Positions 1 through 64,000 are shown, counted from the first letter of the stretch. The stretch is 64,000 bases of DNA from Phycisphaerae bacterium (GCA_011050235.1 DRGC01000076.1:1-64000), one strand, 5' to 3'. Notes: a model not told the origin generated them from the letters alone. Program-made: numbers and translations.

Positions 1-683
1 GGCTCGGGGACTGGTCCCGGTGGCCCCTGCCCGACGGTGTAGCTGGCGACGATATGCTCGCCGCCTTTCGTGCCGGTGACGTAGAAGTCGAAACTGATGA
101 CCTCGTCAAGCTGACTAACGAGGTACGCGAGCGGCCAATCAGGGAACGGTTCGCTGTACGGTTCGCCGGCGCCCGGATAGCCGGCCAGCACGCCTCCCAT
201 GTGGTCGCCAAAAGACGTTTCGGCGAAAATAGCGGAAATGCCCTCGGCATCGCTTGGCTCGCTGCTGGGCCAAACGTCGTAGGTCTCGACGGCGGGGGTG
301 AACTGACTCTCGATATTGGTCCAATGGCTGTCAATTGCTGTAGCGTATACATCCGTGTCCACAGATGAGCCTATCCCGAAAAGACTGGCGCGGTGCTGAT
401 GCAGCTTGCCAGTGATTCCCGTATACCCGTAAAAGTCGGAATCAATGACTACTGGGTCGTAGGAAAGGCGGGCGTCGCCGCCGGTGTGATAGTCGGTCGT
501 ATTGAAGGCGGTCACGGTAAAGGCCACCAAGTCCTCCCCGCCGGCCCCGGCGCCAACAGCCACCGGATCGCTGATAATCAGGTCGTAGATGTCGCCGCTG
601 AAGATGGTCGTCTGCGCGCCGGCAACGGCGGAGGCGGCCAACAGGCACATGGCCACGAGAAAGAGCTTGTTCCGTATGAGCAT
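1..683 (-). CDS. Secreted PEP-CTERM protein, 3' end outside window
   Basis: A minus-strand reading frame opens at ATG 683-681 and runs off the left edge, giving 227 full codons. AAGGAG lies about 9 bases before the ATG. The start MLIRNKLFLVAMCLLAASAVAGAQT-like leader is a clear signal peptide (basic n-region, hydrophobic core, small residues before the cut). The mature part is Gly/Asp/Thr-rich and beta-like with no recognised domain. The last residues readable are GPVPEP, so the PEP-CTERM sorting motif starts exactly at the window edge and only the membrane helix and Arg tail are missing. It is probably exported and anchored or released by an exosortase-type system. Function unknown. It is transcribed in the same direction as the next PEP-CTERM gene but has its own promoter candidate. 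Confidence 0.8.
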   Translation of the reverse strand, partial: MLIRNKLFLVAMCLLAASAVAGAQTTIFSGDIYDLIISDPVAVGAGAGGEDLVAFTVTAFNTTDYHTGGDARLSYDPVVIDSDFYGYTGITGKLHQHRASLFGIGSSVDTDVYATAIDSHWTNIESQFTPAVETYDVWPSSEPSDAEGISAIFAETSFGDHMGGVLAGYPGAGEPYSEPFPDWPLAYLVSQLDEVISFDFYVTGTKGGEHIVASYTVGQGPPGPVPE

Positions 684-803
684 AATTACGTCTCCTTGTA
701 CGGTTGCCTGCTTCCCTTTTTGTTAAGGCCCCGACAACTCAGCACGGTTAGCCCAGCCATCTGCGGGGCCCATCGAGGCCAATTCCTTGCTTCCACTATA
801 TAC

Positions 804-831
804 TCTATATCCTCATGCGCACGAACTGCAA
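804..831 (-). promoter_or_regulatory. Promoter candidate for the first PEP-CTERM gene
   Basis: Read on the minus strand, TTGCAG (831-826) and TATAGA (809-804) are separated by 16 bases, about 120 bases before the ATG at 683. The rest of the 231-base gap holds nothing else recognisable. Confidence 0.45.
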
Positions 832-914
832 GAACTTTGTCCGACATTACCTAGAGCCATTCGCTGCGACGGGTGTCTCGCTTGACACTGTCACCGCCCA
901 ATTCCTTGTAGGCC

Positions 915-2408
915 TTAATGGCTCGCGTGCGACCTGCGACGGCGCAACATCGCCAGCCCACATGCGGTAAGAAGGGCGATTGTCGCCGGCTCAGGTACCG
1001 ATCCGCCAGGGGGCGATACCCGCCCAAAATACTGCTTCATGTTGGCCAAGTCAGTACCGTCGACGTACGCGCTGCAATTGAAGTTGGCATCACTCCAGTG
1101 CGTATCCGTCTGCCCAAACTTCGTCTTCATGATGGCCAGGTCGGTACCATTCACAATGCCGTCGAGATTCGCATCACCTAGGTGGGTGCCGAATCCGTGC
1201 TCGTCCCCGGGGGGGGATCCGCGGTTCCACTCGACCAGGTTCTCAACAAGATATAACAGGTCGTCTTCGTCCACATCGCCGTCTTCGTCCACGTCATAGA
1301 TCTCGATGTCACCGCCCATGTTGTCGCACAGATCGTCGATGTTGACGACATCGACGTCGCCGTCCCCGTCGAAGTCCCCCAGCAGCGTCGCCACCAGGAT
1401 ACGCATCGTGGTGCCGTTAAAATGGCGCCAGGTGATGTTGGTCCCGCTTATCTGTGGGGTATTATCTGTGTCGTTATTGTCCGTAAGCTGTGTGATGGTC
1501 GTCCCGTCGTAGACGAATATCTCCCAGTCCTCGTCGACAATCCCCTGCCAGACAACGTGGGAGTCGCTCACTTGAGGAAACCAGTCGGTAGAGTCATTGT
1601 CAGTTATTTGGGTGGTGGTGACGCCGTCATAGAGGAATATCTCCCAGTCCCCGTCGACCTTCCCCTCCCAGACGACATTCGAGCCGCTGACTTGCGGGTT
1701 GCGATCCTCGTAGCTGTTGCTGGTCAACTGCATGGTGGTGGCCCCATTGTATAGGAATATCTCCCAGTCCCCGTCGACCTTCCCCTTCCAAACGACATTC
1801 GACCCGCTGATCTGCGGGTCATAATCAGCGTAGGCGTTGTCGGTCAACTGCGTGGTCGTGCCATTGTATAGGTATATTTCGGCGCCAGTTGAAACGCCTC
1901 CGTTCCAAACGACATTCGACCCGCTGATCTTCGGGTCATAATCACTGTAGGCGTTGGAGCTCAACTGCGTGGTCGTGCCGTCGTTGTAATGGTATACCTC
2001 CCAGTCATAACCGTCCCAGCCTCTCCAGACGATGTTATCACCGCTGACCTGTGGGTACGTGTCGGTAGACCCGTCGTCCGTGACCTGCGTCGTCGTGACC
2101 CCGTCGTAGAGGAATATCTCCAAGTCGCCTGCCTCCCCTTGCCAGACCACGTTCGATCCGCTGATCTGCGGGAATCCGTCCGAGTAGCTGTTATTGGTCA
2201 CCCGCGTAACCGTCTGTCCGTCGTAGAAGTATATCTCCGCGTCCTCGCCGGAGGCACTGCCTTGCCAGGTGACGTTCAAGCCGCTGATCTGCGGGAATGC
2301 GGCAGCCCCTGTGAACAGGTTCCTTGTTTTCCATGCCCCGTGGGCATCGGATGTGCCTGAGGCCAGGACGATCAGGGCAAGGCCTAGCAGCAATGTGGCG
2401 TGTTTCAT
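915..2408 (-). CDS. PEP-CTERM protein with eight TolB-like repeats and dockerin-like motifs
   Basis: 497 aa. The ATG is preceded by GGGAG at 9 bases. Order: signal peptide (about 1-23); eight repeats of about 40 residues (about 40-345), each with an ISGSNVVW.G core followed by DGDWEIFLYDG and TTTQLTDN, as in TolB-type beta-propeller blades; then Asp-rich EF-hand/dockerin-like segments (DFDGDGDVDVVNIDDL, DVDEDGDVDEDDLLYL, DANLDGIVNGTDLAIM, then a fourth with VDGTDLANM); then a PEP-CTERM tail (SVPEPATIALL, hydrophobic stretch, RRRR). The repeats are very alike at DNA level, suggesting recent internal duplication. It is likely a surface-exposed propeller. Substrate or partner unknown. Confidence 0.85.
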   Translation of the reverse strand: MKHATLLLGLALIVLASGTSDAHGAWKTRNLFTGAAAFPQISGLNVTWQGSASGEDAEIYFYDGQTVTRVTNNSYSDGFPQISGSNVVWQGEAGDLEIFLYDGVTTTQVTDDGSTDTYPQVSGDNIVWRGWDGYDWEVYHYNDGTTTQLSSNAYSDYDPKISGSNVVWNGGVSTGAEIYLYNGTTTQLTDNAYADYDPQISGSNVVWKGKVDGDWEIFLYNGATTMQLTSNSYEDRNPQVSGSNVVWEGKVDGDWEIFLYDGVTTTQITDNDSTDWFPQVSDSHVVWQGIVDEDWEIFVYDGTTITQLTDNNDTDNTPQISGTNITWRHFNGTTMRILVATLLGDFDGDGDVDVVNIDDLCDNMGGDIEIYDVDEDGDVDEDDLLYLVENLVEWNRGSPPGDEHGFGTHLGDANLDGIVNGTDLAIMKTKFGQTDTHWSDANFNCSAYVDGTDLANMKQYFGRVSPPGGSVPEPATIALLTACGLAMLRRRRSHASH

Positions 2409-2742
2409 GACGAATCTCCCTTCAGTACTGTCCCGTTAACTAACCGGGATCTCCCGGATGAACTCCGGTCCACGATCATCGCAGACCTTTTTGACGATCT
2501 TATCATGATCATGGGGATCAACAAGTATTTTCTCGGTCAATTGCGGGTCGAAATTTATTAGACTTGGATTCCCAGGGCGATCTCTCCGGCCTGGCAGCGA
2601 ACCCGTTGCCGCCCGGGACCCCACCTTCGTCACCGTAGACCAGCATCTAACCCCTTTCTATCCAACACACAAGACACTATCGTCATATTCCATATATGGA
2701 GCTTACACACAATTGTTGACACTATCCCCGCTTTTTTACGGG

Positions 2743-2772
2743 CTGACGCAACCCGTGCGGGCGTGCTATAAT
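2743..2772 (+). promoter_or_regulatory. phoH promoter
   Basis: CTGACG (2743-2748) and a perfect TATAAT (2767-2772) with an 18-base spacer. Predicted start of transcription is near 2780, leaving a leader of about 75 bases that carries the 13-bp repeats. Confidence 0.6.
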
Positions 2773-2804
2773 AGCGCGCTCGGGGCCGACAGGGCCCGCT
2801 GGGC

Positions 2805-2841
2805 GCTGCTGCAACACGCTGCTGCAACACGCTGCTGCCAC
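2805..2841 (+). repeat. Tandem 13-bp repeat in phoH leader
   Basis: Unit GCTGCTGCAACAC occurs at 2805-2817 and 2818-2830, with a partial third copy GCTGCTGCCAC at 2831-2841, ending 14 bases before the phoH ATG. Confidence 0.8.
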
Positions 2842-2855
2842 AAGAAGACCGCATC

Positions 2856-3815
2856 ATGGAACTCAGCATCACATTGGATGAACCCGCCAAGGCGGGGCTA
2901 TTATTTGGCCCGACGGACCGCAATCTGCGGATGGTCCGCGATGCGCTGGGCGTGCAGGTGTTCGCCCGTAACGGGCGGATCAAGCTGACCGGCGCCGCCA
3001 GGAATGTCTCCCGCGCCGCGTCGGTGTTCCAGCGACTTCAACGCGCCCTGCGGCGCAATGAGCCGATCACGCCGGAGACCGTCGCCCAGGCCATCAGCCA
3101 GTCCGCCTCGGCGGAGGCCTCCGAGGCTGCCGACGTGTTGGATGTGTATGTCAGCGGGCAACTGGTCCGCCCGAAGACGCCGGGCCAGCACCGCTACGTC
3201 GAGGCGCTGTTGGCGAACGATTTGGTGTTCTGCACGGGCCCGGCCGGAACGGGAAAGACGTATCTCGCCGTCGCGCTGGCGGTGCATCTGCTGAAGCACG
3301 AGAAGGCCCGGCGGCTGATTCTCGTCCGCCCGGCCGTCGAAGCCGGCGAGAAGCTGGGCTTCCTCCCCGGGGACATGCAGGCGAAGGTCAACCCCTATCT
3401 TCGTCCGCTGTTCGACGCCCTCCACGACATGATGGAATACGACCAGATCCGCCGGTTCATGGTCAACGACATGATCGAGGTGATCCCGCTGGCCTTTATG
3501 CGCGGGCGGACGCTGAACGATTCGGTCATCATTCTGGATGAGGCCCAGAATACGACGGTCGCGCAGATGCTGATGTTCCTGACGCGCATGGGGCACGGAT
3601 CCAAGGTGATCGTCACCGGCGACGACAGCCAGGTCGACCTGCCGGATGGAACTCCCAGTGGACTGGCCGATGCCATGTGCCGGCTGCGGGGGATCAAGAA
3701 CCTCACCTTCGTGCGACTGGACGACACCGACATTGTGCGTCATCGACTGGTGCAGAACATCGTCAAGGCGTACAATCGCGACGACGCGCCGATCGATCCC
3801 GCAGAGCGTTCCTGA
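2856..3815 (+). CDS. phoH: PhoH-family ATPase (YbeZ-like)
   Basis: 319 aa, normal for PhoH/YbeZ. An N-terminal KH-like region (about 20-65) precedes a P-loop ATPase core: Walker A GPAGTGKTYLA at about 128-138, Walker B VIILDEAQN at about 224-232, and the conserved VTGDDSQVDLP segment. PhoH proteins are cytoplasmic NTPases linked to RNA and ribosome metabolism and pair with YbeY. The next gene starts 6 bases downstream and ybeY follows further on, the phoH-pgpH-ybeY order common in bacteria. The ATG at 2856 has only a weak AAGAAG upstream. Confidence 0.95.
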   Translation: MELSITLDEPAKAGLLFGPTDRNLRMVRDALGVQVFARNGRIKLTGAARNVSRAASVFQRLQRALRRNEPITPETVAQAISQSASAEASEAADVLDVYVSGQLVRPKTPGQHRYVEALLANDLVFCTGPAGTGKTYLAVALAVHLLKHEKARRLILVRPAVEAGEKLGFLPGDMQAKVNPYLRPLFDALHDMMEYDQIRRFMVNDMIEVIPLAFMRGRTLNDSVIILDEAQNTTVAQMLMFLTRMGHGSKVIVTGDDSQVDLPDGTPSGLADAMCRLRGIKNLTFVRLDDTDIVRHRLVQNIVKAYNRDDAPIDPAERS

Positions 3816-3821
3816 CCAACC

Positions 3822-6146
3822 ATGTGGCCGTTCAAACGCAAACTCAAGCAACGCCGCCTCGAGGTCCGCAAGGGCATCCAAACCGCCGGCGCGGGCTGGT
3901 GGCGGCGGTTTCGCACGTCCGTGGGCGTCGTGCCGCTGTTGCTGACGTGGGTCTTCTTCATCGGTGCGCTGCTCCTGGATGCCTGGCCGCTCGAGCCGCT
4001 GACCTACCGCGAAAACCAGTTCATCCCAGCCAACATCTACGCGCGCGTGCCGTTTGATTTCTTCCCCCCGCAAGAGCTTCGCGAGGCGTTCATTCATGCC
4101 CGCAAGTCCGCCCCCGGTGTCTTTCGCCTCAATGCGCCCCTGTTGGATGAGATCGTCGATGCCTTGACCGCAGCGCCCGAGACGGTCCAGCCGGCCACCC
4201 AGCCGTCCGAGCCGACCGCCGAGGCGAGCGGCAAGATCGGGCTGCTGCCGATATCGCCCGACCGCGCGGATGCGTGGAAGGCCCTGGCCAAGCCCGATCG
4301 CCGCACGAAGTACACAACCCAAATTGGCCGCCTGCGCGACGAGCTGGTCAAGCTTGTGATCGTCGCTCCCGAACAGCGCAACAGCGAACTGGATCGTCAG
4401 GACGTCCAGAGCCCACAGGTGCTGATCGACTTCCCCACCGGCCGGGAGAGCAAGGAAACGACCGAGACGCTCATCGGCACGGACAATATTGCCTTCATCC
4501 GAGACGCCGTGGACAAGGCCTGCCGGGGATTCGACGCGTCCATTCGCCCCGATGTTCGCCAGTACCTCCAGACGGTGCTGACGCAGCGCGCGTTGTACCT
4601 TCGAGACGACCAGGCCAGTCAAGAGCAACTCGCCGATGCCGCCGCTGCCGTCCGCGCCAACCCGCCCAGGCGGCCTTACGATACCGACGATCTACTGGTC
4701 GCACGCACACTGAGTCTGCCGACGGGCATTCGTCGCGGACTCAGCAGCGACGGGTCCGCGTTGCTCGAGGCCGAGCACTTGGCCTATCGCCTGGCCAGGC
4801 ACGAGGAGCATCGCTGGAGCCTGCTGGCTCGAGGCCTGGGACGGGCGGCGATCCTGATGACGCTGACGCTGGTGATGGGGACCTACATCCTCCGCTACTG
4901 GCCGCGGATTGTGGCCAATCGCTGGCGGGCGCTGGCGATGGTGTGCCTGATGCTGGGGATGTTGGCGGCCAGCAAGGCCATCGTCCTGGGACTGGGCTCG
5001 AATCCCCACGCCGCCGTCTTGCCCTTGCTGATGGCGACGTTGGTGTTGGTCATCGCCTATGACCAGCGGTTCGCGTTGGTCATGAGCCTGTTGCTGGCGA
5101 TGTTCATGACGCTGCAACTGCGGGCGAGCTTTTCGGTCTTCGTCGTGATGGCCTCAGCGACGGCATGCTGTGCGTTGCTGCTACAGGAGATTCGTTCACG
5201 AAGCCGTCTGCTGGAAGTCACCGGAATCGCCGCGGGGGTCGTGTTTGTCATTGCCTGCGGCCTGGGCCTGACCGGGGGCGTGCCGTGGCGGTTCGTCCGG
5301 GGCGATGCCTTGTGGGCCGCCGGCATGGCGCTGCTGGCGGGCGTTGTGGTCCAGGTCATCCTGCCGCTGATCGAGCGGGCCTTCAACATCGCCACGAGCA
5401 TGACGCTTCTGGAATGGTGCGATGCGTCCAAGCCGCTGCTCAAGCGCCTGGCGATGGAGGCGCCGGGGACTTACAACCACTCCCTGCAATTAGGCACGAT
5501 GTGCGAGGCGGCCGCCGAGGCCATCGGCGCCGGCGGATTGCTCGCCCGGGTTGGCGCCTATTACCACGACGTGGGCAAGATCAACAAGCCCAGGTATTTC
5601 GTCGAGAACGGCGCCGGGTCGACCGAACTCCACGGTCGATTGTCGCCCGAGATGAGCATGCTGATCATCGCCGGGCACGTCAAAGACGGTGTGGAAATGG
5701 CCCGCGAGTACGGCCTGCCGGGCGCGCTCCACCCGTTTATCGCCACACACCACGGCACGACTGTTGTGCAGTACTTCTACCACGCCGCCACCGAGCAGCG
5801 CAAGAACGGCGATGATCGAGTGCCGGCCGAATCGGAGTTTCGATATCCCGGGCCCAAACCTCGCTCCAGAGAGGCGGGCATTCTCATGTTGGCCGATGCG
5901 GCTGAGTCGTCCGTGCGAGCTATGAAGGACCCGACGCCCACACGCATCGAGAGCCAGGTCCACGTCATGGTCAACCGCCGATTGATGGACGGCCAGCTCG
6001 AGCAGTGCGATTTGACGCTCAGAGAGGCCCACGAGATCGAGCAATCATTGGTCAAGAGCTTGTGTGCGATCTACCACGCCCGCATCGCCTATCCCAAGCC
6101 CGCCGACGAGGAAACACCCGCCCCTGCCGAACAGGGAGCCGACTAA
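3822..6146 (+). CDS. pgpH: 7TM-HD membrane phosphodiesterase (PgpH/YqfF family)
   Basis: 774 aa. One TM helix near residues 32-50 is followed by a large extracytoplasmic 7TMR-HDED-type domain (about 55-330), a block of six or so TM helices (about 340-530), and a cytoplasmic HD domain. HD residues visible are TYNHSL near 548 and YYHDVGKINKPRYF near 580, then HHGTT and LADAAESSVRA further on. Family members hydrolyse cyclic-di-AMP. That substrate is established for Listeria PgpH and inferred here. It starts 6 bases after phoH and is probably cotranscribed. Its stop overlaps the stop of the convergent glycosyltransferase. Confidence 0.92.
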   Translation: MWPFKRKLKQRRLEVRKGIQTAGAGWWRRFRTSVGVVPLLLTWVFFIGALLLDAWPLEPLTYRENQFIPANIYARVPFDFFPPQELREAFIHARKSAPGVFRLNAPLLDEIVDALTAAPETVQPATQPSEPTAEASGKIGLLPISPDRADAWKALAKPDRRTKYTTQIGRLRDELVKLVIVAPEQRNSELDRQDVQSPQVLIDFPTGRESKETTETLIGTDNIAFIRDAVDKACRGFDASIRPDVRQYLQTVLTQRALYLRDDQASQEQLADAAAAVRANPPRRPYDTDDLLVARTLSLPTGIRRGLSSDGSALLEAEHLAYRLARHEEHRWSLLARGLGRAAILMTLTLVMGTYILRYWPRIVANRWRALAMVCLMLGMLAASKAIVLGLGSNPHAAVLPLLMATLVLVIAYDQRFALVMSLLLAMFMTLQLRASFSVFVVMASATACCALLLQEIRSRSRLLEVTGIAAGVVFVIACGLGLTGGVPWRFVRGDALWAAGMALLAGVVVQVILPLIERAFNIATSMTLLEWCDASKPLLKRLAMEAPGTYNHSLQLGTMCEAAAEAIGAGGLLARVGAYYHDVGKINKPRYFVENGAGSTELHGRLSPEMSMLIIAGHVKDGVEMAREYGLPGALHPFIATHHGTTVVQYFYHAATEQRKNGDDRVPAESEFRYPGPKPRSREAGILMLADAAESSVRAMKDPTPTRIESQVHVMVNRRLMDGQLEQCDLTLREAHEIEQSLVKSLCAIYHARIAYPKPADEETPAPAEQGAD

Positions 6147-7669
6147 CGAGCAGGGGGGATCGCGGCAGAGAGCTTCTGTCGCTCGGCCGCGTAGGGTGAG
6201 TCGCCCTTGCGAAGGATCCGAGCCAGGATGATCGACACCGCCAGCATCGCCGCGAAGCACCAGAATTGCGGCCCGTAGGCGTCGGCGACGTCCGCCCACA
6301 GTTCGCCGAACTCCATCGTCTCGGGCTTGATGTTCCGGTGAAGCTTTTCGACGTTGATGGTCAGCTCTCCGAAACGCTCGGCGTCTCCGGTTAGTCGCGC
6401 GTACAGCCGGAATATGTCTGATGCCGTCGTCCACGTGATCGCCAAGACCCCGAGCATCGCCCACAGGCAACACGCGCGCACGCGGCGCGACATCAGGCCG
6501 AACCCAATTGCCTGCCAGAGGGCGACCGCTGCCACGAGCAGGACGGTCCCATGGTGGGTCCACGTTCGCTGGTTCAGCAGCATCATGCCGAGTGTCACGA
6601 TGCCGAAGTGCAGCAGACGCCGCCCGTCATCACGGGCCAGTCGTCGCCAGCCGATTCCCCAGGCCATCAGACCGACAATCGCCACCTGTCCCGCTCGCAG
6701 CATCCATCGGACCGTATTCGCCGACAGCGCCGCGACCGTCACGTATCCCGACATCGGCTGGTCGCCGTAGTGCAGGTAGTCGTCGGGATTGTAGAACGCA
6801 TCGCCCTCCGCACCGCCCAGGAACAGACGGCTGACCATCCCCGATAGCGACTGGTTGACGTGGATCGGGTACCACGCGCCTCTGACCAGGCCCGGAATGA
6901 TCAGGTTGTTCAGCCACGTGCGCATCAGAAGAACGTAACGATCCACCCCCACGACAGCGGCGGGGACCCCGACCACGAACACCACGCCGGCTGCGGCGGT
7001 GTAAGCGACCAGGCGCCAGTTTCGCTGGTATAGCCAGTACAGCACGAACAGGGCGGGTGTCATCTTCAGACAGATCGCCGCCGCCAACGCCGCCCCAGCC
7101 CCCAGGTCGCTGCCGCGGCGATACAGCCACAGGTGCAACACCACCAGAAACATGACGAACACGTTCGTGTTGCCGTGTTGGACGTCGCTGAGGATGCTCA
7201 GATACACCCAGCCAAACCCCAGCGCGAGCACCCAGTCGTAGACCTTCTGCCGGTGATGGGCCGCCAGGCTGGCCAGCATCAAGATGCTTGCCACGATGGC
7301 CGCCAGCTTGGCGATGTTCAGCGCCAGCCCCATCTGCGCCGCCGGCAAGGCCGTCAGCGGCGTCAGCAGGATGACCACGAACGGCATGTTGGGGTGCAGT
7401 CTGTGAGGGGCGGTTTCCTCCTTGGCGTAGATATTGTGGCCGGCCCAGAAGCCTCGCACGGCCGGTTGCCATCGGGCCAGGGCGCCCTTGTGGCGCTTGC
7501 CTTCGATGCGATTGAGGCGTTCGACCGTGCTGTGCTGGAATTGAAGGATCGGTGCGATCAACGCGACGGCGACCAGAATATAGACACCGATGCGCGCCCT
7601 GCGCACAGCTCGCCGGCGACGGGGATCGTCAGGCAACAAGCTTCGATAAGGTAGAGACAATCGGTTCAT
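6143..7669 (-). CDS. GT87-type (DUF2029) polyprenol-sugar glycosyltransferase
   Basis: About 508 aa from the ATG at 7669 (MNRLSLPYRSLLPDD). The frame is open 12 codons further, but that extension looks non-coding. A basic cytoplasmic start is followed by about ten to eleven TM helices. The first periplasmic loop holds the GT-C type region with GHNIYAKEETAPHRLHPNMPF, resembling the acidic-residue loop of alpha-mannosyltransferase-like GT87 proteins, and later LKMTPALFVLYWLYQRNW is typical of the family. It probably transfers a sugar from a lipid carrier on the outer face of the inner membrane; acceptor unknown. It sits convergent to pgpH and divergent from ybeY, interrupting that conserved cluster. 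Confidence 0.8.
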   Translation of the reverse strand: MNRLSLPYRSLLPDDPRRRRAVRRARIGVYILVAVALIAPILQFQHSTVERLNRIEGKRHKGALARWQPAVRGFWAGHNIYAKEETAPHRLHPNMPFVVILLTPLTALPAAQMGLALNIAKLAAIVASILMLASLAAHHRQKVYDWVLALGFGWVYLSILSDVQHGNTNVFVMFLVVLHLWLYRRGSDLGAGAALAAAICLKMTPALFVLYWLYQRNWRLVAYTAAAGVVFVVGVPAAVVGVDRYVLLMRTWLNNLIIPGLVRGAWYPIHVNQSLSGMVSRLFLGGAEGDAFYNPDDYLHYGDQPMSGYVTVAALSANTVRWMLRAGQVAIVGLMAWGIGWRRLARDDGRRLLHFGIVTLGMMLLNQRTWTHHGTVLLVAAVALWQAIGFGLMSRRVRACCLWAMLGVLAITWTTASDIFRLYARLTGDAERFGELTINVEKLHRNIKPETMEFGELWADVADAYGPQFWCFAAMLAVSIILARILRKGDSPYAAERQKLSAAIPPAR

Positions 7670-7770
7670 AAACGAACTCGGCGCCGCACAATCACACGCT
7701 TGCATTCAAAGGGGACGTACTATACACACCGCCCGGCCCCCGTGCCACACCGCCTGCGACGCGCCGGCCG

Positions 7771-7799
7771 TTGTCAGGGGCGTCCCCGCCCGCTATCCT
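7771..7799 (+). promoter_or_regulatory. ybeY promoter with almost no leader
   Basis: TTGTCA (7771-7776), 17-base spacer, TATCCT (7794-7799). The ATG of ybeY begins at 7806, only 6 bases after the -10, so the transcript would start at or next to the start codon (leaderless). No Shine-Dalgarno is visible. Confidence 0.5.
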
Positions 7800-7805
7800 G
7801 CCGCC

Positions 7806-8279
7806 ATGGCGATCAGACGACCCGCCCCATCGCGCCCCGCGCCGGCGCCGAGAGTTGTCATTACGTCCAGCCAGTCGGCCCTGCGCGTTCCCCGCAAACG
7901 CCTGACCGAATTGGTCGCGTTTGTCGCCGGCGCCGAAGGCGTCCGTATCGCCCAGGTCGATCTGGCGGTCGTCGCCAGCGCCGAGATCGCCGCGCTGAAC
8001 CGCCGGTATCTGGACCACCGCGGCGCGACCGACGTGATCAGCTTCGATCTGTCCGATCCAGATGATCGGGGCGTGGTCGTGCAGTTGGTCGTCTGCGGCG
8101 ATTGGGCCGTTCAGCGCGGGCCCTTGCACGGCTATCGCCCTCAGCATGAACTGATGCTGTATGTCATCCATGGCCTGCTGCATCTGACGGGGCATGACGA
8201 CACAACCGTCCGAGGCCGCGCCGCCATGCACGCTCGCCAGGAGCAACTTCTGGCGGACTTTCTGGCCCGGCGGCGATAG
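7806..8279 (+). CDS. ybeY: Endoribonuclease YbeY (rRNA maturation)
   Basis: 157 aa. The C-terminal zinc motif HGLLHLTGHDD (consensus H-x3-H-x5-H) is present near residues 122-132. DLAVVASAEIAALNRRY and GATDVISFDL in the centre are family hallmarks. YbeY is a metal-dependent single-strand RNase for 16S rRNA 3'-end maturation and ribosome quality control. It lies near phoH as usual. The gene ends 4 bases before the convergent comF end. Confidence 0.95.
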   Translation: MAIRRPAPSRPAPAPRVVITSSQSALRVPRKRLTELVAFVAGAEGVRIAQVDLAVVASAEIAALNRRYLDHRGATDVISFDLSDPDDRGVVVQLVVCGDWAVQRGPLHGYRPQHELMLYVIHGLLHLTGHDDTTVRGRAAMHARQEQLLADFLARRR

Positions 8280-8283
8280 ACGC

Positions 8284-9069
8284 TCACCTGCCGAGGTGTT
8301 CGGCGTAGGCGGTGGGCGGTTCAGCCTTGGCGACTACCGCAAGCGTCACCCGAAGCGCACCGGCGGCCAGCAACACCTTGGCCGTCTCGTTCGCCGTCGC
8401 GCCGGTGGTGGTGACGTCGTCGATAAGCAGCACGCTGGCCCCGGCGAGCGTCTTGGGGTCTCGCGCGGCGAAGGCGCCGCGGACGTTCGCGATCCGGCGC
8501 GACCGCGACATGCGCGTCTGCTGGGGCGTGGAGCGGATGCGGAGCAGTTCATGGCCGACCGGCGCGCCTAGCGGCCCGGCCACCGCCCGCGCCAGTCGCG
8601 ACGCGTGGTCGCACCCGCGCGACAGCCGTCGCAGCCAATGGGCGGGGACGGGCACAGCCATATCGAATGTCTCCTGGCTGCACTGCGCGGCGACCGCCGA
8701 AGCCAGCAGGTCGCCCAGTCGTCGGCGCATGGCGTCGTGGTGGCGATACTTCAAATCCCGAACCGCCATCCGCAAGGGACCGGTGTAGGGCCCCAGGCGA
8801 ACGGCGCGGACAAACCGCGGCAGCGGCGTCGGGCAGGCCCAGCATCCCTCATCGTGGATGGGAATGTTCGGCCCGATCGTCGCCCCACAGCGCACGCAGT
8901 AGGGCAGGGCCACCAGCGACAGGAGGCGGACATTGCAGTGGTCGCACAGCAGTTCGGCCGACGCCTCGGCCGCGCCGCACGCTACGCACACGCCCGGCAG
9001 GATCAGATCGGCCAGCCCCCAGCCGAGGGCCCGGCCCCCGTTGGCGGCGGCCGTCAAAAGGGCTTTCAC
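8284..9069 (-). CDS. comF: ComF-family phosphoribosyltransferase-like protein
   Basis: About 261 aa from GTG at 9069. That GTG overlaps the TGA of the upstream gene (GTGA), which is why I choose it over the ATG 198 bases upstream inside the neighbour. The N-terminal zinc ribbon has CVACGAAEASAELLCDHC and YCVRCG. The C-terminal PRTase-like motif is VLLIDDVTTTGATANETA. ComF proteins assist DNA uptake and recombination in competent bacteria; many non-competent species also keep it. Translation is probably coupled to the HEAT-like gene. Confidence 0.9.
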   Translation of the reverse strand: MKALLTAAANGGRALGWGLADLILPGVCVACGAAEASAELLCDHCNVRLLSLVALPYCVRCGATIGPNIPIHDEGCWACPTPLPRFVRAVRLGPYTGPLRMAVRDLKYRHHDAMRRRLGDLLASAVAAQCSQETFDMAVPVPAHWLRRLSRGCDHASRLARAVAGPLGAPVGHELLRIRSTPQQTRMSRSRRIANVRGAFAARDPKTLAGASVLLIDDVTTTGATANETAKVLLAAGALRVTLAVVAKAEPPTAYAEHLGR

Positions 9070-11009
9070 GGCAGGTCCTTCAGTTGGATCGCGGCGTGGT
9101 GGATCGCGTACGTATCCGACAGCATCCGCGCCTGCCACACGCGCACGTCGTGGGGAGCGGCTGGATCGACACGCGGCAACTGCGGCGCTACCACAGCCAG
9201 CACGTCCTGAAGGCCGCGGCCCACCAGCAACTCGACCACGTCGTCGGGGGTCTGTTGAGTGTTCCACAGCATCCAGTCCAGTGCGCGTTTGTCGCCCGCC
9301 GACAACAAGGCCGTCAGCACGCGCCGCTGCGGAAACGCCAGCACCCCCATCAGATCGTACAGATCGTCGCCGTGCTCGCGGCGCCCGAGAATCAGCAGCG
9401 CGCAGCGATAGGTAAGCTGGACGTACGGGTTGTCCTCGCCGCCGAGGCCCGTTCCCTCCAGCCGTTGGCGGATTCGCTCGGCGGCGGCTGCCTTCTGCTC
9501 GTCCGTCCTCGCCGCCAGAGCCAACAGCATCGCGCCGCTCGCCCGTTCGTCGTCGTTATACACACGCGCCGCCGGCGGCGCACCGGGGGCGGGCAGCATC
9601 GCCCCGCCCACGGCGTAGCCCTCGCCGGGACGATCCGACATCGCCAGGGCCCAGGCGATGGTATCGCCGGGCAGCGACTCGGGCGACGCCGCCGAACTGC
9701 GCAGGAACTGGTCCGCCAATGGAGCGTTCAATCGCCACAGCGCCACCGCTGCGGCCGCCGAGGCGACCGGCGTTGTCCAGATCGTCGGCGGCTGATCGTC
9801 GGTGGGGTCGTCGGTGGTGCTCTGCCAAATGGCGGCCTGTTGGAGCGTGCGGATGCACTCGGGACCGGTGGGAGCTGACCGGCGGCCTTGGTCGAGGTCG
9901 ATCTGTCGGCCGAGGACCATCGCCGCCGCACCCATGGTGCGCTGAAGCGACGGGCCCCACAGTTTGGTAATAATCTCCCGCACCTCGTGGCGGACGGGCA
10001 GGTCGAGCGTGTCGGCCGCCCGCAGCGCGGCGTGGAGTTGGATGCTGGTGGTCTGCTCGCCTTGCGGGCCGCCGGCTTCGGTCAGGATGGGGCGAACGGC
10101 TTGCTCAGCCCAGTCGACCTGCAATGACGCGATGGCTGTCAGCAGCATGGCGTCGGCAAAGCTGTCGCCGCCGACTGTCTTGTCGAAGCATTCCCGGACG
10201 GCCTGGCGGGCGTTGTCGTCGTTTAGAAGGATCGCCGCGGCCAGGAGACGATCTCGGGCCTCGGCGGATTCAGTGGCGACGAGCTTGCCGCAGATCGCCG
10301 CCGAATGGGCGTCCGGATCGAGCGAGGCCAACGCATAACCGGCCGAGGCGACGACCATCGGATCGGCGTCGTCCAGCAGGGGGGCGATCTCGCCGGTCAG
10401 ATCGGTTCGCCCGGCCAGGGCGGCAGTCTGTGCGGCGGCGGCGCGGACGGCCGGCGCCTTATCGGCCAGCAGTGAGCGTATAGCGGCATCGTCGCGGACC
10501 TTGAAGGCCAACACCGTTGCCAGTTCGCGAATGCCCGCATTGGCGTCGCCGATGGCTGCGGCCAGCAGACGTCGCATGTGAAGATTGTCCCGGTCGCTGA
10601 GGCACTGGCGGTGCAGGACCATCCACCGTGAGGGAGCGTGCTCGGTGGCCTCGAACCGCATTGCGGCCAGGCGATCGATGTCGCCGCCCTCTCGCTGGGG
10701 CGTGTAGAACTCGCTGACGCGGTTGAGCGCCGAGGCGACGCCGTAGAACCGCCGGTCGTCGGTCGTCCGCAGGGCGCGCTGCAGCCGACGTAGCGTGGCC
10801 GGGGACTGGCGAATCTGCGTGGCGGCCTCGCGGACGGCCCGTTCGCGAAGCCAGTCGCTTTCGTCGCCGAGCCGGCGGATCAGGAGATGGTCGTCAATGA
10901 CGGGCCAAAGGGTGACCGCTGCGACCAGGGCGATCACCAGGCTGACCAGGAACGTCAGCGCCCGTCGTTGCCACGGATGCTGGCGAAAATAGCTAAGAAA
11001 CTGATTCAT
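9066..11009 (-). CDS. Membrane-anchored HEAT-repeat-like protein
   Basis: About 647 aa from ATG 11009 (MNQFLSYFRQHPWQRR). An upstream open extension in the same frame is Arg-rich and probably non-coding. One TM helix lies near residues 16-38 and the rest is periplasmic or cytoplasmic alpha-helical solenoid. Short units such as LLADKAPAVRAAAAQTAALAGR and LLDDADPMVVASAGYALASLD fit HEAT/Armadillo repeats. No catalytic motif is seen. It is probably a protein-interaction scaffold; partner unknown. It is divergent from fumC and overlaps comF by 4 bases. Confidence 0.7.
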   Translation of the reverse strand: MNQFLSYFRQHPWQRRALTFLVSLVIALVAAVTLWPVIDDHLLIRRLGDESDWLRERAVREAATQIRQSPATLRRLQRALRTTDDRRFYGVASALNRVSEFYTPQREGGDIDRLAAMRFEATEHAPSRWMVLHRQCLSDRDNLHMRRLLAAAIGDANAGIRELATVLAFKVRDDAAIRSLLADKAPAVRAAAAQTAALAGRTDLTGEIAPLLDDADPMVVASAGYALASLDPDAHSAAICGKLVATESAEARDRLLAAAILLNDDNARQAVRECFDKTVGGDSFADAMLLTAIASLQVDWAEQAVRPILTEAGGPQGEQTTSIQLHAALRAADTLDLPVRHEVREIITKLWGPSLQRTMGAAAMVLGRQIDLDQGRRSAPTGPECIRTLQQAAIWQSTTDDPTDDQPPTIWTTPVASAAAAVALWRLNAPLADQFLRSSAASPESLPGDTIAWALAMSDRPGEGYAVGGAMLPAPGAPPAARVYNDDERASGAMLLALAARTDEQKAAAAERIRQRLEGTGLGGEDNPYVQLTYRCALLILGRREHGDDLYDLMGVLAFPQRRVLTALLSAGDKRALDWMLWNTQQTPDDVVELLVGRGLQDVLAVVAPQLPRVDPAAPHDVRVWQARMLSDTYAIHHAAIQLKDLP

Positions 11010-11131
11010 GAGCACCGAGAGTCTATGTCGTTGGCGGCGCCCGCGCCAAGCGGTCGGCCGGCCGATCAGTGGTTTAGACGACCGGCGAGCGAACCGGTTC
11101 ATTCCGGAGGGGCATTTTGTCGTCGGCTTGC

Positions 11132-11137
11132 TATAAT
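11132..11137 (+). promoter_or_regulatory. fumC -10 element
   Basis: Perfect TATAAT 40 bases before the fumC ATG in the 168-base divergent region. GGCATT at 11111-11116 is the nearest upstream element at a usable distance, so the -35 is weak. Confidence 0.45.
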
Positions 11138-11177
11138 CGCTCCGCCGGCCGCGGAAGGCCCGGCGGGAAGCGGAACG

Positions 11178-12575
<1,398 letters not shown>

Positions 12576-12610
12576 CAATTTCGCCACGACCCGGTGGTTG
12601 TCCGAAAAAC

Positions 12611-12634
12611 GCGGCGGGTCAGGAGACCCGCCGC
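12611..12634. repeat. Hairpin copy 1, AGGA loop
   Basis: GCGGCGGGTC, loop AGGA, GACCCGCCGC: perfect 10-bp stem. Read on the minus strand the hairpin is followed by GTTTTTCGG, so it looks like a minus-strand intrinsic terminator although no minus-strand gene ends here. Confidence 0.7.
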
Positions 12635-12790
12635 GCCGTCATATGGCGGCCCCGGCCTGTGGCGGATGCCACCCACACCAGGAGAGGCAAAAGAAAAGCG
12701 CGGCGCCCTGTGAGGACGCCGCAACGCTGGCGGAGGTGGCTCGTGACACGCCAGCCATTCGACCAACGCTACCCGCCCGAAACCAAGACG

Positions 12791-12807
12791 CCCCGTTGGG
12801 GCTTTTC
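12791..12807 (+). terminator. Intrinsic terminator after fumC
   Basis: GCCCC, loop GTT, GGGGC followed by TTTT. It is about 215 bases past the fumC stop, so it may terminate fumC transcripts or a small RNA. Confidence 0.55.
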
Positions 12808-13060
12808 GTGGGTGTTGGGGCTGTGACTCGGCCTTCGGCCCACGCCCTAGGCTAAGCAAGGCGCTCCTTCGGAGCTAATGATGATGGTCAGGCCCGAAGG
12901 GCCGTCTTGGATAGCCCCGGGTGTGGCCCGCAGGGCAAGCCCGGGGATAGCGTCCCGTGGCGAGCCAAGCCCCGACGGGGCGCCTTGGGTTTCTTTCGCG
13001 CCTTGTTCGATTGCGGCTGACATGCCTTGTGGCATGTGGGGGATGACCATGAAGAAGAAC

Positions 13061-13084
13061 GCGGCGGGTCAGAAGACCCGCCGC
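13061..13084 (-). terminator. Hairpin copy 2, terminator of the thuA-like operon
   Basis: Same 10-bp arms as copy 1, loop AGAA. On the minus strand it lies 34 bases after the ThuA-like stop and is followed by GTTCTTCTTC. Confidence 0.6.
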
Positions 13085-13117
13085 GCCGTCATTCGTGAAG
13101 CATAAGTCGCCGGCTCG

Positions 13118-13780
13118 TTACGGATGGCAGCACTTGCCTTCGGCGAGGGCCTTGCCTTCGGCGGCCCAGAGCAGGCCGCGGATTGTCATCGCCAGCACGT
13201 CGGGGTAGTCCTTCAGCTCCTGGGCGACGTGGCCCAAGGCTGAGTAGAACACGCGGCCTTTGCCCCAGGTCTTGGTCCAGACGGCCGGCATGGTGCAGCC
13301 GTCCATGCTGATGGCGGTGGTGGCCAGCACGCGGTTGGCGGGGTTGACGAGCATGTAGTACTGCTCCGACTCGTAGTCGAAGTCTTCCATGCCGGCTGTG
13401 ATCGGGTGCGTGCGGTCGACCACGTTGACGCGGTACTTGATAATCCCGCCGGGATGATCGACGAACTGCCCGCCGACCATCATCTGGAAGGTCAGGTTGC
13501 CGCGGAACGCGTCGCCCATGCCGCCGTGGATGCCGGCGATACCCATGCCCGCCTTGACGGCGGCATCGAGGCCTTCCCACTGCTCGCCCGTCATCTCGCC
13601 CATCGTCCAGCAGGGGCTGACCACGTCGATGGTCTTCATCAGCTTTTCGTCGGTCAGCGGGTCGAGGGAGTTGACCTTCAGCACCTCAACACCCTTGGCC
13701 TGCAGCTCGCTTTCCAGAACATCGGCGACGGGACCGGGCTCGTGGCCGTCCCATCCGCCCCATACGATTAATGCCTTCAT
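13118..13780 (-). CDS. ThuA-like domain protein
   Basis: 220 aa. Starts MKALIVWGGWDGHEPGPVAD, then a Rossmann-like glutamine-amidotransferase fold of the trehalose-utilisation ThuA type. Conserved HGGMGDAF and FVDHPGG, TDRTHPIT-like VVDRTHPITAG, and the C-terminal RVFYSALGHVAQEL are family features. ThuA-like proteins are common in planctomycetes beside Gfo/Idh/MocA oxidoreductases and act in sugar or sugar-alcohol catabolism; exact reaction unclear. It is 36 bases downstream of such an oxidoreductase and probably in one operon with it. Confidence 0.9.
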   Translation of the reverse strand: MKALIVWGGWDGHEPGPVADVLESELQAKGVEVLKVNSLDPLTDEKLMKTIDVVSPCWTMGEMTGEQWEGLDAAVKAGMGIAGIHGGMGDAFRGNLTFQMMVGGQFVDHPGGIIKYRVNVVDRTHPITAGMEDFDYESEQYYMLVNPANRVLATTAISMDGCTMPAVWTKTWGKGRVFYSALGHVAQELKDYPDVLAMTIRGLLWAAEGKALAEGKCCHP

Positions 13781-13816
13781 GAATCTGCTCCTTATTCGTG
13801 CGTGTGGTTCGGTTGG

Positions 13817-14857
13817 CTAGGCGTACGTCGTCTTGATCGCGCGGCCGAGCTTGGCACTGCGGTTGGCCAGGTCCAGAATGTGGATCGGCCGGCGCGCCCA
13901 CTGGGGGGTGATGATCAGCGGGGTCTTCTTGACCATGTGGTCGGCGACGTTCTTGTAGAATTTACCCCAATCGCCCTGGACGTTCTTGCCCTTGGTGACC
14001 TTGTTGCCGTCCTTGCCGGGCTTGATGATCTCGTAATCGCCGTGATTCATCAGGTACGTGCCCTTGGTGCCGGTGATTTCGAGCATGCTGGGCTTGGGGT
14101 TCGAGTCGATCGACGACATCGTCAGCGTCAGCCACTGGCCCGTATTGAACCGAACGATCGCGAGGGCTTCGTCTTCGTTCGTGTCGGCTTTCCACTTGGT
14201 TTTCGGGGCCCAGAAGCCGGTCTTGGCCAGGCCCATGACCTCGGTCATCTTGGCGTTGGAGAGCGCCAGGATCTGCAGGGCGTATTCCAGCACGTGCACG
14301 CCCCAGTCGTACAGCACGCCGCCGGAGATGCTCTTGCTCGACCGCCACCAGTTGCCGGGCTTGGAGTAGCCGGCCATGTGGGCTTCGATGCGGAAGACGT
14401 CGCCGATGACGCCTTTCTTGATCTGCTTCATCCCCGTCAAGGCGCACCCGTCCCAGTGACGGTTGTGGTAGGTCGTCAGGAGGCACCTGTTCTTCTTGGC
14501 CGCGGCGATCATCCGGTCGCACTCTTCGGTGGTGATGGCCAGCGGCTTCTCGCAGCAGACGCTCTTGCCGGCGTTGAGGCACTGGAGCACGTGCTTGGCG
14601 TGCAGGTTGTGCGGCGTGATGACGGCCAACAGGTCCACGTCGGATTTCTTTAGCATCCGGGCGATCGAGGTGTAGGTCTCGATGCCGGACCATTCCTTCC
14701 CGGCGACCTTGAGCAGCTTCTTGTCGATCTCGCAGACAGCCGTCGGGGTCATGCCGGCGGCCTTCATGTCTTCCAGATGAACTCGGCCCATGCAGAAGGC
14801 CCCGCTGTAGCCGATGACGCCGACTTTGATATCGCTTGCTTTCTTAAAACGCTTCAC
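13817..14857 (-). CDS. Gfo/Idh/MocA-family oxidoreductase
   Basis: 346 aa, starting at GTG 14857 with AAAGGAG 6 bases upstream. The N-terminal Rossmann fold binds NAD(P): VGVIGYSGAFCMGRVHLEDM is a somewhat unusual Gly-rich loop. The canonical CCEKPLAI motif is present near residue 100 and the C-terminal alpha/beta substrate domain carries GGVLYDWGVHVLEYALQI. Likely a sugar or cyclitol dehydrogenase; substrate not predictable. It is 20 bases downstream of the malic enzyme and 36 bases upstream of the ThuA-like gene, so it is part of a four-gene minus-strand run. Confidence 0.9.
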   Translation of the reverse strand: MKRFKKASDIKVGVIGYSGAFCMGRVHLEDMKAAGMTPTAVCEIDKKLLKVAGKEWSGIETYTSIARMLKKSDVDLLAVITPHNLHAKHVLQCLNAGKSVCCEKPLAITTEECDRMIAAAKKNRCLLTTYHNRHWDGCALTGMKQIKKGVIGDVFRIEAHMAGYSKPGNWWRSSKSISGGVLYDWGVHVLEYALQILALSNAKMTEVMGLAKTGFWAPKTKWKADTNEDEALAIVRFNTGQWLTLTMSSIDSNPKPSMLEITGTKGTYLMNHGDYEIIKPGKDGNKVTKGKNVQGDWGKFYKNVADHMVKKTPLIITPQWARRPIHILDLANRSAKLGRAIKTTYA

Positions 14858-14877
14858 ACCGGTCTCCTTTACGCGGT

Positions 14878-16254
14878 CTATTTCTTTGCAGCTGCGGCGA
14901 CGGCCGCCGCGACGGATTGGTGGGTCTTGGGGTCCATCATCTCCGGCATCAGCTCGCCTTCGGGCACGGCGTCGGCCAGTGCGTGGGCGGCCGCCATCAG
15001 CATCTCCTGCGTAATGGCCGAGGCGTTGGCGTCCATCGCGCCTCGGAAGATGCCGGGATACGCCAGGGCGTTGTTCATCATTCGCCCGTCGGCATAGATC
15101 GCCGCGCCGCCGGCGAGGGCGTCGTCTCGGCCGATCTCACTGACGGGGTTGGCCAGGGCCAGCACGATCGGCCCGGGGGCCATGCTTCGGACCATCTCCA
15201 CCGAGACGATGCCGGGCTTGCTCAGGCCGATGAACAGGTCGCGGCCCTTCATAGCATCGGGCAGATCGCCCTGAATGTTGTCGATGTTGGTCCGCTCGGC
15301 CAGGGCCTTCTTCTCGTCATTGAGGCCGTCTCGGCCGCGATGCACGATGCCCTTCGAGTCGCACAGGACCACGTCGGCCATGCCCGCATGGAGGAGCAGG
15401 TCGGCCACAGCCGTGCCGCCGGCGCCGGCGCCGCTGATCGCACAGCGAACGTTGCCGATGGGCTTGCCCACTTGGCTGAGGGCGCTGCAGAGGCCGCCCA
15501 GGACGGTGGTGGCCGTACCGTGCTGATCGTCGTGGAGGACGGGCATATCCAGGCGGGCGTCCAACTCGCGCGTGATCTTGAAGCATTCGGGGGCGGCGAC
15601 GTCCTCGATCTGGATCGCGCCGTAGCCGCACGCGATCTTCTCGACCACGGCGATGAACTCGTCGGCGTCGTGGGTGTCGATCAGGACCGGGTCGGCGCTG
15701 ATGCCGACGAACTCCCAGAAGATCGCCGCCTTGCCTTCCATCACCGGCAGGCCGGCCACCGGGCCGATGTCGCCGAGGCCCAGGACGGCCGTGCCGTTGG
15801 TGGCGATGGCCACGCGGTTGGGGATGTTGGTGAACTCCCGGGCCAGCGATGGATCAGCCTCGATGGCCTTGCAGACTCTGGCGACGCCGGGGGTGTAGAC
15901 GATTCGCAGGTCGGTGTTGGAGCGGATGGGCGTCCGCGAGCGGATCTCGCATGCCCCGCCGCGGTGGGTGTCCATGGCCAGATCGTCGATCGAGAGCACC
16001 TCGCAGCCCTCGATGGCCGAGGCCGCCTGATGGGCCAACTCGATCACGGCGTCGTCGACGGCAAAGATATCGATGTCGAGATCGATGCCGTCTCCGTCGG
16101 TGGCGATGTCGCTGACCTCGCCCACGCGGGCGCCGGCGTCGTGAATGGCCGTCAGCACGGCTTCGCGCACGTCGCCGGGGTCGGCCAGCCGGACCCGCAG
16201 CCGGAACACGATGGTGCGTTGAAACTTGTCCTGCAGCGCCTCAAAGGAGGGCAT
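14878..16254 (-). CDS. Malic enzyme with N-terminal ACT domain
   Basis: 458 aa. Residues about 10-85 form an ACT-like regulatory domain ([19 protein letters not shown]). The malic enzyme core follows: [36 protein letters not shown]-type segment (split here), [17 protein letters not shown], and an NAD(P) domain with [15 protein letters not shown]. It converts malate to pyruvate and CO2 with reduction of NAD(P). The ACT domain suggests control by a small ligand. It is downstream of a cyclophilin gene by 64 bases, with GAGGA before its ATG. Confidence 0.93.
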
Positions 16255-16318
16255 GAAACATCCTCATGATCGGCCGGACCCGCGGGCCCGCCGGTAATAG
16301 GGCGGACTCTATCGGCGG

Positions 16319-16957
16319 CTACTGTCGTCGAATGCTGATGATCTCCACGGTCTCGACGGGCACATCCTGCTGTGTGGCCACGCCGGCGATGGCGTCGACC
16401 ACATCCATCCCGTCGATCACCTTGCCGAAGACGCAGTAGCCGTAGTCCCGGGGGTTCTTGGCGGTGTGGTTCAGATTGTTGTTGTCCACGTGGTTGATGT
16501 AGAACTGCGCCGTGGCGCTGTGCGGATCGTTCGTGCGGGCCATGGCCAGTGTGCCGCGGTCGTTGGGGACATCGGCGCTGGCCTCGTTTTCGATCTGCGC
16601 TTGAGTGGCCTTCTTCTTCATGTCAGGCGTGAACCCGCCGCCCTGGATCATGAAGCCCTTGATGACGCGGTGGAAGATCGTCCCGTCAAAAAAGCCGTCA
16701 TCCACGTAGGCCAAGAAGTTCTCGACCGTCTTGGGGGCCTCGTCCGGCCAGAGCTCGGCCACGATGGTTCCTTTGGAGGTCTCGATGACGACAACGGCAG
16801 GGCTGGCATTGGGTTGTTCCACGGGCTGTTCCTTGTCTTCGGTGGCGGCGGCGGGGGCGGGAGCGACGTCGGGGTCCTGCTGCGGGCGCAGGTCGCAGCC
16901 GACCGACAGGATCGCGACGCCGATGGTTAATAGAGTGCACAAGCTTGTTCGAAACAT
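16319..16957 (-). CDS. Cyclophilin-type peptidyl-prolyl isomerase lipoprotein
   Basis: 212 aa. The leader MFRTSLCTLLTIGVAILSVGC ends in a lipobox (SVGC), so it is probably a lipoprotein of the cell envelope. A low-complexity Pro/Ala/Glu linker follows (about 25-50), then a cyclophilin domain with FHRVIKGFMIQGG, AMARTNDPHSATAQFYIN, and YCVFGKVIDGMDVVDAI. It catalyses cis-trans isomerisation of prolyl bonds during folding of exported proteins. AGGAG lies before the ATG. It is first in the minus-strand run that continues into the malic enzyme. Confidence 0.93.
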   Translation of the reverse strand: MFRTSLCTLLTIGVAILSVGCDLRPQQDPDVAPAPAAATEDKEQPVEQPNASPAVVVIETSKGTIVAELWPDEAPKTVENFLAYVDDGFFDGTIFHRVIKGFMIQGGGFTPDMKKKATQAQIENEASADVPNDRGTLAMARTNDPHSATAQFYINHVDNNNLNHTAKNPRDYGYCVFGKVIDGMDVVDAIAGVATQQDVPVETVEIISIRRQ

Positions 16958-17138
16958 TGACCGTCTCCTGAGTCTGATTATAGGCGAGCGGGCATTATGG
17001 CGGGGAAGATGGCTCCCTGCAAGTGGGCAGCCGCCTTGGCCATTGCGGCCCCAACATGGCCGAGAAAGAGCTTGTCAGTCCTGTAGAGCGCGGTAGAGTC
17101 ATTGAAGAGGCCGACGGCGGTCGCCTGGGAAAGGTCAT

Positions 17139-17735
17139 ATGAAACGTCCGAAGGGGGTCATCGTTGCGCTCATGGTCATCCTGGCTACCATGGCTGGATT
17201 CGTGGGATGCCGGGTGGGAGTATTGGCGTCCGAGCGGTGGCCGGTCGATCTGAGCGCCGAGCAATACATTGTTATGGCCAGCTTGGCTGGCGAAGCGGAG
17301 AATCGTTTTTCTGTGAGAGTGGGATTTGGTCGGGACACCTGGAAGGGGCATAAGGTCGAACAAGAAACGACGTATAGCCCTTCGAAGGCGGAGGAGATTC
17401 TGGCCCGCTGGCGGGATCGGGTTGTGTTCAAGACGATATATAAGTACAGGGGGACAGGTCGGGATGGGCGCTGGGAATCGGTCCAACATTCGAAATGGGT
17501 GGATGGCCAATGGCAGGAACTGCCACTCCGGCCTACACCCCGTATAGAACGGCGCTGGTTTGTGGGGCTAACGTATGAGGACAGCGATCCTAGTTACGCC
17601 AATGACCTTGGCTCGTGGAAGAGCTTTAAGGAACTCGAATGGGAGATCCATTGCGCGTTAATTGGTGCCGCCTCTGGCGCTCTGGCGGCGTGCCTGTGTC
17701 TGGTCGTCATAATGCGATGGCGGCTCCGACAATGA
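17139..17735 (+). CDS. Hypothetical two-helix membrane protein
   Basis: 198 aa. ATG 17139 follows GGGAAAGG. One TM helix or uncleaved signal at about 8-27 (VALMVILATMAGFVGC; the Cys could be a lipobox) and a second at about 172-192 (ALIGAASGALAACLCLVVIM), ending with basic residues. The 140-residue loop between is charged with many Trp/Arg and no domain I recognise. GC and codon use are lower than in neighbours. It stands alone between the cyclophilin (divergent) and the SRP RNA. Function unknown. Confidence 0.6.
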   Translation: MKRPKGVIVALMVILATMAGFVGCRVGVLASERWPVDLSAEQYIVMASLAGEAENRFSVRVGFGRDTWKGHKVEQETTYSPSKAEEILARWRDRVVFKTIYKYRGTGRDGRWESVQHSKWVDGQWQELPLRPTPRIERRWFVGLTYEDSDPSYANDLGSWKSFKELEWEIHCALIGAASGALAACLCLVVIMRWRLRQ

Positions 17736-17786
17736 CAGAGCCTGCCCGCGAAATCCCGAATTAGGACACTACCGCCGGCTTGGGTG

Positions 17787-17815
17787 TTGCCCTGACGGTT
17801 GTGGGGGCGTATCAT
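17787..17815 (+). promoter_or_regulatory. Promoter candidate for SRP RNA
   Basis: TTGCCC (17787-17792), 17-base spacer, TATCAT (17810-17815). Between it and the RNA is a perfect palindrome AGGTCCG-CGAT-CGGACCT (17827-17844), probably a 5' leader removed on processing. A second -10-like TGGGTATTAT at 17855-17864 would start the RNA directly. Confidence 0.4.
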
Positions 17816-17865
17816 CGATTGCCTGAGGTCCGCGATCGGACCTGCGCTGCGCGTGGGTATTATTG

Positions 17866-17966
17866 AGGGTCGGGCCTTTGCGACGCTGGACCGTGAATCT
17901 GGTCAGATCCGGAAGGAAGCAGCCATAAGCGACCATCCGGCGGGCGTGGAGATCACCTGGCCCTCT
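17866..17966 (+). ncRNA. ffs: Signal recognition particle RNA (4.5S type)
   Basis: The conserved domain IV core is present: GGTCAG at 17902, then TCCGGAAGGAAGCAGCC at 17909-17925, matching the Ffh-binding asymmetric and symmetric loops with the GGAA tetraloop. The ends pair (GAGGGTC at 17866 with GGCCCTC at 17960-17966), giving a single hairpin of about 100 nt without an Alu domain. It scaffolds Ffh for cotranslational membrane targeting. Position directly before dnaX is common. Ends are approximate. Confidence 0.9.
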
Positions 17967-17972
17967 ATAATG
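17967..17972 (+). promoter_or_regulatory. -10 element before dnaX
   Basis: TATAAT directly after the SRP RNA 3' end, 26 bases before the dnaX ATG. Its -35 would lie inside the RNA gene; none is convincing. Confidence 0.35.
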
Positions 17973-17998
17973 CCCACGCGGCGCAAATCGAAAACGAT

Positions 17999-19456
17999 AT
18001 GGCCGACTATCTCGTTCTAGCCCGCAAGTATCGCAGCCTGACGTTCGACGAGGTCGTCGGACAGGAGCCGATCGCCACCACGCTCCAGAACGCGATTCGA
18101 GAGAGCCGCGTTCACCACGCCTATCTGTTCACCGGGACGCGCGGGGTGGGCAAGACGACGGTGGCCCGCATCCTGGCCAAGGCGCTGAACTGCCTGTCGG
18201 TCGACGCCCCCACCCCCCAGCCGTGCAACGAGTGCGAGGCGTGCATCGCCATCGGCCGCGGCGACGACATGGACGTCATCGAAATCGACGGTGCATCCAA
18301 TCGCGGCATCGACGAGATCCGCGAGCTTCGGGCCAACGCCATCTATCGCCCCTCGCGGTGCCGCTACCGCATCTACTACATCGACGAAGTCCACATGCTC
18401 ACCAAGGAGGCCTTCAACGCGCTGCTCAAGACGTTGGAAGAACCCCCCGGGCACGTGAAGTTCATCTTCGCCACGACCGAACCGGAGAAGATTCCCGCCA
18501 CGATCCTTTCCCGCTGTCAGCGGTTCGATTTCCACAACATCCCGACGCGGTTGATCTGCGATCACCTGGCGGGCATCTGTCGGTCCGAGAAGATAGACGC
18601 CGACGAAGACGCCCTGTTTCGCATCGCTCGCGCCGCGGCGGGGTCGATGCGGGACGGGCTCAGTTTGCTGGACCAACTGCTGGCCGGTGGGCAGCGCGTC
18701 ACCGATGATGCCGTCGTCCGCGTGCTGGGAACGCCGCCGGACGAGCGGATGTTGGCCATCGCCGGGGCGATTGCGTCGCGCGATGCGGCGTCGGCGATCG
18801 GGGAACTGAGCGCCGTCCTGGACGGGGGCGTGACGCTGGCGTCGGCGTCGGCGGCGCTGAGCGATATTTTTCGGCACATGATGCTGGCGGCGACGTGCGG
18901 GGGCGACAGCGATCTAATCGAACTGCCCGAAACGCAGCGTCAGGCTATCGTGGAGTTGGCGGGTCAGTTCGATACGCCCGCGCTGGTGCATGCGATCGGT
19001 GTGTTGCAGAACCTCGGGCGAAGCCTTCGAGGCTCGTCGGTGGGGCGTGGGCTTTTGGAGGCGGCCCTGGTCCGCCTGGCCGAGGCGGAGAAGTTTATCG
19101 ATGCGGCCAGCCTGATCGCACGGCTGGAGCAGATGGGCGGCGCTGGACCGGCTGCGACCGGCCGGGCCGCGGGCCAAAAAAAAAAGCCGATCCTAACGCC
19201 TCCCCCGGCAGCCCAGTCCGGCGCGGCGCCCGCTGCTGAGGGCGCAACGGCCCGGCCCCCGGCGCCGGCTGTCGAGCGACCTCCCGCCCGGGGGACGCTT
19301 TCCACGAAAGAGAAGAACCACATCAACAAGGATCCTGCCGTGCGAAAGGTGTTGAGTCTCTTTGGCGGGGAATTGGTCGATGTGGTGAAAGACGACGCCG
19401 CGCCCCCCGCCCCGGCCGGCGGCGGCGACGCGATTGACAAGGATGAGGAGATGTGA
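17999..19456 (+). CDS. dnaX: DNA polymerase III subunits gamma/tau
   Basis: 485 aa. AAA+ clamp-loader ATPase: Walker A GTRGVGKTTVARILAKALNC (about 44-63), zinc module CNECEACIAI preceded by C, Walker B YIDEVHMLTKEAFNALLKTLEE, SRC arginine-finger motif ILSRCQRFDF. Domain III ends near 380; a Pro/Ala-rich linker and a short conserved tail (KEKNHINKDPAVRKVLSLFGGELVDV) follow. Within codons 393-396 lies a run of ten A (19176-19185), the classical place for slippage that makes a truncated gamma form. The stop overlaps the ybaB start (TGATG), giving the usual dnaX-ybaB-recR operon. Confidence 0.95.
   Translation: MADYLVLARKYRSLTFDEVVGQEPIATTLQNAIRESRVHHAYLFTGTRGVGKTTVARILAKALNCLSVDAPTPQPCNECEACIAIGRGDDMDVIEIDGASNRGIDEIRELRANAIYRPSRCRYRIYYIDEVHMLTKEAFNALLKTLEEPPGHVKFIFATTEPEKIPATILSRCQRFDFHNIPTRLICDHLAGICRSEKIDADEDALFRIARAAAGSMRDGLSLLDQLLAGGQRVTDDAVVRVLGTPPDERMLAIAGAIASRDAASAIGELSAVLDGGVTLASASAALSDIFRHMMLAATCGGDSDLIELPETQRQAIVELAGQFDTPALVHAIGVLQNLGRSLRGSSVGRGLLEAALVRLAEAEKFIDAASLIARLEQMGGAGPAATGRAAGQKKKPILTPPPAAQSGAAPAAEGATARPPAPAVERPPARGTLSTKEKNHINKDPAVRKVLSLFGGELVDVVKDDAAPPAPAGGGDAIDKDEEM
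19176..19185 (+). promoter_or_regulatory. A10 slippage site in dnaX
   Basis: Ten consecutive A followed by G, read in frame as CAA AAA AAA AAG (Q393 K394 K395 K396). A -1 shift (or one extra A in the mRNA) ends at TGA 19237-19239, giving about 413 aa. A +1 shift (or one A fewer) ends at TAA 19194-19196, giving about 398 aa. Either would yield an ATPase-plus-domain-III gamma-like product. Confidence 0.6.
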
Positions 19457-19788
19457 TGTTCGGCGATCTTGGCAAGATGATGAAGTTGCTGGCGAAGTTG
19501 AAAACCGCGTTGCCCGCCATGCAGGAACAGTTGGCCGCCAGCGAATATACCGCCACCACCGGCAACGGCGCGGTCAAAGCGTCCGTCAACGGCCGGATGG
19601 CGCTGACGGATTTGCAGATCGACCGCGACCTCTTGCCCGATGCCGAACTGGACACGGTGCTCATTGAGGATCTGGTCAAGGCCGCGATCTCCGCCGCCCA
19701 AGCCAAAGCATCCGAAGCCGCCGAACGGGCCATGCATGACCTCACCGGCGGAATGGACATGCCGCCGGGAATGGACCAGTTGATGTAG
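19456..19788 (+). CDS. ybaB: YbaB/EbfC family nucleoid-associated protein
   Basis: 110 aa from ATG 19456, whose A is shared with the dnaX TGA. Typical MFGDLGKMMKLLAKLKTALPAMQEQLA helix, central VKASVNGRMALTDLQIDRDLL beta-sheet, and Met-rich tail (GGMDMPPGMDQLM). YbaB dimers bind DNA and sit between dnaX and recR in many genomes, as here, apart from the inserted four-helix-bundle gene. Confidence 0.94.
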   Translation: MFGDLGKMMKLLAKLKTALPAMQEQLAASEYTATTGNGAVKASVNGRMALTDLQIDRDLLPDAELDTVLIEDLVKAAISAAQAKASEAAERAMHDLTGGMDMPPGMDQLM

Positions 19789-19790
19789 TG

Positions 19791-19819
19791 GGAACCCGGA
19801 ACTGGGAGCCGGGAGCCGG
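19791..19819 (+). repeat. Left imperfect inverted repeat of four-helix-bundle cassette
   Basis: 29 bases starting GGAACCCGGAACTGG and ending AGCCGG. It matches the reverse complement of 20291-20319 at 22 of 29 positions by hand count; the outer six and inner eight bases are identical. Confidence 0.7.
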
Positions 19820-19846
19820 GGGGCGGGGTGGCGTGCAGGGAAGGAG

Positions 19847-20242
19847 ATGGTTGGGTTGGGCGATTACGGTAAGAGCGCGTTTGGCTTCGAGGACCTTGAT
19901 GTTTACCAAGGGGCGTGCGGGTTCCGCCGGCAGGTCTACGATCTGGCCCATTCGTTACCCGGCAGGGAGAAGTATGCCCTTGCTCAACAGATGACCCGTG
20001 CGGCGATTTCGCTGACCAACAACATGGCCGAGGGGTATGGGCGATACAACTGGCAGGAGACAACTCAATTCTTTCGTCATTCACGCGGTTCGCTGATGGA
20101 AATCATAGACGACTTGAATCTTTGCCTCGAACAGGGTTATATGACAGATGACGCATGGCAGGATCTTCGCCGCGCTGCCGAATCTCTGGTGCGGCAGATC
20201 AACGGTTACATTCGGTACTTGCAGAGCAAGAAATCAGGCTAG
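19847..20242 (+). CDS. Four-helix-bundle protein (S23/IVP family)
   Basis: 131 aa. FEDLDVYQGACGFRRQVYDLA, AQQMTRAAISLTNNMAEGYGR, FFRHSRGSLMEIIDDLNL and the terminal IRYLQSKKS are family hallmarks. The family was first seen as proteins encoded in 23S rRNA intervening sequences and is related to the Avd accessory protein of diversity-generating retroelements. Its cellular role when encoded outside those contexts is unknown. AAGGAG abuts ATG 19847, so the better-spaced TTG at 19856 is an alternative start. It interrupts ybaB-recR and is framed by inverted repeats. Confidence 0.88.
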   Translation: MVGLGDYGKSAFGFEDLDVYQGACGFRRQVYDLAHSLPGREKYALAQQMTRAAISLTNNMAEGYGRYNWQETTQFFRHSRGSLMEIIDDLNLCLEQGYMTDDAWQDLRRAAESLVRQINGYIRYLQSKKSG

Positions 20243-20290
20243 CTCTGCCGAGGCGGGCCCGACACGAGCAAGCGGTTTGGTCGGCGTGAC

Positions 20291-20319
20291 CCGGCTCCTG
20301 TTTCCTGATTCCCGGTTCC
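20291..20319 (-). repeat. Right imperfect inverted repeat of four-helix-bundle cassette
   Basis: CCGGCTCCTG...CCCGGTTCC, partner of 19791-19819. It lies 8 bases before the recR ATG, so insertion supplied the recR leader. Confidence 0.7.
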
Positions 20320-20326
20320 AAGAACG

Positions 20327-20926
20327 ATGCCTGGCTACGGACGTATTATTGAAGATCTGATCGAGCGGCTGGGGAAGTTGCCCGGTATTGGTGCGCGGAC
20401 GGCGGAGCGGCTGGCGTTTCATATCCTCAAGAGTTCCGACGCCGAGGCGGCGGGGCTGGCCGAGGCGATTCGCAACGTCAAGACGCAGATCCGCCCGTGT
20501 CAGCAATGCTTTAACCTTTCCGAAGGGGATCTGTGCGCGATCTGCAGCGATGCGAACCGCGACCACGCCGTCATCGCCGTGGTCGAGCAGCCCAAGGACC
20601 TGCTGTCGCTCGATGCGACGGGCGTCTTTCGCGGCGTCTACCACGTGCTGATGGGTCACATCGCGCCGCTGGACGGTATCGAGGCCGGCGACCTGACGAT
20701 CGCTGCGCTGCTGGCGCGCGTCAAGGCCGGCGGGATCAACGAGGTGATCCTGGCGACCAATCCGACAGTCGCCGGTGACGGAACAGCCCTGCATATCCAA
20801 AGCCAACTGGCCCCGCTGGGCGTGAAGGTCACTCGCTTGGCCCGCGGGCTGCCGACGGGCGGGGCGATCGAATACGCCAACAAGTCGATCCTGTCCGATG
20901 CGCTGAACGAACGACGGGACATGTGA
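20327..20926 (+). CDS. recR: Recombination mediator RecR
   Basis: 199 aa, standard length. N-terminal helix-hairpin-helix (LIERLGKLPGIGARTAERLAFHIL), C4 zinc finger (C-x2-C-x8-C-x2-C: CQQCFNLSEGDLCAIC) near 57-72, Toprim domain with VVEQPKDLLSLD and YHVLMGHIAPLDGI, and a C-terminal ATNPTVAGDGTALHI/ARGLPTGGAIEYAN region. Works with RecF/RecO in loading RecA at gaps. Last gene of the dnaX operon; the ATG has no clear Shine-Dalgarno because the cassette end lies immediately upstream. Confidence 0.96.
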   Translation: MPGYGRIIEDLIERLGKLPGIGARTAERLAFHILKSSDAEAAGLAEAIRNVKTQIRPCQQCFNLSEGDLCAICSDANRDHAVIAVVEQPKDLLSLDATGVFRGVYHVLMGHIAPLDGIEAGDLTIAALLARVKAGGINEVILATNPTVAGDGTALHIQSQLAPLGVKVTRLARGLPTGGAIEYANKSILSDALNERRDM

Positions 20927-21042
20927 GGGGAGTTTCTTGCCCTGTCGCTGCGGCCGCCTTGTCGGGCGGGGGTGCTTGGGAGGAAGCTGGGGCAGATAGC
21001 CGCCAAGGCGACCTGAAGATGCCGCCAACCCGCTCCGAGTTG

Positions 21043-21048
21043 TATAAT
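21043..21048 (+). promoter_or_regulatory. rpoN -10 element
   Basis: TTGTATAATG: perfect TATAAT 27 bases before the rpoN ATG, no strong -35 seen. Confidence 0.4.
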
Positions 21049-21075
21049 GTTGGTGTAGAGGTAATAGGTCATCCG

Positions 21076-22554
21076 ATGAGACTCGGTCAGTCGCAACAAT
21101 TTCGACTTTCGCAGCAGATGAAGCTGGCGCCGCGGATCATCCAGGCGATGGAGATCCTGCAGCTACCGACACTTGCGCTCGTTGAGCGTATCGATCAGGA
21201 ATTGCAGAGCAACCCCGTGCTGGAGCTGAAGGGCCCGGTGACCGAGGAATCGGAGGAGCAAGTCGACCAGGAATACCCCGCCGATCGCGGCGAGCGGGAT
21301 CTGGTCGTCGATGACCGAAACGATCATCAGGAGGATTTTCAGCGTCTGGCCGAGTTCACGGCTGAGTTCGGCCCGGACGTGACCGGCGGCGAGTTGGCCC
21401 CCAGGCCGCGCCGAGCTGCGGGCGAACGCGACCGCAAGATGGACGCGATGGCCAATACGCCCGCCCGAGACGAATCGCTCAACGAGCATCTGCTGGAGCA
21501 ATGGGCGTTCATCGAGGTCCAGGACGATCTCAAGTCGGCGGGCCAGAAGTTGATCAACGAAATCGACGACGACGGCTACTTGCGGACGTCTCTGGAGCAG
21601 GTGGCCGCCGACGGCGACCCGCCCATGTTGCTCGACTCCCTGCGGCGGGCCCTGCCGCTGGTGCAGGCGTTGGACCCGGTCGGCGTGGGCGCCCGTGATC
21701 TGCGGGAGTGCCTCCTGCTGCAGTTGGCGGCAGAGGCCCAGGCCGGCCAGGACGTTTCTCTGGAGACGGAACTGGTCAGCCGGTTCCTGCGCGATATCGA
21801 GATGAACCGTCTGCCGCAGATCGCCCAGCGAACCCATCGAAGCATCGAGGACATCAAGGCCGCTCTGAAGAATATCTCGCACCTGAGTCCGCGCCCGGGC
21901 TCGTTGGTGGCCGAGCGGTCCGCGCCTGTCATCCATCCCGATGCCCTGGTCGATCTTGACGATGACGGAGATGTCGTCATCACCATGACCGACGGCCAGA
22001 CGCCTCGGCTGGGGATCACGCGCGGCTATCAGCGGATGGCGCGTGATCGGGCCACGGAACGCGAGGCGCGGCAGTACCTTCAAAAGCACGTTCGCTCGGC
22101 GCAGTGGCTGATCAGCGCGATTCAACAGCGGCGCGAAACCGTTCGGCGCGTCGTTGTCGAGGTGTTCCGGATTCAGAAGGAGTTCCTCCTGCAGGGGCGC
22201 GAGGCCCTTCGGCCGTTGCCGATGGCCGAGATCGCCAAGGCCGTCGGCGTGCACGTGGCCACCGTCAGTCGCGCAGTGGCCGGCAAGTATGTGCAGACGC
22301 CGCGGGGCATCTTTCCCTTGCGGATGTTTTTCTCCGGCGGGACGACCAACGCCGAAGGCCAGGACGTCGCCTGGGACGCCGTCAAAGCCAAGCTGCTGGA
22401 GATTGTCGAGGTCGAGGACAAGGCCCACCCCTTCAACGACGACCGCCTGGCCGCCGAGCTCGAAAAGCGCGGCCTGAAGATCGCCCGTCGAACCGTGGCC
22501 AAGTATCGGGGACTGCTGAACATTCCGCCCGCCAGAAAGCGGAAACAATTCTAA
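21076..22554 (+). CDS. rpoN: RNA polymerase sigma-54 factor
   Basis: 492 aa from ATG 21076 (MRLGQSQQFRLSQQMKLAPR). The frame is open further upstream but the family begins with this Gln/Leu-rich region I. Region I (about 10-50) binds enhancer-binding ATPases, region II is acidic (about 55-120), then the core-binding domain and the DNA-binding part with a helix-turn-helix (MAEIAKAVGVHVATVSRAVAGKYVQ-like) and the RpoN box ARRTVAKYR near 471-479. It directs transcription from -24/-12 promoters with AAA+ activators. No such activator is in this window. Confidence 0.96.
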   Translation: MRLGQSQQFRLSQQMKLAPRIIQAMEILQLPTLALVERIDQELQSNPVLELKGPVTEESEEQVDQEYPADRGERDLVVDDRNDHQEDFQRLAEFTAEFGPDVTGGELAPRPRRAAGERDRKMDAMANTPARDESLNEHLLEQWAFIEVQDDLKSAGQKLINEIDDDGYLRTSLEQVAADGDPPMLLDSLRRALPLVQALDPVGVGARDLRECLLLQLAAEAQAGQDVSLETELVSRFLRDIEMNRLPQIAQRTHRSIEDIKAALKNISHLSPRPGSLVAERSAPVIHPDALVDLDDDGDVVITMTDGQTPRLGITRGYQRMARDRATEREARQYLQKHVRSAQWLISAIQQRRETVRRVVVEVFRIQKEFLLQGREALRPLPMAEIAKAVGVHVATVSRAVAGKYVQTPRGIFPLRMFFSGGTTNAEGQDVAWDAVKAKLLEIVEVEDKAHPFNDDRLAAELEKRGLKIARRTVAKYRGLLNIPPARKRKQF

Positions 22555-22641
22555 GCGGCAAGGGCGCCAAGGACCGGACCGGCGGCCGATTCGGCTGCTA
22601 GAATGTGATAAGAGCGCAAGGAATTGCGAAAGGCTGATATC

Positions 22642-22965
22642 ATGCCTGATCTATGTGAACTGACATGCACGCCCTGTCAGGGCGGGGTCGAGCCGTTGCG
22701 CGGCGCGGCGATCGAGGACCTCCATCGCCAGGTGCCCGAATGGAACGTGGTCGACCAGCATCACCTGACGCGGACGTTTACCTTCAGGAACTTCGTCGAG
22801 GCGCTGGAGTTTGTCAACGATGTCGGCGACGTGGCCGAGGCGTTGGGCCATCATCCGCAGATTTGCTTTACGTGGGGGCGGGTGACGGTCGAGATTCACA
22901 CGCACAAGATCGACGGCCTGCACACCAACGACTTCATCCTGGCATCCCGCATCGACCGCCTGTAG
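22642..22965 (+). CDS. Pterin-4a-carbinolamine dehydratase
   Basis: 107 aa from ATG 22642 with GAAAGG 8 bases before; an upstream in-frame TTG has poorer spacing. Hallmarks: TRTFTFRNFVEALEFVNDVG and ALGHHPQICFTWGRVTVEIHTHKIDGL, with the catalytic His pair (HH) and later His. It dehydrates 4a-hydroxy-tetrahydropterin to recycle pterin cofactor; in bacteria it can serve aromatic hydroxylases or molybdopterin. No aromatic hydroxylase is nearby. It converges on rsgA. Confidence 0.93.
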   Translation: MPDLCELTCTPCQGGVEPLRGAAIEDLHRQVPEWNVVDQHHLTRTFTFRNFVEALEFVNDVGDVAEALGHHPQICFTWGRVTVEIHTHKIDGLHTNDFILASRIDRL

Positions 22966-22975
22966 GTCGATTGCG

Positions 22976-24088
22976 TCATAGCGTCGCGAGGATGCGAAGG
23001 TAGCTGGCGAAACGGCGGGGATCGATCTGGCCGGCCTCGGCGGCGACCTGGACGGCGCAGTCGGGTTCGTGGGTGTGCGTGCAGTTGTTGAAGCGGCAGT
23101 TGGGGCTGTGGGGCTCGAACTCCGGGAAGTACCACGGCAGTTCATCGACGGTCAGGTCCATGCCCAGTTCGCGAATGCCGGGCGTATCGATGATCTGCCC
23201 GCCGCCCGGCAGATCGTAAATGACCGCGGCGGAGGTGGTGTGTCGGCCGCGTTTGTCCTTGGGACGCACTCTTCGCGTCGCCGCGTCAGCGCCTGGGACG
23301 ATCGCATTGATCAGCGCGCTCTTGCCCACGCCCGATGCGCCCGCCAGCACGCTTCGTCGGAGTTTCAGGCGGTCGCGCAGGGCATCGATGCCTTCGCCCG
23401 TCTCGGCCGAACAGCACAGCATCTCCACGCCGGTGGCCTGCAGGTCTTCCAGCAGGGACGCCTCGGGGGTGGCGAGGTCGATCTTGTTGACGACCAGCAG
23501 CGGGTGCAGCTCGCCGCGCTCGGCGATGATGAGGTACCGGTCGATCAGCGCGGGGCGAAGCTTTGGATGCCGCATCGACGCGACGATCAACACCTGGTCT
23601 ATGTTGGCGACGATGATCTTCTGGAACACATCGGTCTTGTACACATCCTGCCGCTTGCCGCTGGTGGGCAGGGGGCGGGCGAGCGCCGTTTCCCTCGGCT
23701 GGCGGGCGATCACAAACCCATCGGCGCGGACCTTGTCAGCGTGCAGCTCGCCGTCACCGTGACGGGCCAACGCGACGGTGGCTGTATCCCCGACGGCCAG
23801 GGGGGTGGACCCTTCGGGCGCGCGAAAGGTCTTGGCGATGCCGCACAGAAGTTCCCCCTTGTCGGTGCGCACAATCACCCCGCCCGGGAAAAAGCCCATC
23901 ACCATCCCCTCGACCTTAGGCAGGTCCTCCAGGTTGTCCTGGGGCGATTCCAGCCGATGCGAGGGAATCTTGACCGCCCGCTCGCTCAGCGACTGCCGCT
24001 GCGGCGCTGCGTCGTCGGCCTCGCCGTCGCGCAGGCGCCGCTGCCAGTCCTTGATCCGGCGGTTCGATTTGCCCTTGCCTTTAGCCAT
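22976..24088 (-). CDS. rsgA: Ribosome small-subunit GTPase RsgA
   Basis: About 370 aa from ATG 24088 (MAKGKGKSNRRIKDWQRR). Circularly permuted GTPase order is clear: NKID (G4, about 201-204), SAETGEG (G5-like), GASGVGKSALIN (G1, about 250), DTPG (G3, about 301). An OB-fold precedes it (VMGFFPGGVIVRTDKGELLCGI) and a C-terminal zinc knuckle C-x4-C-x-H-x5-C follows. A basic 45-residue N-terminal extension is typical of longer members. It checks 30S maturation. Confidence 0.95.
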   Translation of the reverse strand: MAKGKGKSNRRIKDWQRRLRDGEADDAAPQRQSLSERAVKIPSHRLESPQDNLEDLPKVEGMVMGFFPGGVIVRTDKGELLCGIAKTFRAPEGSTPLAVGDTATVALARHGDGELHADKVRADGFVIARQPRETALARPLPTSGKRQDVYKTDVFQKIIVANIDQVLIVASMRHPKLRPALIDRYLIIAERGELHPLLVVNKIDLATPEASLLEDLQATGVEMLCCSAETGEGIDALRDRLKLRRSVLAGASGVGKSALINAIVPGADAATRRVRPKDKRGRHTTSAAVIYDLPGGGQIIDTPGIRELGMDLTVDELPWYFPEFEPHSPNCRFNNCTHTHEPDCAVQVAAEAGQIDPRRFASYLRILATL

Positions 24089-24141
24089 CAGCCCTATTGT
24101 GCGCCCATCGACGTCCAATGCCAATCGCCTTGATGCATCGA

Positions 24142-24990
24142 TCAGGCCCGCGCCGCCCCCCGCAGGGCCGCGGCGTTGACCGCGTCCCAGTCGCCCCCGG
24201 CCGGGTCGGTCCCCTTCGGCGTCTCCAGGATCATCGGCACGTTGCGCAATCGCGGATCGTTCACCAGGTTGGCGAGCCCTCGCAGGCCGATCCGGCCGGC
24301 TCCGATATGGGCGTGCCGGTCGCGATGACTGGCCAGATCACCCAGGGAGTCGTTGACGTGGACGGCCATCAGCCGGGCCGCGCCGATGATCGCATCGAAG
24401 GCCGCCATCATCTGCCGGTACGCCCGCGCCGTCCGCAGGTCATAGCCGGCGGCGAAGATGTGGCAGGTGTCCAGGCACACGCCGAAACGGCCCTTGCGAT
24501 CCAGTTGTTCGAAGATGGCGGCGAGGTCTTCAAACCGTCCGCCGATGCTGTTGCCGGCGCCGGAGGTCGTCTCCAGGAGGATCTTCACACGGCGGTGACG
24601 GCAGTTGGCGATCGATGCGTTCAGCCCCGCGGCGATTCGGGCGATGCCTTGCTCCCGTTTCGGGTTGGCGCCCGGGTGCATCACGAGGTAATCGATCCCC
24701 AGCCGCCCGCACCGGTCCAGCTCGTCGGCGACGGCGACCAGCGACTTGCGGCGCACGGGCTGGTCGCCGGCCAGGTTCACCAGGTACGACCCGTGGGCAA
24801 CCACCGGTGAAATCCCCAACCGACGGCGTGTCCGCCGAAACAGCCGAGCCGCCTCGTCGGTCAGGGGCGGGGCCTTCCATTGGCGCTGATTGCGGACGAA
24901 CAGCGCGACCGTGTCGAACCCGTAATCGGCCGCCGCCACGAGCGCCCGATCGGTGCCGCCGGCGATGCTGAGATGCGATCCAAGAATCAT
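24142..24990 (-). CDS. nfo: Endonuclease IV (AP endonuclease)
   Basis: 282 aa from ATG 24990 (MILGSHLSIAGGTDRALV). The frame extends upstream through the palindromic repeat, which is not coding. The TIM-barrel metal motifs of AP endonuclease 2 are present: GSHLSIAGG, VVAHGSYLVNLAG, YLVMHPGANPKREQGI, KILLETTSGAGNSIGG, GVCLDTCHIFAAGYDLR, AVHVNDSLGDLASHRDRHAHIGAG and the final MILETPKG. It cleaves abasic sites in base-excision repair using three zinc ions. Confidence 0.95.
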   Translation of the reverse strand: MILGSHLSIAGGTDRALVAAADYGFDTVALFVRNQRQWKAPPLTDEAARLFRRTRRRLGISPVVAHGSYLVNLAGDQPVRRKSLVAVADELDRCGRLGIDYLVMHPGANPKREQGIARIAAGLNASIANCRHRRVKILLETTSGAGNSIGGRFEDLAAIFEQLDRKGRFGVCLDTCHIFAAGYDLRTARAYRQMMAAFDAIIGAARLMAVHVNDSLGDLASHRDRHAHIGAGRIGLRGLANLVNDPRLRNVPMILETPKGTDPAGGDWDAVNAAALRGAARA

Positions 24991-25018
24991 GGGCCCATGG
25001 TATATGATCGGGCAGCTG

Positions 25019-25098
25019 GTAGGGTGCGTAGCTTTGCTACGCACGCGGCGATGTCTGTCGCCTCTGCCCGGCGTGCGTAGCAAAGCTACGCACCCTAC
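25019..25098. repeat. REP-like element, 28-bp perfect inverted repeat
   Basis: Left arm 25019-25046 and right arm 25071-25098 are perfect reverse complements (GTAGGGTGCGTAGC... and ...GCTACGCACCCTAC) around a 24-base spacer. Each arm also contains its own small palindrome (TGCGTAGC-TTT-GCTACGCA). It lies between the nfo start and the next gene. Confidence 0.85.
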
Positions 25099-25187
25099 AA
25101 CTTGCAAAATCCCGGCCAGGCGGTACCATAAACGCCCTTTGTGAGCTGCCGGCCTGTGGTCGACGGCGCCTGGAACGAGGTGAGCAG

Positions 25188-27329
25188 ATGGCTTTCAGAT
25201 TCTTCCGACGTCGCCAGAAGACCGTCATCATCATCATGGTCGTGCTGATGGTCAGTTTTCTGGTGGGCTTTCAGGGCCTCAATTCGCTGATGCGCCCGTC
25301 GCGCTCCGGACGCGTGATCGCCCAGCTGCGCAACGGGCACAAGATCAAGAATCGCGATATCCGCCTGGCTCTCAGCGACGTTGAAATAATCTCGTCGGAC
25401 CCCCGCCTGGTCAGCTCGGCCTTGAAGAGGATCCTCGCGGACGGGCGCGGGCTGGCTGCGGCAGAGACTTACGCGATCCTGTTGGCAGAGGCCTCCGATG
25501 TAACCTTGATCCGACAGGAAGAGGTGGATGCGTATCTCGATGACCGCGAGGTGACGGGCGTGCCATATGCGGAACTGATCTCTCGTCTGCGAGCACGGGG
25601 GATTCCCGAAAAGGAGCTCCGAGCGGCCTTGGCCCGGCAGCTGTTGGTGCACAAGTCTTTCTTCCAGGCCCTGGTCGACACGCCCCTGTCCGAGCCTCGG
25701 TTGCGCCGGCGGTTTGTCGACATCACCGAAAAGGTCACACTGCGCGTCGTCAAGATTCCAGCCGAGCCCTTCTTGGCCGACGTACCTGAACCGGCCGCGG
25801 AGGCGGTCCAACAGCAGTTCGCCCGGTACCAGAACACTCTGGCCGGCGAGGACCAATCCGCCGACTCGTTCGCCTTCGGCTACAAACGCCCCAACCGTGT
25901 TGATGTGCAATACCTGTTTGTGCGTCGCGACCTCGTGGATCGCGTCATGCGTATCCCAGCCGAGCAGGCACGGGAGTATTTCATCGATCATCAGCACGAC
26001 GAGGACTTTCTCGAGCAGCTGGGCCCGATCGAAAAAGACGAGGACGGCGAGACCCCCGACCTCATCGCGCCGGTGCGGTTCAGCGATGTCCGCGAGGCCA
26101 TCGTTCGCAAGCTCCGGCAGGATGCGGTCCGTGCGAAACTCAACGACATCCTGTCGACCACCGAGCGACATCTGTGGGCGACGAGCCGCCAGGGCGGCAG
26201 GGCCGGCGCCTCCTACGAGCAGGCCCTGGCGAAGATGACTCTACCGGCCGAAGCGGCGTTGAGCCGCCGCCTGGCGACCGTTCGTATCGACCGCAAACCG
26301 CTGGGCGAGGCGCTGGCGACACTGGCCGAGGCCGCCAATCTGGCCGCGATCAGCTTTCCCTACGGCACGCAGGATGGGCGCGCGGTTGACGCCCAGACGC
26401 GCGTAAAGCTCCGCAAGAAAGACATCACGCTGGGCGAGGCCCTGGCGGCGATCTGTAAGCAACTGAAGTGGCCGGAACTGACCTGGGCTCGTTGCACAGC
26501 GTTCACAGGGGCGAACGACGTTCTCTTTGCCGTGGGGCCCGCTCGGTCGTTGCCCTTCGAAGTCGGCCAGACCGGTTTGCTCGCCAAAGGACAGGTCGCC
26601 CGGCATCCCGTGTTGGGCCGGGCCCTCACCGGCGGCAACCGACCCGCGCTGCTGGCGCAGTTGGCGTTCCAGAAGGATGTTTTTAGCGAGGTGGCCCGAG
26701 AGACGTCGGCCGTCTATCGACCCCGCATGCGGGTGGTGGGCGACGAAGGCGGCACGCTGCTTTGGCGGATTGTCGAGGCCCGCCCCAGCGAGATGCCGCA
26801 AACCATGACCGACGACATCGCTCAAGAGGTGATCGGCGACCTCAAGAGCGTCCAGGCTATGGCGCTGGCCGAGGAGGCCGGAGCAAAGCTGCTCGACCGG
26901 GCCGCCAAACGCTCCCTGGAAAAAGCCGCCAAGTCGGCCGACTTCGATAGCAGTGAAACCGATCCGCTCGTGCGGCGGACGCTGCTGGGGGGGCGACCCC
27001 AGAGCAATCCTCTGCCGGGCGTGAGGCTGTCGGCCGCGTCTTTCGACAAGTTCATGACGGCGGGGTTCGACCTGATTGACAAGCGGGAACTCCTGGACGA
27101 TGAGAGCGACAAGGCGCCGGCCGTCATGGCCGTCGTGTCGTTGCCGCTGGAACGGACCGTGTGCGTGATCGAGCTTCTGGCCCACGAGCCGGCAACGGCC
27201 GACGAATATAGGCTGGCCCGTTCGGAACTGCTGGGTATTCTGCGTTATGAGCACATGCGCCGGGCCTTCACTGCATGGTTCAGCCGCGAGGCGGTCATCG
27301 AACGCACCGGCTTCCGGCCTCGTGGATAG
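25188..27329 (+). CDS. PpiD/SurA-like periplasmic protein with STN-like insert
   Basis: 713 aa. A basic start and one TM helix (about 12-30, VIIIMVVLMVSFLVGF) anchor it. Residues about 45-340 resemble a SurA/PpiD N-terminal chaperone domain (NGHKIKNRDIRLAL; later RIPAEQAREYFIDH and DVREAIVRKLRQDAVRAKL). Residues about 355-440 look like a secretin/TonB short N-terminal (STN) fold (RIDRKPLGEALATLAEAANL and KKDITLGEALAAICKQL). No parvulin catalytic motif was seen. The C-terminal part resembles the PpiD tail. Likely an inner-membrane anchored folding factor for exported proteins. Followed by tRNA-Phe. Confidence 0.65.
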   Translation: MAFRFFRRRQKTVIIIMVVLMVSFLVGFQGLNSLMRPSRSGRVIAQLRNGHKIKNRDIRLALSDVEIISSDPRLVSSALKRILADGRGLAAAETYAILLAEASDVTLIRQEEVDAYLDDREVTGVPYAELISRLRARGIPEKELRAALARQLLVHKSFFQALVDTPLSEPRLRRRFVDITEKVTLRVVKIPAEPFLADVPEPAAEAVQQQFARYQNTLAGEDQSADSFAFGYKRPNRVDVQYLFVRRDLVDRVMRIPAEQAREYFIDHQHDEDFLEQLGPIEKDEDGETPDLIAPVRFSDVREAIVRKLRQDAVRAKLNDILSTTERHLWATSRQGGRAGASYEQALAKMTLPAEAALSRRLATVRIDRKPLGEALATLAEAANLAAISFPYGTQDGRAVDAQTRVKLRKKDITLGEALAAICKQLKWPELTWARCTAFTGANDVLFAVGPARSLPFEVGQTGLLAKGQVARHPVLGRALTGGNRPALLAQLAFQKDVFSEVARETSAVYRPRMRVVGDEGGTLLWRIVEARPSEMPQTMTDDIAQEVIGDLKSVQAMALAEEAGAKLLDRAAKRSLEKAAKSADFDSSETDPLVRRTLLGGRPQSNPLPGVRLSAASFDKFMTAGFDLIDKRELLDDESDKAPAVMAVVSLPLERTVCVIELLAHEPATADEYRLARSELLGILRYEHMRRAFTAWFSREAVIERTGFRPRG

Positions 27330-27358
27330 GCCTCTGACGGCCAAACACTGCCGGGCGC

Positions 27359-27386
27359 TTGACAGGCATCTGCGTGCGGGTAAACT
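27359..27386 (+). promoter_or_regulatory. Promoter of tRNA-Phe
   Basis: TTGACA (27359-27364), 16-base spacer, TAAACT (27381-27386), 33 bases before the mature tRNA 5' end. Confidence 0.65.
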
Positions 27387-27419
27387 GTCAGGTCCTTCGG
27401 CTGGATGCGACGGTCGATT

Positions 27420-27492
27420 GGCCAGGTAGCTCAGTTGGTAGAGCGCGGCCCTGAAAAGGCCGGCGTCGCTGGTTCAAGTCCAGTCCTGGCCA
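27420..27492 (+). tRNA. tRNA-Phe (GAA)
   Basis: Acceptor stem GGCCAGG/CCTGGCC with A73, D arm GCTC-AGTTGGTA-GAGC, anticodon arm CGGCC-CTGAAAA-GGCCG giving anticodon GAA, T arm GCTGG-TTCAAGT-CCAGT. CCA is not encoded. Confidence 0.97.
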
Positions 27493-27535
27493 TTTCTTCT
27501 TGCGCTGGGGTCGTGGCCACCGGAAGCCTGTTGCC

Positions 27536-28930
27536 ATGCCAAAACGGAACATCATCTGGATTCTGGCCATTATCGCTGCGGCGGTGGTTGTGATCTGGAC
27601 CACGCAGCACCGATCCATGCCGACACCCCCCGCCGCCGCGCCCGTCGAACTTCGCACCGTTTACCACGTCCGCCAGCTCATCAAAGACCGCTATGCAGGC
27701 GACATTGACGACCGGGCCGTCCAGCAGGGAGCGGTTCGAGGCATGATCGAGTCTCTGGATGCCGCCTCCAGTTACGTCTCGCCCGATCGGATGGTCGGTT
27801 TTCGCGACCACATGAGGGGCCTGATAAGGGGGTTTGGGCTCAAGCTCGAACACGTCGACGACGGCATCCTGGTCGTAGCGCCGCTGTTCGGGTCGCCGGC
27901 CCACTACGCCGGTATCCTCCCCGGCGACCGGATCGTTGCCGTCGACGGCCAGCCTACGGCCGAGATGAGCTTCGATTCCGTTTACGCCAAGCTGAACGAC
28001 CCGACCCGCCAGAGTGCAGAACTCTCCGTCGTGCGCGCCTATCGGCCGCTCAAGCCCATTCGACTTCAGCGGCGCGAGTTTCCCATCGAAACGGTCACCG
28101 GGCTGAGCCGCGACGCCGATGACCAGTGGATTTATTTGATCGACGAGGGCAGCGGCATTGCCTACGTGCGAATCTCCGAGTTCGTCAGCGAGACCGCCCA
28201 GGAGCTTCAACAGGCATTTCGCCGCTTGCCCGAGACGCGCGCCGTGGTGCTCGATCTGCGCGATAACCCCGGCGGCCTTTTGCCCGCGGCCGTTGCCGTC
28301 ACGGACCTTCTGCTGTCCGAAGGGCCCGTCGTGACGGTTTTCTCACCCAACGAAGGGCCCAAGGCCTATCTCGCCCGGCGCGAGGGAACGACGTATCCAA
28401 CGATGCCGGTGGTCGTGCTGATCAACGGGCAGACCGCCTCGGCGGCGGAGATCGTCGCCGGGGCCCTGGCCGCCAACGGGCGGGCGGTTCTCATCGGCGA
28501 ACTGACGCTGGGCAAGACATCGATCCAAAGCATGTATCCGCTTCCCGACGGCATGGGACAGGTGAACATCACCACCGCACGGTACGTCGTCGGAGCCGTC
28601 GACCCAACCGAACCACCCCCAGGCGATGCCGTCGGCGGCGCCCCCGGCGTCCAGCCGCACGTTGTCGTCCCGGTTGCGCCCGAGCTTCATCGTCGGCTGT
28701 CTCGTCTGCGGTTCGTCTCCGCACTGGGGCCGAGGATTCTGGCCGCCCATCTCAACGGCGCTGCCGTTTCTGCTCCCGGGGCGGCGCCGGAGCCCGACCT
28801 CGCCGAACAGATCAGCATGGACCCCCAACTGTCCAGGGCCGTTCGCCTGCTGGCCGAGCCCGGCGCCGTCGAGCGGATTCTTCGCCAGGCTGCTGCCGAC
28901 AGCGACCCGGCCGTGAGAGGCGATGAGTAA
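27536..28930 (+). CDS. C-terminal processing protease (S41) with PDZ domain
   Basis: 464 aa from ATG 27536 (MPKRNIIWILAIIAAAVVVIW). One N-terminal TM helix, then an S41 N-terminal region (VRQLIKDRYAGDIDDRAVQQGAVRGMIESLD), PDZ domain (DGILVVAPLFGSPAHYAGILPGDRIVAVDG), and the protease core: LDLRDNPGGLLPAAV, NGQTASAAEIVAGAL (nucleophile Ser) and TLGKTSIQ (general-base Lys). A periplasmic Tsp/CtpA type protease that degrades or processes exported proteins from the C-terminus. Overlaps tsaD by 8 bases. Confidence 0.94.
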   Translation: MPKRNIIWILAIIAAAVVVIWTTQHRSMPTPPAAAPVELRTVYHVRQLIKDRYAGDIDDRAVQQGAVRGMIESLDAASSYVSPDRMVGFRDHMRGLIRGFGLKLEHVDDGILVVAPLFGSPAHYAGILPGDRIVAVDGQPTAEMSFDSVYAKLNDPTRQSAELSVVRAYRPLKPIRLQRREFPIETVTGLSRDADDQWIYLIDEGSGIAYVRISEFVSETAQELQQAFRRLPETRAVVLDLRDNPGGLLPAAVAVTDLLLSEGPVVTVFSPNEGPKAYLARREGTTYPTMPVVVLINGQTASAAEIVAGALAANGRAVLIGELTLGKTSIQSMYPLPDGMGQVNITTARYVVGAVDPTEPPPGDAVGGAPGVQPHVVVPVAPELHRRLSRLRFVSALGPRILAAHLNGAAVSAPGAAPEPDLAEQISMDPQLSRAVRLLAEPGAVERILRQAAADSDPAVRGDE

Positions 28931-30017
28931 CCCCACGCTGATTTTAGGTATCGAGACGAGCTGCGATGAAACCGCCTGCGCGGTCGTCGCCGATGGGCAA
29001 GACGTTCGGGCCAACGTCGTGGCCAGCCAGGTCGACCTTCACGCGGCCTACGGCGGCGTCGTGCCGGAACTCGCCTCCCGGGCGCATATCGAGGCGATCA
29101 ACAACGTCGTCACACGCGCCCTGGCTGAGGCCGGCGCATCGGCCGACGAGATCGCCGCGGTGGCCGTCACGAACGAGCCGGGCCTGATCGGCTCGCTGCT
29201 GGTGGGCGTGATGGCGGCCAAGACCGCCGCGTGGGTCCTGGATGTCCCGCTGATCGCCGTCAACCACGTCTGTGCTCATGCATATGCGGCATCGCTCGAC
29301 GACGATCCGATCGCTTACCCCGCCGCGGCGCTGATTTGCTCGGGTGGGCACACGGCCTTGTACCGCTGTCTGTCGCCGACGCGGCTGGAGCTTCTGGGCA
29401 GCACGATCGACGACGCCGCCGGCGAGGCCTTCGATAAGGTCGCCGGCATCCTGCGCCTGGGTTATCCGGGCGGGCCGGCCATCGAACGGGCCGCACGGCA
29501 GGGCGATTCGGCGGTCGTCAAGCTGCCGCGGTCGCTGCTGCGGGGCCAATCGCTCGATTTCTCGTTCAGCGGGCTCAAGACGGCGGTGCTGTACCACGTC
29601 AACGGCCTGCCGGGCCGGCGGAAGGGCAAGCGGAGGCGCGTCGGCGCCCAGGCCCAGCGGGCGGCCAGCCAGCCCAACGCCGGGGGGGGCATCGAACAGT
29701 TCACCGAGCAGGAAGTCGCCGACCTGGCCGCGAGCTTTCAGGCGGCTGTCGTGGACGTCCTGGTGACCAAGCTTCGCCGGGCGGCCAAGCTCACCGGCGC
29801 CCGGACGCTTGTCCTGGGCGGGGGGGTATCGGCCAACACAGCCCTGCGCGCCGCTGCAGGCGCGCTGGCGGAAAAGCTCGGCTCACCGCTGCGACTGCCG
29901 GCGATGACGTTCACCGTCGACAACGCCGCGATGGTGGCGGGGCTGGGGTATCATCACCTGCTGGCCGGCGAGACGGCTGGCTACGATCTGCAGGCCTGCG
30001 CTACAGTGCGGCGTTAG
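28923..30017 (+). CDS. tsaD: tRNA N6-adenosine threonylcarbamoyltransferase TsaD
   Basis: 364 aa. ASKHA fold: GIETSCDETACAVV at the start, VPELASRAHIEAI, metal-binding NHVCAHAYA (H-x3-H) near 115, SGGHTALYR near 140, DDAAGEAFDKVA, and GGGVSANTALRAA near the end. Adds threonylcarbamoyl to A37 of ANN-decoding tRNAs with TsaB/E/C. A basic insertion of about 30 residues (RRKGKRRR...) sits around 225-255, just before the FTEQEVADLAASFQ helix, and is absent from most homologues I recall. ATG overlaps the upstream stop. Confidence 0.95.
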   Translation: MSNPTLILGIETSCDETACAVVADGQDVRANVVASQVDLHAAYGGVVPELASRAHIEAINNVVTRALAEAGASADEIAAVAVTNEPGLIGSLLVGVMAAKTAAWVLDVPLIAVNHVCAHAYAASLDDDPIAYPAAALICSGGHTALYRCLSPTRLELLGSTIDDAAGEAFDKVAGILRLGYPGGPAIERAARQGDSAVVKLPRSLLRGQSLDFSFSGLKTAVLYHVNGLPGRRKGKRRRVGAQAQRAASQPNAGGGIEQFTEQEVADLAASFQAAVVDVLVTKLRRAAKLTGARTLVLGGGVSANTALRAAAGALAEKLGSPLRLPAMTFTVDNAAMVAGLGYHHLLAGETAGYDLQACATVRR

Positions 30018-30023
30018 AGACGA

Positions 30024-30029
30024 TATAAT
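30024..30029 (+). promoter_or_regulatory. -10 element 6 bases before larB
   Basis: Perfect TATAAT whose predicted start site coincides with the larB ATG at 30036. No Shine-Dalgarno and no clear -35 are visible. Confidence 0.35.
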
Positions 30030-30035
30030 GCAGCC

Positions 30036-30794
30036 ATGAATGAACAGATGCTTCGTGACTTGTTGAGCGCCGTTGGCAGCGGCGATCTGAACGTCGATGA
30101 CGCCGTCGAGCGGCTTCGCCATCTGCCGTTCGAGCCGATGGGCTTTGCCAACGTGGATCACCATCGGTCGATCCGCTGCGGGGCCGGCGAGGTGATTTTC
30201 TGTCCGGGCAAGACGCCCGAGCAGGTGGCGGCAATCTTCGAGAAGCTCATGCAGACGGGCGGAAACGTTCTGGCCACCCGGGCCGACCAGGGGGCGTTCG
30301 AGGCCGTCGCCCAGCGATGCCCGCAGGCGATCTACGACCTCCTGTCGCGGACGATAACGCTCCGCCAGGGCGAGCAGGGCCCGGCCGTCGGTCACGTGGC
30401 CATCGTCGCCGCCGGGACGAGTGATCTGCCGGTGGCCGAGGAGGCCCGTGTCACCGCCGAACTGATGGGCGCGAAGGTGACCACGCATTACGATGTCGGC
30501 GTGGCGGGTCTGCATCGGTTGCTGGCGTGTCGCGAAGAGTTGACCTCGGCGCTGGCCATCGTCGTTACCGCCGGCATGGAAGGGGCGCTGGCCAGTGTGG
30601 TCGGCGGGCTGGTGGGCGCGCCTGTGCTGGCCGTGCCGACCTCTGTCGGCTATGGCGCGAGCTTCGGCGGGCTGGCGGCGCTGCTGGCGATGCTCAACAG
30701 CTGTGCGTCGAACGTCAGCGTCGTCAATATCGATAACGGATTCTCGGGCGGGTATATCGCGGCGATGATCAACCGCCAGTCGGTTGGGGAATAG
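30036..30794 (+). CDS. larB: LarB-type pyridinium carboxylase
   Basis: 252 aa. N-terminal VDDAVERLRHLPFEPMGFANVDHHR, then FCPGKTPEQVAAIFEKL, and a PurE-like C-terminal half (VAIVAAGTSDLPVAEEARVT, YDVGVAGLHRLL, VVTAGMEGALASVVGGL, PTSVGYGASFGGLAALLAMLNSCA). LarB carboxylates nicotinic acid adenine dinucleotide in synthesis of the nickel-pincer cofactor of lactate racemase-type enzymes. LarC and LarE are not in this window. nnrD follows after 2 bases. Confidence 0.93.
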   Translation: MNEQMLRDLLSAVGSGDLNVDDAVERLRHLPFEPMGFANVDHHRSIRCGAGEVIFCPGKTPEQVAAIFEKLMQTGGNVLATRADQGAFEAVAQRCPQAIYDLLSRTITLRQGEQGPAVGHVAIVAAGTSDLPVAEEARVTAELMGAKVTTHYDVGVAGLHRLLACREELTSALAIVVTAGMEGALASVVGGLVGAPVLAVPTSVGYGASFGGLAALLAMLNSCASNVSVVNIDNGFSGGYIAAMINRQSVGE

Positions 30795-30796
30795 CC

Positions 30797-31702
30797 ATGG
30801 ATCTGGAACGCATCACAGCGTTGCCCGCGTTGCCCCCTCGGCGGGCGGACGCCCACAAGGGCGATTTCGGGCGTGTGCTGGTGGCGGGCGGATCGCGCGG
30901 CATGATCGGGGCGGTCGCCCTGACGGCCAACGCAGCCTTTCGCGGCGGGGCGGGTCTGGTGACCTTTGCGGCGCCGGAAACCGTCCAGCAAGCTATCGCG
31001 ACGCTCTGTCCCTGCGCGACATCGTTGCCGCTGACGTGCGAGAGGTCGGGCGACTTGGCCGGCGATGCGACCGGCGAGTTCATGGCAGCCGCCGAGGCCG
31101 CGGATGTCCTGGCGGTGGGCCCGGGGATGGGCGTGGGGCCGAAGCAGGGGGGATTGGTCCAGGCGGCCCTGGCTTCCGGCAAGCCGCTCGTGTTGGATGC
31201 GGACGGCCTGAACAATCTGGCCTTGATCGAGAATTGGTCCGGCCTGCGTCGCTGTCCGCTGGTGATGACCCCACACCCGGGAGAGTTCGCCCGCCTGACG
31301 GGCAAGAAGGCCCGGGTCACTTCGAAGGGCCGCATGTCGGCGGCGAGTAAGGCCGTTCATCAATGGGTGCGGGCCTCTGCGCATGCCGGGCCCCTGGTGT
31401 GCGTGCTGAAAGGGGCGGGCACGATCGTCACGGACGGCCGGCGGGTGTACGTCAACGCCACGGGCAATCCGGGCATGGCCACCGGCGGGACGGGCGACGT
31501 GTTGACGGGCCTGATCGCGGCGCTGATCGCGCCGCTGATCGGGCAGGGGCTGGGATTGTTCGAGGCGGCCTGCATGGGTGTGTGGGCGCACGGCCGGGCC
31601 GGCGACCTGGCCGCCGAGCACCTCGGCCAGACGTCGCTGATGGCCACCGACTTGCTGGATTATCTTCCCCCTGCACTGCAAGAGCTGGGCAGCCGGGGCT
31701 GA
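30797..31702 (+). CDS. nnrD: ADP/ATP-dependent NAD(P)H-hydrate dehydratase
   Basis: 301 aa. Ribokinase-like: GRVLVAGGSRGMIGAVALTANAAFRGGAGLVTFAAP, VLAVGPGMG, LVLDADGLNNLA, MTPHPGEFARL, VCVLKGAGTIVTDG and NATGNPGMATGGTGDVLTGLIAAL. Repairs hydrated NAD(P)H. It lacks the NnrE epimerase half that some bacteria fuse to it. Separated from larB by 2 bases. Confidence 0.94.
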   Translation: MDLERITALPALPPRRADAHKGDFGRVLVAGGSRGMIGAVALTANAAFRGGAGLVTFAAPETVQQAIATLCPCATSLPLTCERSGDLAGDATGEFMAAAEAADVLAVGPGMGVGPKQGGLVQAALASGKPLVLDADGLNNLALIENWSGLRRCPLVMTPHPGEFARLTGKKARVTSKGRMSAASKAVHQWVRASAHAGPLVCVLKGAGTIVTDGRRVYVNATGNPGMATGGTGDVLTGLIAALIAPLIGQGLGLFEAACMGVWAHGRAGDLAAEHLGQTSLMATDLLDYLPPALQELGSRG

Positions 31703-31711
31703 CGGGGTTTC

Positions 31712-31741
31712 TTGACAGACGCCCGCGGCGACCTCTACCAT
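31712..31741 (+). promoter_or_regulatory. Promoter of btuFC-btuD
   Basis: TTGACA (31712-31717), 18-base spacer, TACCAT (31736-31741). The 28-base leader to the ATG is too short for a riboswitch. Confidence 0.5.
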
Positions 31742-31775
31742 CGCGACGCACTCGTCGCATTGAACCGACCGCTTC

Positions 31776-33512
31776 ATGATACGAATGACCATTATCGTTG
31801 CGTTATCGCTTTGCCTGGTCCAGGCCGGCCCGGCCCGCGCAGACGATGCCGCCGCCGAGGGCCCGCGGATCGTCAGCTTCTCTCCGGCGCTGACCCGCAT
31901 CCTGTTCGACATGAACCTCGGCCACCATGTCGTCGGCGTGACGCGTTTTTGCCGTCTTCCCGACGGCATCGAGCGTCCGCGGATCGGCGATGCGGAGACC
32001 ATCAGCGCCGAGACGATCCTGGCCGTTCGGCCGGACATCATCCTCACCCAGTCCTGGCCGGAGCGATTCCGCGGCGTTACCGACGCGGACTCACGGGTGA
32101 AGATCGTGGCGATCCCCATCGAACGGTTGGACGACGTGCCGGTTGCCATCGAACGGATCGGCGAGGTGGTCGGTCAACCTGAACTGGCTGCGGCGACGCG
32201 AGACGCTTTCCTCGCCCGTCTGGCCTCGGTTCGCCGAAGCGTAGCCGGCCGCGAGCCTGTGCGCGTGCTGTTCGTGATGGGGACGGATCGGCCAACCGCA
32301 TGTGGGCCGGATAATTTCATCCACGACCTGATCGAACTGGCTGGCGGCACGAATGCCGGGGCGGACGTTGCCGGTACGACGCCGTGGCGACCGACACACA
32401 TCGACGCCATTGTCGCGACGGCCCCGGACGTGATTGTCTGCTATGTCCCCGCCGCTCAGGCCGATCGGGCCCGGACGTATTGGCTTCAGTGGAGCAATCT
32501 ACCGGCGGCCCGGGCCGGACGCGTGGTTGTGATGACGGGCCCGGACTGGTTGCGACCGTCGATGCGCCTGGCCGAACTGGCCGCCGTGCTGGCCGAGAAG
32601 ATCCATCCGGATCTGGCCGGGGCGACGACTGCGGAGGTGTCCCTCTGGCGGGCCCGACTGCTGCGCTGGTTGGCGGCGGCGGTGGTCGGGGCGGGGTTGG
32701 CCATCGGCGGGATGGCGCTGCAGGGGCTGCTGCGGAACCCGTTGGCCGACCCGTACATTCTGGGCGTCTCCAGTGGAGCGGGCGTGGGGGTACTGCTTGG
32801 GATGGCGGCGGCGGCATCGTGGTCGGCGGTTCCGGAGTGGGCATCGACGCCGGCCCTGGCGTTCGTGGGAGCGATGGTGACCTGTGCGGTGGTCTATGCG
32901 CTGGCCCAGCGGGGCGGGCGGTTGGATCCGTACACGTTGATCCTGGCCGGCGTAATCGCCAACACCTTCAACGGGGCGATCCTGCTGGCCATCTATCTAT
33001 ACGTGGACGTCTACCGGATCGCTGAGTTCACACACTGGGCGATGGGGCGCCTGCCGGATTCGGTCGACGTGCGCTTGCTGATCATGTGTGGGGGCCTGGT
33101 CATTGTCGGCGGCTGCGCGCTGTTGTGGCAGGCAGCGGCGGCGAACGTGTTGACGCTGGGCGACCAGGTAGCCGCCAGCACGGGCGTGGCGGTCGGTCGG
33201 CTGCGGATCGTGACGTTCACGGCGGTGGGGCTGATGACGGCGGCAGCGGTGGCGCTGGCCGGGCCGATCGGCTTTGTGGGGCTGATCGTTCCACATATCT
33301 GCCGGATGATCGTCGGGCCCGATCAGCGGATCGGCTTGGTGACGTCAGCGGTGGCGGGGGCGGTGCTGCTGGTGCTGGCCGAGAGCCTCTGCCGATGGGT
33401 GGGGCCGATGGTCAACGTCAGCCTCGTGCCGGTGGGCATCTTGACGGCGCTGACGGGCGGGCCGTTCTTTGTGGTGCTGCTGCGGCGTCAGCGCGGGAGG
33501 GCGACGGTATGA
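31776..33512 (+). CDS. BtuF-BtuC fusion: cobalamin-type binding protein plus permease
   Basis: 578 aa single frame. Residues 1-23 are a signal/TM helix (MIRMTIIVALSLCLVQAG). About 29-280 form a periplasmic class III binding domain (PRIVSFSPALTRILFDM, VGVTRFCRLPDG, RPDIILTQSW, CGPDNFIHDLIELAGGTN). From about 290 the FecCD/BtuC permease follows (LLRWLAAAVVGAGLAIGGMA, then LLRNPLADPYILGVSSGAG, and later GPIGFVGLIVPHICRM with the coupling helix). The permease starts at the usual second TM helix; the first is absent, so the leader helix may take its place. Imports cobalamin or another chelate; assignment to B12 rests on the neighbouring riboswitch genes. Confidence 0.85.
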   Translation: MIRMTIIVALSLCLVQAGPARADDAAAEGPRIVSFSPALTRILFDMNLGHHVVGVTRFCRLPDGIERPRIGDAETISAETILAVRPDIILTQSWPERFRGVTDADSRVKIVAIPIERLDDVPVAIERIGEVVGQPELAAATRDAFLARLASVRRSVAGREPVRVLFVMGTDRPTACGPDNFIHDLIELAGGTNAGADVAGTTPWRPTHIDAIVATAPDVIVCYVPAAQADRARTYWLQWSNLPAARAGRVVVMTGPDWLRPSMRLAELAAVLAEKIHPDLAGATTAEVSLWRARLLRWLAAAVVGAGLAIGGMALQGLLRNPLADPYILGVSSGAGVGVLLGMAAAASWSAVPEWASTPALAFVGAMVTCAVVYALAQRGGRLDPYTLILAGVIANTFNGAILLAIYLYVDVYRIAEFTHWAMGRLPDSVDVRLLIMCGGLVIVGGCALLWQAAAANVLTLGDQVAASTGVAVGRLRIVTFTAVGLMTAAAVALAGPIGFVGLIVPHICRMIVGPDQRIGLVTSAVAGAVLLVLAESLCRWVGPMVNVSLVPVGILTALTGGPFFVVLLRRQRGRATV

Positions 33513-34300
33513 TCGACCCCGCCGATGCCATCCTCGTTGCCGACGACGTGCAGTTCGGCTATCGCGCGGATCAGCCGGTCCTGTGCGGCGTGAACATGAC
33601 GGTTCAACGGGGCCGATTTGTCTGCGTGTTGGGCCCCAACGGTTCGGGCAAGACGACGCTGCTTCGATGTCTGCTGGGCCAACTGACCCCCAGCGGCGGC
33701 GATATCCGTTTGAACGGCCGGGCGATCCGGAGTTATCGCCCGCGCGAACTGGCGCGGACGATGGCGTATGTGCCGCAATTACCCCAATCGGCCTTCAGCT
33801 TCACGGCGGGGGAGATCGTGCGGATGGGACGCCTCTCGCATACGGGCGTGCTGGGGTTGACGGGCGAAAATGATCGCAAGGTGGTCCAGCTGGCCATGGA
33901 GATGACCGAGACCACGGCGTTCGCCGACCGCGAGCTCGAGGAACTGTCCGGCGGGGAAAGCCAGCGGGTGATGATCGCCCGCGGCCTGGCCCAACAGCCC
34001 GGTGTGATCCTGCTGGACGAACCCACCAGCCACCTGGACGTGCGTCATCAGATAACGATTTACCGCATGATGGCCCGGCTGGCCCACGACTGGCAGATGG
34101 CGGTGGTGTGCGTCAGCCACGACGTGAACCTGGCGGGGCGGTTTGCGGATGAGCTGGTGTTGATGAAGGCCGGGCGCGTGCTGGCGGACGGCCCGCCGGG
34201 CGAGGTGATTCGGGCCGACGTGCTTTCGGCGGCGTATGATGTGTCTGTCGAACTGATCGAAACGGGCGACGACCAGGGCCCGATCATGCGAGCGCAATAA
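33509..34300 (+). CDS. ABC transporter ATPase (BtuD/FecE type)
   Basis: 263 aa from ATG 33509, overlapping the permease stop (ATGA) with GGAGGG upstream. Walker A GPNGSGKTTLL, Q-loop YVPQLPQSAFSF, signature LSGGESQRVMIARGLA, Walker B VILLDEPTSHLD, H-loop VCVSHD. Energises the upstream BtuFC-like permease in the inner membrane. Confidence 0.95.
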   Translation: MIDPADAILVADDVQFGYRADQPVLCGVNMTVQRGRFVCVLGPNGSGKTTLLRCLLGQLTPSGGDIRLNGRAIRSYRPRELARTMAYVPQLPQSAFSFTAGEIVRMGRLSHTGVLGLTGENDRKVVQLAMEMTETTAFADRELEELSGGESQRVMIARGLAQQPGVILLDEPTSHLDVRHQITIYRMMARLAHDWQMAVVCVSHDVNLAGRFADELVLMKAGRVLADGPPGEVIRADVLSAAYDVSVELIETGDDQGPIMRAQ

Positions 34301-34338
34301 TCAGTCGAACGAGAACCACGCGGGACAACCGGTAACGA

Positions 34339-35292
34339 ATGGACAAGCGGATTATCAACGGGCTAGCCGACACGCCGCCTGAGCTGCGCGGGTGTGTGTT
34401 GACGATCGGTAATTTCGACGGCGTGCATCTGGGGCATCAGCGGATCCTGGAAGCTGCAGGGAAACTCGCCCGCAACAAGCGGATGCTTGTGGCGGCGATG
34501 ACGTTTGAGCCGCCGCCCGACCTGGTGCTCCGTCCGGACGATCCGCCCCAGCGCCTGACCCCGCTGGCCCAGAAGACCGAGTTGCTGCTGGCTGGGGGCG
34601 CGGACCGGGTGGTCGTCGCCCACGCCGACATGGACCTGTTGACGATGGAGCCGGCCGCCTTCATCGATCGCGTTATCGTGGCGAACTTCTCGCCGTGCTT
34701 TGTGGTCGAAGGGCCGAACTTCTTCTTCGGCCGACGGCGTGAGGGAACGATCGACATGCTTGTCGAGGCTGGCTGCAGCAGTGGGTTCGAGGTGCGCGTG
34801 GAAGAGCCGTTGGAGCTCGATCTGCCCGGCGGCGCCGAGCGGGTGTGCAGCACGCTCATTCGCCGATTGATCGGCGCGGGCGAGATCGAGCAGGCGGCGG
34901 CGTGCCTGGGTCGCTCTCACACGCTCTGGGCAGCGGTGGTCAGAGGCAAAGGGCGCGGGCGGGTGCTGGACTTTCCGACGGCCAACCTCGCCAGGGGCGA
35001 GCAGATCGTCCCTGCCGACGGGATCTACGCCGGCTGGGCGCAGATTGGCGACGAGCGTTTCGCGGCCGCCATCAGCATCGGAAGCAAGCCGACTTTCGGC
35101 GTCTCGGACGAGACGGTCGTCGAGGCGTATCTGCTGGACGCCGGGCAGCGAAACTTCTACAACAAGTCCATGGCGTTGCAGATCGCGCATCGTTTGCGGG
35201 ATCAGCGCCGCTTCGACAGCGCCGACGCGCTTCGGGACCAGATTGTCAAGGATGTTCAGCGTGTCCGAGAGTTCTGCACAAAAGACGTTTGA
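34339..35292 (+). CDS. ribF: Bifunctional riboflavin kinase/FMN adenylyltransferase
   Basis: 317 aa. FAD synthetase part: LTIGNFDGVHLGHQRIL near the start and GPNFFFGRRREGTID. Kinase part from about 185: GRGRVLDFPTANLARGEQIVPADGIYAGWA and VEAYLLDAGQRNFYNKSMAL, with LRDQRRFDSADALRDQIVKD at the end. Converts riboflavin to FMN and FAD. The 3' end overlaps nrnA by 41 bases. Probably expressed with btuD or from its own weak promoter. Confidence 0.95.
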   Translation: MDKRIINGLADTPPELRGCVLTIGNFDGVHLGHQRILEAAGKLARNKRMLVAAMTFEPPPDLVLRPDDPPQRLTPLAQKTELLLAGGADRVVVAHADMDLLTMEPAAFIDRVIVANFSPCFVVEGPNFFFGRRREGTIDMLVEAGCSSGFEVRVEEPLELDLPGGAERVCSTLIRRLIGAGEIEQAAACLGRSHTLWAAVVRGKGRGRVLDFPTANLARGEQIVPADGIYAGWAQIGDERFAAAISIGSKPTFGVSDETVVEAYLLDAGQRNFYNKSMALQIAHRLRDQRRFDSADALRDQIVKDVQRVREFCTKDV

Positions 35293-36298
35293 CGAGGTCT
35301 GTCAACGAATCGAGTCGGCCGCATCGCTGCTGGTGATTTCGCACGCGCGGCCGGACGGGGACACGCTGGGCGCGATGGCGGGCCTGCGCCGGGCAGCGCG
35401 ATCGGCGGGAAAAACCGTCGCGATGGTTCTGCCCGACCGCCTGCCGGTCCGTTATGAGTTTCTGTTTCCGGACGAGCGACCGGCGAGCGTATCGCGTTTC
35501 GAGGCGCTGGCCGGCGAGGCGGACGTGATCGTCGTCCTGGATACCTGCGCTGCCAACCAATTGGGCGGGCTGCCGGACAAACTCGCCGCTATCAAAGCCA
35601 AGGTCGTCGTGATCGACCATCATGCCACCCCCGGACAGATTGGCGATCTTCAGTGGATCGATACGTCGTCGGCGGCGACCGGCATCCTGGTGGGCGACAT
35701 CCTGGCGGAGTTGGGTTGGTCGGTGGATCGACAAACGGCCGAGGCGCTGCTGACGGCGATCTTGACGGATACGGGTTGGCTGCGCTTTGCGAATACGGAC
35801 AGCCGCTGCTTGCGGATGGTGGCCGACCTGCTGGATCGCGGCGTTCGCCTTGACGTGCTGTACCGGCGCATCTACCAGAACGACCGACTCGAGCGGATCA
35901 AGCTGATGGCGCGCGTGCTGGATGGGCTGGAGCTTCATGGGGATGGGCGGATCGCCGTGGCGACGATCTGCCGGGAGGATTTTGCCGCCACCGGCGCTCG
36001 GCCCGACGAGACGGAGAATCTGGTCAATGAGGCGTTGCGGATGGGATCGGTGGAAGTGTCGCTCATGTTGATCGAAAACGCCGACGGCGTTCGCGTAAGT
36101 CTTCGCAGCCGGGAGATCGTCGACGTGGCGGCGATCGCCGAACGGCTTGGCGGGGGCGGGCACACCCGTGCGGCCGGCGTTCAATTGTCGGACAGTCTGG
36201 AGGTGGTCAAGGATCGCCTGCTCCACGCCTGCCAGCAGTTGCTGGCGGAGGCCTCGGGGCGATCGGCCGGCGGCGGTGGGCGCAAACGGGGCGGCTGA
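35252..36298 (+). CDS. DHH/DHHA1 phosphoesterase (NrnA-like)
   Basis: 348 aa from ATG 35252, inside the end of ribF. The frame is open upstream but overlaps ribF further. Motifs: ISHARPDGDTLGAMAGL, VVLDTCA, VVIDHHATPG (DHH), AILTDTGWLRFANT, and DHHA1 LGGGGHTRAAGVQL. NrnA-like enzymes degrade nanoRNA and dephosphorylate pAp. A Gly/Arg tail ends it. The riboswitch leader begins about 80 bases downstream. Confidence 0.92.
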   Translation: MFSVSESSAQKTFDEVCQRIESAASLLVISHARPDGDTLGAMAGLRRAARSAGKTVAMVLPDRLPVRYEFLFPDERPASVSRFEALAGEADVIVVLDTCAANQLGGLPDKLAAIKAKVVVIDHHATPGQIGDLQWIDTSSAATGILVGDILAELGWSVDRQTAEALLTAILTDTGWLRFANTDSRCLRMVADLLDRGVRLDVLYRRIYQNDRLERIKLMARVLDGLELHGDGRIAVATICREDFAATGARPDETENLVNEALRMGSVEVSLMLIENADGVRVSLRSREIVDVAAIAERLGGGGHTRAAGVQLSDSLEVVKDRLLHACQQLLAEASGRSAGGGGRKRGG

Positions 36299-36377
36299 GG
36301 GGCGGAGAAGAAATATTTTTCGATTTGTGCAAGAAGGGGGCTTGACCCGGCGGCGGCCGTTATGCTAGCGTCTGCTC

Positions 36378-36548
36378 GTCGCAGGTGTGTTCCCCTTGGG
36401 AGCCAAAAGGGAAGGCCGTGAAAGTCGGCCGCGGACGCGCCGCTGTGACCGGTGACGAACGCTGCAAAATGCCACTGCGTGAACGTGTGGTTCACGCGGG
36501 AAGGCGCAGCGGGAGAATGACCCGGAAGCCAGAAAACCTGCCTGCGAC
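36378..36548 (+). ncRNA. Cobalamin (B12) riboswitch aptamer
   Basis: P1 pairs GTCGCAGG (36378-36385) with CCTGCGAC (36541-36548). Conserved parts follow in order: GGGAGCCAAAAGGGAAG (from 36398), CGCCGCTGTGACCGG (from 36438), GCCACTG (36470-36476), GGGAAGG (36498-36504), and the B12 box AGCCAGAAAACCTGCCTGC (36527-36545). An upstream TTGACC (36342-36347) and TATGCT (36361-36366) may form the promoter, with a short 13-base spacer. Aptamers of this class bind adenosyl- or methyl-cobalamin. Confidence 0.93.
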
Positions 36549-36602
36549 CAACCTGGCTTGACCTCCGCGAGTCAATCGGTCGGCAGGACGAATGCATTTT
36601 CG

Positions 36603-36633
36603 GCCCTGACCTTTGCGGAGGTCGGGGCTTTTT
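36603..36633 (+). terminator. Riboswitch-controlled intrinsic terminator
   Basis: GCCCTGACCT, loop TTGCGG, AGGTCGGGGC then TTTTT. The 3' arm GCGGAGGTC (36615-36623) can also pair with GACCTCCGC (36560-36568) just after the aptamer, which would prevent the terminator: a candidate antiterminator. Confidence 0.8.
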
Positions 36634-36903
36634 CGTTGCTTGGTCGCGAGAACCAAGACGGCGCCTGAATCAGCACCGATCCTCTCGGCCCGCTCAGCAG
36701 CGAAACTCCCCCCAGGTTGCCGGTTGGTCCGCCTTGCGCCCGGGCGGCCGACCGAACCGGACGGGCACGATCGGAAGACAAAGAGAGGAGGCCGGATTCT
36801 GCAGGACGCAATGGTGCAGCGCACGGATGCGCAAAACGGTGAGGCCTGCGGGCCTCGAGAAAAGGAACTTATCTGGAATAGTGCAGTGAGGGAAGGACAA
36901 ACG
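36634..36903 (+). other. Long leader between riboswitch terminator and first gene
   Basis: 270 bases with no stop in the frame of the downstream gene but without a signal peptide or homology. I see no further structure except a purine-rich AGAGAGGAGG at about 36781-36790 that is not followed by a start codon. Confidence 0.4.
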
Positions 36904-37659
36904 ATGCGATACATAACAACAATTGCAGCAATCCTGTTTCTTGCAGGTGCAACCATGGCTGATGAGGCCACATTTGAAGAGATGCCTCTGGCGGCCGAGA
37001 GCTTTTTCAACGGCAGCGATAGCAGTGGCGATTTCTCCAGCGGCGGTTTTCAGTTCAACAACAACTATGACACGTTTTTCGGTTCGTGGGACGGCTGGGC
37101 CGTTTCCAACATCACCGACAACACCACGCCCGGCTGGGGCAACCAGTACAGCGCCATCCCCGGCAGCGGCGCCGGCGGCAGCAGCAATTACGGCGTGAGT
37201 TTCATCGGTTTCGCCGAGCCGCCGTCGGCTACATTGGGCGTTTCGCGTGTGATCGACGGAGCGTTCTTCAGCAACGCGACGTATGCCTACTTGTCGATGC
37301 TCAACGGCGATGCCTACGCCAAGAAGTTCGGCGGCGTCACCGGCGACGATGAAGACTGGTTCCTGTTGACGATCACAGGCTTCAACGGTGCGGTCGAAAC
37401 CGGCACGGTCGATTTCTACCTGGGCGACTTCCGGTTCGCCGACAACGGCCTGGACTACATCGTCGACGATTGGACGTGGGTGGACCTGACGTCCCTGCGC
37501 GCGGTCACGTCGCTGGAGTTTGCGCTGAGTTCGTCCGACGTGGGCGGGTTCGGCATGAACACCCCGGCCTATTTCGCGATGGATAACCTGGTCCCCGAGC
37601 CGGCGTCGATGGCGCTGCTGGCTGTTGGGGCGGCGGCGCTGCTTCGGCGGCGTCGATAG
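36904..37659 (+). CDS. DUF4465 PEP-CTERM protein under B12 riboswitch
   Basis: 251 aa from ATG 36904; GGGAAGGA is 7 bases before. Signal peptide 1-19 (MRYITTIAAILFLAGATMA). Residues about 22-225 match the DUF4465 pattern as I remember it: FEEMPLAAESFFNGS, a W-x-GWAVSNITDNTTPGWGNQYSA segment, SMLNGDAYAKKFGG, VDFYLGDFRF, YIVDDWTWVDLTSL and FALSSSDVGGFGMNTPAYFAMDNL. The PEP-CTERM tail is VPEPASMALLAVGAAALLRRRR. DUF4465 proteins occur in cobalamin-uptake loci of Bacteroidetes. Likely a surface cobalamin-binding protein, by inference from family and riboswitch. Confidence 0.82.
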   Translation: MRYITTIAAILFLAGATMADEATFEEMPLAAESFFNGSDSSGDFSSGGFQFNNNYDTFFGSWDGWAVSNITDNTTPGWGNQYSAIPGSGAGGSSNYGVSFIGFAEPPSATLGVSRVIDGAFFSNATYAYLSMLNGDAYAKKFGGVTGDDEDWFLLTITGFNGAVETGTVDFYLGDFRFADNGLDYIVDDWTWVDLTSLRAVTSLEFALSSSDVGGFGMNTPAYFAMDNLVPEPASMALLAVGAAALLRRRR

Positions 37660-37679
37660 ACGCTTGAATGCGGGCAGGT

Positions 37680-37706
37680 GGGAGCGACGGCGCGGTCGTC
37701 GCTCCC
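37680..37706 (+). repeat. Intercistronic hairpin
   Basis: GGGAGCGACG (37680-37689) and CGTCGCTCCC (37697-37706) form a perfect 10-bp stem. No T-run follows, so it is more likely an mRNA processing or stability element than a terminator. Confidence 0.6.
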
Positions 37707-37737
37707 ATCCCCGCCCGCCGCAACAAGGAGTATGTCC

Positions 37738-39087
37738 ATGATGACGGGCAAGAAAAGAGTCGCAGTACACAGATGGACAACGCTGCTGGCGCTGACGGCT
37801 GTGCTGAGCGGCGGGGCCGTCGCCTGGGCCGGGCCCTATTCGCAGGCGGGCAACGATCCGACGAATCCATTCGACCCGCCCATCGCGGGCTTTGTGGGCC
37901 CCAACGGCGATGGCGACGCCACGGCCCCGAACTATGTGAACCCGGAGTTTCTGGGCTGGGCGAGCGGCTTTGTCGACTACCTGCCGGCGTCGCTCGGAAA
38001 TGATCTGATCAATCCGGGCGCGGACTGGGCTCAGCCGTCCCGGGCGCTCGGGCCCGTGACGGCCGACCAGATGGATGCGGTTTCGCTCGGCGAACTCTAC
38101 GATCCTGCCGCGCCACCGCCGCCCTCATGGGTCCCAGACCCTGATTGGATTGGAATCGACGATCCCGGTGAGATCACACTGACCTTCGACTTACCGATCC
38201 GCAACGGCGTGGGGGCGGACCTCGCGGTCTTTGAAAACGGGTTCACCAACGACGTGGGCGGTAGTTTCTTCGCCGAGCTGGCCTACGTGGACGTCTCGTC
38301 GGACGGCGTGAACTTCGCGCGTTTTGCCGGCGACTCACAGACCCCCGGGCCGGTGGGTTCGTTCGGATCGATCGATCCCACCAACGTGTACAACCTTGCC
38401 GGCAAACATAGCAACGGCTACACGCAATCCTGGGGCACGCCGTTCGATCTGGGCGAGCTGGCCGACCACGCGCTGGTCGTCGGCGGCCTGTTGGACCTCA
38501 CGGCGGTCCAGTTCGTCCGCATCGTGGATATTCCGGGCAACGGCGCTTTTGCCGATGACGACGGTGATCCGATCTATGACGCATGGGCGACGTTGGGTTC
38601 GGGCGGATTCGATCTGCAGGCCGTCGGTGTGCTGAACGAAGTGCCCGACTTCGACGGAGACGGTTTCGTTAATGCCGACGATATCGATCTGCTCAGCGCC
38701 GCCATTCGGGCCGCCAGCACCGATTTGCGCTACGACCTCAACAACGACGGCGTGGTCGACGGCGACGACCTGACGACCATGGTGGAAACGTGCGTCGAGA
38801 CCACCGTCGGGATCGGGACGGCCCCGGGAGACTTCAACCTCGACGGCCTGATCGACGGGACCGACCTGGCCATCATGAAGACGCATTTCGGCGATTTAGG
38901 CGCCGGATGGGCCGACGGAAACGCCAATTTTGATGAGTTGATCGACGGGACTGACCTGGCTTTGCTGAAGACGTATTTTGGCTTCGATGCCACCGCCGGC
39001 GGGACGGTTCCCGAACCGGCGACGCTTGGTCTGCTGGCTGTGGGCGCCGCAGCGGCGATTGCCCGCCGCCACAGACGACGCAAGTAG
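37738..39087 (+). CDS. Surface protein of B12-locus type with dockerin-like repeats and PEP-CTERM
   Basis: 449 aa; AAGGAG is 7 bases before ATG 37738. Signal peptide about 1-31 (cut after AWA). Residues about 32-298 carry GWASGFVDYLPA, ALGPVTADQMDAVSLG, ITLTFDLPIRNGVGADLAVFENGF, AYVDVSSDGVNFARF, YNLAGKH, FVRIVDIPGNG, and GSGGFDLQAVGVLNEV, the pattern of surface proteins found beside cobalamin transporters and B12 riboswitches in other phyla (from memory). Then three EF-hand/dockerin-like units (about 303, 364, 398) and VPEPATLGLLAVGAAAAIARRHRRR. Probably displays a cobalamin-related binding domain at the cell surface; ligand unproven. Confidence 0.8.
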   Translation: MMTGKKRVAVHRWTTLLALTAVLSGGAVAWAGPYSQAGNDPTNPFDPPIAGFVGPNGDGDATAPNYVNPEFLGWASGFVDYLPASLGNDLINPGADWAQPSRALGPVTADQMDAVSLGELYDPAAPPPPSWVPDPDWIGIDDPGEITLTFDLPIRNGVGADLAVFENGFTNDVGGSFFAELAYVDVSSDGVNFARFAGDSQTPGPVGSFGSIDPTNVYNLAGKHSNGYTQSWGTPFDLGELADHALVVGGLLDLTAVQFVRIVDIPGNGAFADDDGDPIYDAWATLGSGGFDLQAVGVLNEVPDFDGDGFVNADDIDLLSAAIRAASTDLRYDLNNDGVVDGDDLTTMVETCVETTVGIGTAPGDFNLDGLIDGTDLAIMKTHFGDLGAGWADGNANFDELIDGTDLALLKTYFGFDATAGGTVPEPATLGLLAVGAAAAIARRHRRRK

Positions 39088-39157
39088 AAACCCGGCAGGA
39101 CGGGGCCCGGGTCATTGTCATGCCGGCCCGGGCCTCCGTCCGCATTATCGAATAGAT

Positions 39158-39961
39158 ATGACCGGATGTCGCACAAATCGATTGCGTGGGTTCACGCTCC
39201 TGGAGTTGATGATCGTCGTGTCCATCATCGCGGTGCTGACGACGATGCTGCTGCCCGCGTTGGGGCGAGCCAAGGAGCTTGCCCGCAACGCCGTGTGCAA
39301 GGTCAACATCCGCCACCTGGCGCTGGCCAACCACCTATACGCCGAGGAGAACAATGAGCACTTCGTGCTGGCGGGTGAGGATATGCTGCACCGCTGGCAT
39401 GCACCGCGGCCAACGATCAACGATCCGTTCGATCCCAACAAAGGTCCGTTGGCAACGTACCTGCCCCACGGAGGGATCAAGGAGTGCCCGTCGTTTCGGG
39501 ATTTCATCACCTCGCCAGGGGCGTCGGCCGCTTTCGAAGCCGGCTCGGGCGGGTACGGCTATAACGACACCTACATAGGCGGCCGATCGGACGCATACCC
39601 GTTCATGGAGGCGCCCAAGCACAGCGCCCGCATCACCGATGTAGGATCGGCCGGCGAAACAGTGATGTTCACCGATGCGGCGATGATCAAGCCGTCCGGC
39701 CTGATCGAGTATTCGTTCTGCCATCCACCGTACTGGGTCCTGCCGGGCATGCCGCCCAACACGCTGACCAGCGACCCGGTGATCCACTTCCGACATTTGG
39801 GCGGCTGCAATGTCGCCTGGGCTGATTCCCACGTCAGTGAAGAGCGGCTGTCATTCAGCTTCGCGTACAAGACGGACGCGAGTGTGACGGCGGAGGTCGC
39901 CAAGGAAAAAGGCTTTGGCTGGTTCGGGCCTCAGTCCAACGAGCTGTTTGATCTTGAGTAG
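39158..39961 (+). CDS. Prepilin-type pseudopilin of the planctomycete kind
   Basis: 267 aa from ATG 39158. The N-terminal prepilin signal is RGFTLLELMIVVSIIAVLTTMLLPAL, cut after Gly with Phe+1 and Glu+5. The C-terminal globular part ends with HFRHLGGCNVAWADSHVSEE, an equivalent of the H-X9-DG motif. Such proteins are numerous in planctomycetes and probably assemble into surface fibres or type II secretion pseudopili. It lies 70 bases after the B12-locus surface protein and may share its transcript; alternatively it is an unrelated neighbour. Confidence 0.85.
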   Translation: MTGCRTNRLRGFTLLELMIVVSIIAVLTTMLLPALGRAKELARNAVCKVNIRHLALANHLYAEENNEHFVLAGEDMLHRWHAPRPTINDPFDPNKGPLATYLPHGGIKECPSFRDFITSPGASAAFEAGSGGYGYNDTYIGGRSDAYPFMEAPKHSARITDVGSAGETVMFTDAAMIKPSGLIEYSFCHPPYWVLPGMPPNTLTSDPVIHFRHLGGCNVAWADSHVSEERLSFSFAYKTDASVTAEVAKEKGFGWFGPQSNELFDLE

Positions 39962-40124
39962 CAGCACCTGCGCTGCGATGTGATGTGCGATCGGCGCTGG
40001 GCCAAGACCACCCGTTTGATCGCAGCGGCAGGAGGGACCGCTGAGATCGCGCGAGAGCGACTGGCCGACGGGCAGGCCGCGCCAAAAGGCGCCTGGATTC
40101 ACTTCGCCCCCACAGCGTCGGTTT

Positions 40125-40188
40125 CGTTGACCCGTTAGTTCGTTAATTCGTTGACTCGTTGACTCGTTAATCCGTTAACCCGCTCATT
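40125..40188 (+). repeat. Tandem 8-bp repeat array, left
   Basis: Eight units of consensus CGTTrAyT from 40125: cgttgacc, cgttagtt, cgttaatt, cgttgact, cgttgact, cgttaatc, cgttaacc, then cgctcatt. Confidence 0.85.
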
Positions 40189-40229
40189 GGGAACAACCGC
40201 TACCCAGGATCACTGCGCGTACCCCCCAC

Positions 40230-40277
40230 AACCACCGAAACACCGAGTCACCGAATCAACGAGTTAACGAATCAACC
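40230..40277 (-). repeat. Tandem 8-bp repeat array, right, inverted
   Basis: Six units of the complementary type (AAyCAmCG: aaccaccg, aaacaccg, agtcaccg, aatcaacg, agttaacg, aatcaacc). It is inverted with respect to 40125-40188 and ends 2 bases from tRNA-Ser. Confidence 0.85.
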
Positions 40278-40279
40278 AA

Positions 40280-40364
40280 CGGTAGGGGTGGGATTCGAAC
40301 CCACGGTGCCTTTCGGCACACTGGTTTTCAAGACCAGCTCCTTAAACCGCTCGGACACCCTACC
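40280..40364 (-). tRNA. tRNA-Ser (UGA)
   Basis: Minus strand, 85 nt. Acceptor GGTAGGG/CCCTACC with discriminator G, anticodon arm CTGGT-CTTGAAA-ACCAG (anticodon TGA), long variable arm (GTGCCGAAAGGCAC), T arm GTGGG-TTCGAAT-CCCAC. CCA not encoded. Confidence 0.96.
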
Positions 40365-40365
40365 G

Positions 40366-40400
40366 ATTGCGGATTGTGGATTGCGGATTTCGGATTGTGA
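40366..40400 (+). repeat. Tandem 7-bp repeat upstream of tRNA-Ser
   Basis: Five units: attgcgg, attgtgg, attgcgg, atttcgg, attgtga. An inverted copy, caatccgcaatcg, lies at about 40423-40435. Confidence 0.75.
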
Positions 40401-40597
40401 GGCAGATGCAGACCGCCTCGGTCAATCCGCAATCGAAAGTATGGCCCAAGCCCCGCAAACATGCAAGACACTGGGCGGAGCATGACCCGTCGCCTGCCGC
40501 ATTGGCACGTTGGCCGGGCTATTGGCGGGATTCTGGCAGGGGGAGGTCTTTCAATGTTCTGGTAAATCGATACTTAGCGTTCGGCACGCCCTTTGCT

Positions 40598-40603
40598 TAT
40601 TAT
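40598..40603 (+). promoter_or_regulatory. clpB -10 candidate
   Basis: TATTAT, with TTAGCG (40574-40579) at an 18-base spacer. No CIRCE inverted repeat is present in the leader. Confidence 0.35.
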
Positions 40604-40621
40604 TTGTCGGGAGGCAGCGCT

Positions 40622-43222
40622 ATGCGTTTAGACAAACTGACAGTCAAAGCACAGGAAGCCATGATGACCGCCCAGGGGCTGGCCAGCGAGAAGGGCCACC
40701 CCGCCATCGGCCCGCTGCACCTGCTGGCGGCGCTGCTGGAGTCCGAGGGCGGGCTGACCGTGCCGCTGCTGGCGAAGGTGGGCATTCCCGCCGAGCGGAT
40801 CGGCGGCGTCGTCGCCTCCGAAATGGACCGCCTGCCAAGCCAATCCGGCGGGCAGGCGGGCATGGCCATGGACGGCGCGCTCAACGCCGTCTTCACCCGC
40901 GCCGAGAAAGAGGCCCGCGACCTGACCGACGAGTTCACCTCCGTCGAGCATCTGCTGCTGGGCCTGGCCGAGGAACCCTCCACCGCCAAGGACGTGCTGT
41001 CGACCCTGGGCGCGTCGCGCGAGGCGATCCTGACGGCCATGAAAGATATCCGCGGCTCCCAGCGCGTCGTCGACCAGACGCCCGAGGACAAGTACCAGGC
41101 CTTGGAGCGCTACGGCCGCGACCTGTGCGACATCGCCCGGGCGGGCAAGCTCGATCCCGTCATCGGCCGCGACGACGAAATCCGCCGCTGCATGCAGGTG
41201 CTCAGCCGCCGCAGGAAGAACAACCCCGTGCTGATCGGCCTGCCGGGCGTCGGCAAGACGGCCATCGTCGAAGGCCTCGCCCAGCGCATCGTCAACGGCG
41301 ACGTGCCGACGGGCCTGTCCGGCAAGACCGTCATCGCCTTGGACATGGGCTCACTGCTGGCGGGGACGAAGTTCCGCGGCGAGTTCGAGGACCGCCTCAA
41401 GGCTGTGCTCAAGGAAGTCACCGAATCCGACGGGCGGATCATCCTGTTCATCGACGAGCTGCACACCGTCGTCGGGGCCGGGGCGGCCGAGGGGGCTATC
41501 TCGGCCGGCAACCTGATCAAACCCGCCCTGGCGCGCGGCGATCTCCGCTGCATCGGCGCGACCACGCTGGACGAATATCGCAAGCAAGTCGAAAAGGACG
41601 CCGCCCTCGAGCGACGCTTCCAGCCGATCGTCGTCGACGAGCCGAACGTCGAAGACACCATCGCCATCCTTCGCGGCCTGAAGGACCGCTACGACACCCA
41701 CCACGGTGTCCGGATTCAGGATGCCGCGCTGGTCTCGGCGGCGGTGATGAGTGAGCGGTACATCACCGATCGATTCCTGCCGGATAAGGCCATCGACCTG
41801 ATCGATGAGGCCGCCTCGCGCCTGCGGATCGAGAACGATTCCATGCCCGCCGACATGGACGAGATGAACCGCCGCATCATGCAACTGCAGATCGAGCGCG
41901 AAGCCCTCCGCAAGGAGACCGATGACGCCAGCAAGCAGCGGCTCGTCGAGCTGGAGAAGACGCTCGCCGACCTGCAAAGCGAGTTCGACGCGCTGCACGC
42001 CCGCTGGTCGATCGAGCAGGGCGCTCTGCAGGAGGCCAAGAAGGTCCGTGAGGCCATCGAGGCCAAGCGGACCGAACTGGAGGCCGCCCAGCGCGACGGC
42101 GACCTGGAGACGGCCGCCCGTATTCAATACGGCGAGCTGCGCGAGCTGGAGGCCAAACTCGCCGAGCGGCAGAAGCAGTTCGACGAGGGGCAGGCCGGCG
42201 CCGGGAGCATGATCCACGAGGAAGTCACCCCCGAGCAGATCGCCGATGTCGTGGCCAAGTGGACCCACATCCCGGTGACCAAGCTGATGGAATCGGATCG
42301 CGAGAAGCTGCTTCAGATGGAAGACCGCCTCCGCCGCCGCGTGGTCGGCCAGGACGAGGCCCTGCACGTCGTCAGCGAGGCCGTCCGCCGAAGTCGCGCC
42401 GGCCTCAGCGACCGCCGCCGACCCATCGGCAGCTTTATCTTCCTGGGCCCCACCGGCGTGGGCAAGACCGAGCTGTGCAAGGCCCTGGCGGAGCTATTGT
42501 TCGACACCGAAGACGCCATGGTCCGCATCGACATGAGCGAGTTCATGGAGCAGCACTCGGTGGCCCGGCTGATCGGGGCGCCTCCGGGCTACGTCGGCTA
42601 CGAAGAGGGCGGCCGGCTGACCGAGGCCGTTCGCCGCCGGCCCTACAGCGTGATCCTGTTCGACGAGATCGAAAAGGCCCACGCCGACGTGTTCAACGTC
42701 CTGCTGCAGGTCCTCGACGACGGCCGCCTGACCGACGGGCAGGGCAGGACGGTCGACTTCAAGAACACCATCATTGTGATGACGTCCAACATCGCCAGCC
42801 AGTACATCCAGGCCCTCACCGAAAGGCACGCCGAGCAGTGGGAGATCGACGCCTCGCTCGCCGACGCGCTGAAGCAGCATTTTCGCCCGGAGTTCCTCAA
42901 CCGAATCGACGAGACCGTGATCTTCCATGCCCTGACCAAGGAAGACCTCGCCGGCATCGTGGACATTCAACTGGCCGAACTCGCCGAGCGCCTGGACGAC
43001 CGGCGAATCACCGTCGAGGTGAGCGACGAGGCCAAGAAGCTGCTCGGCGAGTTGGGCTACGATGCAGCCTTCGGCGCCCGCCCGCTCAAACGTCTCATCC
43101 AGCAAAAGATCGACAACGGCCTGGCCAAACGCATCCTCGAAGGCGACATCCACGACGGCCAACACGTAACCATAAGCGCCCAAGGCCGGACCTTCACCTT
43201 CGACGTCAGAGACGAAGCCTAA
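40622..43222 (+). CDS. clpB: ATP-dependent disaggregase ClpB
   Basis: 866 aa from ATG 40622 with GGAGG 7 bases before; the frame is open further upstream through non-coding repeats. Order: Clp N-domain pair (about 1-145), NBD1 with Walker [16 protein letters not shown] (about 205) and [16 protein letters not shown], coiled-coil middle domain (about 405-525, [26 protein letters not shown]-like heptads, split here), NBD2 with Walker [17 protein letters not shown] (about 605) and [16 protein letters not shown]. Cytoplasmic hexamer rescuing aggregates with DnaK. Confidence 0.97.
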
Positions 43223-43242
43223 CCTCCTGCCTCCTTCTCTCC

Positions 43243-43274
43243 CACGAGCGGGCCACCCCACCGGCCCGCTCGTG
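43243..43274 (+). terminator. clpB terminator
   Basis: CACGAGCGGGCC and GGCCCGCTCGTG form a perfect 12-bp stem with an 8-base loop, followed by TTCTT, 20 bases past the clpB stop. Confidence 0.75.
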
Positions 43275-43320
43275 TTCTTGCGCAGAGATAACGACCGACC
43301 TGGCGCGCTGAGCAGAAAAA

Positions 43321-43346
43321 GGTGGCGGGACAGGAGCCCCGCCACC
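43321..43346 (-). terminator. Terminator of the UroD-like gene
   Basis: GGTGGCGGG pairs with CCCGCCACC around a loop containing ACAGGAG. On the minus strand it is followed by TTTTT. It lies 7 bases after the stop of the minus-strand gene. Confidence 0.8.
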
Positions 43347-43352
43347 CGGAGG

Positions 43353-44462
43353 TCACGGTTTGAATTCATTGATCACCGAATCGATCTTGTCGGCGGGGCA
43401 GGTGATGTCCAGGGCGAAGCGGCCTTGGTTTAGGTGGGGGCGGTAGGCGTCTAGTTCGTCGTAGAGGATTTGGTCGGGGAAGATGGGCGTTTGGCGCGAG
43501 GCGGCCAGCAGGTTGTCTCTGGCGGCGGGTGGGCCGGCGAGGATGTCGCTGACGCGAGGGCAGTTGGGGTCGGCGTTGAAGTGCTGGAGGCAGATCCCGG
43601 GCGTCTTGGCGACCTGGTCGACCTGATAGAGGCCCTTGGTGTGGTTGTGGAAGAACCCGCCGCCCGTCGACGTAAACAGGCGTCCGGTGTAAGGCTGTTC
43701 GAACTCGAGCATCATCTCACGGCTGATCAAGGCGACGGGGTCGCCGTTGACCCATACGCCGCCGGGCGGCATGACAAACCCCATGTGGCCGACGCCCCAG
43801 TCGTCGGGGGCCTGAATGGTTTGGGCGAGCGAGTTCTCGATGGCCAGTTCGCAATCGACGCACCAGTCGGTCAGGGCCTTGACGCGGTCGGGGGCTGTGT
43901 ACATCTCCAGAAAGAGCTCATTGCCGCGGATGCCGTTGGCTGCATCCAGCGGCGAGCGATGCCAGAAGGGCAGGAAGTGGAAGTCCCCGTCCCAGGCCTC
44001 CCACAGAAGCTGGTTCAACGAGCGGAACATCTCGAACCAGCGATTGTCGGGGGTAGCTGGCAGGGCATCGATCCGGTCCCACGTCAGATTGCAGTCCAGC
44101 CACCACGACCCTTCCAGCCGAGGCTCGATACCGGTCATGACTGCCGTCTGGATGCCGATATCGAAATGCACCGCAACGATGTGCGGAAGATCATCATCGA
44201 CCAATTCATCCCGCCACCGCCAATAGCGACGACAGTCGGCCACGGTCTTGCGGACCATGGCCTCCAGCGCCGCATGATCGGGCAGTTGGCCATCGTTGGC
44301 GAGGTAGTAGGCGTTAACCTGCGGGGGCAATTGCTCGACAGCCGGCGCGTCGGGCTGCGGGTCGGCGCCCCAGACAAACACAAGCCGCTCGCCGGGCGTG
44401 TTGCCGGCGAAGAAGCGCCGCTGCCGCTCGATGATCTCCATGTTCCGCGCGTTCGATGACAT
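43353..44462 (-). CDS. Uroporphyrinogen-decarboxylase-superfamily-like protein
   Basis: 369 aa from ATG 44462 (MSSNARNMEIIERQRRFFAG); the frame extends upstream across a palindromic repeat. RQRRFFAG at the start and an overall barrel-like layout (GSWWLDCNLTWDRIDAL, GNELFLEMYTAPDRVKALTDW, ISREMMLEFEQPYTGRLF, GGGFFHNHTKGLYQV, GICLQHFNADPN) resemble UroD/MtaA-like proteins common in planctomycetes. The Arg and Asp residues needed for porphyrin decarboxylation are not evident, so a methyltransferase-like or unknown role is more likely. Monocistronic, own terminator. Confidence 0.6.
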   Translation of the reverse strand: MSSNARNMEIIERQRRFFAGNTPGERLVFVWGADPQPDAPAVEQLPPQVNAYYLANDGQLPDHAALEAMVRKTVADCRRYWRWRDELVDDDLPHIVAVHFDIGIQTAVMTGIEPRLEGSWWLDCNLTWDRIDALPATPDNRWFEMFRSLNQLLWEAWDGDFHFLPFWHRSPLDAANGIRGNELFLEMYTAPDRVKALTDWCVDCELAIENSLAQTIQAPDDWGVGHMGFVMPPGGVWVNGDPVALISREMMLEFEQPYTGRLFTSTGGGFFHNHTKGLYQVDQVAKTPGICLQHFNADPNCPRVSDILAGPPAARDNLLAASRQTPIFPDQILYDELDAYRPHLNQGRFALDITCPADKIDSVINEFKP

Positions 44463-44472
44463 GTCAGTAGGG

Positions 44473-44829
44473 CGTGCAATCCCGACGTACGTCGGGACAC
44501 GCGGGTCGGCTGAAATCAGATAACCAATTGTCCGCGAAGCATACCCCAGAGCCCGGTCGGGCTCCACGGAAGTCTTAGGCAGCAGACAAGATGTTCAAAC
44601 CACGGGTGCCACGCTTCCACTTGTGGAAGCGTGCCTTATCGGATCGACGGTCGTCACACACACGCTTCTGCAACCTGCCTGCGGTAGGCAGGGCAGAAGC
44701 GTGGCACCCGACGGGGAAGAAACGAGTTGGGGCGAAATCCCATGGGCGCCGCGGGTAGAACTCGCTGTTGATTGTCACGCGCTCTCGGCCCGCAGGCCGT
44801 GCGATCCCGACGTACGTCGGGACACGCGG
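44473..44829. repeat. Compound palindromic element between 32-bp direct repeats
   Basis: Direct repeats at 44473-44504 and 44798-44829 differ at one base and each contains the palindrome CCCGACGTACGTCGGG. Between them: CACGCTTCCAC/GTGGAAGCGTG hairpin (44610-44633), CACGCTTCTGC/GCAGAAGCGTG arms (44661-44671, 44693-44703) enclosing CCTGCCT/AGGCAGG, and an outer pair GGGTGCCACGCTT/AAGCGTGGCACCC (44604-44616, 44697-44709). No gene inside. Confidence 0.8.
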
Positions 44830-44861
44830 AATCGCCTTGTGCGTAACGAATTGCTTGTCAG

Positions 44862-45932
44862 CTAGGGATTGGACAACTCGCCGCCAGATGATCCGGCGTC
44901 CAATTCCGTTAGCGGCGTGACCTTGCCGTCTTCGCTAAGAAACGGAGCGGTTATGATCTCTTGGAATCTGCTTCCGTTCTCTGCTCTGTCTGCCGGCAGA
45001 GACACGCGGATGCCATAGTAGAACATACCATCCCGCCAGATCGTCTGATCGGGAAGCTGCACGCGCACGCTCTCGCCTGGGTCGAGGCGATAGAATGGCC
45101 ATGGTGCCGCTGCCTTCAGTTGAAGGGACCGACCTGTATCCGACGTGTGTCTCCAGTGGCCCTTAGAAGCCACCCACATGTGGACCTTGCAGTTCGGAAC
45201 CAGCGGCCGATCTGGCAATGGCGTGTCTTCTTCCTCGCTCGGATTGGCGAACGGGACTTCAATCGGAACCAAGAAGTTATTGGTCAGCGTAGCCAGATTC
45301 GTCGCCTCGCCTGCGCCAGTGGCACGTACGACCCATGCCTGCGGCAAGCGGGCATGCGCCGCGATGATTCCCTGAAAATCAGCCTCGATAACGTCAAAAG
45401 ACACAGCCTCGGACACCACATCCCCCATCTCCGACAGCGGCAGTCCGGCGATCGTATAACCCTCTGCGGGCAAGATAACCTGCACCTCATACCGGCCGGC
45501 AGATAGCTTGCCGAACAATTGCCTGAGATCCACGCCAAACCGCATTACCTCGGCGCTCTCCCCGGCGGGAACCGCTCCACGGTAGAACAAGTGGTCGGTA
45601 TCTTGGTGAAACACCAGCTCGCGTTCAAGTCGGTCTGCCTGCGGAGTTATCAGGGCGATTCGGATGGGCGCCTTGTCAGGATCGAGTCGGAACCGGATTC
45701 GTCGCGGGGAGTTACTGAAGAGAACTATCTGCAGATAAGGTGAATCGACCGTTGTCACAGGCCCGTTAAGGGCTGTAGCCCATCTCAACATTCCATCCGT
45801 GGCCGAACTGCTATCGGACCGATCGCTCCTGCAACCGGCAACGCCCACCACGGTCATGAGCGCAACCAGGATTGCCTGGCCGCCCACTGTTCCCATCATC
45901 CAGCCCGTTCGGCACAACGTTCGCTTGGTCAT
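44862..45932 (-). CDS. Exported lipoprotein, paralogue 1
   Basis: 356 aa. The leader has a basic start, hydrophobic core (AILVALMTVVGVAGC) and a lipobox Cys near 34. The rest is a beta-rich envelope domain with no named family that I recognise. It is clearly paralogous to the next gene upstream: PIRIALITP versus PIRIVLTRA, LRQLFGKLSAGRYEVQVILPAEGY versus LKELFGKLQPGRYTVQVVLPAGGY (compared in pieces), and a shared ending with LPDQTIWRDGMFYYGI versus LPDRTLQDGIYCYDV. Function unknown. Both genes are on the minus strand, 73 bases apart. Confidence 0.7.
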   Translation of the reverse strand: MTKRTLCRTGWMMGTVGGQAILVALMTVVGVAGCRSDRSDSSSATDGMLRWATALNGPVTTVDSPYLQIVLFSNSPRRIRFRLDPDKAPIRIALITPQADRLERELVFHQDTDHLFYRGAVPAGESAEVMRFGVDLRQLFGKLSAGRYEVQVILPAEGYTIAGLPLSEMGDVVSEAVSFDVIEADFQGIIAAHARLPQAWVVRATGAGEATNLATLTNNFLVPIEVPFANPSEEEDTPLPDRPLVPNCKVHMWVASKGHWRHTSDTGRSLQLKAAAPWPFYRLDPGESVRVQLPDQTIWRDGMFYYGIRVSLPADRAENGSRFQEIITAPFLSEDGKVTPLTELDAGSSGGELSNP

Positions 45933-46005
45933 CTCTTCAATAGCCCTTGCCCTTGCTTCAATTCCACGCCCACAACCATTATTGTCGCCCTATCCACATC
46001 CGAGC

Positions 46006-47094
46006 TCAATCGCCTGGCTCATGCTCGTCTGCTCCGCGCAACGCCGCGATCCTGCCCCCCTCTACGACGAAAGGCATACCGGTGAGCCGGTGAGACCTGT
46101 CAGACATGCCTTCCCTCTCTTGGAAGACAAGGACGTCATAGCAGTAGATGCCGTCCTGTAAGGTCCGATCAGGAAGGTCGATCGTCATGGACTCCGAGGG
46201 GGCCAAGCTCCGCATCGACCAACCATCGTCCTGCAGGAGTCGCGCCGATAACGCAACGTCCATGGGCATGCCACCCCCCATCAAATGCGTAGTGGCCCAG
46301 TCGCCAGTGGCACGCCACGCCAAGACATGGCCGTACGGGACCACAACTACTTCATCGGCCGTCTCGTCAGCATTGGCATTCTTGTGCTTGAACGGAACGA
46401 GAACGGTGAAGGGCAAGCCATTTGTCAGGAGTGCCGTTCCGTTGTCGCCACGCGTCAGGCAAGAGCCAAGCGGGAGTTCACGTGACCTGGCTTCCAGCAG
46501 CCGTGCTCGGGCATCAAGAATCACTGTTTCGTCCGGATCAACGATTTCAAAGGCGAACTCGCTGGAGCTTATGTCCGCTTGCGAGGACTCCGGCAGCCCC
46601 GTGATGGCATAGCCGCCCGCCGGCAGGACTACCTGCACGGTGTACCGCCCAGGCTGTAGCTTGCCGAACAACTCCTTCAAGTCGATTTCAATGTCGACGC
46701 GCCCCGTCCCTCGCGCCCATCGAAACAAGTGACAATCCCGATACCAGACCAACTCGTGTTCGACTGCGGCTCCGGTGTCGGCTCTTGTCAGGACGATCCG
46801 AATGGGCGCACGTTCTGGATAGAGGTCCAGGAGAGCCTTCTGGCTGGACATGCGGAGCAACATCCCCCGCAGCAGCAGCGTGTCAACGCTCGTGGCGTCT
46901 GGCCACATCGTGACGGTCCAGCTCATGCCCGACTGCACGGGGCTGCCTTGTGAACGAGATCGGCCGAAGTCCGGCGGGGAGTCGCCGGCCGAGTCCGCGG
47001 CTCCTTCTCCCCAAGCAACAGGATGGGCCAATGTGAAGACAGCCAAGCCGCAAGCTAAGGTGACGCAACCGGTCATGACCAACGATCTCAGCAT
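46006..47094 (-). CDS. Exported protein, paralogue 2
   Basis: About 362 aa from ATG 47094 (MLRSLVMTGCVTLACGLAVF), an earlier in-frame Met being outside the leader pattern. Signal peptide about 1-30; the Cys at the core does not fit a lipobox as well as in paralogue 1. The middle (about 75-190) and end align with paralogue 1. No catalytic motif. Likely a tandem duplication of an envelope protein of unknown role. Confidence 0.65.
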   Translation of the reverse strand: MLRSLVMTGCVTLACGLAVFTLAHPVAWGEGAADSAGDSPPDFGRSRSQGSPVQSGMSWTVTMWPDATSVDTLLLRGMLLRMSSQKALLDLYPERAPIRIVLTRADTGAAVEHELVWYRDCHLFRWARGTGRVDIEIDLKELFGKLQPGRYTVQVVLPAGGYAITGLPESSQADISSSEFAFEIVDPDETVILDARARLLEARSRELPLGSCLTRGDNGTALLTNGLPFTVLVPFKHKNANADETADEVVVVPYGHVLAWRATGDWATTHLMGGGMPMDVALSARLLQDDGWSMRSLAPSESMTIDLPDRTLQDGIYCYDVLVFQEREGMSDRSHRLTGMPFVVEGGRIAALRGADEHEPGD

Positions 47095-47277
47095 AGCATG
47101 CTCCCTTTCAATCTCAGACGCACGGGGCAGCAAATAGTTCCGCCATTTGTCGACATTGAGGTTCGCAGGCAGGCAGTTCTACTGCAGATCGAATCATCTG
47201 GCAATCCGGACGTGTCGCTCTGCGCGAACAATCTGCCTGGCGGACAATATGCTTCATCGGGCGGTCAGGAAGCGGTG

Positions 47278-47297
47278 GGCGGGACAGGAGCCTCGCC
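47278..47297 (-). terminator. Imperfect hairpin after GHL6 gene
   Basis: GGCGGG, loop with ACAGGAG, CC-T-CGCC. It lies just past the stop of the minus-strand hydrolase gene and has the same loop type as the hairpin at 43321, but a weaker stem and no T-run. Confidence 0.35.
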
Positions 47298-47330
47298 GCC
47301 GGAGATGCCCGTTGTTCCGTCGCCGCTGAT

Positions 47331-49316
<1,986 letters not shown>

Positions 49317-49642
49317 GAACGAAATCCTTCTGTTTGTCTGGCTCCAATGCGGCCCTTGGGGACCATGGAAGTACAGCGCATCGGCCGCATCGTCAATGCG
49401 AAGTTCTCCACCGTCATCCGGGCCGGCCGGGCGGCGGTGTGAGGCGCCTGTCAACAGGGGCGTCGCGTCCCAACGGTGGGCCCGCTCTCCGGCGACCCGA
49501 AAAAAAATATTAAATACCCTTGAACTTTAGGGCCTAGTACGGCAAAGTACTTTGTAGTGCAAAGTATAATCGGCTTGGCCGGTCGCTCCGGCGGGATGGC
49601 CCGTGTGGCGAGCGAATGCGGCGGGGGCTGGGAGATGGACCG
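49317..49642. other. 326-base region before the winged-helix operon
   Basis: The left part shows nothing. From 49500 an A8 tract and an A/T-rich stretch (to about 49518) precede the operator and promoter listed next, and could act as an UP element. Confidence 0.5.
49543..49570 (+). promoter_or_regulatory. Operator-like palindromes over a -10 element
   Basis: CAAAGTACTTTG (49543-49554) is a perfect palindrome. Overlapping it, TACTTTG (49548-49554) and CAAAGTA (49560-49566) form a 7-bp inverted repeat with a 5-base spacer, whose right arm runs into TATAAT (49565-49570). The placement suits a repressor site for the winged-helix protein encoded downstream. Confidence 0.65.
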
Positions 49643-50293
49643 ATGGACGCGAACAAAGCGGCAGAAGAACTGACAGTCATCCGGCAGTTGATGGAGCGGC
49701 CCATTCGGTTTTCTACGATGAGCGGGCTGGCGGCGATCCAGGCGGGCCTGTGGGCGGCAGCCGGGCTGGTGGGGGACTGGCTGGTATTCTCCAGATGCTC
49801 CGACGGAAATACGGCGCTGCTGCTCAGTATTGGTGTGTGGGCGGCCGTGTTCGTGCTGGCGTGTGCGGGGGTCATCGTGCTGACCCGCCGGCGAGAACGC
49901 CGGCAGGGCATGCCGTTCTGGTCGCCGGTGAAGCGACGGATCCTGTCGACGATTCTGCCGCCCTTCATAGCGGCGATGGGGCTGACGGCGGCGATTTGCG
50001 TTCGCTTCTTCCTGGCCGGTAGCCGGCCGGGCGTGCCCATGTGGCAATGGGACTGGTCGTTGGCCCAAGGGTTCCTGATCCCGGCGATCTGGATGCTGTT
50101 CTACGGCGTGACGCTCTGGCAGTTGGGCCAGTTCAGCCCGGTGGAAGTGAGGGTGTTGGGCGCAGCCTTTATCGCAGCCGGCCTGGCGACGGCGCTGCTG
50201 TGGCAGTGGCAGCCCTATTGGACCATGGGCATCGCGTTCGGCGGATTCCATATTGTCTACGGGATTGTCGTGTGGATTCGACACGGCGGGTAG
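49643..50293 (+). CDS. Hypothetical six-helix membrane protein
   Basis: 216 aa from ATG 49643 (MDANKAAEELTVIRQLMERP). A 30-residue amphipathic start is followed by about six TM helices (AAIQAGLWAAAGLVGDWLVF, LLLSIGVWAAVFVLACAGVIV, and four more) with short loops and an ending GIVVWIRHGG. No enzyme motif. The first gene of a three-gene unit with a winged-helix regulator (9 bases downstream) and a CreD-like protein. In other bacteria this kind of small membrane protein accompanies such regulators; role unknown. Confidence 0.75.
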   Translation: MDANKAAEELTVIRQLMERPIRFSTMSGLAAIQAGLWAAAGLVGDWLVFSRCSDGNTALLLSIGVWAAVFVLACAGVIVLTRRRERRQGMPFWSPVKRRILSTILPPFIAAMGLTAAICVRFFLAGSRPGVPMWQWDWSLAQGFLIPAIWMLFYGVTLWQLGQFSPVEVRVLGAAFIAAGLATALLWQWQPYWTMGIAFGGFHIVYGIVVWIRHGG

Positions 50294-50302
50294 AGGCGGC
50301 AC

Positions 50303-50608
50303 GTGGCTGACAAGCAGTTACATGACCGAATCGATGAGACGATTCACCAGCGCACGCGGCTGGCGATCATGGTGACGTTGGCCGGCGTGGGATCGCTGGA
50401 GTTCAACGGCCTGAAGGGCCAGTTGGGGCTGAGCGATGGCAACCTGTCGACCCACGCCGGGGCGTTGGAGCGGGCGGGCTTTGTGAAGATCATCAAACGC
50501 TTCCGCGGGCGAAAGCCGCAGACGACGCTGGCCATAACAGCCAAAGGGCGCAAGGCCCTGACGAACTACATCAACCTGTTGCAGGGCATTTTGAGCGAGG
50601 CCACATAG
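50303..50608 (+). CDS. Small winged-helix transcriptional regulator
   Basis: 101 aa from GTG 50303 with GAGG upstream. One winged-helix domain fills it: RTRLAIMVTLAGVGSLEFNGLKGQLGLSDGNLSTHAGALERAGFV is helix 1 to recognition helix, then KRFRGRKPQTTLAITAKGRKAL is the wing (described in parts; MarR/PadR-like). Likely represses its own operon through the palindromes at 49543-49570; the effector is not evident. Confidence 0.87.
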   Translation: MADKQLHDRIDETIHQRTRLAIMVTLAGVGSLEFNGLKGQLGLSDGNLSTHAGALERAGFVKIIKRFRGRKPQTTLAITAKGRKALTNYINLLQGILSEAT

Positions 50609-50635
50609 CCTCGAAACAATCAAAGGAGCATGACC

Positions 50636-51958
50636 ATGAAAGTTCTAAGATTCATAGCTATCATCATGATCTTCGGAGGCGTCAGCGCAGCCTGGCTGGC
50701 GCTTGGCACCACGATGTGGGCTCGCACGGAAGACCTGGATCACACGCTCTCCCAGGAAATGCGGAGCCTCTGGGGGCCGGAGACACTGATGCAGACGTCC
50801 CCCTATGTGGCCGACAAAGGCGACGCGAAACGCACCGACGCGGGGGCGGCGGCGCCGTCGTCGAGCACGATCACGGTCGATATTACACACGACAGCCGCT
50901 ACAAAGGACTGCTGTGGTTCAGCACGTTCTCGGTGGTCTTCGACGGGACGTATAGCTTCGATGCCGTCAGCGCCTTCAGCGCCGGCAGCGGCGCGTTCAT
51001 CTGCGAGTTGCCTCGTGGCGTTACGGGCTACGACGGTCTGTCGGTCGAGCTTAACGGTGTCGCCCAGAGCATCCCCATCAGCCAGATCTCCAGCGGCCGA
51101 ATTACCCTTTCGGTGGATCGGTCGGTCGCCGCTACCGTGCGTGTTCACTACGTGACCAAGGGCCAGGACGTCTGGCTGTATAGCCCGAGCGGGGCATCCA
51201 TGGGTGGGGGATCCAGGGGCGAAGGCCTATGGGGACCCGATGACGGCGACATGGTCCCCTCGGGCAAGTCGCTGGTTTCCTTGGCGGATTTCTCGCTGAC
51301 GGTCAATACGAACTTCGCGAACATCGATTATCCCCGCGGCACGCTCAGCCCCAACACGCCCGCGTCGAGCAATAACGGTGGCGTCACGGCCGTGTGGAGC
51401 TTTGACAACGCCCTGACCAAGCAGGGCATGGGCATTGTCATGCCCCGTCGCCCCAATGCAGGGCCGATCGCCATGCGGATGAGCCTGTTCGCGCCGGTGA
51501 GCCTGTTCTTCTTCTTCGCCATATTGTTCACGGTCGTGGTGCTCAAGAAGATTCCGCTGCATCCGATGCACTACTTGTTCGTGGCGGCGGCGTTCTTTGC
51601 GTTCCATGTCCTGCTGGCCTATCTGGTCGACAAGATATCGATCCACACGGGCTTTTGGATCTGCGCAGCCGTTTCTGTACTGCTGGTCGTCAGCTACATG
51701 AGACTGGTGGCGGGCGCTGGGTTCGCCGTGATCTATGTGGGGGCGGCCCAGTTGGTGTACCTGGTGGGCTTCTCGTACGCGTTCTTCTACCCGGGCTGGA
51801 CGGGCCTGTCCGTCATTGTGGCGGCGGTGATCACCCTGTTTGTGCTGATGCAGTGCACGGGGCGGCTGGACTGGTTCAAGGTGTTCGGCCGGGGGAACGG
51901 CCCCACGTCCCCGCCGGCGCCGCCGCGCGTTGCCCCCGATGGCACAGGCGCCGCGTAG
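50636..51958 (+). CDS. CreD-like inner-membrane protein
   Basis: 440 aa; ATG 50636 is 7 bases after AGGAG, the earlier ATG 50630 is too close. One TM helix at the start (about 5-27), a periplasmic beta-rich domain (about 60-275, FSTFSVVFDGTYSFDAV, FSLTVNTNFANIDYPRG), then about six TM helices (from LFAPVSLFFFFAILFTVVVL) ending with MQCTGRLDWFKVF. The C-terminal helices resemble the inner-membrane protein CreD (PHYLL-like MHYLFVAAAFFAFHVLLAYL). CreD confers envelope stress tolerance in enterobacteria. Third gene of the winged-helix operon. Confidence 0.72.
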   Translation: MKVLRFIAIIMIFGGVSAAWLALGTTMWARTEDLDHTLSQEMRSLWGPETLMQTSPYVADKGDAKRTDAGAAAPSSSTITVDITHDSRYKGLLWFSTFSVVFDGTYSFDAVSAFSAGSGAFICELPRGVTGYDGLSVELNGVAQSIPISQISSGRITLSVDRSVAATVRVHYVTKGQDVWLYSPSGASMGGGSRGEGLWGPDDGDMVPSGKSLVSLADFSLTVNTNFANIDYPRGTLSPNTPASSNNGGVTAVWSFDNALTKQGMGIVMPRRPNAGPIAMRMSLFAPVSLFFFFAILFTVVVLKKIPLHPMHYLFVAAAFFAFHVLLAYLVDKISIHTGFWICAAVSVLLVVSYMRLVAGAGFAVIYVGAAQLVYLVGFSYAFFYPGWTGLSVIVAAVITLFVLMQCTGRLDWFKVFGRGNGPTSPPAPPRVAPDGTGAA

Positions 51959-51983
51959 GTGGGCGGCCGAACCGAGGTGAACG

Positions 51984-53117
51984 ATGTACGACGTAGCGAT
52001 TGTAGGTAGCGGCCCGGCCGGCGCGACGCTGGCGAGGCTGATTGGGAAAGACTATCGCGTGCTGGTGATCGACCGCCGCACTCTGTCCGGGCCGGTCGGG
52101 GGGGAGGGCCCGGACAGGTGCTGCGGTGGACTGGTCGCCCCGGCTGCCCAGAAGGTGCTGGCCAACATGGGGCTCGGCCTGCCGCAGGACGTCCTGGTCG
52201 GCCCGCAGGTGTTCGCTGTTCGCGTGATGGACTTTGACAACAACCTGGACGGCGACTACCAGCGCCACTACATCAACATCGATCGGGCGAAGTTCGACCG
52301 GTGGCTGGTCTCGCTCGTGCCGCCTTCGGTCCAGCGGCGCGACGGATGTCGCGTGAGGGGCTTCGAGCCGTGCGATGGGGGGACGGCCGTGCGATATGTC
52401 AGCGGCGGGCGGACATACGTCGACCGGGCGCGTCTGCTGGTGGCCGCGGACGGGGGCAATTCGCTGATCCGCCGTTTGGCCATGCGCACCTGGCCGGACC
52501 GGATGGGGCCGATGCCGCAGCGATACATCGCCATCCAGGAATGGTTCGACCTGCCCGAGCCGCCGCCGTATTTTTCGGCCATCTTCGACAGCCAGATTAC
52601 CGACTTCTACTCGTGGACGATCCCCAAGAGCGGGGCGCTGCTGGTGGGGTCGGCCCTTCGACCGGGCCGGGGCGCCTCGGGCCGATTCGATCTGCTCAAA
52701 CGGAAGCTGACGCAGCTCGGCTTTCGTCTCGGGCGGCGGACCAGGCGCGAGGGGGCCTTCATCTATCGGCCTCGGCGGATGGCGGAGATCTGCACGGGCG
52801 CGCCCGGCGTGGTGTTCGTGGGCGAGGCGGCCGGCTGGATCAGCCCCAGCTCGGCCGAGGGGTACAGCTTCGCCTTCGACAGCGCCCTGCATCTGGCGGC
52901 GGCGCTGCGAGGGGGGATCGAAGGCTGCCAGGCCCGCTATGCCGCGATGAGCCGGGGCATGAAGTTGAAGATCGCCTTCAAGAGCATCCGGTGCCCGTTG
53001 ATGTACGATCGGCGTTTGCGGGGACTGATTGTCCAAAGCGGGTGGCGGGCGCTTTCGACAGCGACGGGCCTTTTACCGGCCGGCCGGATTGGCCAGGCCG
53101 CCGTCGCGCCCGGATAG
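51984..53117 (+). CDS. FAD-dependent oxidoreductase, geranylgeranyl-reductase family
   Basis: 377 aa. Rossmann GxGxxG: VAIVGSGPAGATLARL at residues 4-19; CCGGLVAPAAQKVLANMGL; second FAD motif with VVFVGEAAGWISPSSAEGYSFAF (GEAAG instead of the usual GDAAG). RLLVAADGGNSLIRR lies in the middle. COG0644-type enzymes reduce prenyl chains or other double bonds using FAD. Substrate unpredictable; no isoprenoid genes nearby. 25 bases downstream of the CreD-like gene, so possibly in that transcript. Confidence 0.85.
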   Translation: MYDVAIVGSGPAGATLARLIGKDYRVLVIDRRTLSGPVGGEGPDRCCGGLVAPAAQKVLANMGLGLPQDVLVGPQVFAVRVMDFDNNLDGDYQRHYINIDRAKFDRWLVSLVPPSVQRRDGCRVRGFEPCDGGTAVRYVSGGRTYVDRARLLVAADGGNSLIRRLAMRTWPDRMGPMPQRYIAIQEWFDLPEPPPYFSAIFDSQITDFYSWTIPKSGALLVGSALRPGRGASGRFDLLKRKLTQLGFRLGRRTRREGAFIYRPRRMAEICTGAPGVVFVGEAAGWISPSSAEGYSFAFDSALHLAAALRGGIEGCQARYAAMSRGMKLKIAFKSIRCPLMYDRRLRGLIVQSGWRALSTATGLLPAGRIGQAAVAPG

Positions 53118-53172
53118 CGGGCCGGGGCTGTTGGCGGCCTGCGTGATTGCGTGATCCCTTTCACAATTGCCC

Positions 53173-53200
53173 TTGACCGCGGCCCGCGCGTGGGTTATCA
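53173..53200 (+). promoter_or_regulatory. fhs promoter
   Basis: TTGACC (53173-53178), 16-base spacer, TTATCA (53195-53200) preceded by TGGG. The ATG of fhs lies 48 bases downstream. Confidence 0.5.
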
Positions 53201-53247
53201 ACGCGGCTCAATCTGTCAGTTTCCGGTGAATGCTGCGAGGTAATTCC

Positions 53248-54993
<1,746 letters not shown>

Positions 54994-55116
54994 CCGTAGC
55001 GGTTTTGTGCTGAGATGATATCAATGGCGCGGTGGGCCAGGTGGCCGCCGCGCCGTTTCTGCTTGTCGGGTGAATCTCTTGCGTTCGGTCGGCCTGTGCG
55101 TTATTTGGTGTCATTC

Positions 55117-55950
55117 ATGGATGCGGAACTTTTCTCAAGACAACCGGATCGACGAGTTCGGGGCGTTGTGTGGCTTTGCATTTCGGGCCTTGTGGCGCTG
55201 ACGGCTGTTGGCGGCGGGTGCAACGAGGAGGTGCTGGCCCCCGAGGCCTTGGCGATGCTGCGGTCGGGCATATCCGCTTACGCGGAAGGCGACGACCAGA
55301 CGACCGTTGAGCGGATGGACGCTTTTCTGGCCGATCACAACCGAGGCCGCCGGGCCGACGAGGCCTTTTACTATCGCGGGCTGGCCAACTACCGGCGCGG
55401 CAATCGCGAGGAGGCCCGGCGGGATTTCGCCGCCGCACTGGACCGCACCCGCAATCCCGATCTGCGCTGTCGCGCTCGGCTGTCTCTGGGCGATGTGGCC
55501 TATGACGCCGGCGACATGGACGTGGCCGAACAGATGTATCGCGAATCGTTGGCCGAGTTGGACCGCAGCCTTCCACCGACCGATCACGCCCTGTACCGGC
55601 TGGGGGCGTCGCTGCAGCGAATGGGAGAATGGCCTAAGGCGGATGACTACTTCAGCGAGTTGATCGGCAACTTCCCGGGCTCAACGTTCGCCGCCCGGGC
55701 CGAGCGGCGGGCCTACGCGAGGCAGTGGACGATTCAAGTCGGGGCCTTCGCCGGCCGCGAGAGAGCCAAATCGTTCGTGGGTAAACTCAGGGGCGAGCAC
55801 AAGAGGGTGAGCATCTGGCCCGATCGCATGGACGGGAAGATTCGGTTCCTTGTTCGCGTCGGGCGCTACGGGACCTACGGCGAGGCGGCCGAGGCCGTCG
55901 ACGCCGTCCGGCGGACGGTTCCGGAGGCGTTCATCACTGTCTCATGGTAG
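55117..55950 (+). CDS. TPR/SPOR lipoprotein
   Basis: 277 aa from ATG 55117 (MDAELFSRQPDRRVRG); an upstream in-frame extension is unlikely. A TM/lipoprotein leader with GGGC lipobox near 37, three or four TPR-like units (about 50-195: DEAFYYRGLANYRRGNREEARRDFAAAL-type, split here), and a C-terminal SPOR domain (about 205-277: WTIQVGAFAGRERAKSFVGK, FLVRVGRYGTYGEAAEAV). SPOR domains bind denuded peptidoglycan at division sites. An envelope protein possibly tied to division or polarity. Confidence 0.85.
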   Translation: MDAELFSRQPDRRVRGVVWLCISGLVALTAVGGGCNEEVLAPEALAMLRSGISAYAEGDDQTTVERMDAFLADHNRGRRADEAFYYRGLANYRRGNREEARRDFAAALDRTRNPDLRCRARLSLGDVAYDAGDMDVAEQMYRESLAELDRSLPPTDHALYRLGASLQRMGEWPKADDYFSELIGNFPGSTFAARAERRAYARQWTIQVGAFAGRERAKSFVGKLRGEHKRVSIWPDRMDGKIRFLVRVGRYGTYGEAAEAVDAVRRTVPEAFITVSW

Positions 55951-56134
55951 GGGGGCCCACGCCGGTGGGTGCGATCGGGGAGGCATATTCATAACGGCCT
56001 AGAGGAGCATGCGTTATGCGCATGTCCACCATCGGCCTCTCTGCGGGGATGATGGAAAAAATCATCGGTGGTCGACCGGCGCTTGACCGGCGCGCGTCAT
56101 ATGCCGATGAAACTCCTGGAGGAGTCCATAAAGT

Positions 56135-57397
56135 ATGCCTCAGGAGGTCGGTGACGACAACTCGACCAACGACGCGTATGCGCGCGGCGTGGCGCTCTAT
56201 CGGTCCGGACGCTACAGCGAAGCGATCCGCGAGCTGAGCCAGCTTCAGCGCATCGGCGGCGCCGTTGGACACATGGCTCGGTTCTACGAGGGCATGGCCC
56301 AGCGCGCGTTGGGGGTGGCGGCTATGGCGGAAGGGCAGCTCAAGGTTGCCGAGGGCCGCTTGCGTTCGGCCATTCAGGTGATCGGGCCCAGCGCGGATCT
56401 GCCGCGATACCTGGCGTCGGTCTACGCCCGCAGCGCCAAGGCCGAACAGTGCTGTGCGGCGATGGAACAGGCCGCCACGGCCGGCCCCGCCGATCCCCAA
56501 CTGCTGCGCCAGCTCGCGCAGGCGCAGTGGCAGGCGGGGGGGCGCGAAAAAGCGATGCTGACGGTGGCGTCGGCGCTGCGGCTTTTCGGCAGCGATAGCG
56601 GCCTGCACGTGCAGATGGGGCTGTTCCATGCAGCAGAGGACAAACCAACGGAGGCCCGCGCGTGCTTCCAGGAAGCCCTCGACTGTGACTGCGACAACGG
56701 CGACGCGCACTACTATTTGGGGTTGGTTTTCGCCGCCGAGAAACGATTCGATGCGGCCGTGCGCGAATTGCAGCGGACGTTCGACCTCCAGCCGGACAAT
56801 CTTCTGGCCGGTTACCAATTGGCGCTGGCCGGGCAAGCGGCTCAGGCCTGCGGATATCGCGTCACGCTGCATCTGCCCGAGGCCCGAGCCGCCGAGAGCC
56901 AATCGGAAATGCACCGTCTGGCGCACTACGTCGCCGAAGAGCCGCAGTTCCTGGAGGCCATGCTGGCCCTGCCGGACAGTGCGATCAACACGACGTTGTT
57001 TGGCCTGCTGGCCGCGGTGGTGAAAACGGCGCTGGCCGAGTTCCCCGGGTATGCCGATCTGCGCTTCTACTGCAGTCGCATTCTGGATCGCCTGGGCCAG
57101 ACCGATGAGGCCATCGAGCAGGGGTACAAGGCTTTGGAGATCAACCCCACCTACGTTCAGGCGCTGCTGCACACGGGCGGGCTGTACGAGCGAGCGGGCC
57201 GGACAGACGAGGCGATTGCGATGTTTAAATGGGCCATTCGTAACGGCGCCGATTGGGCCGACCTCCACCATCGCCTGGCCAGACTGTTGATGCAGACCGG
57301 CGCCACAGACGATGCCCACACCCACCTGGAACGGTCGTTGCAGCTAAACAGCACGTATCCTCCGGCGCAGGAGACGCTGCGTCGGCTGGCGGCATAG
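56135..57397 (+). CDS. TPR-repeat protein
   Basis: 420 aa from ATG 56135; GGAGG lies 12 bases upstream, a long spacing. No signal peptide. TPR units along the whole length (AYARGVALYRSGRYSEAIREL at the start, GDAHYYLGLVFAAEKRFDAAVREL, LDRLGQTDEAIEQGYKALEINPTYVQAL, TGATDDAHTHLERSLQLN). Protein scaffold of unknown partner. It is followed 20 bases later by a second TPR gene; the two are probably cotranscribed. Confidence 0.8.
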   Translation: MPQEVGDDNSTNDAYARGVALYRSGRYSEAIRELSQLQRIGGAVGHMARFYEGMAQRALGVAAMAEGQLKVAEGRLRSAIQVIGPSADLPRYLASVYARSAKAEQCCAAMEQAATAGPADPQLLRQLAQAQWQAGGREKAMLTVASALRLFGSDSGLHVQMGLFHAAEDKPTEARACFQEALDCDCDNGDAHYYLGLVFAAEKRFDAAVRELQRTFDLQPDNLLAGYQLALAGQAAQACGYRVTLHLPEARAAESQSEMHRLAHYVAEEPQFLEAMLALPDSAINTTLFGLLAAVVKTALAEFPGYADLRFYCSRILDRLGQTDEAIEQGYKALEINPTYVQALLHTGGLYERAGRTDEAIAMFKWAIRNGADWADLHHRLARLLMQTGATDDAHTHLERSLQLNSTYPPAQETLRRLAA

Positions 57398-57417
57398 CGG
57401 AGCAAGGGACGAGACGA

Positions 57418-59070
57418 GTGAGTTACCTGTTGGAACTTCTTGGGCGAGGGCTGGACAACGATCTGGGCGACGTGCTGGATCGATATTTCTGGTCCCCATC
57501 CGCGCAGAGCCTCGACCAATTGAAACAGCGGGTCGCCGCCCATCCCAAATGGCCCGATGCCTGGTGCCGGGTGGGGGTCGCCTACCTTCGTGCGCTGCAC
57601 TTGCCTCAGGCGATCGAACATCTCTCCGAGGCGTGTCGGCGCAAGCCCGACTATGTGGCGGCGCGGCTGGCTTTGGCGTCGGCCCACGACGAACAGGGCC
57701 ATCCCGATAGGGCGATGGAGCATCTGAAGATCGCGAACCTCAACAGTCCGGGCCAGGTGCGGATCCTGTTCGCGCTGGGGTACTGTAGTGAGAAGCTGCA
57801 GCATCCCGAGACGGCGGCGGAGTACTATCGCGACGCGGTCCAAGTCGATGGGAGCTTCGTGGGCGCCCGCGAGCGGCTGGCGGCGGTGGCGGTGGCCTTG
57901 GGGCGAACGGGCGAGGCCATCGAGCAATACGAGCACCTGCGCCAGATGTGGCCGGAAAAAACCTGGATCATCGCGGCATTGGGTCAGTTGCACTATCGTG
58001 AGGAACGCTTCGACGAGGCGGTGGATTGCTTTGAAACGGCCATCGCCATGGAGCCGGAGAACTGGTCGCTCCTGGACGATCAGGTCGAGTCGCTCGTCGC
58101 CGGTGGACATATTGGCCAAGCCATCGAACGCCTGACCCGCCTGATCGAGCAGCAGCCGGCCTTCCCCGATCTGCGCGTTCGACTGGGCGATCTGTACAGT
58201 CATATCGGCAACGACGCCGCCGCCATGACGCAGTTCGGCGAAGCGCTGGACATCGAGCCGGACTACCTCGAGGCGGTTGTCAAGACCGGCACGCAGCACC
58301 TGATGAGCGGGCGCTGGGAGGAAGCGGCCGAGACGTTCTGCCGGGCGTGCGAACTCAACGACCGGGTCCTGACCAACTATGTGGGGATGGGGGTGGCGCA
58401 ACTGGCCGCCGGGCGGACCGAGCAAGCGGCCGAAAGCTTTGAGCTGGCCGCGACGATCGAGCCCAACAGCGGCATGCTGCTGAGCGAGATGGCCCGGCTG
58501 CAGTTGAAGGCGGCGGTGACCGACGAGTTTCTCAAGGGCTTCGAGCAGGATGCGTCGACGCCGGTGGCCGAGATCGAACTGGACAACGACGACCTGCTGC
58601 ATAAGCAGATCGACCGCCACAAACGGATCGTGGATCAGCGGCCGGGATATGCCGACCTGAGGTATCGTTACGGTGTGCTCCTTCGCAGCCAAGGCCGCCT
58701 CGGCGAGGCGTTGGAGCAGTTCGAACAAGCCGCGGCCATCAATCCGACGTATGTGCAGGCCATCATCAAGCTGGGGATCACGCAGCAGGAAATGGGTCAG
58801 GTTGACCGGGCCGTCGACACGTTCCGCCGAGCGTTGGAGATCGGGCCGGAATACGTGGACGTCCATTACCGTCTGGGATTGCTGTACACCGACCGCCGGT
58901 TATTCGATCAGGCGGTGCGGCACATGGAGGCGGCCGCCGGCGGCGAGCCGACGAACGCGCGGCTGCGGGCGGGGCTGGCGTTGGCGCTTCAGAACATGGG
59001 CCTGATGGATCGGGCTGCGGCGACGTGGCGCAGCCTGTGGCAAATCCACCAGGAACAGACCAAGCCCTGA
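57418..59070 (+). CDS. Long TPR-repeat protein
   Basis: 550 aa from GTG 57418 (codes SYLLELLGRGLDNDLGDVLDR next); the longer frame beginning inside the previous gene is not plausible. About twelve TPR units over the full length, e.g. AYLRALHLPQAIEHLSEACRR, EYYRDAVQVDGSFVGARERL, RLGEALEQFEQAAAINPTYVQA, and LYTDRRLFDQAVRHMEAAAG. AAGGGA is upstream of the start. Cytoplasmic scaffold of unknown role, likely sharing an operon with the previous TPR gene. Confidence 0.8.
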   Translation: MSYLLELLGRGLDNDLGDVLDRYFWSPSAQSLDQLKQRVAAHPKWPDAWCRVGVAYLRALHLPQAIEHLSEACRRKPDYVAARLALASAHDEQGHPDRAMEHLKIANLNSPGQVRILFALGYCSEKLQHPETAAEYYRDAVQVDGSFVGARERLAAVAVALGRTGEAIEQYEHLRQMWPEKTWIIAALGQLHYREERFDEAVDCFETAIAMEPENWSLLDDQVESLVAGGHIGQAIERLTRLIEQQPAFPDLRVRLGDLYSHIGNDAAAMTQFGEALDIEPDYLEAVVKTGTQHLMSGRWEEAAETFCRACELNDRVLTNYVGMGVAQLAAGRTEQAAESFELAATIEPNSGMLLSEMARLQLKAAVTDEFLKGFEQDASTPVAEIELDNDDLLHKQIDRHKRIVDQRPGYADLRYRYGVLLRSQGRLGEALEQFEQAAAINPTYVQAIIKLGITQQEMGQVDRAVDTFRRALEIGPEYVDVHYRLGLLYTDRRLFDQAVRHMEAAAGGEPTNARLRAGLALALQNMGLMDRAAATWRSLWQIHQEQTKP

Positions 59071-59105
59071 TTGCCGGCCCGTGCGATCGGGCGGATGCGG
59101 CATCT

Positions 59106-60290
59106 CTAGGCCAGCAGCTTGGCCAGGTGGTCCAGGCCCTTGTCGATCTTCTCGAGGCTGGTGGCGAAGCTCAGCCGCACGCAACGGTCCTCACCGAACG
59201 CCCCGCCGGGCACGACGGCGATGTTGGCTTGGTCCAGCGCGACGGAGGCGAATGACATCGAGTCGGCGACCTCGGCGCCGCCGATCGTCCGGCCGTAATG
59301 GCTGCTGACGTCGGGGAAGCAGTAGAACGCGCCGGTGGGCTGGATACAGTGGACGCCCGCGATCGCATTGAGTCGCTCGGCCATGTGTCGGCCCCGCGTT
59401 TCGAACTCGCACCGCATCGATTCGACGGTCTCATCGGCGCGCGGATCGGTGTAGGCCGCCAGGGCCGCTGCCTGGGCGAAGCTCACGGGATTGGTGGTTT
59501 CGTGGCTCATCAGACGGCGGATGGCGTCGATCAATTCCCTGGGGCCGGCCGCCCACCCCAGCCGCCAGCCCGTCATGGAGAACGTCTTGGCCAGGCTGTT
59601 GACCGTCAGCGTGCGCTCGCGAAGACGATCGTCCAACGAGGCGAAGGAGACGAACCGAGTGTCGCCGTAGATGAGGTTCTCGTAGATCTCGTCGGAAAAA
59701 ACCAGCAGGTCGGTCTCGAGGACCACCTCGGCCAGGGCCGCCAGCTCATCGGGCGTGTAGGTCACGCCCGTCGGATTGGACGGCGAGTTGAGCACCAGCA
59801 GCTTCGCATCGCCCGCTGCGTCGCGGAGCTGATCGGGGGAGATCTTAAAGCCGCGCTCGGCGCCGGTGCGGAGGAAAACCGGCTGGCCGCCGGCGAGCTT
59901 GACCATCTCCGGATAGCTGACCCAGTAGGGGGCCGGGATCAGGACCTTGTCGCCGGGATCGATGAGGGCCTGGCAGGCATCGTAGAGCGCGTGTTTGCCG
60001 CCGAAGGTCACGACCACCTCGTCGGGGGCGGTGGGGACCTTGTTCACGTCGGTCATCTTCGCGGCGATGGCCTGGCGGAGCGCCTTGGCCTTTTGGGGCA
60101 CGTACTTGGTATCGCCGGCGTCGAGGGCGGCCTTGGCGGCGTCCTTGATGAACTCGGGGGTGTCGAAGTCCGGCTCGCCGGCGGCGAAGTTGACCACATC
60201 GATGCCGTCGGCGTGCATCTGCCTGGCCTTGGTGGTGATGGCGATCGTGGCGCTGGCGGGGAGGGCCTGGATACGTTTGGACAGGTCCAT
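59106..60290 (-). CDS. Class I aspartate/aromatic aminotransferase
   Basis: 394 aa. PLP-dependent fold type I: FAAGEPDFDTPEFIKDAA near 35-52, VVTFGGKHALYDACQAL, VLNSPSNPTGVTYT, DEIYENLIYG, and the Schiff-base Lys in NSLAKTFSMTGWRLG near 233, followed later by FYCFPDVSSHYG. Aspartate aminotransferase of the AspC/AAT Ib type; some members also transaminate prephenate. Convergent with the TPR gene. Confidence 0.94.
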   Translation of the reverse strand: MDLSKRIQALPASATIAITTKARQMHADGIDVVNFAAGEPDFDTPEFIKDAAKAALDAGDTKYVPQKAKALRQAIAAKMTDVNKVPTAPDEVVVTFGGKHALYDACQALIDPGDKVLIPAPYWVSYPEMVKLAGGQPVFLRTGAERGFKISPDQLRDAAGDAKLLVLNSPSNPTGVTYTPDELAALAEVVLETDLLVFSDEIYENLIYGDTRFVSFASLDDRLRERTLTVNSLAKTFSMTGWRLGWAAGPRELIDAIRRLMSHETTNPVSFAQAAALAAYTDPRADETVESMRCEFETRGRHMAERLNAIAGVHCIQPTGAFYCFPDVSSHYGRTIGGAEVADSMSFASVALDQANIAVVPGGAFGEDRCVRLSFATSLEKIDKGLDHLAKLLA

Positions 60291-60415
60291 GGGGGCTCCT
60301 GCAGTTGTCGGGTGAGGGATTGGCCGCCGGTGTCGCCGGCGGGCCGTTCGTGTCGGTCCGGTAGCTTACCGGGCGGGGGAGATTTGTCAAACGCATTCGC
60401 CGGGGGCGCAATGAA

Positions 60416-60445
60416 ACGGGCGACCCCTGCACAGGAGCCGCCCGT
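60416..60445 (-). terminator. Terminator of the coiled-coil gene
   Basis: ACGGGCG (60416-60422) and CGCCCGT (60439-60445) form the outer stem; on the minus strand TTTCATT follows. It lies 26 bases after the stop at 60471. Confidence 0.55.
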
Positions 60446-60470
60446 AAACGATTCGTTACAACACTGCCGG

Positions 60471-61865
60471 TCAGTATTCCAGAGTCTGGACCGGCTTGTA
60501 CCCGATCAGATCCATGAAGCGGTTGCTGTTGAGGATGGGGATGCTCAACGCGTCTGCGTCCCTCAAGATCTTGAGGTAGTCCTTGTAGAGCTTCATGTTC
60601 TGTTCATAGACCTTCCAGACGGTGGGGTCGTCGATCTCATCGCTGGGAGTGGGGGGGCGCCGAGGTTCTTCGCCCATGACGACGAAATCAACCTGAGGAG
60701 ATACCTCATCGATCACGACGCCCTTGAATCGCTTGATCATCGCGCGGACCTCGTCGCCGCCCTCGGCATTGGGGCGGTCCATCCCATGGAGATCGAACAG
60801 GCCCCGGACGACGAACGTATATGGCCGCTCTTCGCTGAAGGCGATGTTCATGATCATGTCGCCGGACGTCATGGGATGCTGGGTGTCAACCAGTTCGATG
60901 ATCTTGCATTCGCTGGTGTTCGCAAGCACCTTGGTAACGAGGAGATTGCCCTTCCGTTCTTCCTGTTTTCCTGTTGGCGGGAAGACGCTGAACGTCAGGC
61001 CCGGAATGACCTTGTTGTCCTTGCCGATATTGATGTAGATCACCTCGGCGCTGACGACTTCGGCGACCTTGCCGTCGGGATTGAAGACCACTCCCTGGGC
61101 GACCTTTCGGCCCGTGAGTTCAGCCAGTCTTCTGCGCAGCTGGGCAACCTCATTATTCTTGCGTTTAACCGACGCCTGGGACGACGCCAACTGCTGTGTG
61201 AGAACGGCGACCTTGTCGTTGAGGTTGCTGCGCTGGGTGTCGAAATCGCTGCGGACCTCGTCAAGGATGTCCGTGTGCTCGCTACGGTAGGTCCCCAACC
61301 GCTCCTTGAGCTGCGTCACTTGGGCGTCGCGATCCTTGATCAGACTGCGGAAGTCGTCGAGCTTCGTGGACTGCGTCTGCAGTTGGCTGTTGAGTTGTTC
61401 GCTCTGCAGGGTGAAATCTCGCTTGTTCTGAAGCACCAGCCGATCTCTGGCCGCGATCTGCTCATAGGCTCCGTCGATGGTGGCCGTTAGGCCGAGCGTG
61501 CTGTTGTGCTTCTTGCGCGTGCTGTTGCCCGAGGCTAGGGCGTCGGCAAAAGACTGCGTCTCATCGCCGGTGATCAGTTGGACGAGTTGGCTGATCTGAT
61601 CGCGATACTGCCCCAGGACTCGAAGGGGCTGCTTGCCAACCCGGGGGGAGTCGAACTCATTGATCATCCGGATCACTTCCGCCAGGTTCAGGCCGTCACT
61701 ATCCGCCAGTTTGTCGAGTTTCTTCTCGGCCGCCAGGCGTAGCTGGGCCTCTTCATCGGCCTCCATGCGCCAAACCACTGCGAAGATGGCCGCGATGAGG
61801 AACAGAAAAACGAACGTAATCAACACGTAGGGGACTTGCCTGCGTTGGGCGACCGCACGTGCCAT
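60471..61865 (-). CDS. Membrane-anchored coiled-coil protein
   Basis: 464 aa. A basic start and one TM helix (about 13-33, VLITFVFLFLIAAIFAVVW). Residues about 160-270 are a long heptad-rich coiled coil (RDRLVLQNKRDFTLQSEQLNSQL, DSDFDTQRSNLNDKVAVLTQQLAS-like, EVAQLRRRLAELTGR). A compact C-terminal domain (about 275-420) has VVSAEVIYINIGKDNKVIPGLTFSVFPP and VNIAFSEERPYTFVVRGLFDLHG. No family recognised. Probably a planctomycete envelope or cytoskeletal-type protein. Monocistronic. Confidence 0.72.
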   Translation of the reverse strand: MARAVAQRRQVPYVLITFVFLFLIAAIFAVVWRMEADEEAQLRLAAEKKLDKLADSDGLNLAEVIRMINEFDSPRVGKQPLRVLGQYRDQISQLVQLITGDETQSFADALASGNSTRKKHNSTLGLTATIDGAYEQIAARDRLVLQNKRDFTLQSEQLNSQLQTQSTKLDDFRSLIKDRDAQVTQLKERLGTYRSEHTDILDEVRSDFDTQRSNLNDKVAVLTQQLASSQASVKRKNNEVAQLRRRLAELTGRKVAQGVVFNPDGKVAEVVSAEVIYINIGKDNKVIPGLTFSVFPPTGKQEERKGNLLVTKVLANTSECKIIELVDTQHPMTSGDMIMNIAFSEERPYTFVVRGLFDLHGMDRPNAEGGDEVRAMIKRFKGVVIDEVSPQVDFVVMGEEPRRPPTPSDEIDDPTVWKVYEQNMKLYKDYLKILRDADALSIPILNSNRFMDLIGYKPVQTLEY

Positions 61866-61970
61866 GGGAACACTCCTTTGGAAACCAGTTTCAAACCGTC
61901 AGTTTACAATCCTCACGCGCAGACCGACAATTCACCCTTGCCAGCCTGGCGCAAAGGGCTTGCGCTCACT

Positions 61971-61997
61971 ATTATATCATACCATCGGTAAAAACAA
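61971..61997 (-). promoter_or_regulatory. Promoter of the coiled-coil gene
   Basis: On the minus strand TTGTTT (61997-61992) and TATAAT (61976-61971) with a 15-base spacer, about 105 bases before the ATG. Confidence 0.5.
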
Positions 61998-62079
61998 CGG
62001 GTTTTCATCAGGTCGACCCCACACCGTCTTCGACCCCACGCACATCTTGCTGCCGGCAGGTGAGTCCTCCCGGGTCGGT

Positions 62080-63582
62080 TCAGCCGTCCAGCCCTAACTT
62101 TTGCCGAAGAAGTCGCTGGACCTCCCCCGGCTGGGCGGCCCCGCGGGATTTCTGCATGACCTGGCCCATCAGGAAGCCGAACGCCTTCTTCTGCTTCTTG
62201 CCACCCGATCGGACCTCCTCGACCGCCTGGGTGTTGGCGGCGATGGCGTCATCGACCCAGGCCTCGATCTCAGCGGTGTCGGTCACCGCCAGCAAGCCGG
62301 CCGCGGCGGCGATGGCCTGGGGCCCGTCGTCGGTGTCGACGAGCTTGTCGAAAACCTTGGCGGCTGAGGTGGCGTTGATCTCGCCCGCGGTCAGCATGCC
62401 GGCCAGGTCCGTCAGTTGCCCGGCCGAGACGCCGATCTCGGCGATCGTGCAGCCTCGCTCGTTGGCCAGGGCGGCGCCGCGGCCCAGAAGCAGGTTCACG
62501 CAGCGCTTGGCGTCCGCGCCGGCCTCGAGGGCGCCCTCCAGCAGGTCGCCGGTGGCGGCGTCCTGGGTCAGCGCGTCGGCCTCCTTGAACGTCAGCTTGT
62601 AGTCGTCCATGTATCGCCGGCGGCGCGCCAGCGGAAGCTCGCCGATGCCGGCCGCCACCCGGTCGCGCCACTGGGCGGAAACGATCACCGGCATCAGGTC
62701 CGGATCGGGGAAATAGCGGTAGTCGTGGGCCTCTTCCTTGGACCGTTGAAAGACGGTCTGCCCGGTGGCGTCGTCATAGCCGCGGTTCTGCTTACCGAGG
62801 TTCTCCAGCGTAAAGGCGTTGTCCGCCTGCCACTCGTTGGTCTGGCGATCGATCTCGTAGGCGACGGCCGACTCGAGCGCGCGAAAGCTGTTGAGGTTCT
62901 TGACCTCGATGATGGGTGTCTTGTAGGTCACGCCGTCTCGGGTGATGTGCAGGTTGATGTTCGGCTCGAACCGCATGTGGCCCATCTGCATGTTGGCCTG
63001 GCTGGCGCCCAGCCACCGCACGAGGCGCTGCATGGCCCGGGCGTAGGCGCCGACCTGCTGGACGCTGTTCATGTCCGGCTCGGAAACGATCTCCAGCAGC
63101 GGCACGCCCGCGCGGTTCAGATCGACCCCTGTATGCGTGGGGTTGTCGTGAACGTTCTTGCCGGCGTCTTCTTCCAGATGCACCCGAAGAATAGCAACGG
63201 TCTTTGCCTCGCCCTCGGGCAGGGGCACCTCCAGCCGGCCGTGCTCGCACAGCGGCAGGTCGTACTGGCTGATCTGGTAGTTCTTGGGCAGGTCGGGGTA
63301 GTAGTAGCTCTTGCGGTCCCACTTGGTGAACTTCCGGACGGTGCAGCCCAGGGCGAGCCCGACGGTCATGGCCAACTCGACGGCCTTTCCGTTCATCACC
63401 GGCAGGACGCCCGGCATGCCGATGCAGACGGGGCAAACGTTCGTATTGGGCGGATCGCCGAACCGGTTGCGACACCGGCAGAACATCTTCGTCTCGGTAT
63501 CCAGCTCGACGTGGATCTCCAGGCCGATGATGGGCAGGATGGTGACGGCCCCGTCAGGCATTTGGCTATCTTGCGTTTCCAT
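62080..63582 (-). CDS. gatB: Aspartyl/glutamyl-tRNA amidotransferase subunit B
   Basis: 500 aa, normal length. GLEIHVELDTETKMFCRC near the start with CPVCIGMPGVLPVMN forming the zinc site, GLALGCTVRKFTKWDRKSYYYPDLPKNYQISQYD (in parts), ILRVHLEEDAGKNVHD, DLNRAGVPLLEIVSEPD, and a C-terminal GatB/YqeY domain (FLMGQVMQKSRGAAQPGEVQRLL). Converts Glu-tRNAGln or Asp-tRNAAsn to the amide with GatA and GatC, which are not in this window. Confidence 0.97.
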   Translation of the reverse strand: METQDSQMPDGAVTILPIIGLEIHVELDTETKMFCRCRNRFGDPPNTNVCPVCIGMPGVLPVMNGKAVELAMTVGLALGCTVRKFTKWDRKSYYYPDLPKNYQISQYDLPLCEHGRLEVPLPEGEAKTVAILRVHLEEDAGKNVHDNPTHTGVDLNRAGVPLLEIVSEPDMNSVQQVGAYARAMQRLVRWLGASQANMQMGHMRFEPNINLHITRDGVTYKTPIIEVKNLNSFRALESAVAYEIDRQTNEWQADNAFTLENLGKQNRGYDDATGQTVFQRSKEEAHDYRYFPDPDLMPVIVSAQWRDRVAAGIGELPLARRRRYMDDYKLTFKEADALTQDAATGDLLEGALEAGADAKRCVNLLLGRGAALANERGCTIAEIGVSAGQLTDLAGMLTAGEINATSAAKVFDKLVDTDDGPQAIAAAAGLLAVTDTAEIEAWVDDAIAANTQAVEEVRSGGKKQKKAFGFLMGQVMQKSRGAAQPGEVQRLLRQKLGLDG

Positions 63583-63903
63583 TCAACTGCTGAATCCTCA
63601 CCGACCGGCTGCGATCGGTCAATCACTGTCGCCCCTTCGGGGCTCTTGTCCTGTGAGGCTCCTTTTCCGGGGGCTGACGCCCCCGGCTATTCACTTCCGG
63701 CCCGTCGGGCCTTTGTCGGTGCTGCTTTCAGCGGCCGTCTGTGATTCGATGCACCATCCGTTCTCTCGAACGGGACCGGGTGTATCTGGCCCCTCCCGAG
63801 CTGGTGCGGGTGTATCTGGCCCCGAAGGGGCCCAGGTGAGTAGCCGGGGGCGTTAGCCCCCGGGCCAAGGAGCCAAGAGGGCTCAGCCCCGAAGGGGCGG
63901 TAG
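63583..63903. repeat. REP-like cluster (two inverted REPs)
   Basis: 321 bases without a gene. Symmetric order: GCCCC-TTC-GGGGC (63631-63643), CCGGGGGC-TGAC-GCCCCCGG (63667-63686), then CCGGGGGC-GTTA-GCCCCCGG (63844-63863), GCCCC-GAA-GGGGC (63886-63898). Inside is a 17-bp direct repeat CGGGTGTATCTGGCCCC at 63777-63793 and 63807-63823. It adjoins a REP-associated transposase end. Confidence 0.85.
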
Positions 63904-64000
63904 TCATGCTGAGATATACTTCTCATCAAACGCGACCTCATGTCGTCGAAGCAACTCGACGAGTTCTTCCTCAAAGGAGACCTTCCGGTGATGGTCTTGC
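63904..64000 (-). CDS. REP-associated tyrosine transposase (IS200-like), C-terminal end only
   Basis: The frame enters from the right edge and stops at TGA 63906-63904, leaving 31 residues with QDHHRKVSFEEELVELL and RRHEVAFDEKYIS. This is the typical C-terminus of RAYT/Y1 transposases (HHR..SF.EE...LL..H...FDE.Y). Catalytic HUH and Tyr residues would lie outside the window. These single-domain enzymes move or maintain REP palindromes, and a REP-like cluster lies immediately next to the stop codon. It is not possible to say whether the gene is intact. Confidence 0.78.
   Translation of the reverse strand, partial: QDHHRKVSFEEELVELLRRHEVAFDEKYISA

Follow-up and report, generated by a model that had tools for sequence, protein, structure and literature searches.

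A cobalamin riboswitch operon of a Phycisphaerae bacterium pairs predicted B12-capture proteins with a conserved prepilin-like protein

High-affinity uptake of B12 through the outer membrane is known via TonB-dependent receptors. The locus described here lies in a 64,000-nucleotide stretch of a Phycisphaerae bacterium (GCA_011050235.1, DRGC01000076.1:1-64000; referred to below as the window) and joins a cobalamin riboswitch with genes for surface proteins, which raises the question by which route B12 would enter this cell and which genes of the operon take part. The first-pass annotation of the window had placed the unit at 36378-39087 and had described a scheme of B12-regulated surface capture. 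The aptamer and the two protein genes of that interval are real, and their reading as a B12-regulated capture system is supported; however, the interval begins 12 nt into the aptamer and omits a co-directional pseudopilin gene (39158-39961), which was thus left out of a scheme that also had no outer-membrane step.

The riboswitch and the two surface proteins

The aptamer (36366-36559, plus strand) matches the Rfam covariance model RF00174 over its full length (1-189) with 113.3 bits (E 1.3e-27) against a gathering score of 31.5, which assigns it to the cobalamin riboswitches, and it represents the only RF00174 match in the 4.01-Mb assembly. It is followed on the same strand by an expression platform (36560-36645) with an intrinsic terminator, composed of a stem (36602-36629) and a T-run; the fold of this segment is stable (-36.5 kcal/mol, z -2.7 versus shuffles). 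The complete aptamer and terminator read in the first pass, for which an Infernal comparison with Rfam had been advised, are therefore upheld, and regulation of the operon by B12, as predicted from the riboswitch and terminator, is likely. Two strong intergenic hairpins without a T-run, both on the plus strand, separate the three genes (37660-37735, -44 kcal/mol, z -4.3; 39088-39157, -37.7 kcal/mol, z -3.6) and possibly serve differential expression or mRNA processing.

The first gene (36904-37659, plus strand) encodes a DUF4465 (BtuJ-type) protein with a signal peptide and a PEP-CTERM tail (8.7e-6). Its match to PF14717 (4.9e-53; 180.5 bits versus a cut-off of 25) makes it a clear member of the DUF4465 family (IPR027828; Clarke et al. 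2026, PMC13398666), and the B12-loop motif of the family is conserved as NTPAYF at residues 219-224, where it aligns with the structures 9hmu, 9qpm and 9fct; 9hmu, a B12-bound Coraliomargarita structure, is matched with 2.2e-32. DUF4465 has already been published as a B12-binding family (PMC12751083 and passages of PMC13398666): according to those passages, eight divergent members, including one from the planctomycete Mucisphaera, bind B12, and the conserved HI-loop NTPAY motif carries the B12-binding tyrosine. In Bacteroides the family is represented by BtuJ1 and BtuJ2, and in B. thetaiotaomicron B12 is carried on vesicles by such BtuJ proteins (PMC12751083). PEP-CTERM, the tail of the present protein, is not mentioned in the main text of PMC13398666, and the passages drawn on here describe neither planctomycete riboswitch operons nor a pilin, both of which are present here.

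The second gene (37738-39087, plus strand) encodes a protein with dockerin type I repeats and a PEP-CTERM tail, of which residues 1-330 gave no Pfam match. An AlphaFold model of this protein (pLDDT 81), built from an alignment of 39 relatives, was compared with 976 re-aligned solved chains (VIA-align), and the two top-ranked chains were the two structures among them that hold the BtuH domain: BtuH2 (7biz; Z 12.0, rmsd 3.4 over 167 residues, 18% identity) and 8blw_B (BtuG1/BtuGH; Z 11.4, rmsd 3.4 over 173 residues), followed in third place by PAPP-A (Z 9.8). Foldseek likewise returned 8blw_B (2.6e-5) as the only match under 0.001, and the profile match to this chain is weak (E 0.0026, or 0.055 with a trimmed profile). 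The predicted fold, matched over the ectodomain, agrees with the earlier assignment of this gene to a type of surface protein found in B12-uptake loci of other phyla, and the protein is probably BtuH-like. In BtuH2 the B12-binding part is the C-terminal domain (PMC8941943), and the N and F of the FENGF stretch of the second protein may be candidates for its Asn399 and Phe401. Binding of B12 by both the DUF4465 and the BtuH-like protein is likely.

Both proteins score above the cut-off of PF07589 and the genome encodes an exosortase (PF09721, E 3.7e-55), in line with the PEP-CTERM anchors, including that of the DUF4465 protein behind the riboswitch, that had been seen before; no lipobox cysteine was seen in their N-termini. 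These tails bear on the possibility that the capture proteins act as binders that are released or sit on shed vesicles, with the pilin aiding a vesicle or surface function, as has been proposed for Bacteroides BtuJ with B12 carried on vesicles (PMC12751083). We regard this as very unlikely, since the PEP-CTERM tails imply anchoring, and since loaded vesicles would still need a route of entry through the outer membrane.

The unit resembles the Btu loci of B. thetaiotaomicron (BtuJ, BtuH, BtuG, BtuK, BtuB and BtuFCD) by its cobalamin riboswitch, its DUF4465 and BtuH-fold proteins and a BtuFCD importer nearby, and related operons of the class further share beta-propeller proteins with those loci. 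In contrast to the Bacteroides loci, where the anchors are those of lipoproteins, PEP-CTERM tails are found here, and a pseudopilin is part of the unit, while no TonB receptor was found.

A prepilin-like gene behind the cobalamin riboswitches of the class

The third gene (39158-39961, plus strand), the constant gene of the unit, encodes a prepilin-like H-X9-DG protein with the C-terminus GWFGPQSNELFDLE. Its N-terminal methylation motif and its H-X9-DG segment score above the cut-offs of TIGR02532 (26.6 versus 16.3) and TIGR04294 (20 versus 19), it also matches PF07963 (3.5e-7), and its model (pLDDT 93.9) displays a long N-terminal helix and a globular domain. A structure search with this model gave generic pilins only (PilA4, Z 5.5), a result that excludes no family. 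With its prepilin N-terminus, H-X9-DG-type segment and pilin-like model the protein is similar to H-X9-DG and type IV prepilin-like proteins (TIGR04294, TIGR02532). Unlike these proteins in general, it belongs to a distinct orthologue group that is highly conserved and linked to cobalamin riboswitches, and in which the stretches RW-R, GGYGYN, HFRH and GWFGP are invariant or nearly so, and it possesses a large globular domain for which no resembling solved structure was found among the matches seen. The genome holds 21 prepilin-like matches, and a search of it with this protein recovered the protein itself (626 bits), a next match of 82 bits and no second close match.

Loci were drawn from 397 genomes of the class, selected either by DUF4465 or by a cobalamin riboswitch, the latter being the best-scoring aptamers among those listed. 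Only aptamers followed by at least 4.5 kb of sequence were counted, and a pilin was scored when it lay within 8 kb on the strand of the aptamer; Rfam was used for these counts instead of a quick motif regex, which missed most aptamers of the class. The pilin was found behind the aptamer in 87 of the 97 loci of this combined set, that is in 31/33 DUF4465-selected loci and in 56/64 riboswitch-selected loci (best-scoring aptamers among those listed), fractions that describe one lineage rather than independent events, because the loci share ancestry. Conversely, when named genomes were scanned with the pilin alignment as query, 80 loci were obtained, and an aptamer was located upstream of the pilin in 21 of the 23 pilin-selected loci tested with Rfam. 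Among these are loci of the cultured planctomycetes ZRK34 (CP050848; L188, with aptamer, BtuH-like gene and pilin) and ZRK32 (CP066225; L192) and of MAGs labelled Armatimonadota and Hydrogenedens. No other gene behind the cobalamin riboswitches of the class is as constant as the pilin. Around 116 aptamers, the pilin family had no hit on the opposite strand and two upstream; on this and on the gap between 626 and 82 bits, chance proximity of a common pilin was rejected.

The loci without a pilin fall into several types. The first gene is nrdD-like in four of them (L154, L160, L161 and L163; Pfam-confirmed for L154), metE was confirmed in L160, and L099 and L100 carry riboswitch-linked TonB receptors; as nrdD, metE and TonB receptors are typical B12-regulated genes, these loci argue that their aptamers are working riboswitches. 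L036 contains ambiguous bases and L050 is N-masked behind its BtuH-like gene, and both count as pilin-less. No pilin was found in L101 and L129, where the surface proteins are present, nor in L098, which is not accounted for by the known exception types.

The genes for DUF4465 and BtuH-like proteins are frequent but variable partners of the pilin, and are fused in several loci; away from the DUF4465 loci, many BtuH-like calls are weak, at 30-50 bits. Fusions of DUF4465 and a BtuH-like part in one protein occur in L038, L064, L069 and several named loci (e.g. L186, L194 and L201), L187, L222 and L242 score as double DUF4465, and in L175 a BtuH-like part and the pilin are read in one frame. Riboswitch operons without DUF4465 contain beta-propellers (PQQ/BamB-, YncE- or NHL-like) reminiscent of BtuG and BtuK (L106, 4961-6775; L149, 2412-3974; L118, 6516-7616; L084, 3958-5214). 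At ten loci (L041, L047, L186, L189, L190, L193, L194, L196, L222 and L252) the gene directly behind the pilin encodes a PP-loop ATPase that belongs to the diphthamide synthase family (PF01902, as tested on L041). Acido-Lenti-1 RNA is present at 63667-63712 of the window and also in L035 (10519-11098), where six copies lie near the DUF4465 operon.

In five loci (L037, L040, L104, L158 and L231) the pilin is closely followed by genes for BtuF, BtuD and BtuC, and hence stands after the capture proteins and before the importer, a place in which one might look for a receptor gene. This arrangement touches on the suggestion that starved cells respond by sticking to B12-producing partners or particles instead of importing B12 by this route. 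Pilins are common adhesins, and PEP-CTERM and dockerin tails typically occur on proteins of the envelope and matrix, so that such an attachment response is conceivable; we give it a small chance, as the neighbours of the pilin are B12-binding families and, in these five operons, a BtuFDC importer.

Importer, receptor search and relation to TonB-dependent uptake

Upstream of the riboswitch, on the plus strand, the window encodes a BtuF-BtuC fusion (31776-33512; PF01497 6.7e-13, PF01032 4.3e-73) and a BtuD-like ABC ATPase (33506-34300; PF00005 2e-31). The best NCBIfam match of the fusion is BtuC (1.4e-62; 212 bits, below the cut-off of 461) and that of the ATPase is the corrinoid ABC ATPase NF007082 (1.1e-75; 255 bits, below the cut-off of 537). 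The BtuFC-BtuD importer that the first-pass annotation placed 2 kb upstream is thus present as fusion and ATPase, 2.1 kb before the aptamer, but its matches stay below the curated BtuC and BtuD cut-offs; for that reason we describe 31776-34300 as a BtuFCD-like inner-membrane importer, named by context, whose substrate would be B12. The joining of Peripla_BP_2 and FecCD in one 578-aa polypeptide (window 31776-33512) is also seen in L033 (4002-5846), while BtuF and BtuC are separate in L037, L040, L104, L158 and L231.

The lack of a recognised BtuB in the window is matched by a lack of plug-domain hits in the genome: a search restricted to the TonB plug domain (PF07715), with positive controls, gave no match in the assembly (4.01 Mb, 98 contigs). 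Since this assembly is 95.5% complete, the lack of a plug receptor is likely rather than certain. The ExbBD part of the genome-wide check proposed in the first pass returned ExbD/TolR-type genes. Thirteen matches to B12-binding domains were found, some of them in radical-SAM proteins and one a corrinoid-protein-like ORF read from the sequence of this genome; a search of the same genome for CbiC was negative. As neither a plug domain nor CbiC was found while B12-domain proteins are present, this bacterium is likely a B12 scavenger without BtuB. The locus shares with proteobacterial BtuB-TonB uptake the scheme of a riboswitch-controlled outer-membrane step followed by BtuFCD, and the class itself includes L099 and L100 with their riboswitch-linked TonB receptors; it differs in that no plug-domain receptor was found in this genome.

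A plug domain was found in 166 of the 397 class genomes and none was seen in 231. The pilin is present in 51/55 riboswitch loci from plug-negative genomes and in 36/42 from plug-positive ones, and the latter figure indicates that the operon is compatible with TonB receptors in general. The term TonB-independent, as used in the first pass, therefore has support in this genome alone, in which no plug domain was found, and the pilin operon, occurring in both kinds of genomes, is no simple substitute for TonB receptors everywhere. DUF4465 and the plug domain co-occur in 35/64 genomes, which amounts to a weakly positive association with an odds ratio of 1.9 (p 0.03), and DUF4465 as a general replacement of TonB receptors was rejected on these figures.

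The same counts weigh on a more conventional explanation, namely that a TonB-dependent BtuB is missing from the draft and that, as in Bacteroides, the operon serves only to supply it. The incompleteness and the number of contigs of the assembly, its ExbD/TolR-type genes and the receptors of L099 and L100 would fit a missed BtuB. We nevertheless find it improbable, given that the plug search was negative in this genome and in 231 of the 397 genomes of the class, and that the pilin accompanies nearly all riboswitch loci of the plug-negative genomes.

Possible roles of the pilin in B12 acquisition

We consider it quite likely that the pilin takes part in B12 acquisition, and fairly likely that the operon as a whole is a B12-salvage unit with the pilin as a working part, a judgement that leaves the step of membrane crossing aside. 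The following order of events is proposed. When B12 is scarce, the riboswitch would let transcription continue past the terminator, and the DUF4465 and BtuH-like proteins, which PEP-CTERM sorting would keep at the envelope, would bind cobamides outside. A prepilin peptidase would cleave the pilin-like protein, a type II secretion/type IV pilus machine would assemble a pseudopilus, the pilin-like protein would move B12 or the loaded carrier across the outer membrane via a secretin, and the neighbouring BtuFCD importer would bring B12 into the cytoplasm.

That the pilin itself performs the outer-membrane step is put forward tentatively, and a role in export or display is nearly as likely; the data fit both. 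Pseudopilins classically work in type II secretion, and in the principal alternative the pseudopilin would be a cargo-specific helper that exports or displays the capture proteins by this system, B12 crossing by another channel. The position of the pilin, which is usually behind genes for exported PEP-CTERM or dockerin proteins, agrees with such a helper, and so do the five secretins and many T2SSE (T2SS/T4P) ATPases of this genome; the number of its prepilin-like matches indicates that such proteins are numerous and may serve export rather than import. Against such a helper, neither an exported protein nor any other gene was found to intervene between the aptamer and the pilin in L102 and L155, the pilin is the first gene in L210 and L214, and one conserved pilin goes with several unrelated surface proteins (DUF4465, BtuH-like and beta-propellers).

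The furthest-reaching version of uptake by the pilin, in which a riboswitch-controlled pseudopilin replaces the TonB receptor, with a dynamic pseudopilus delivering B12, or a capture protein loaded with it, to BtuF by way of a secretin, is doubtful, and this applies equally to the use of such a system across the planctomycete class, and perhaps in other phyla, which forms part of it. Bacteria of the class may nonetheless take up B12 by an undescribed route, a suggestion that rests on the lack of a recognised standard receptor here and on the pairing of sensor and pilin across the class.

The riboswitch and the binding of B12 by DUF4465 and BtuH proteins were already known. The class-wide tie of the cobalamin riboswitch with one pilin orthologue group is new within the literature searched, a body of text that leaves out most subscription journals and in which cobalamin riboswitch and prepilin were not found together. 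Many genomes of the class, with no plug domain seen, have kept a cobalamin riboswitch that mostly drives an operon with the conserved pilin. Should the pilin take part in uptake, machines of the pilus type would gain a role in nutrient import; should it serve export, a cargo-matched pseudopilin would stand under the control of a vitamin. Either way, a large orthologue group of so far unassigned pilins gains a concrete context that is testable in cultured strains.
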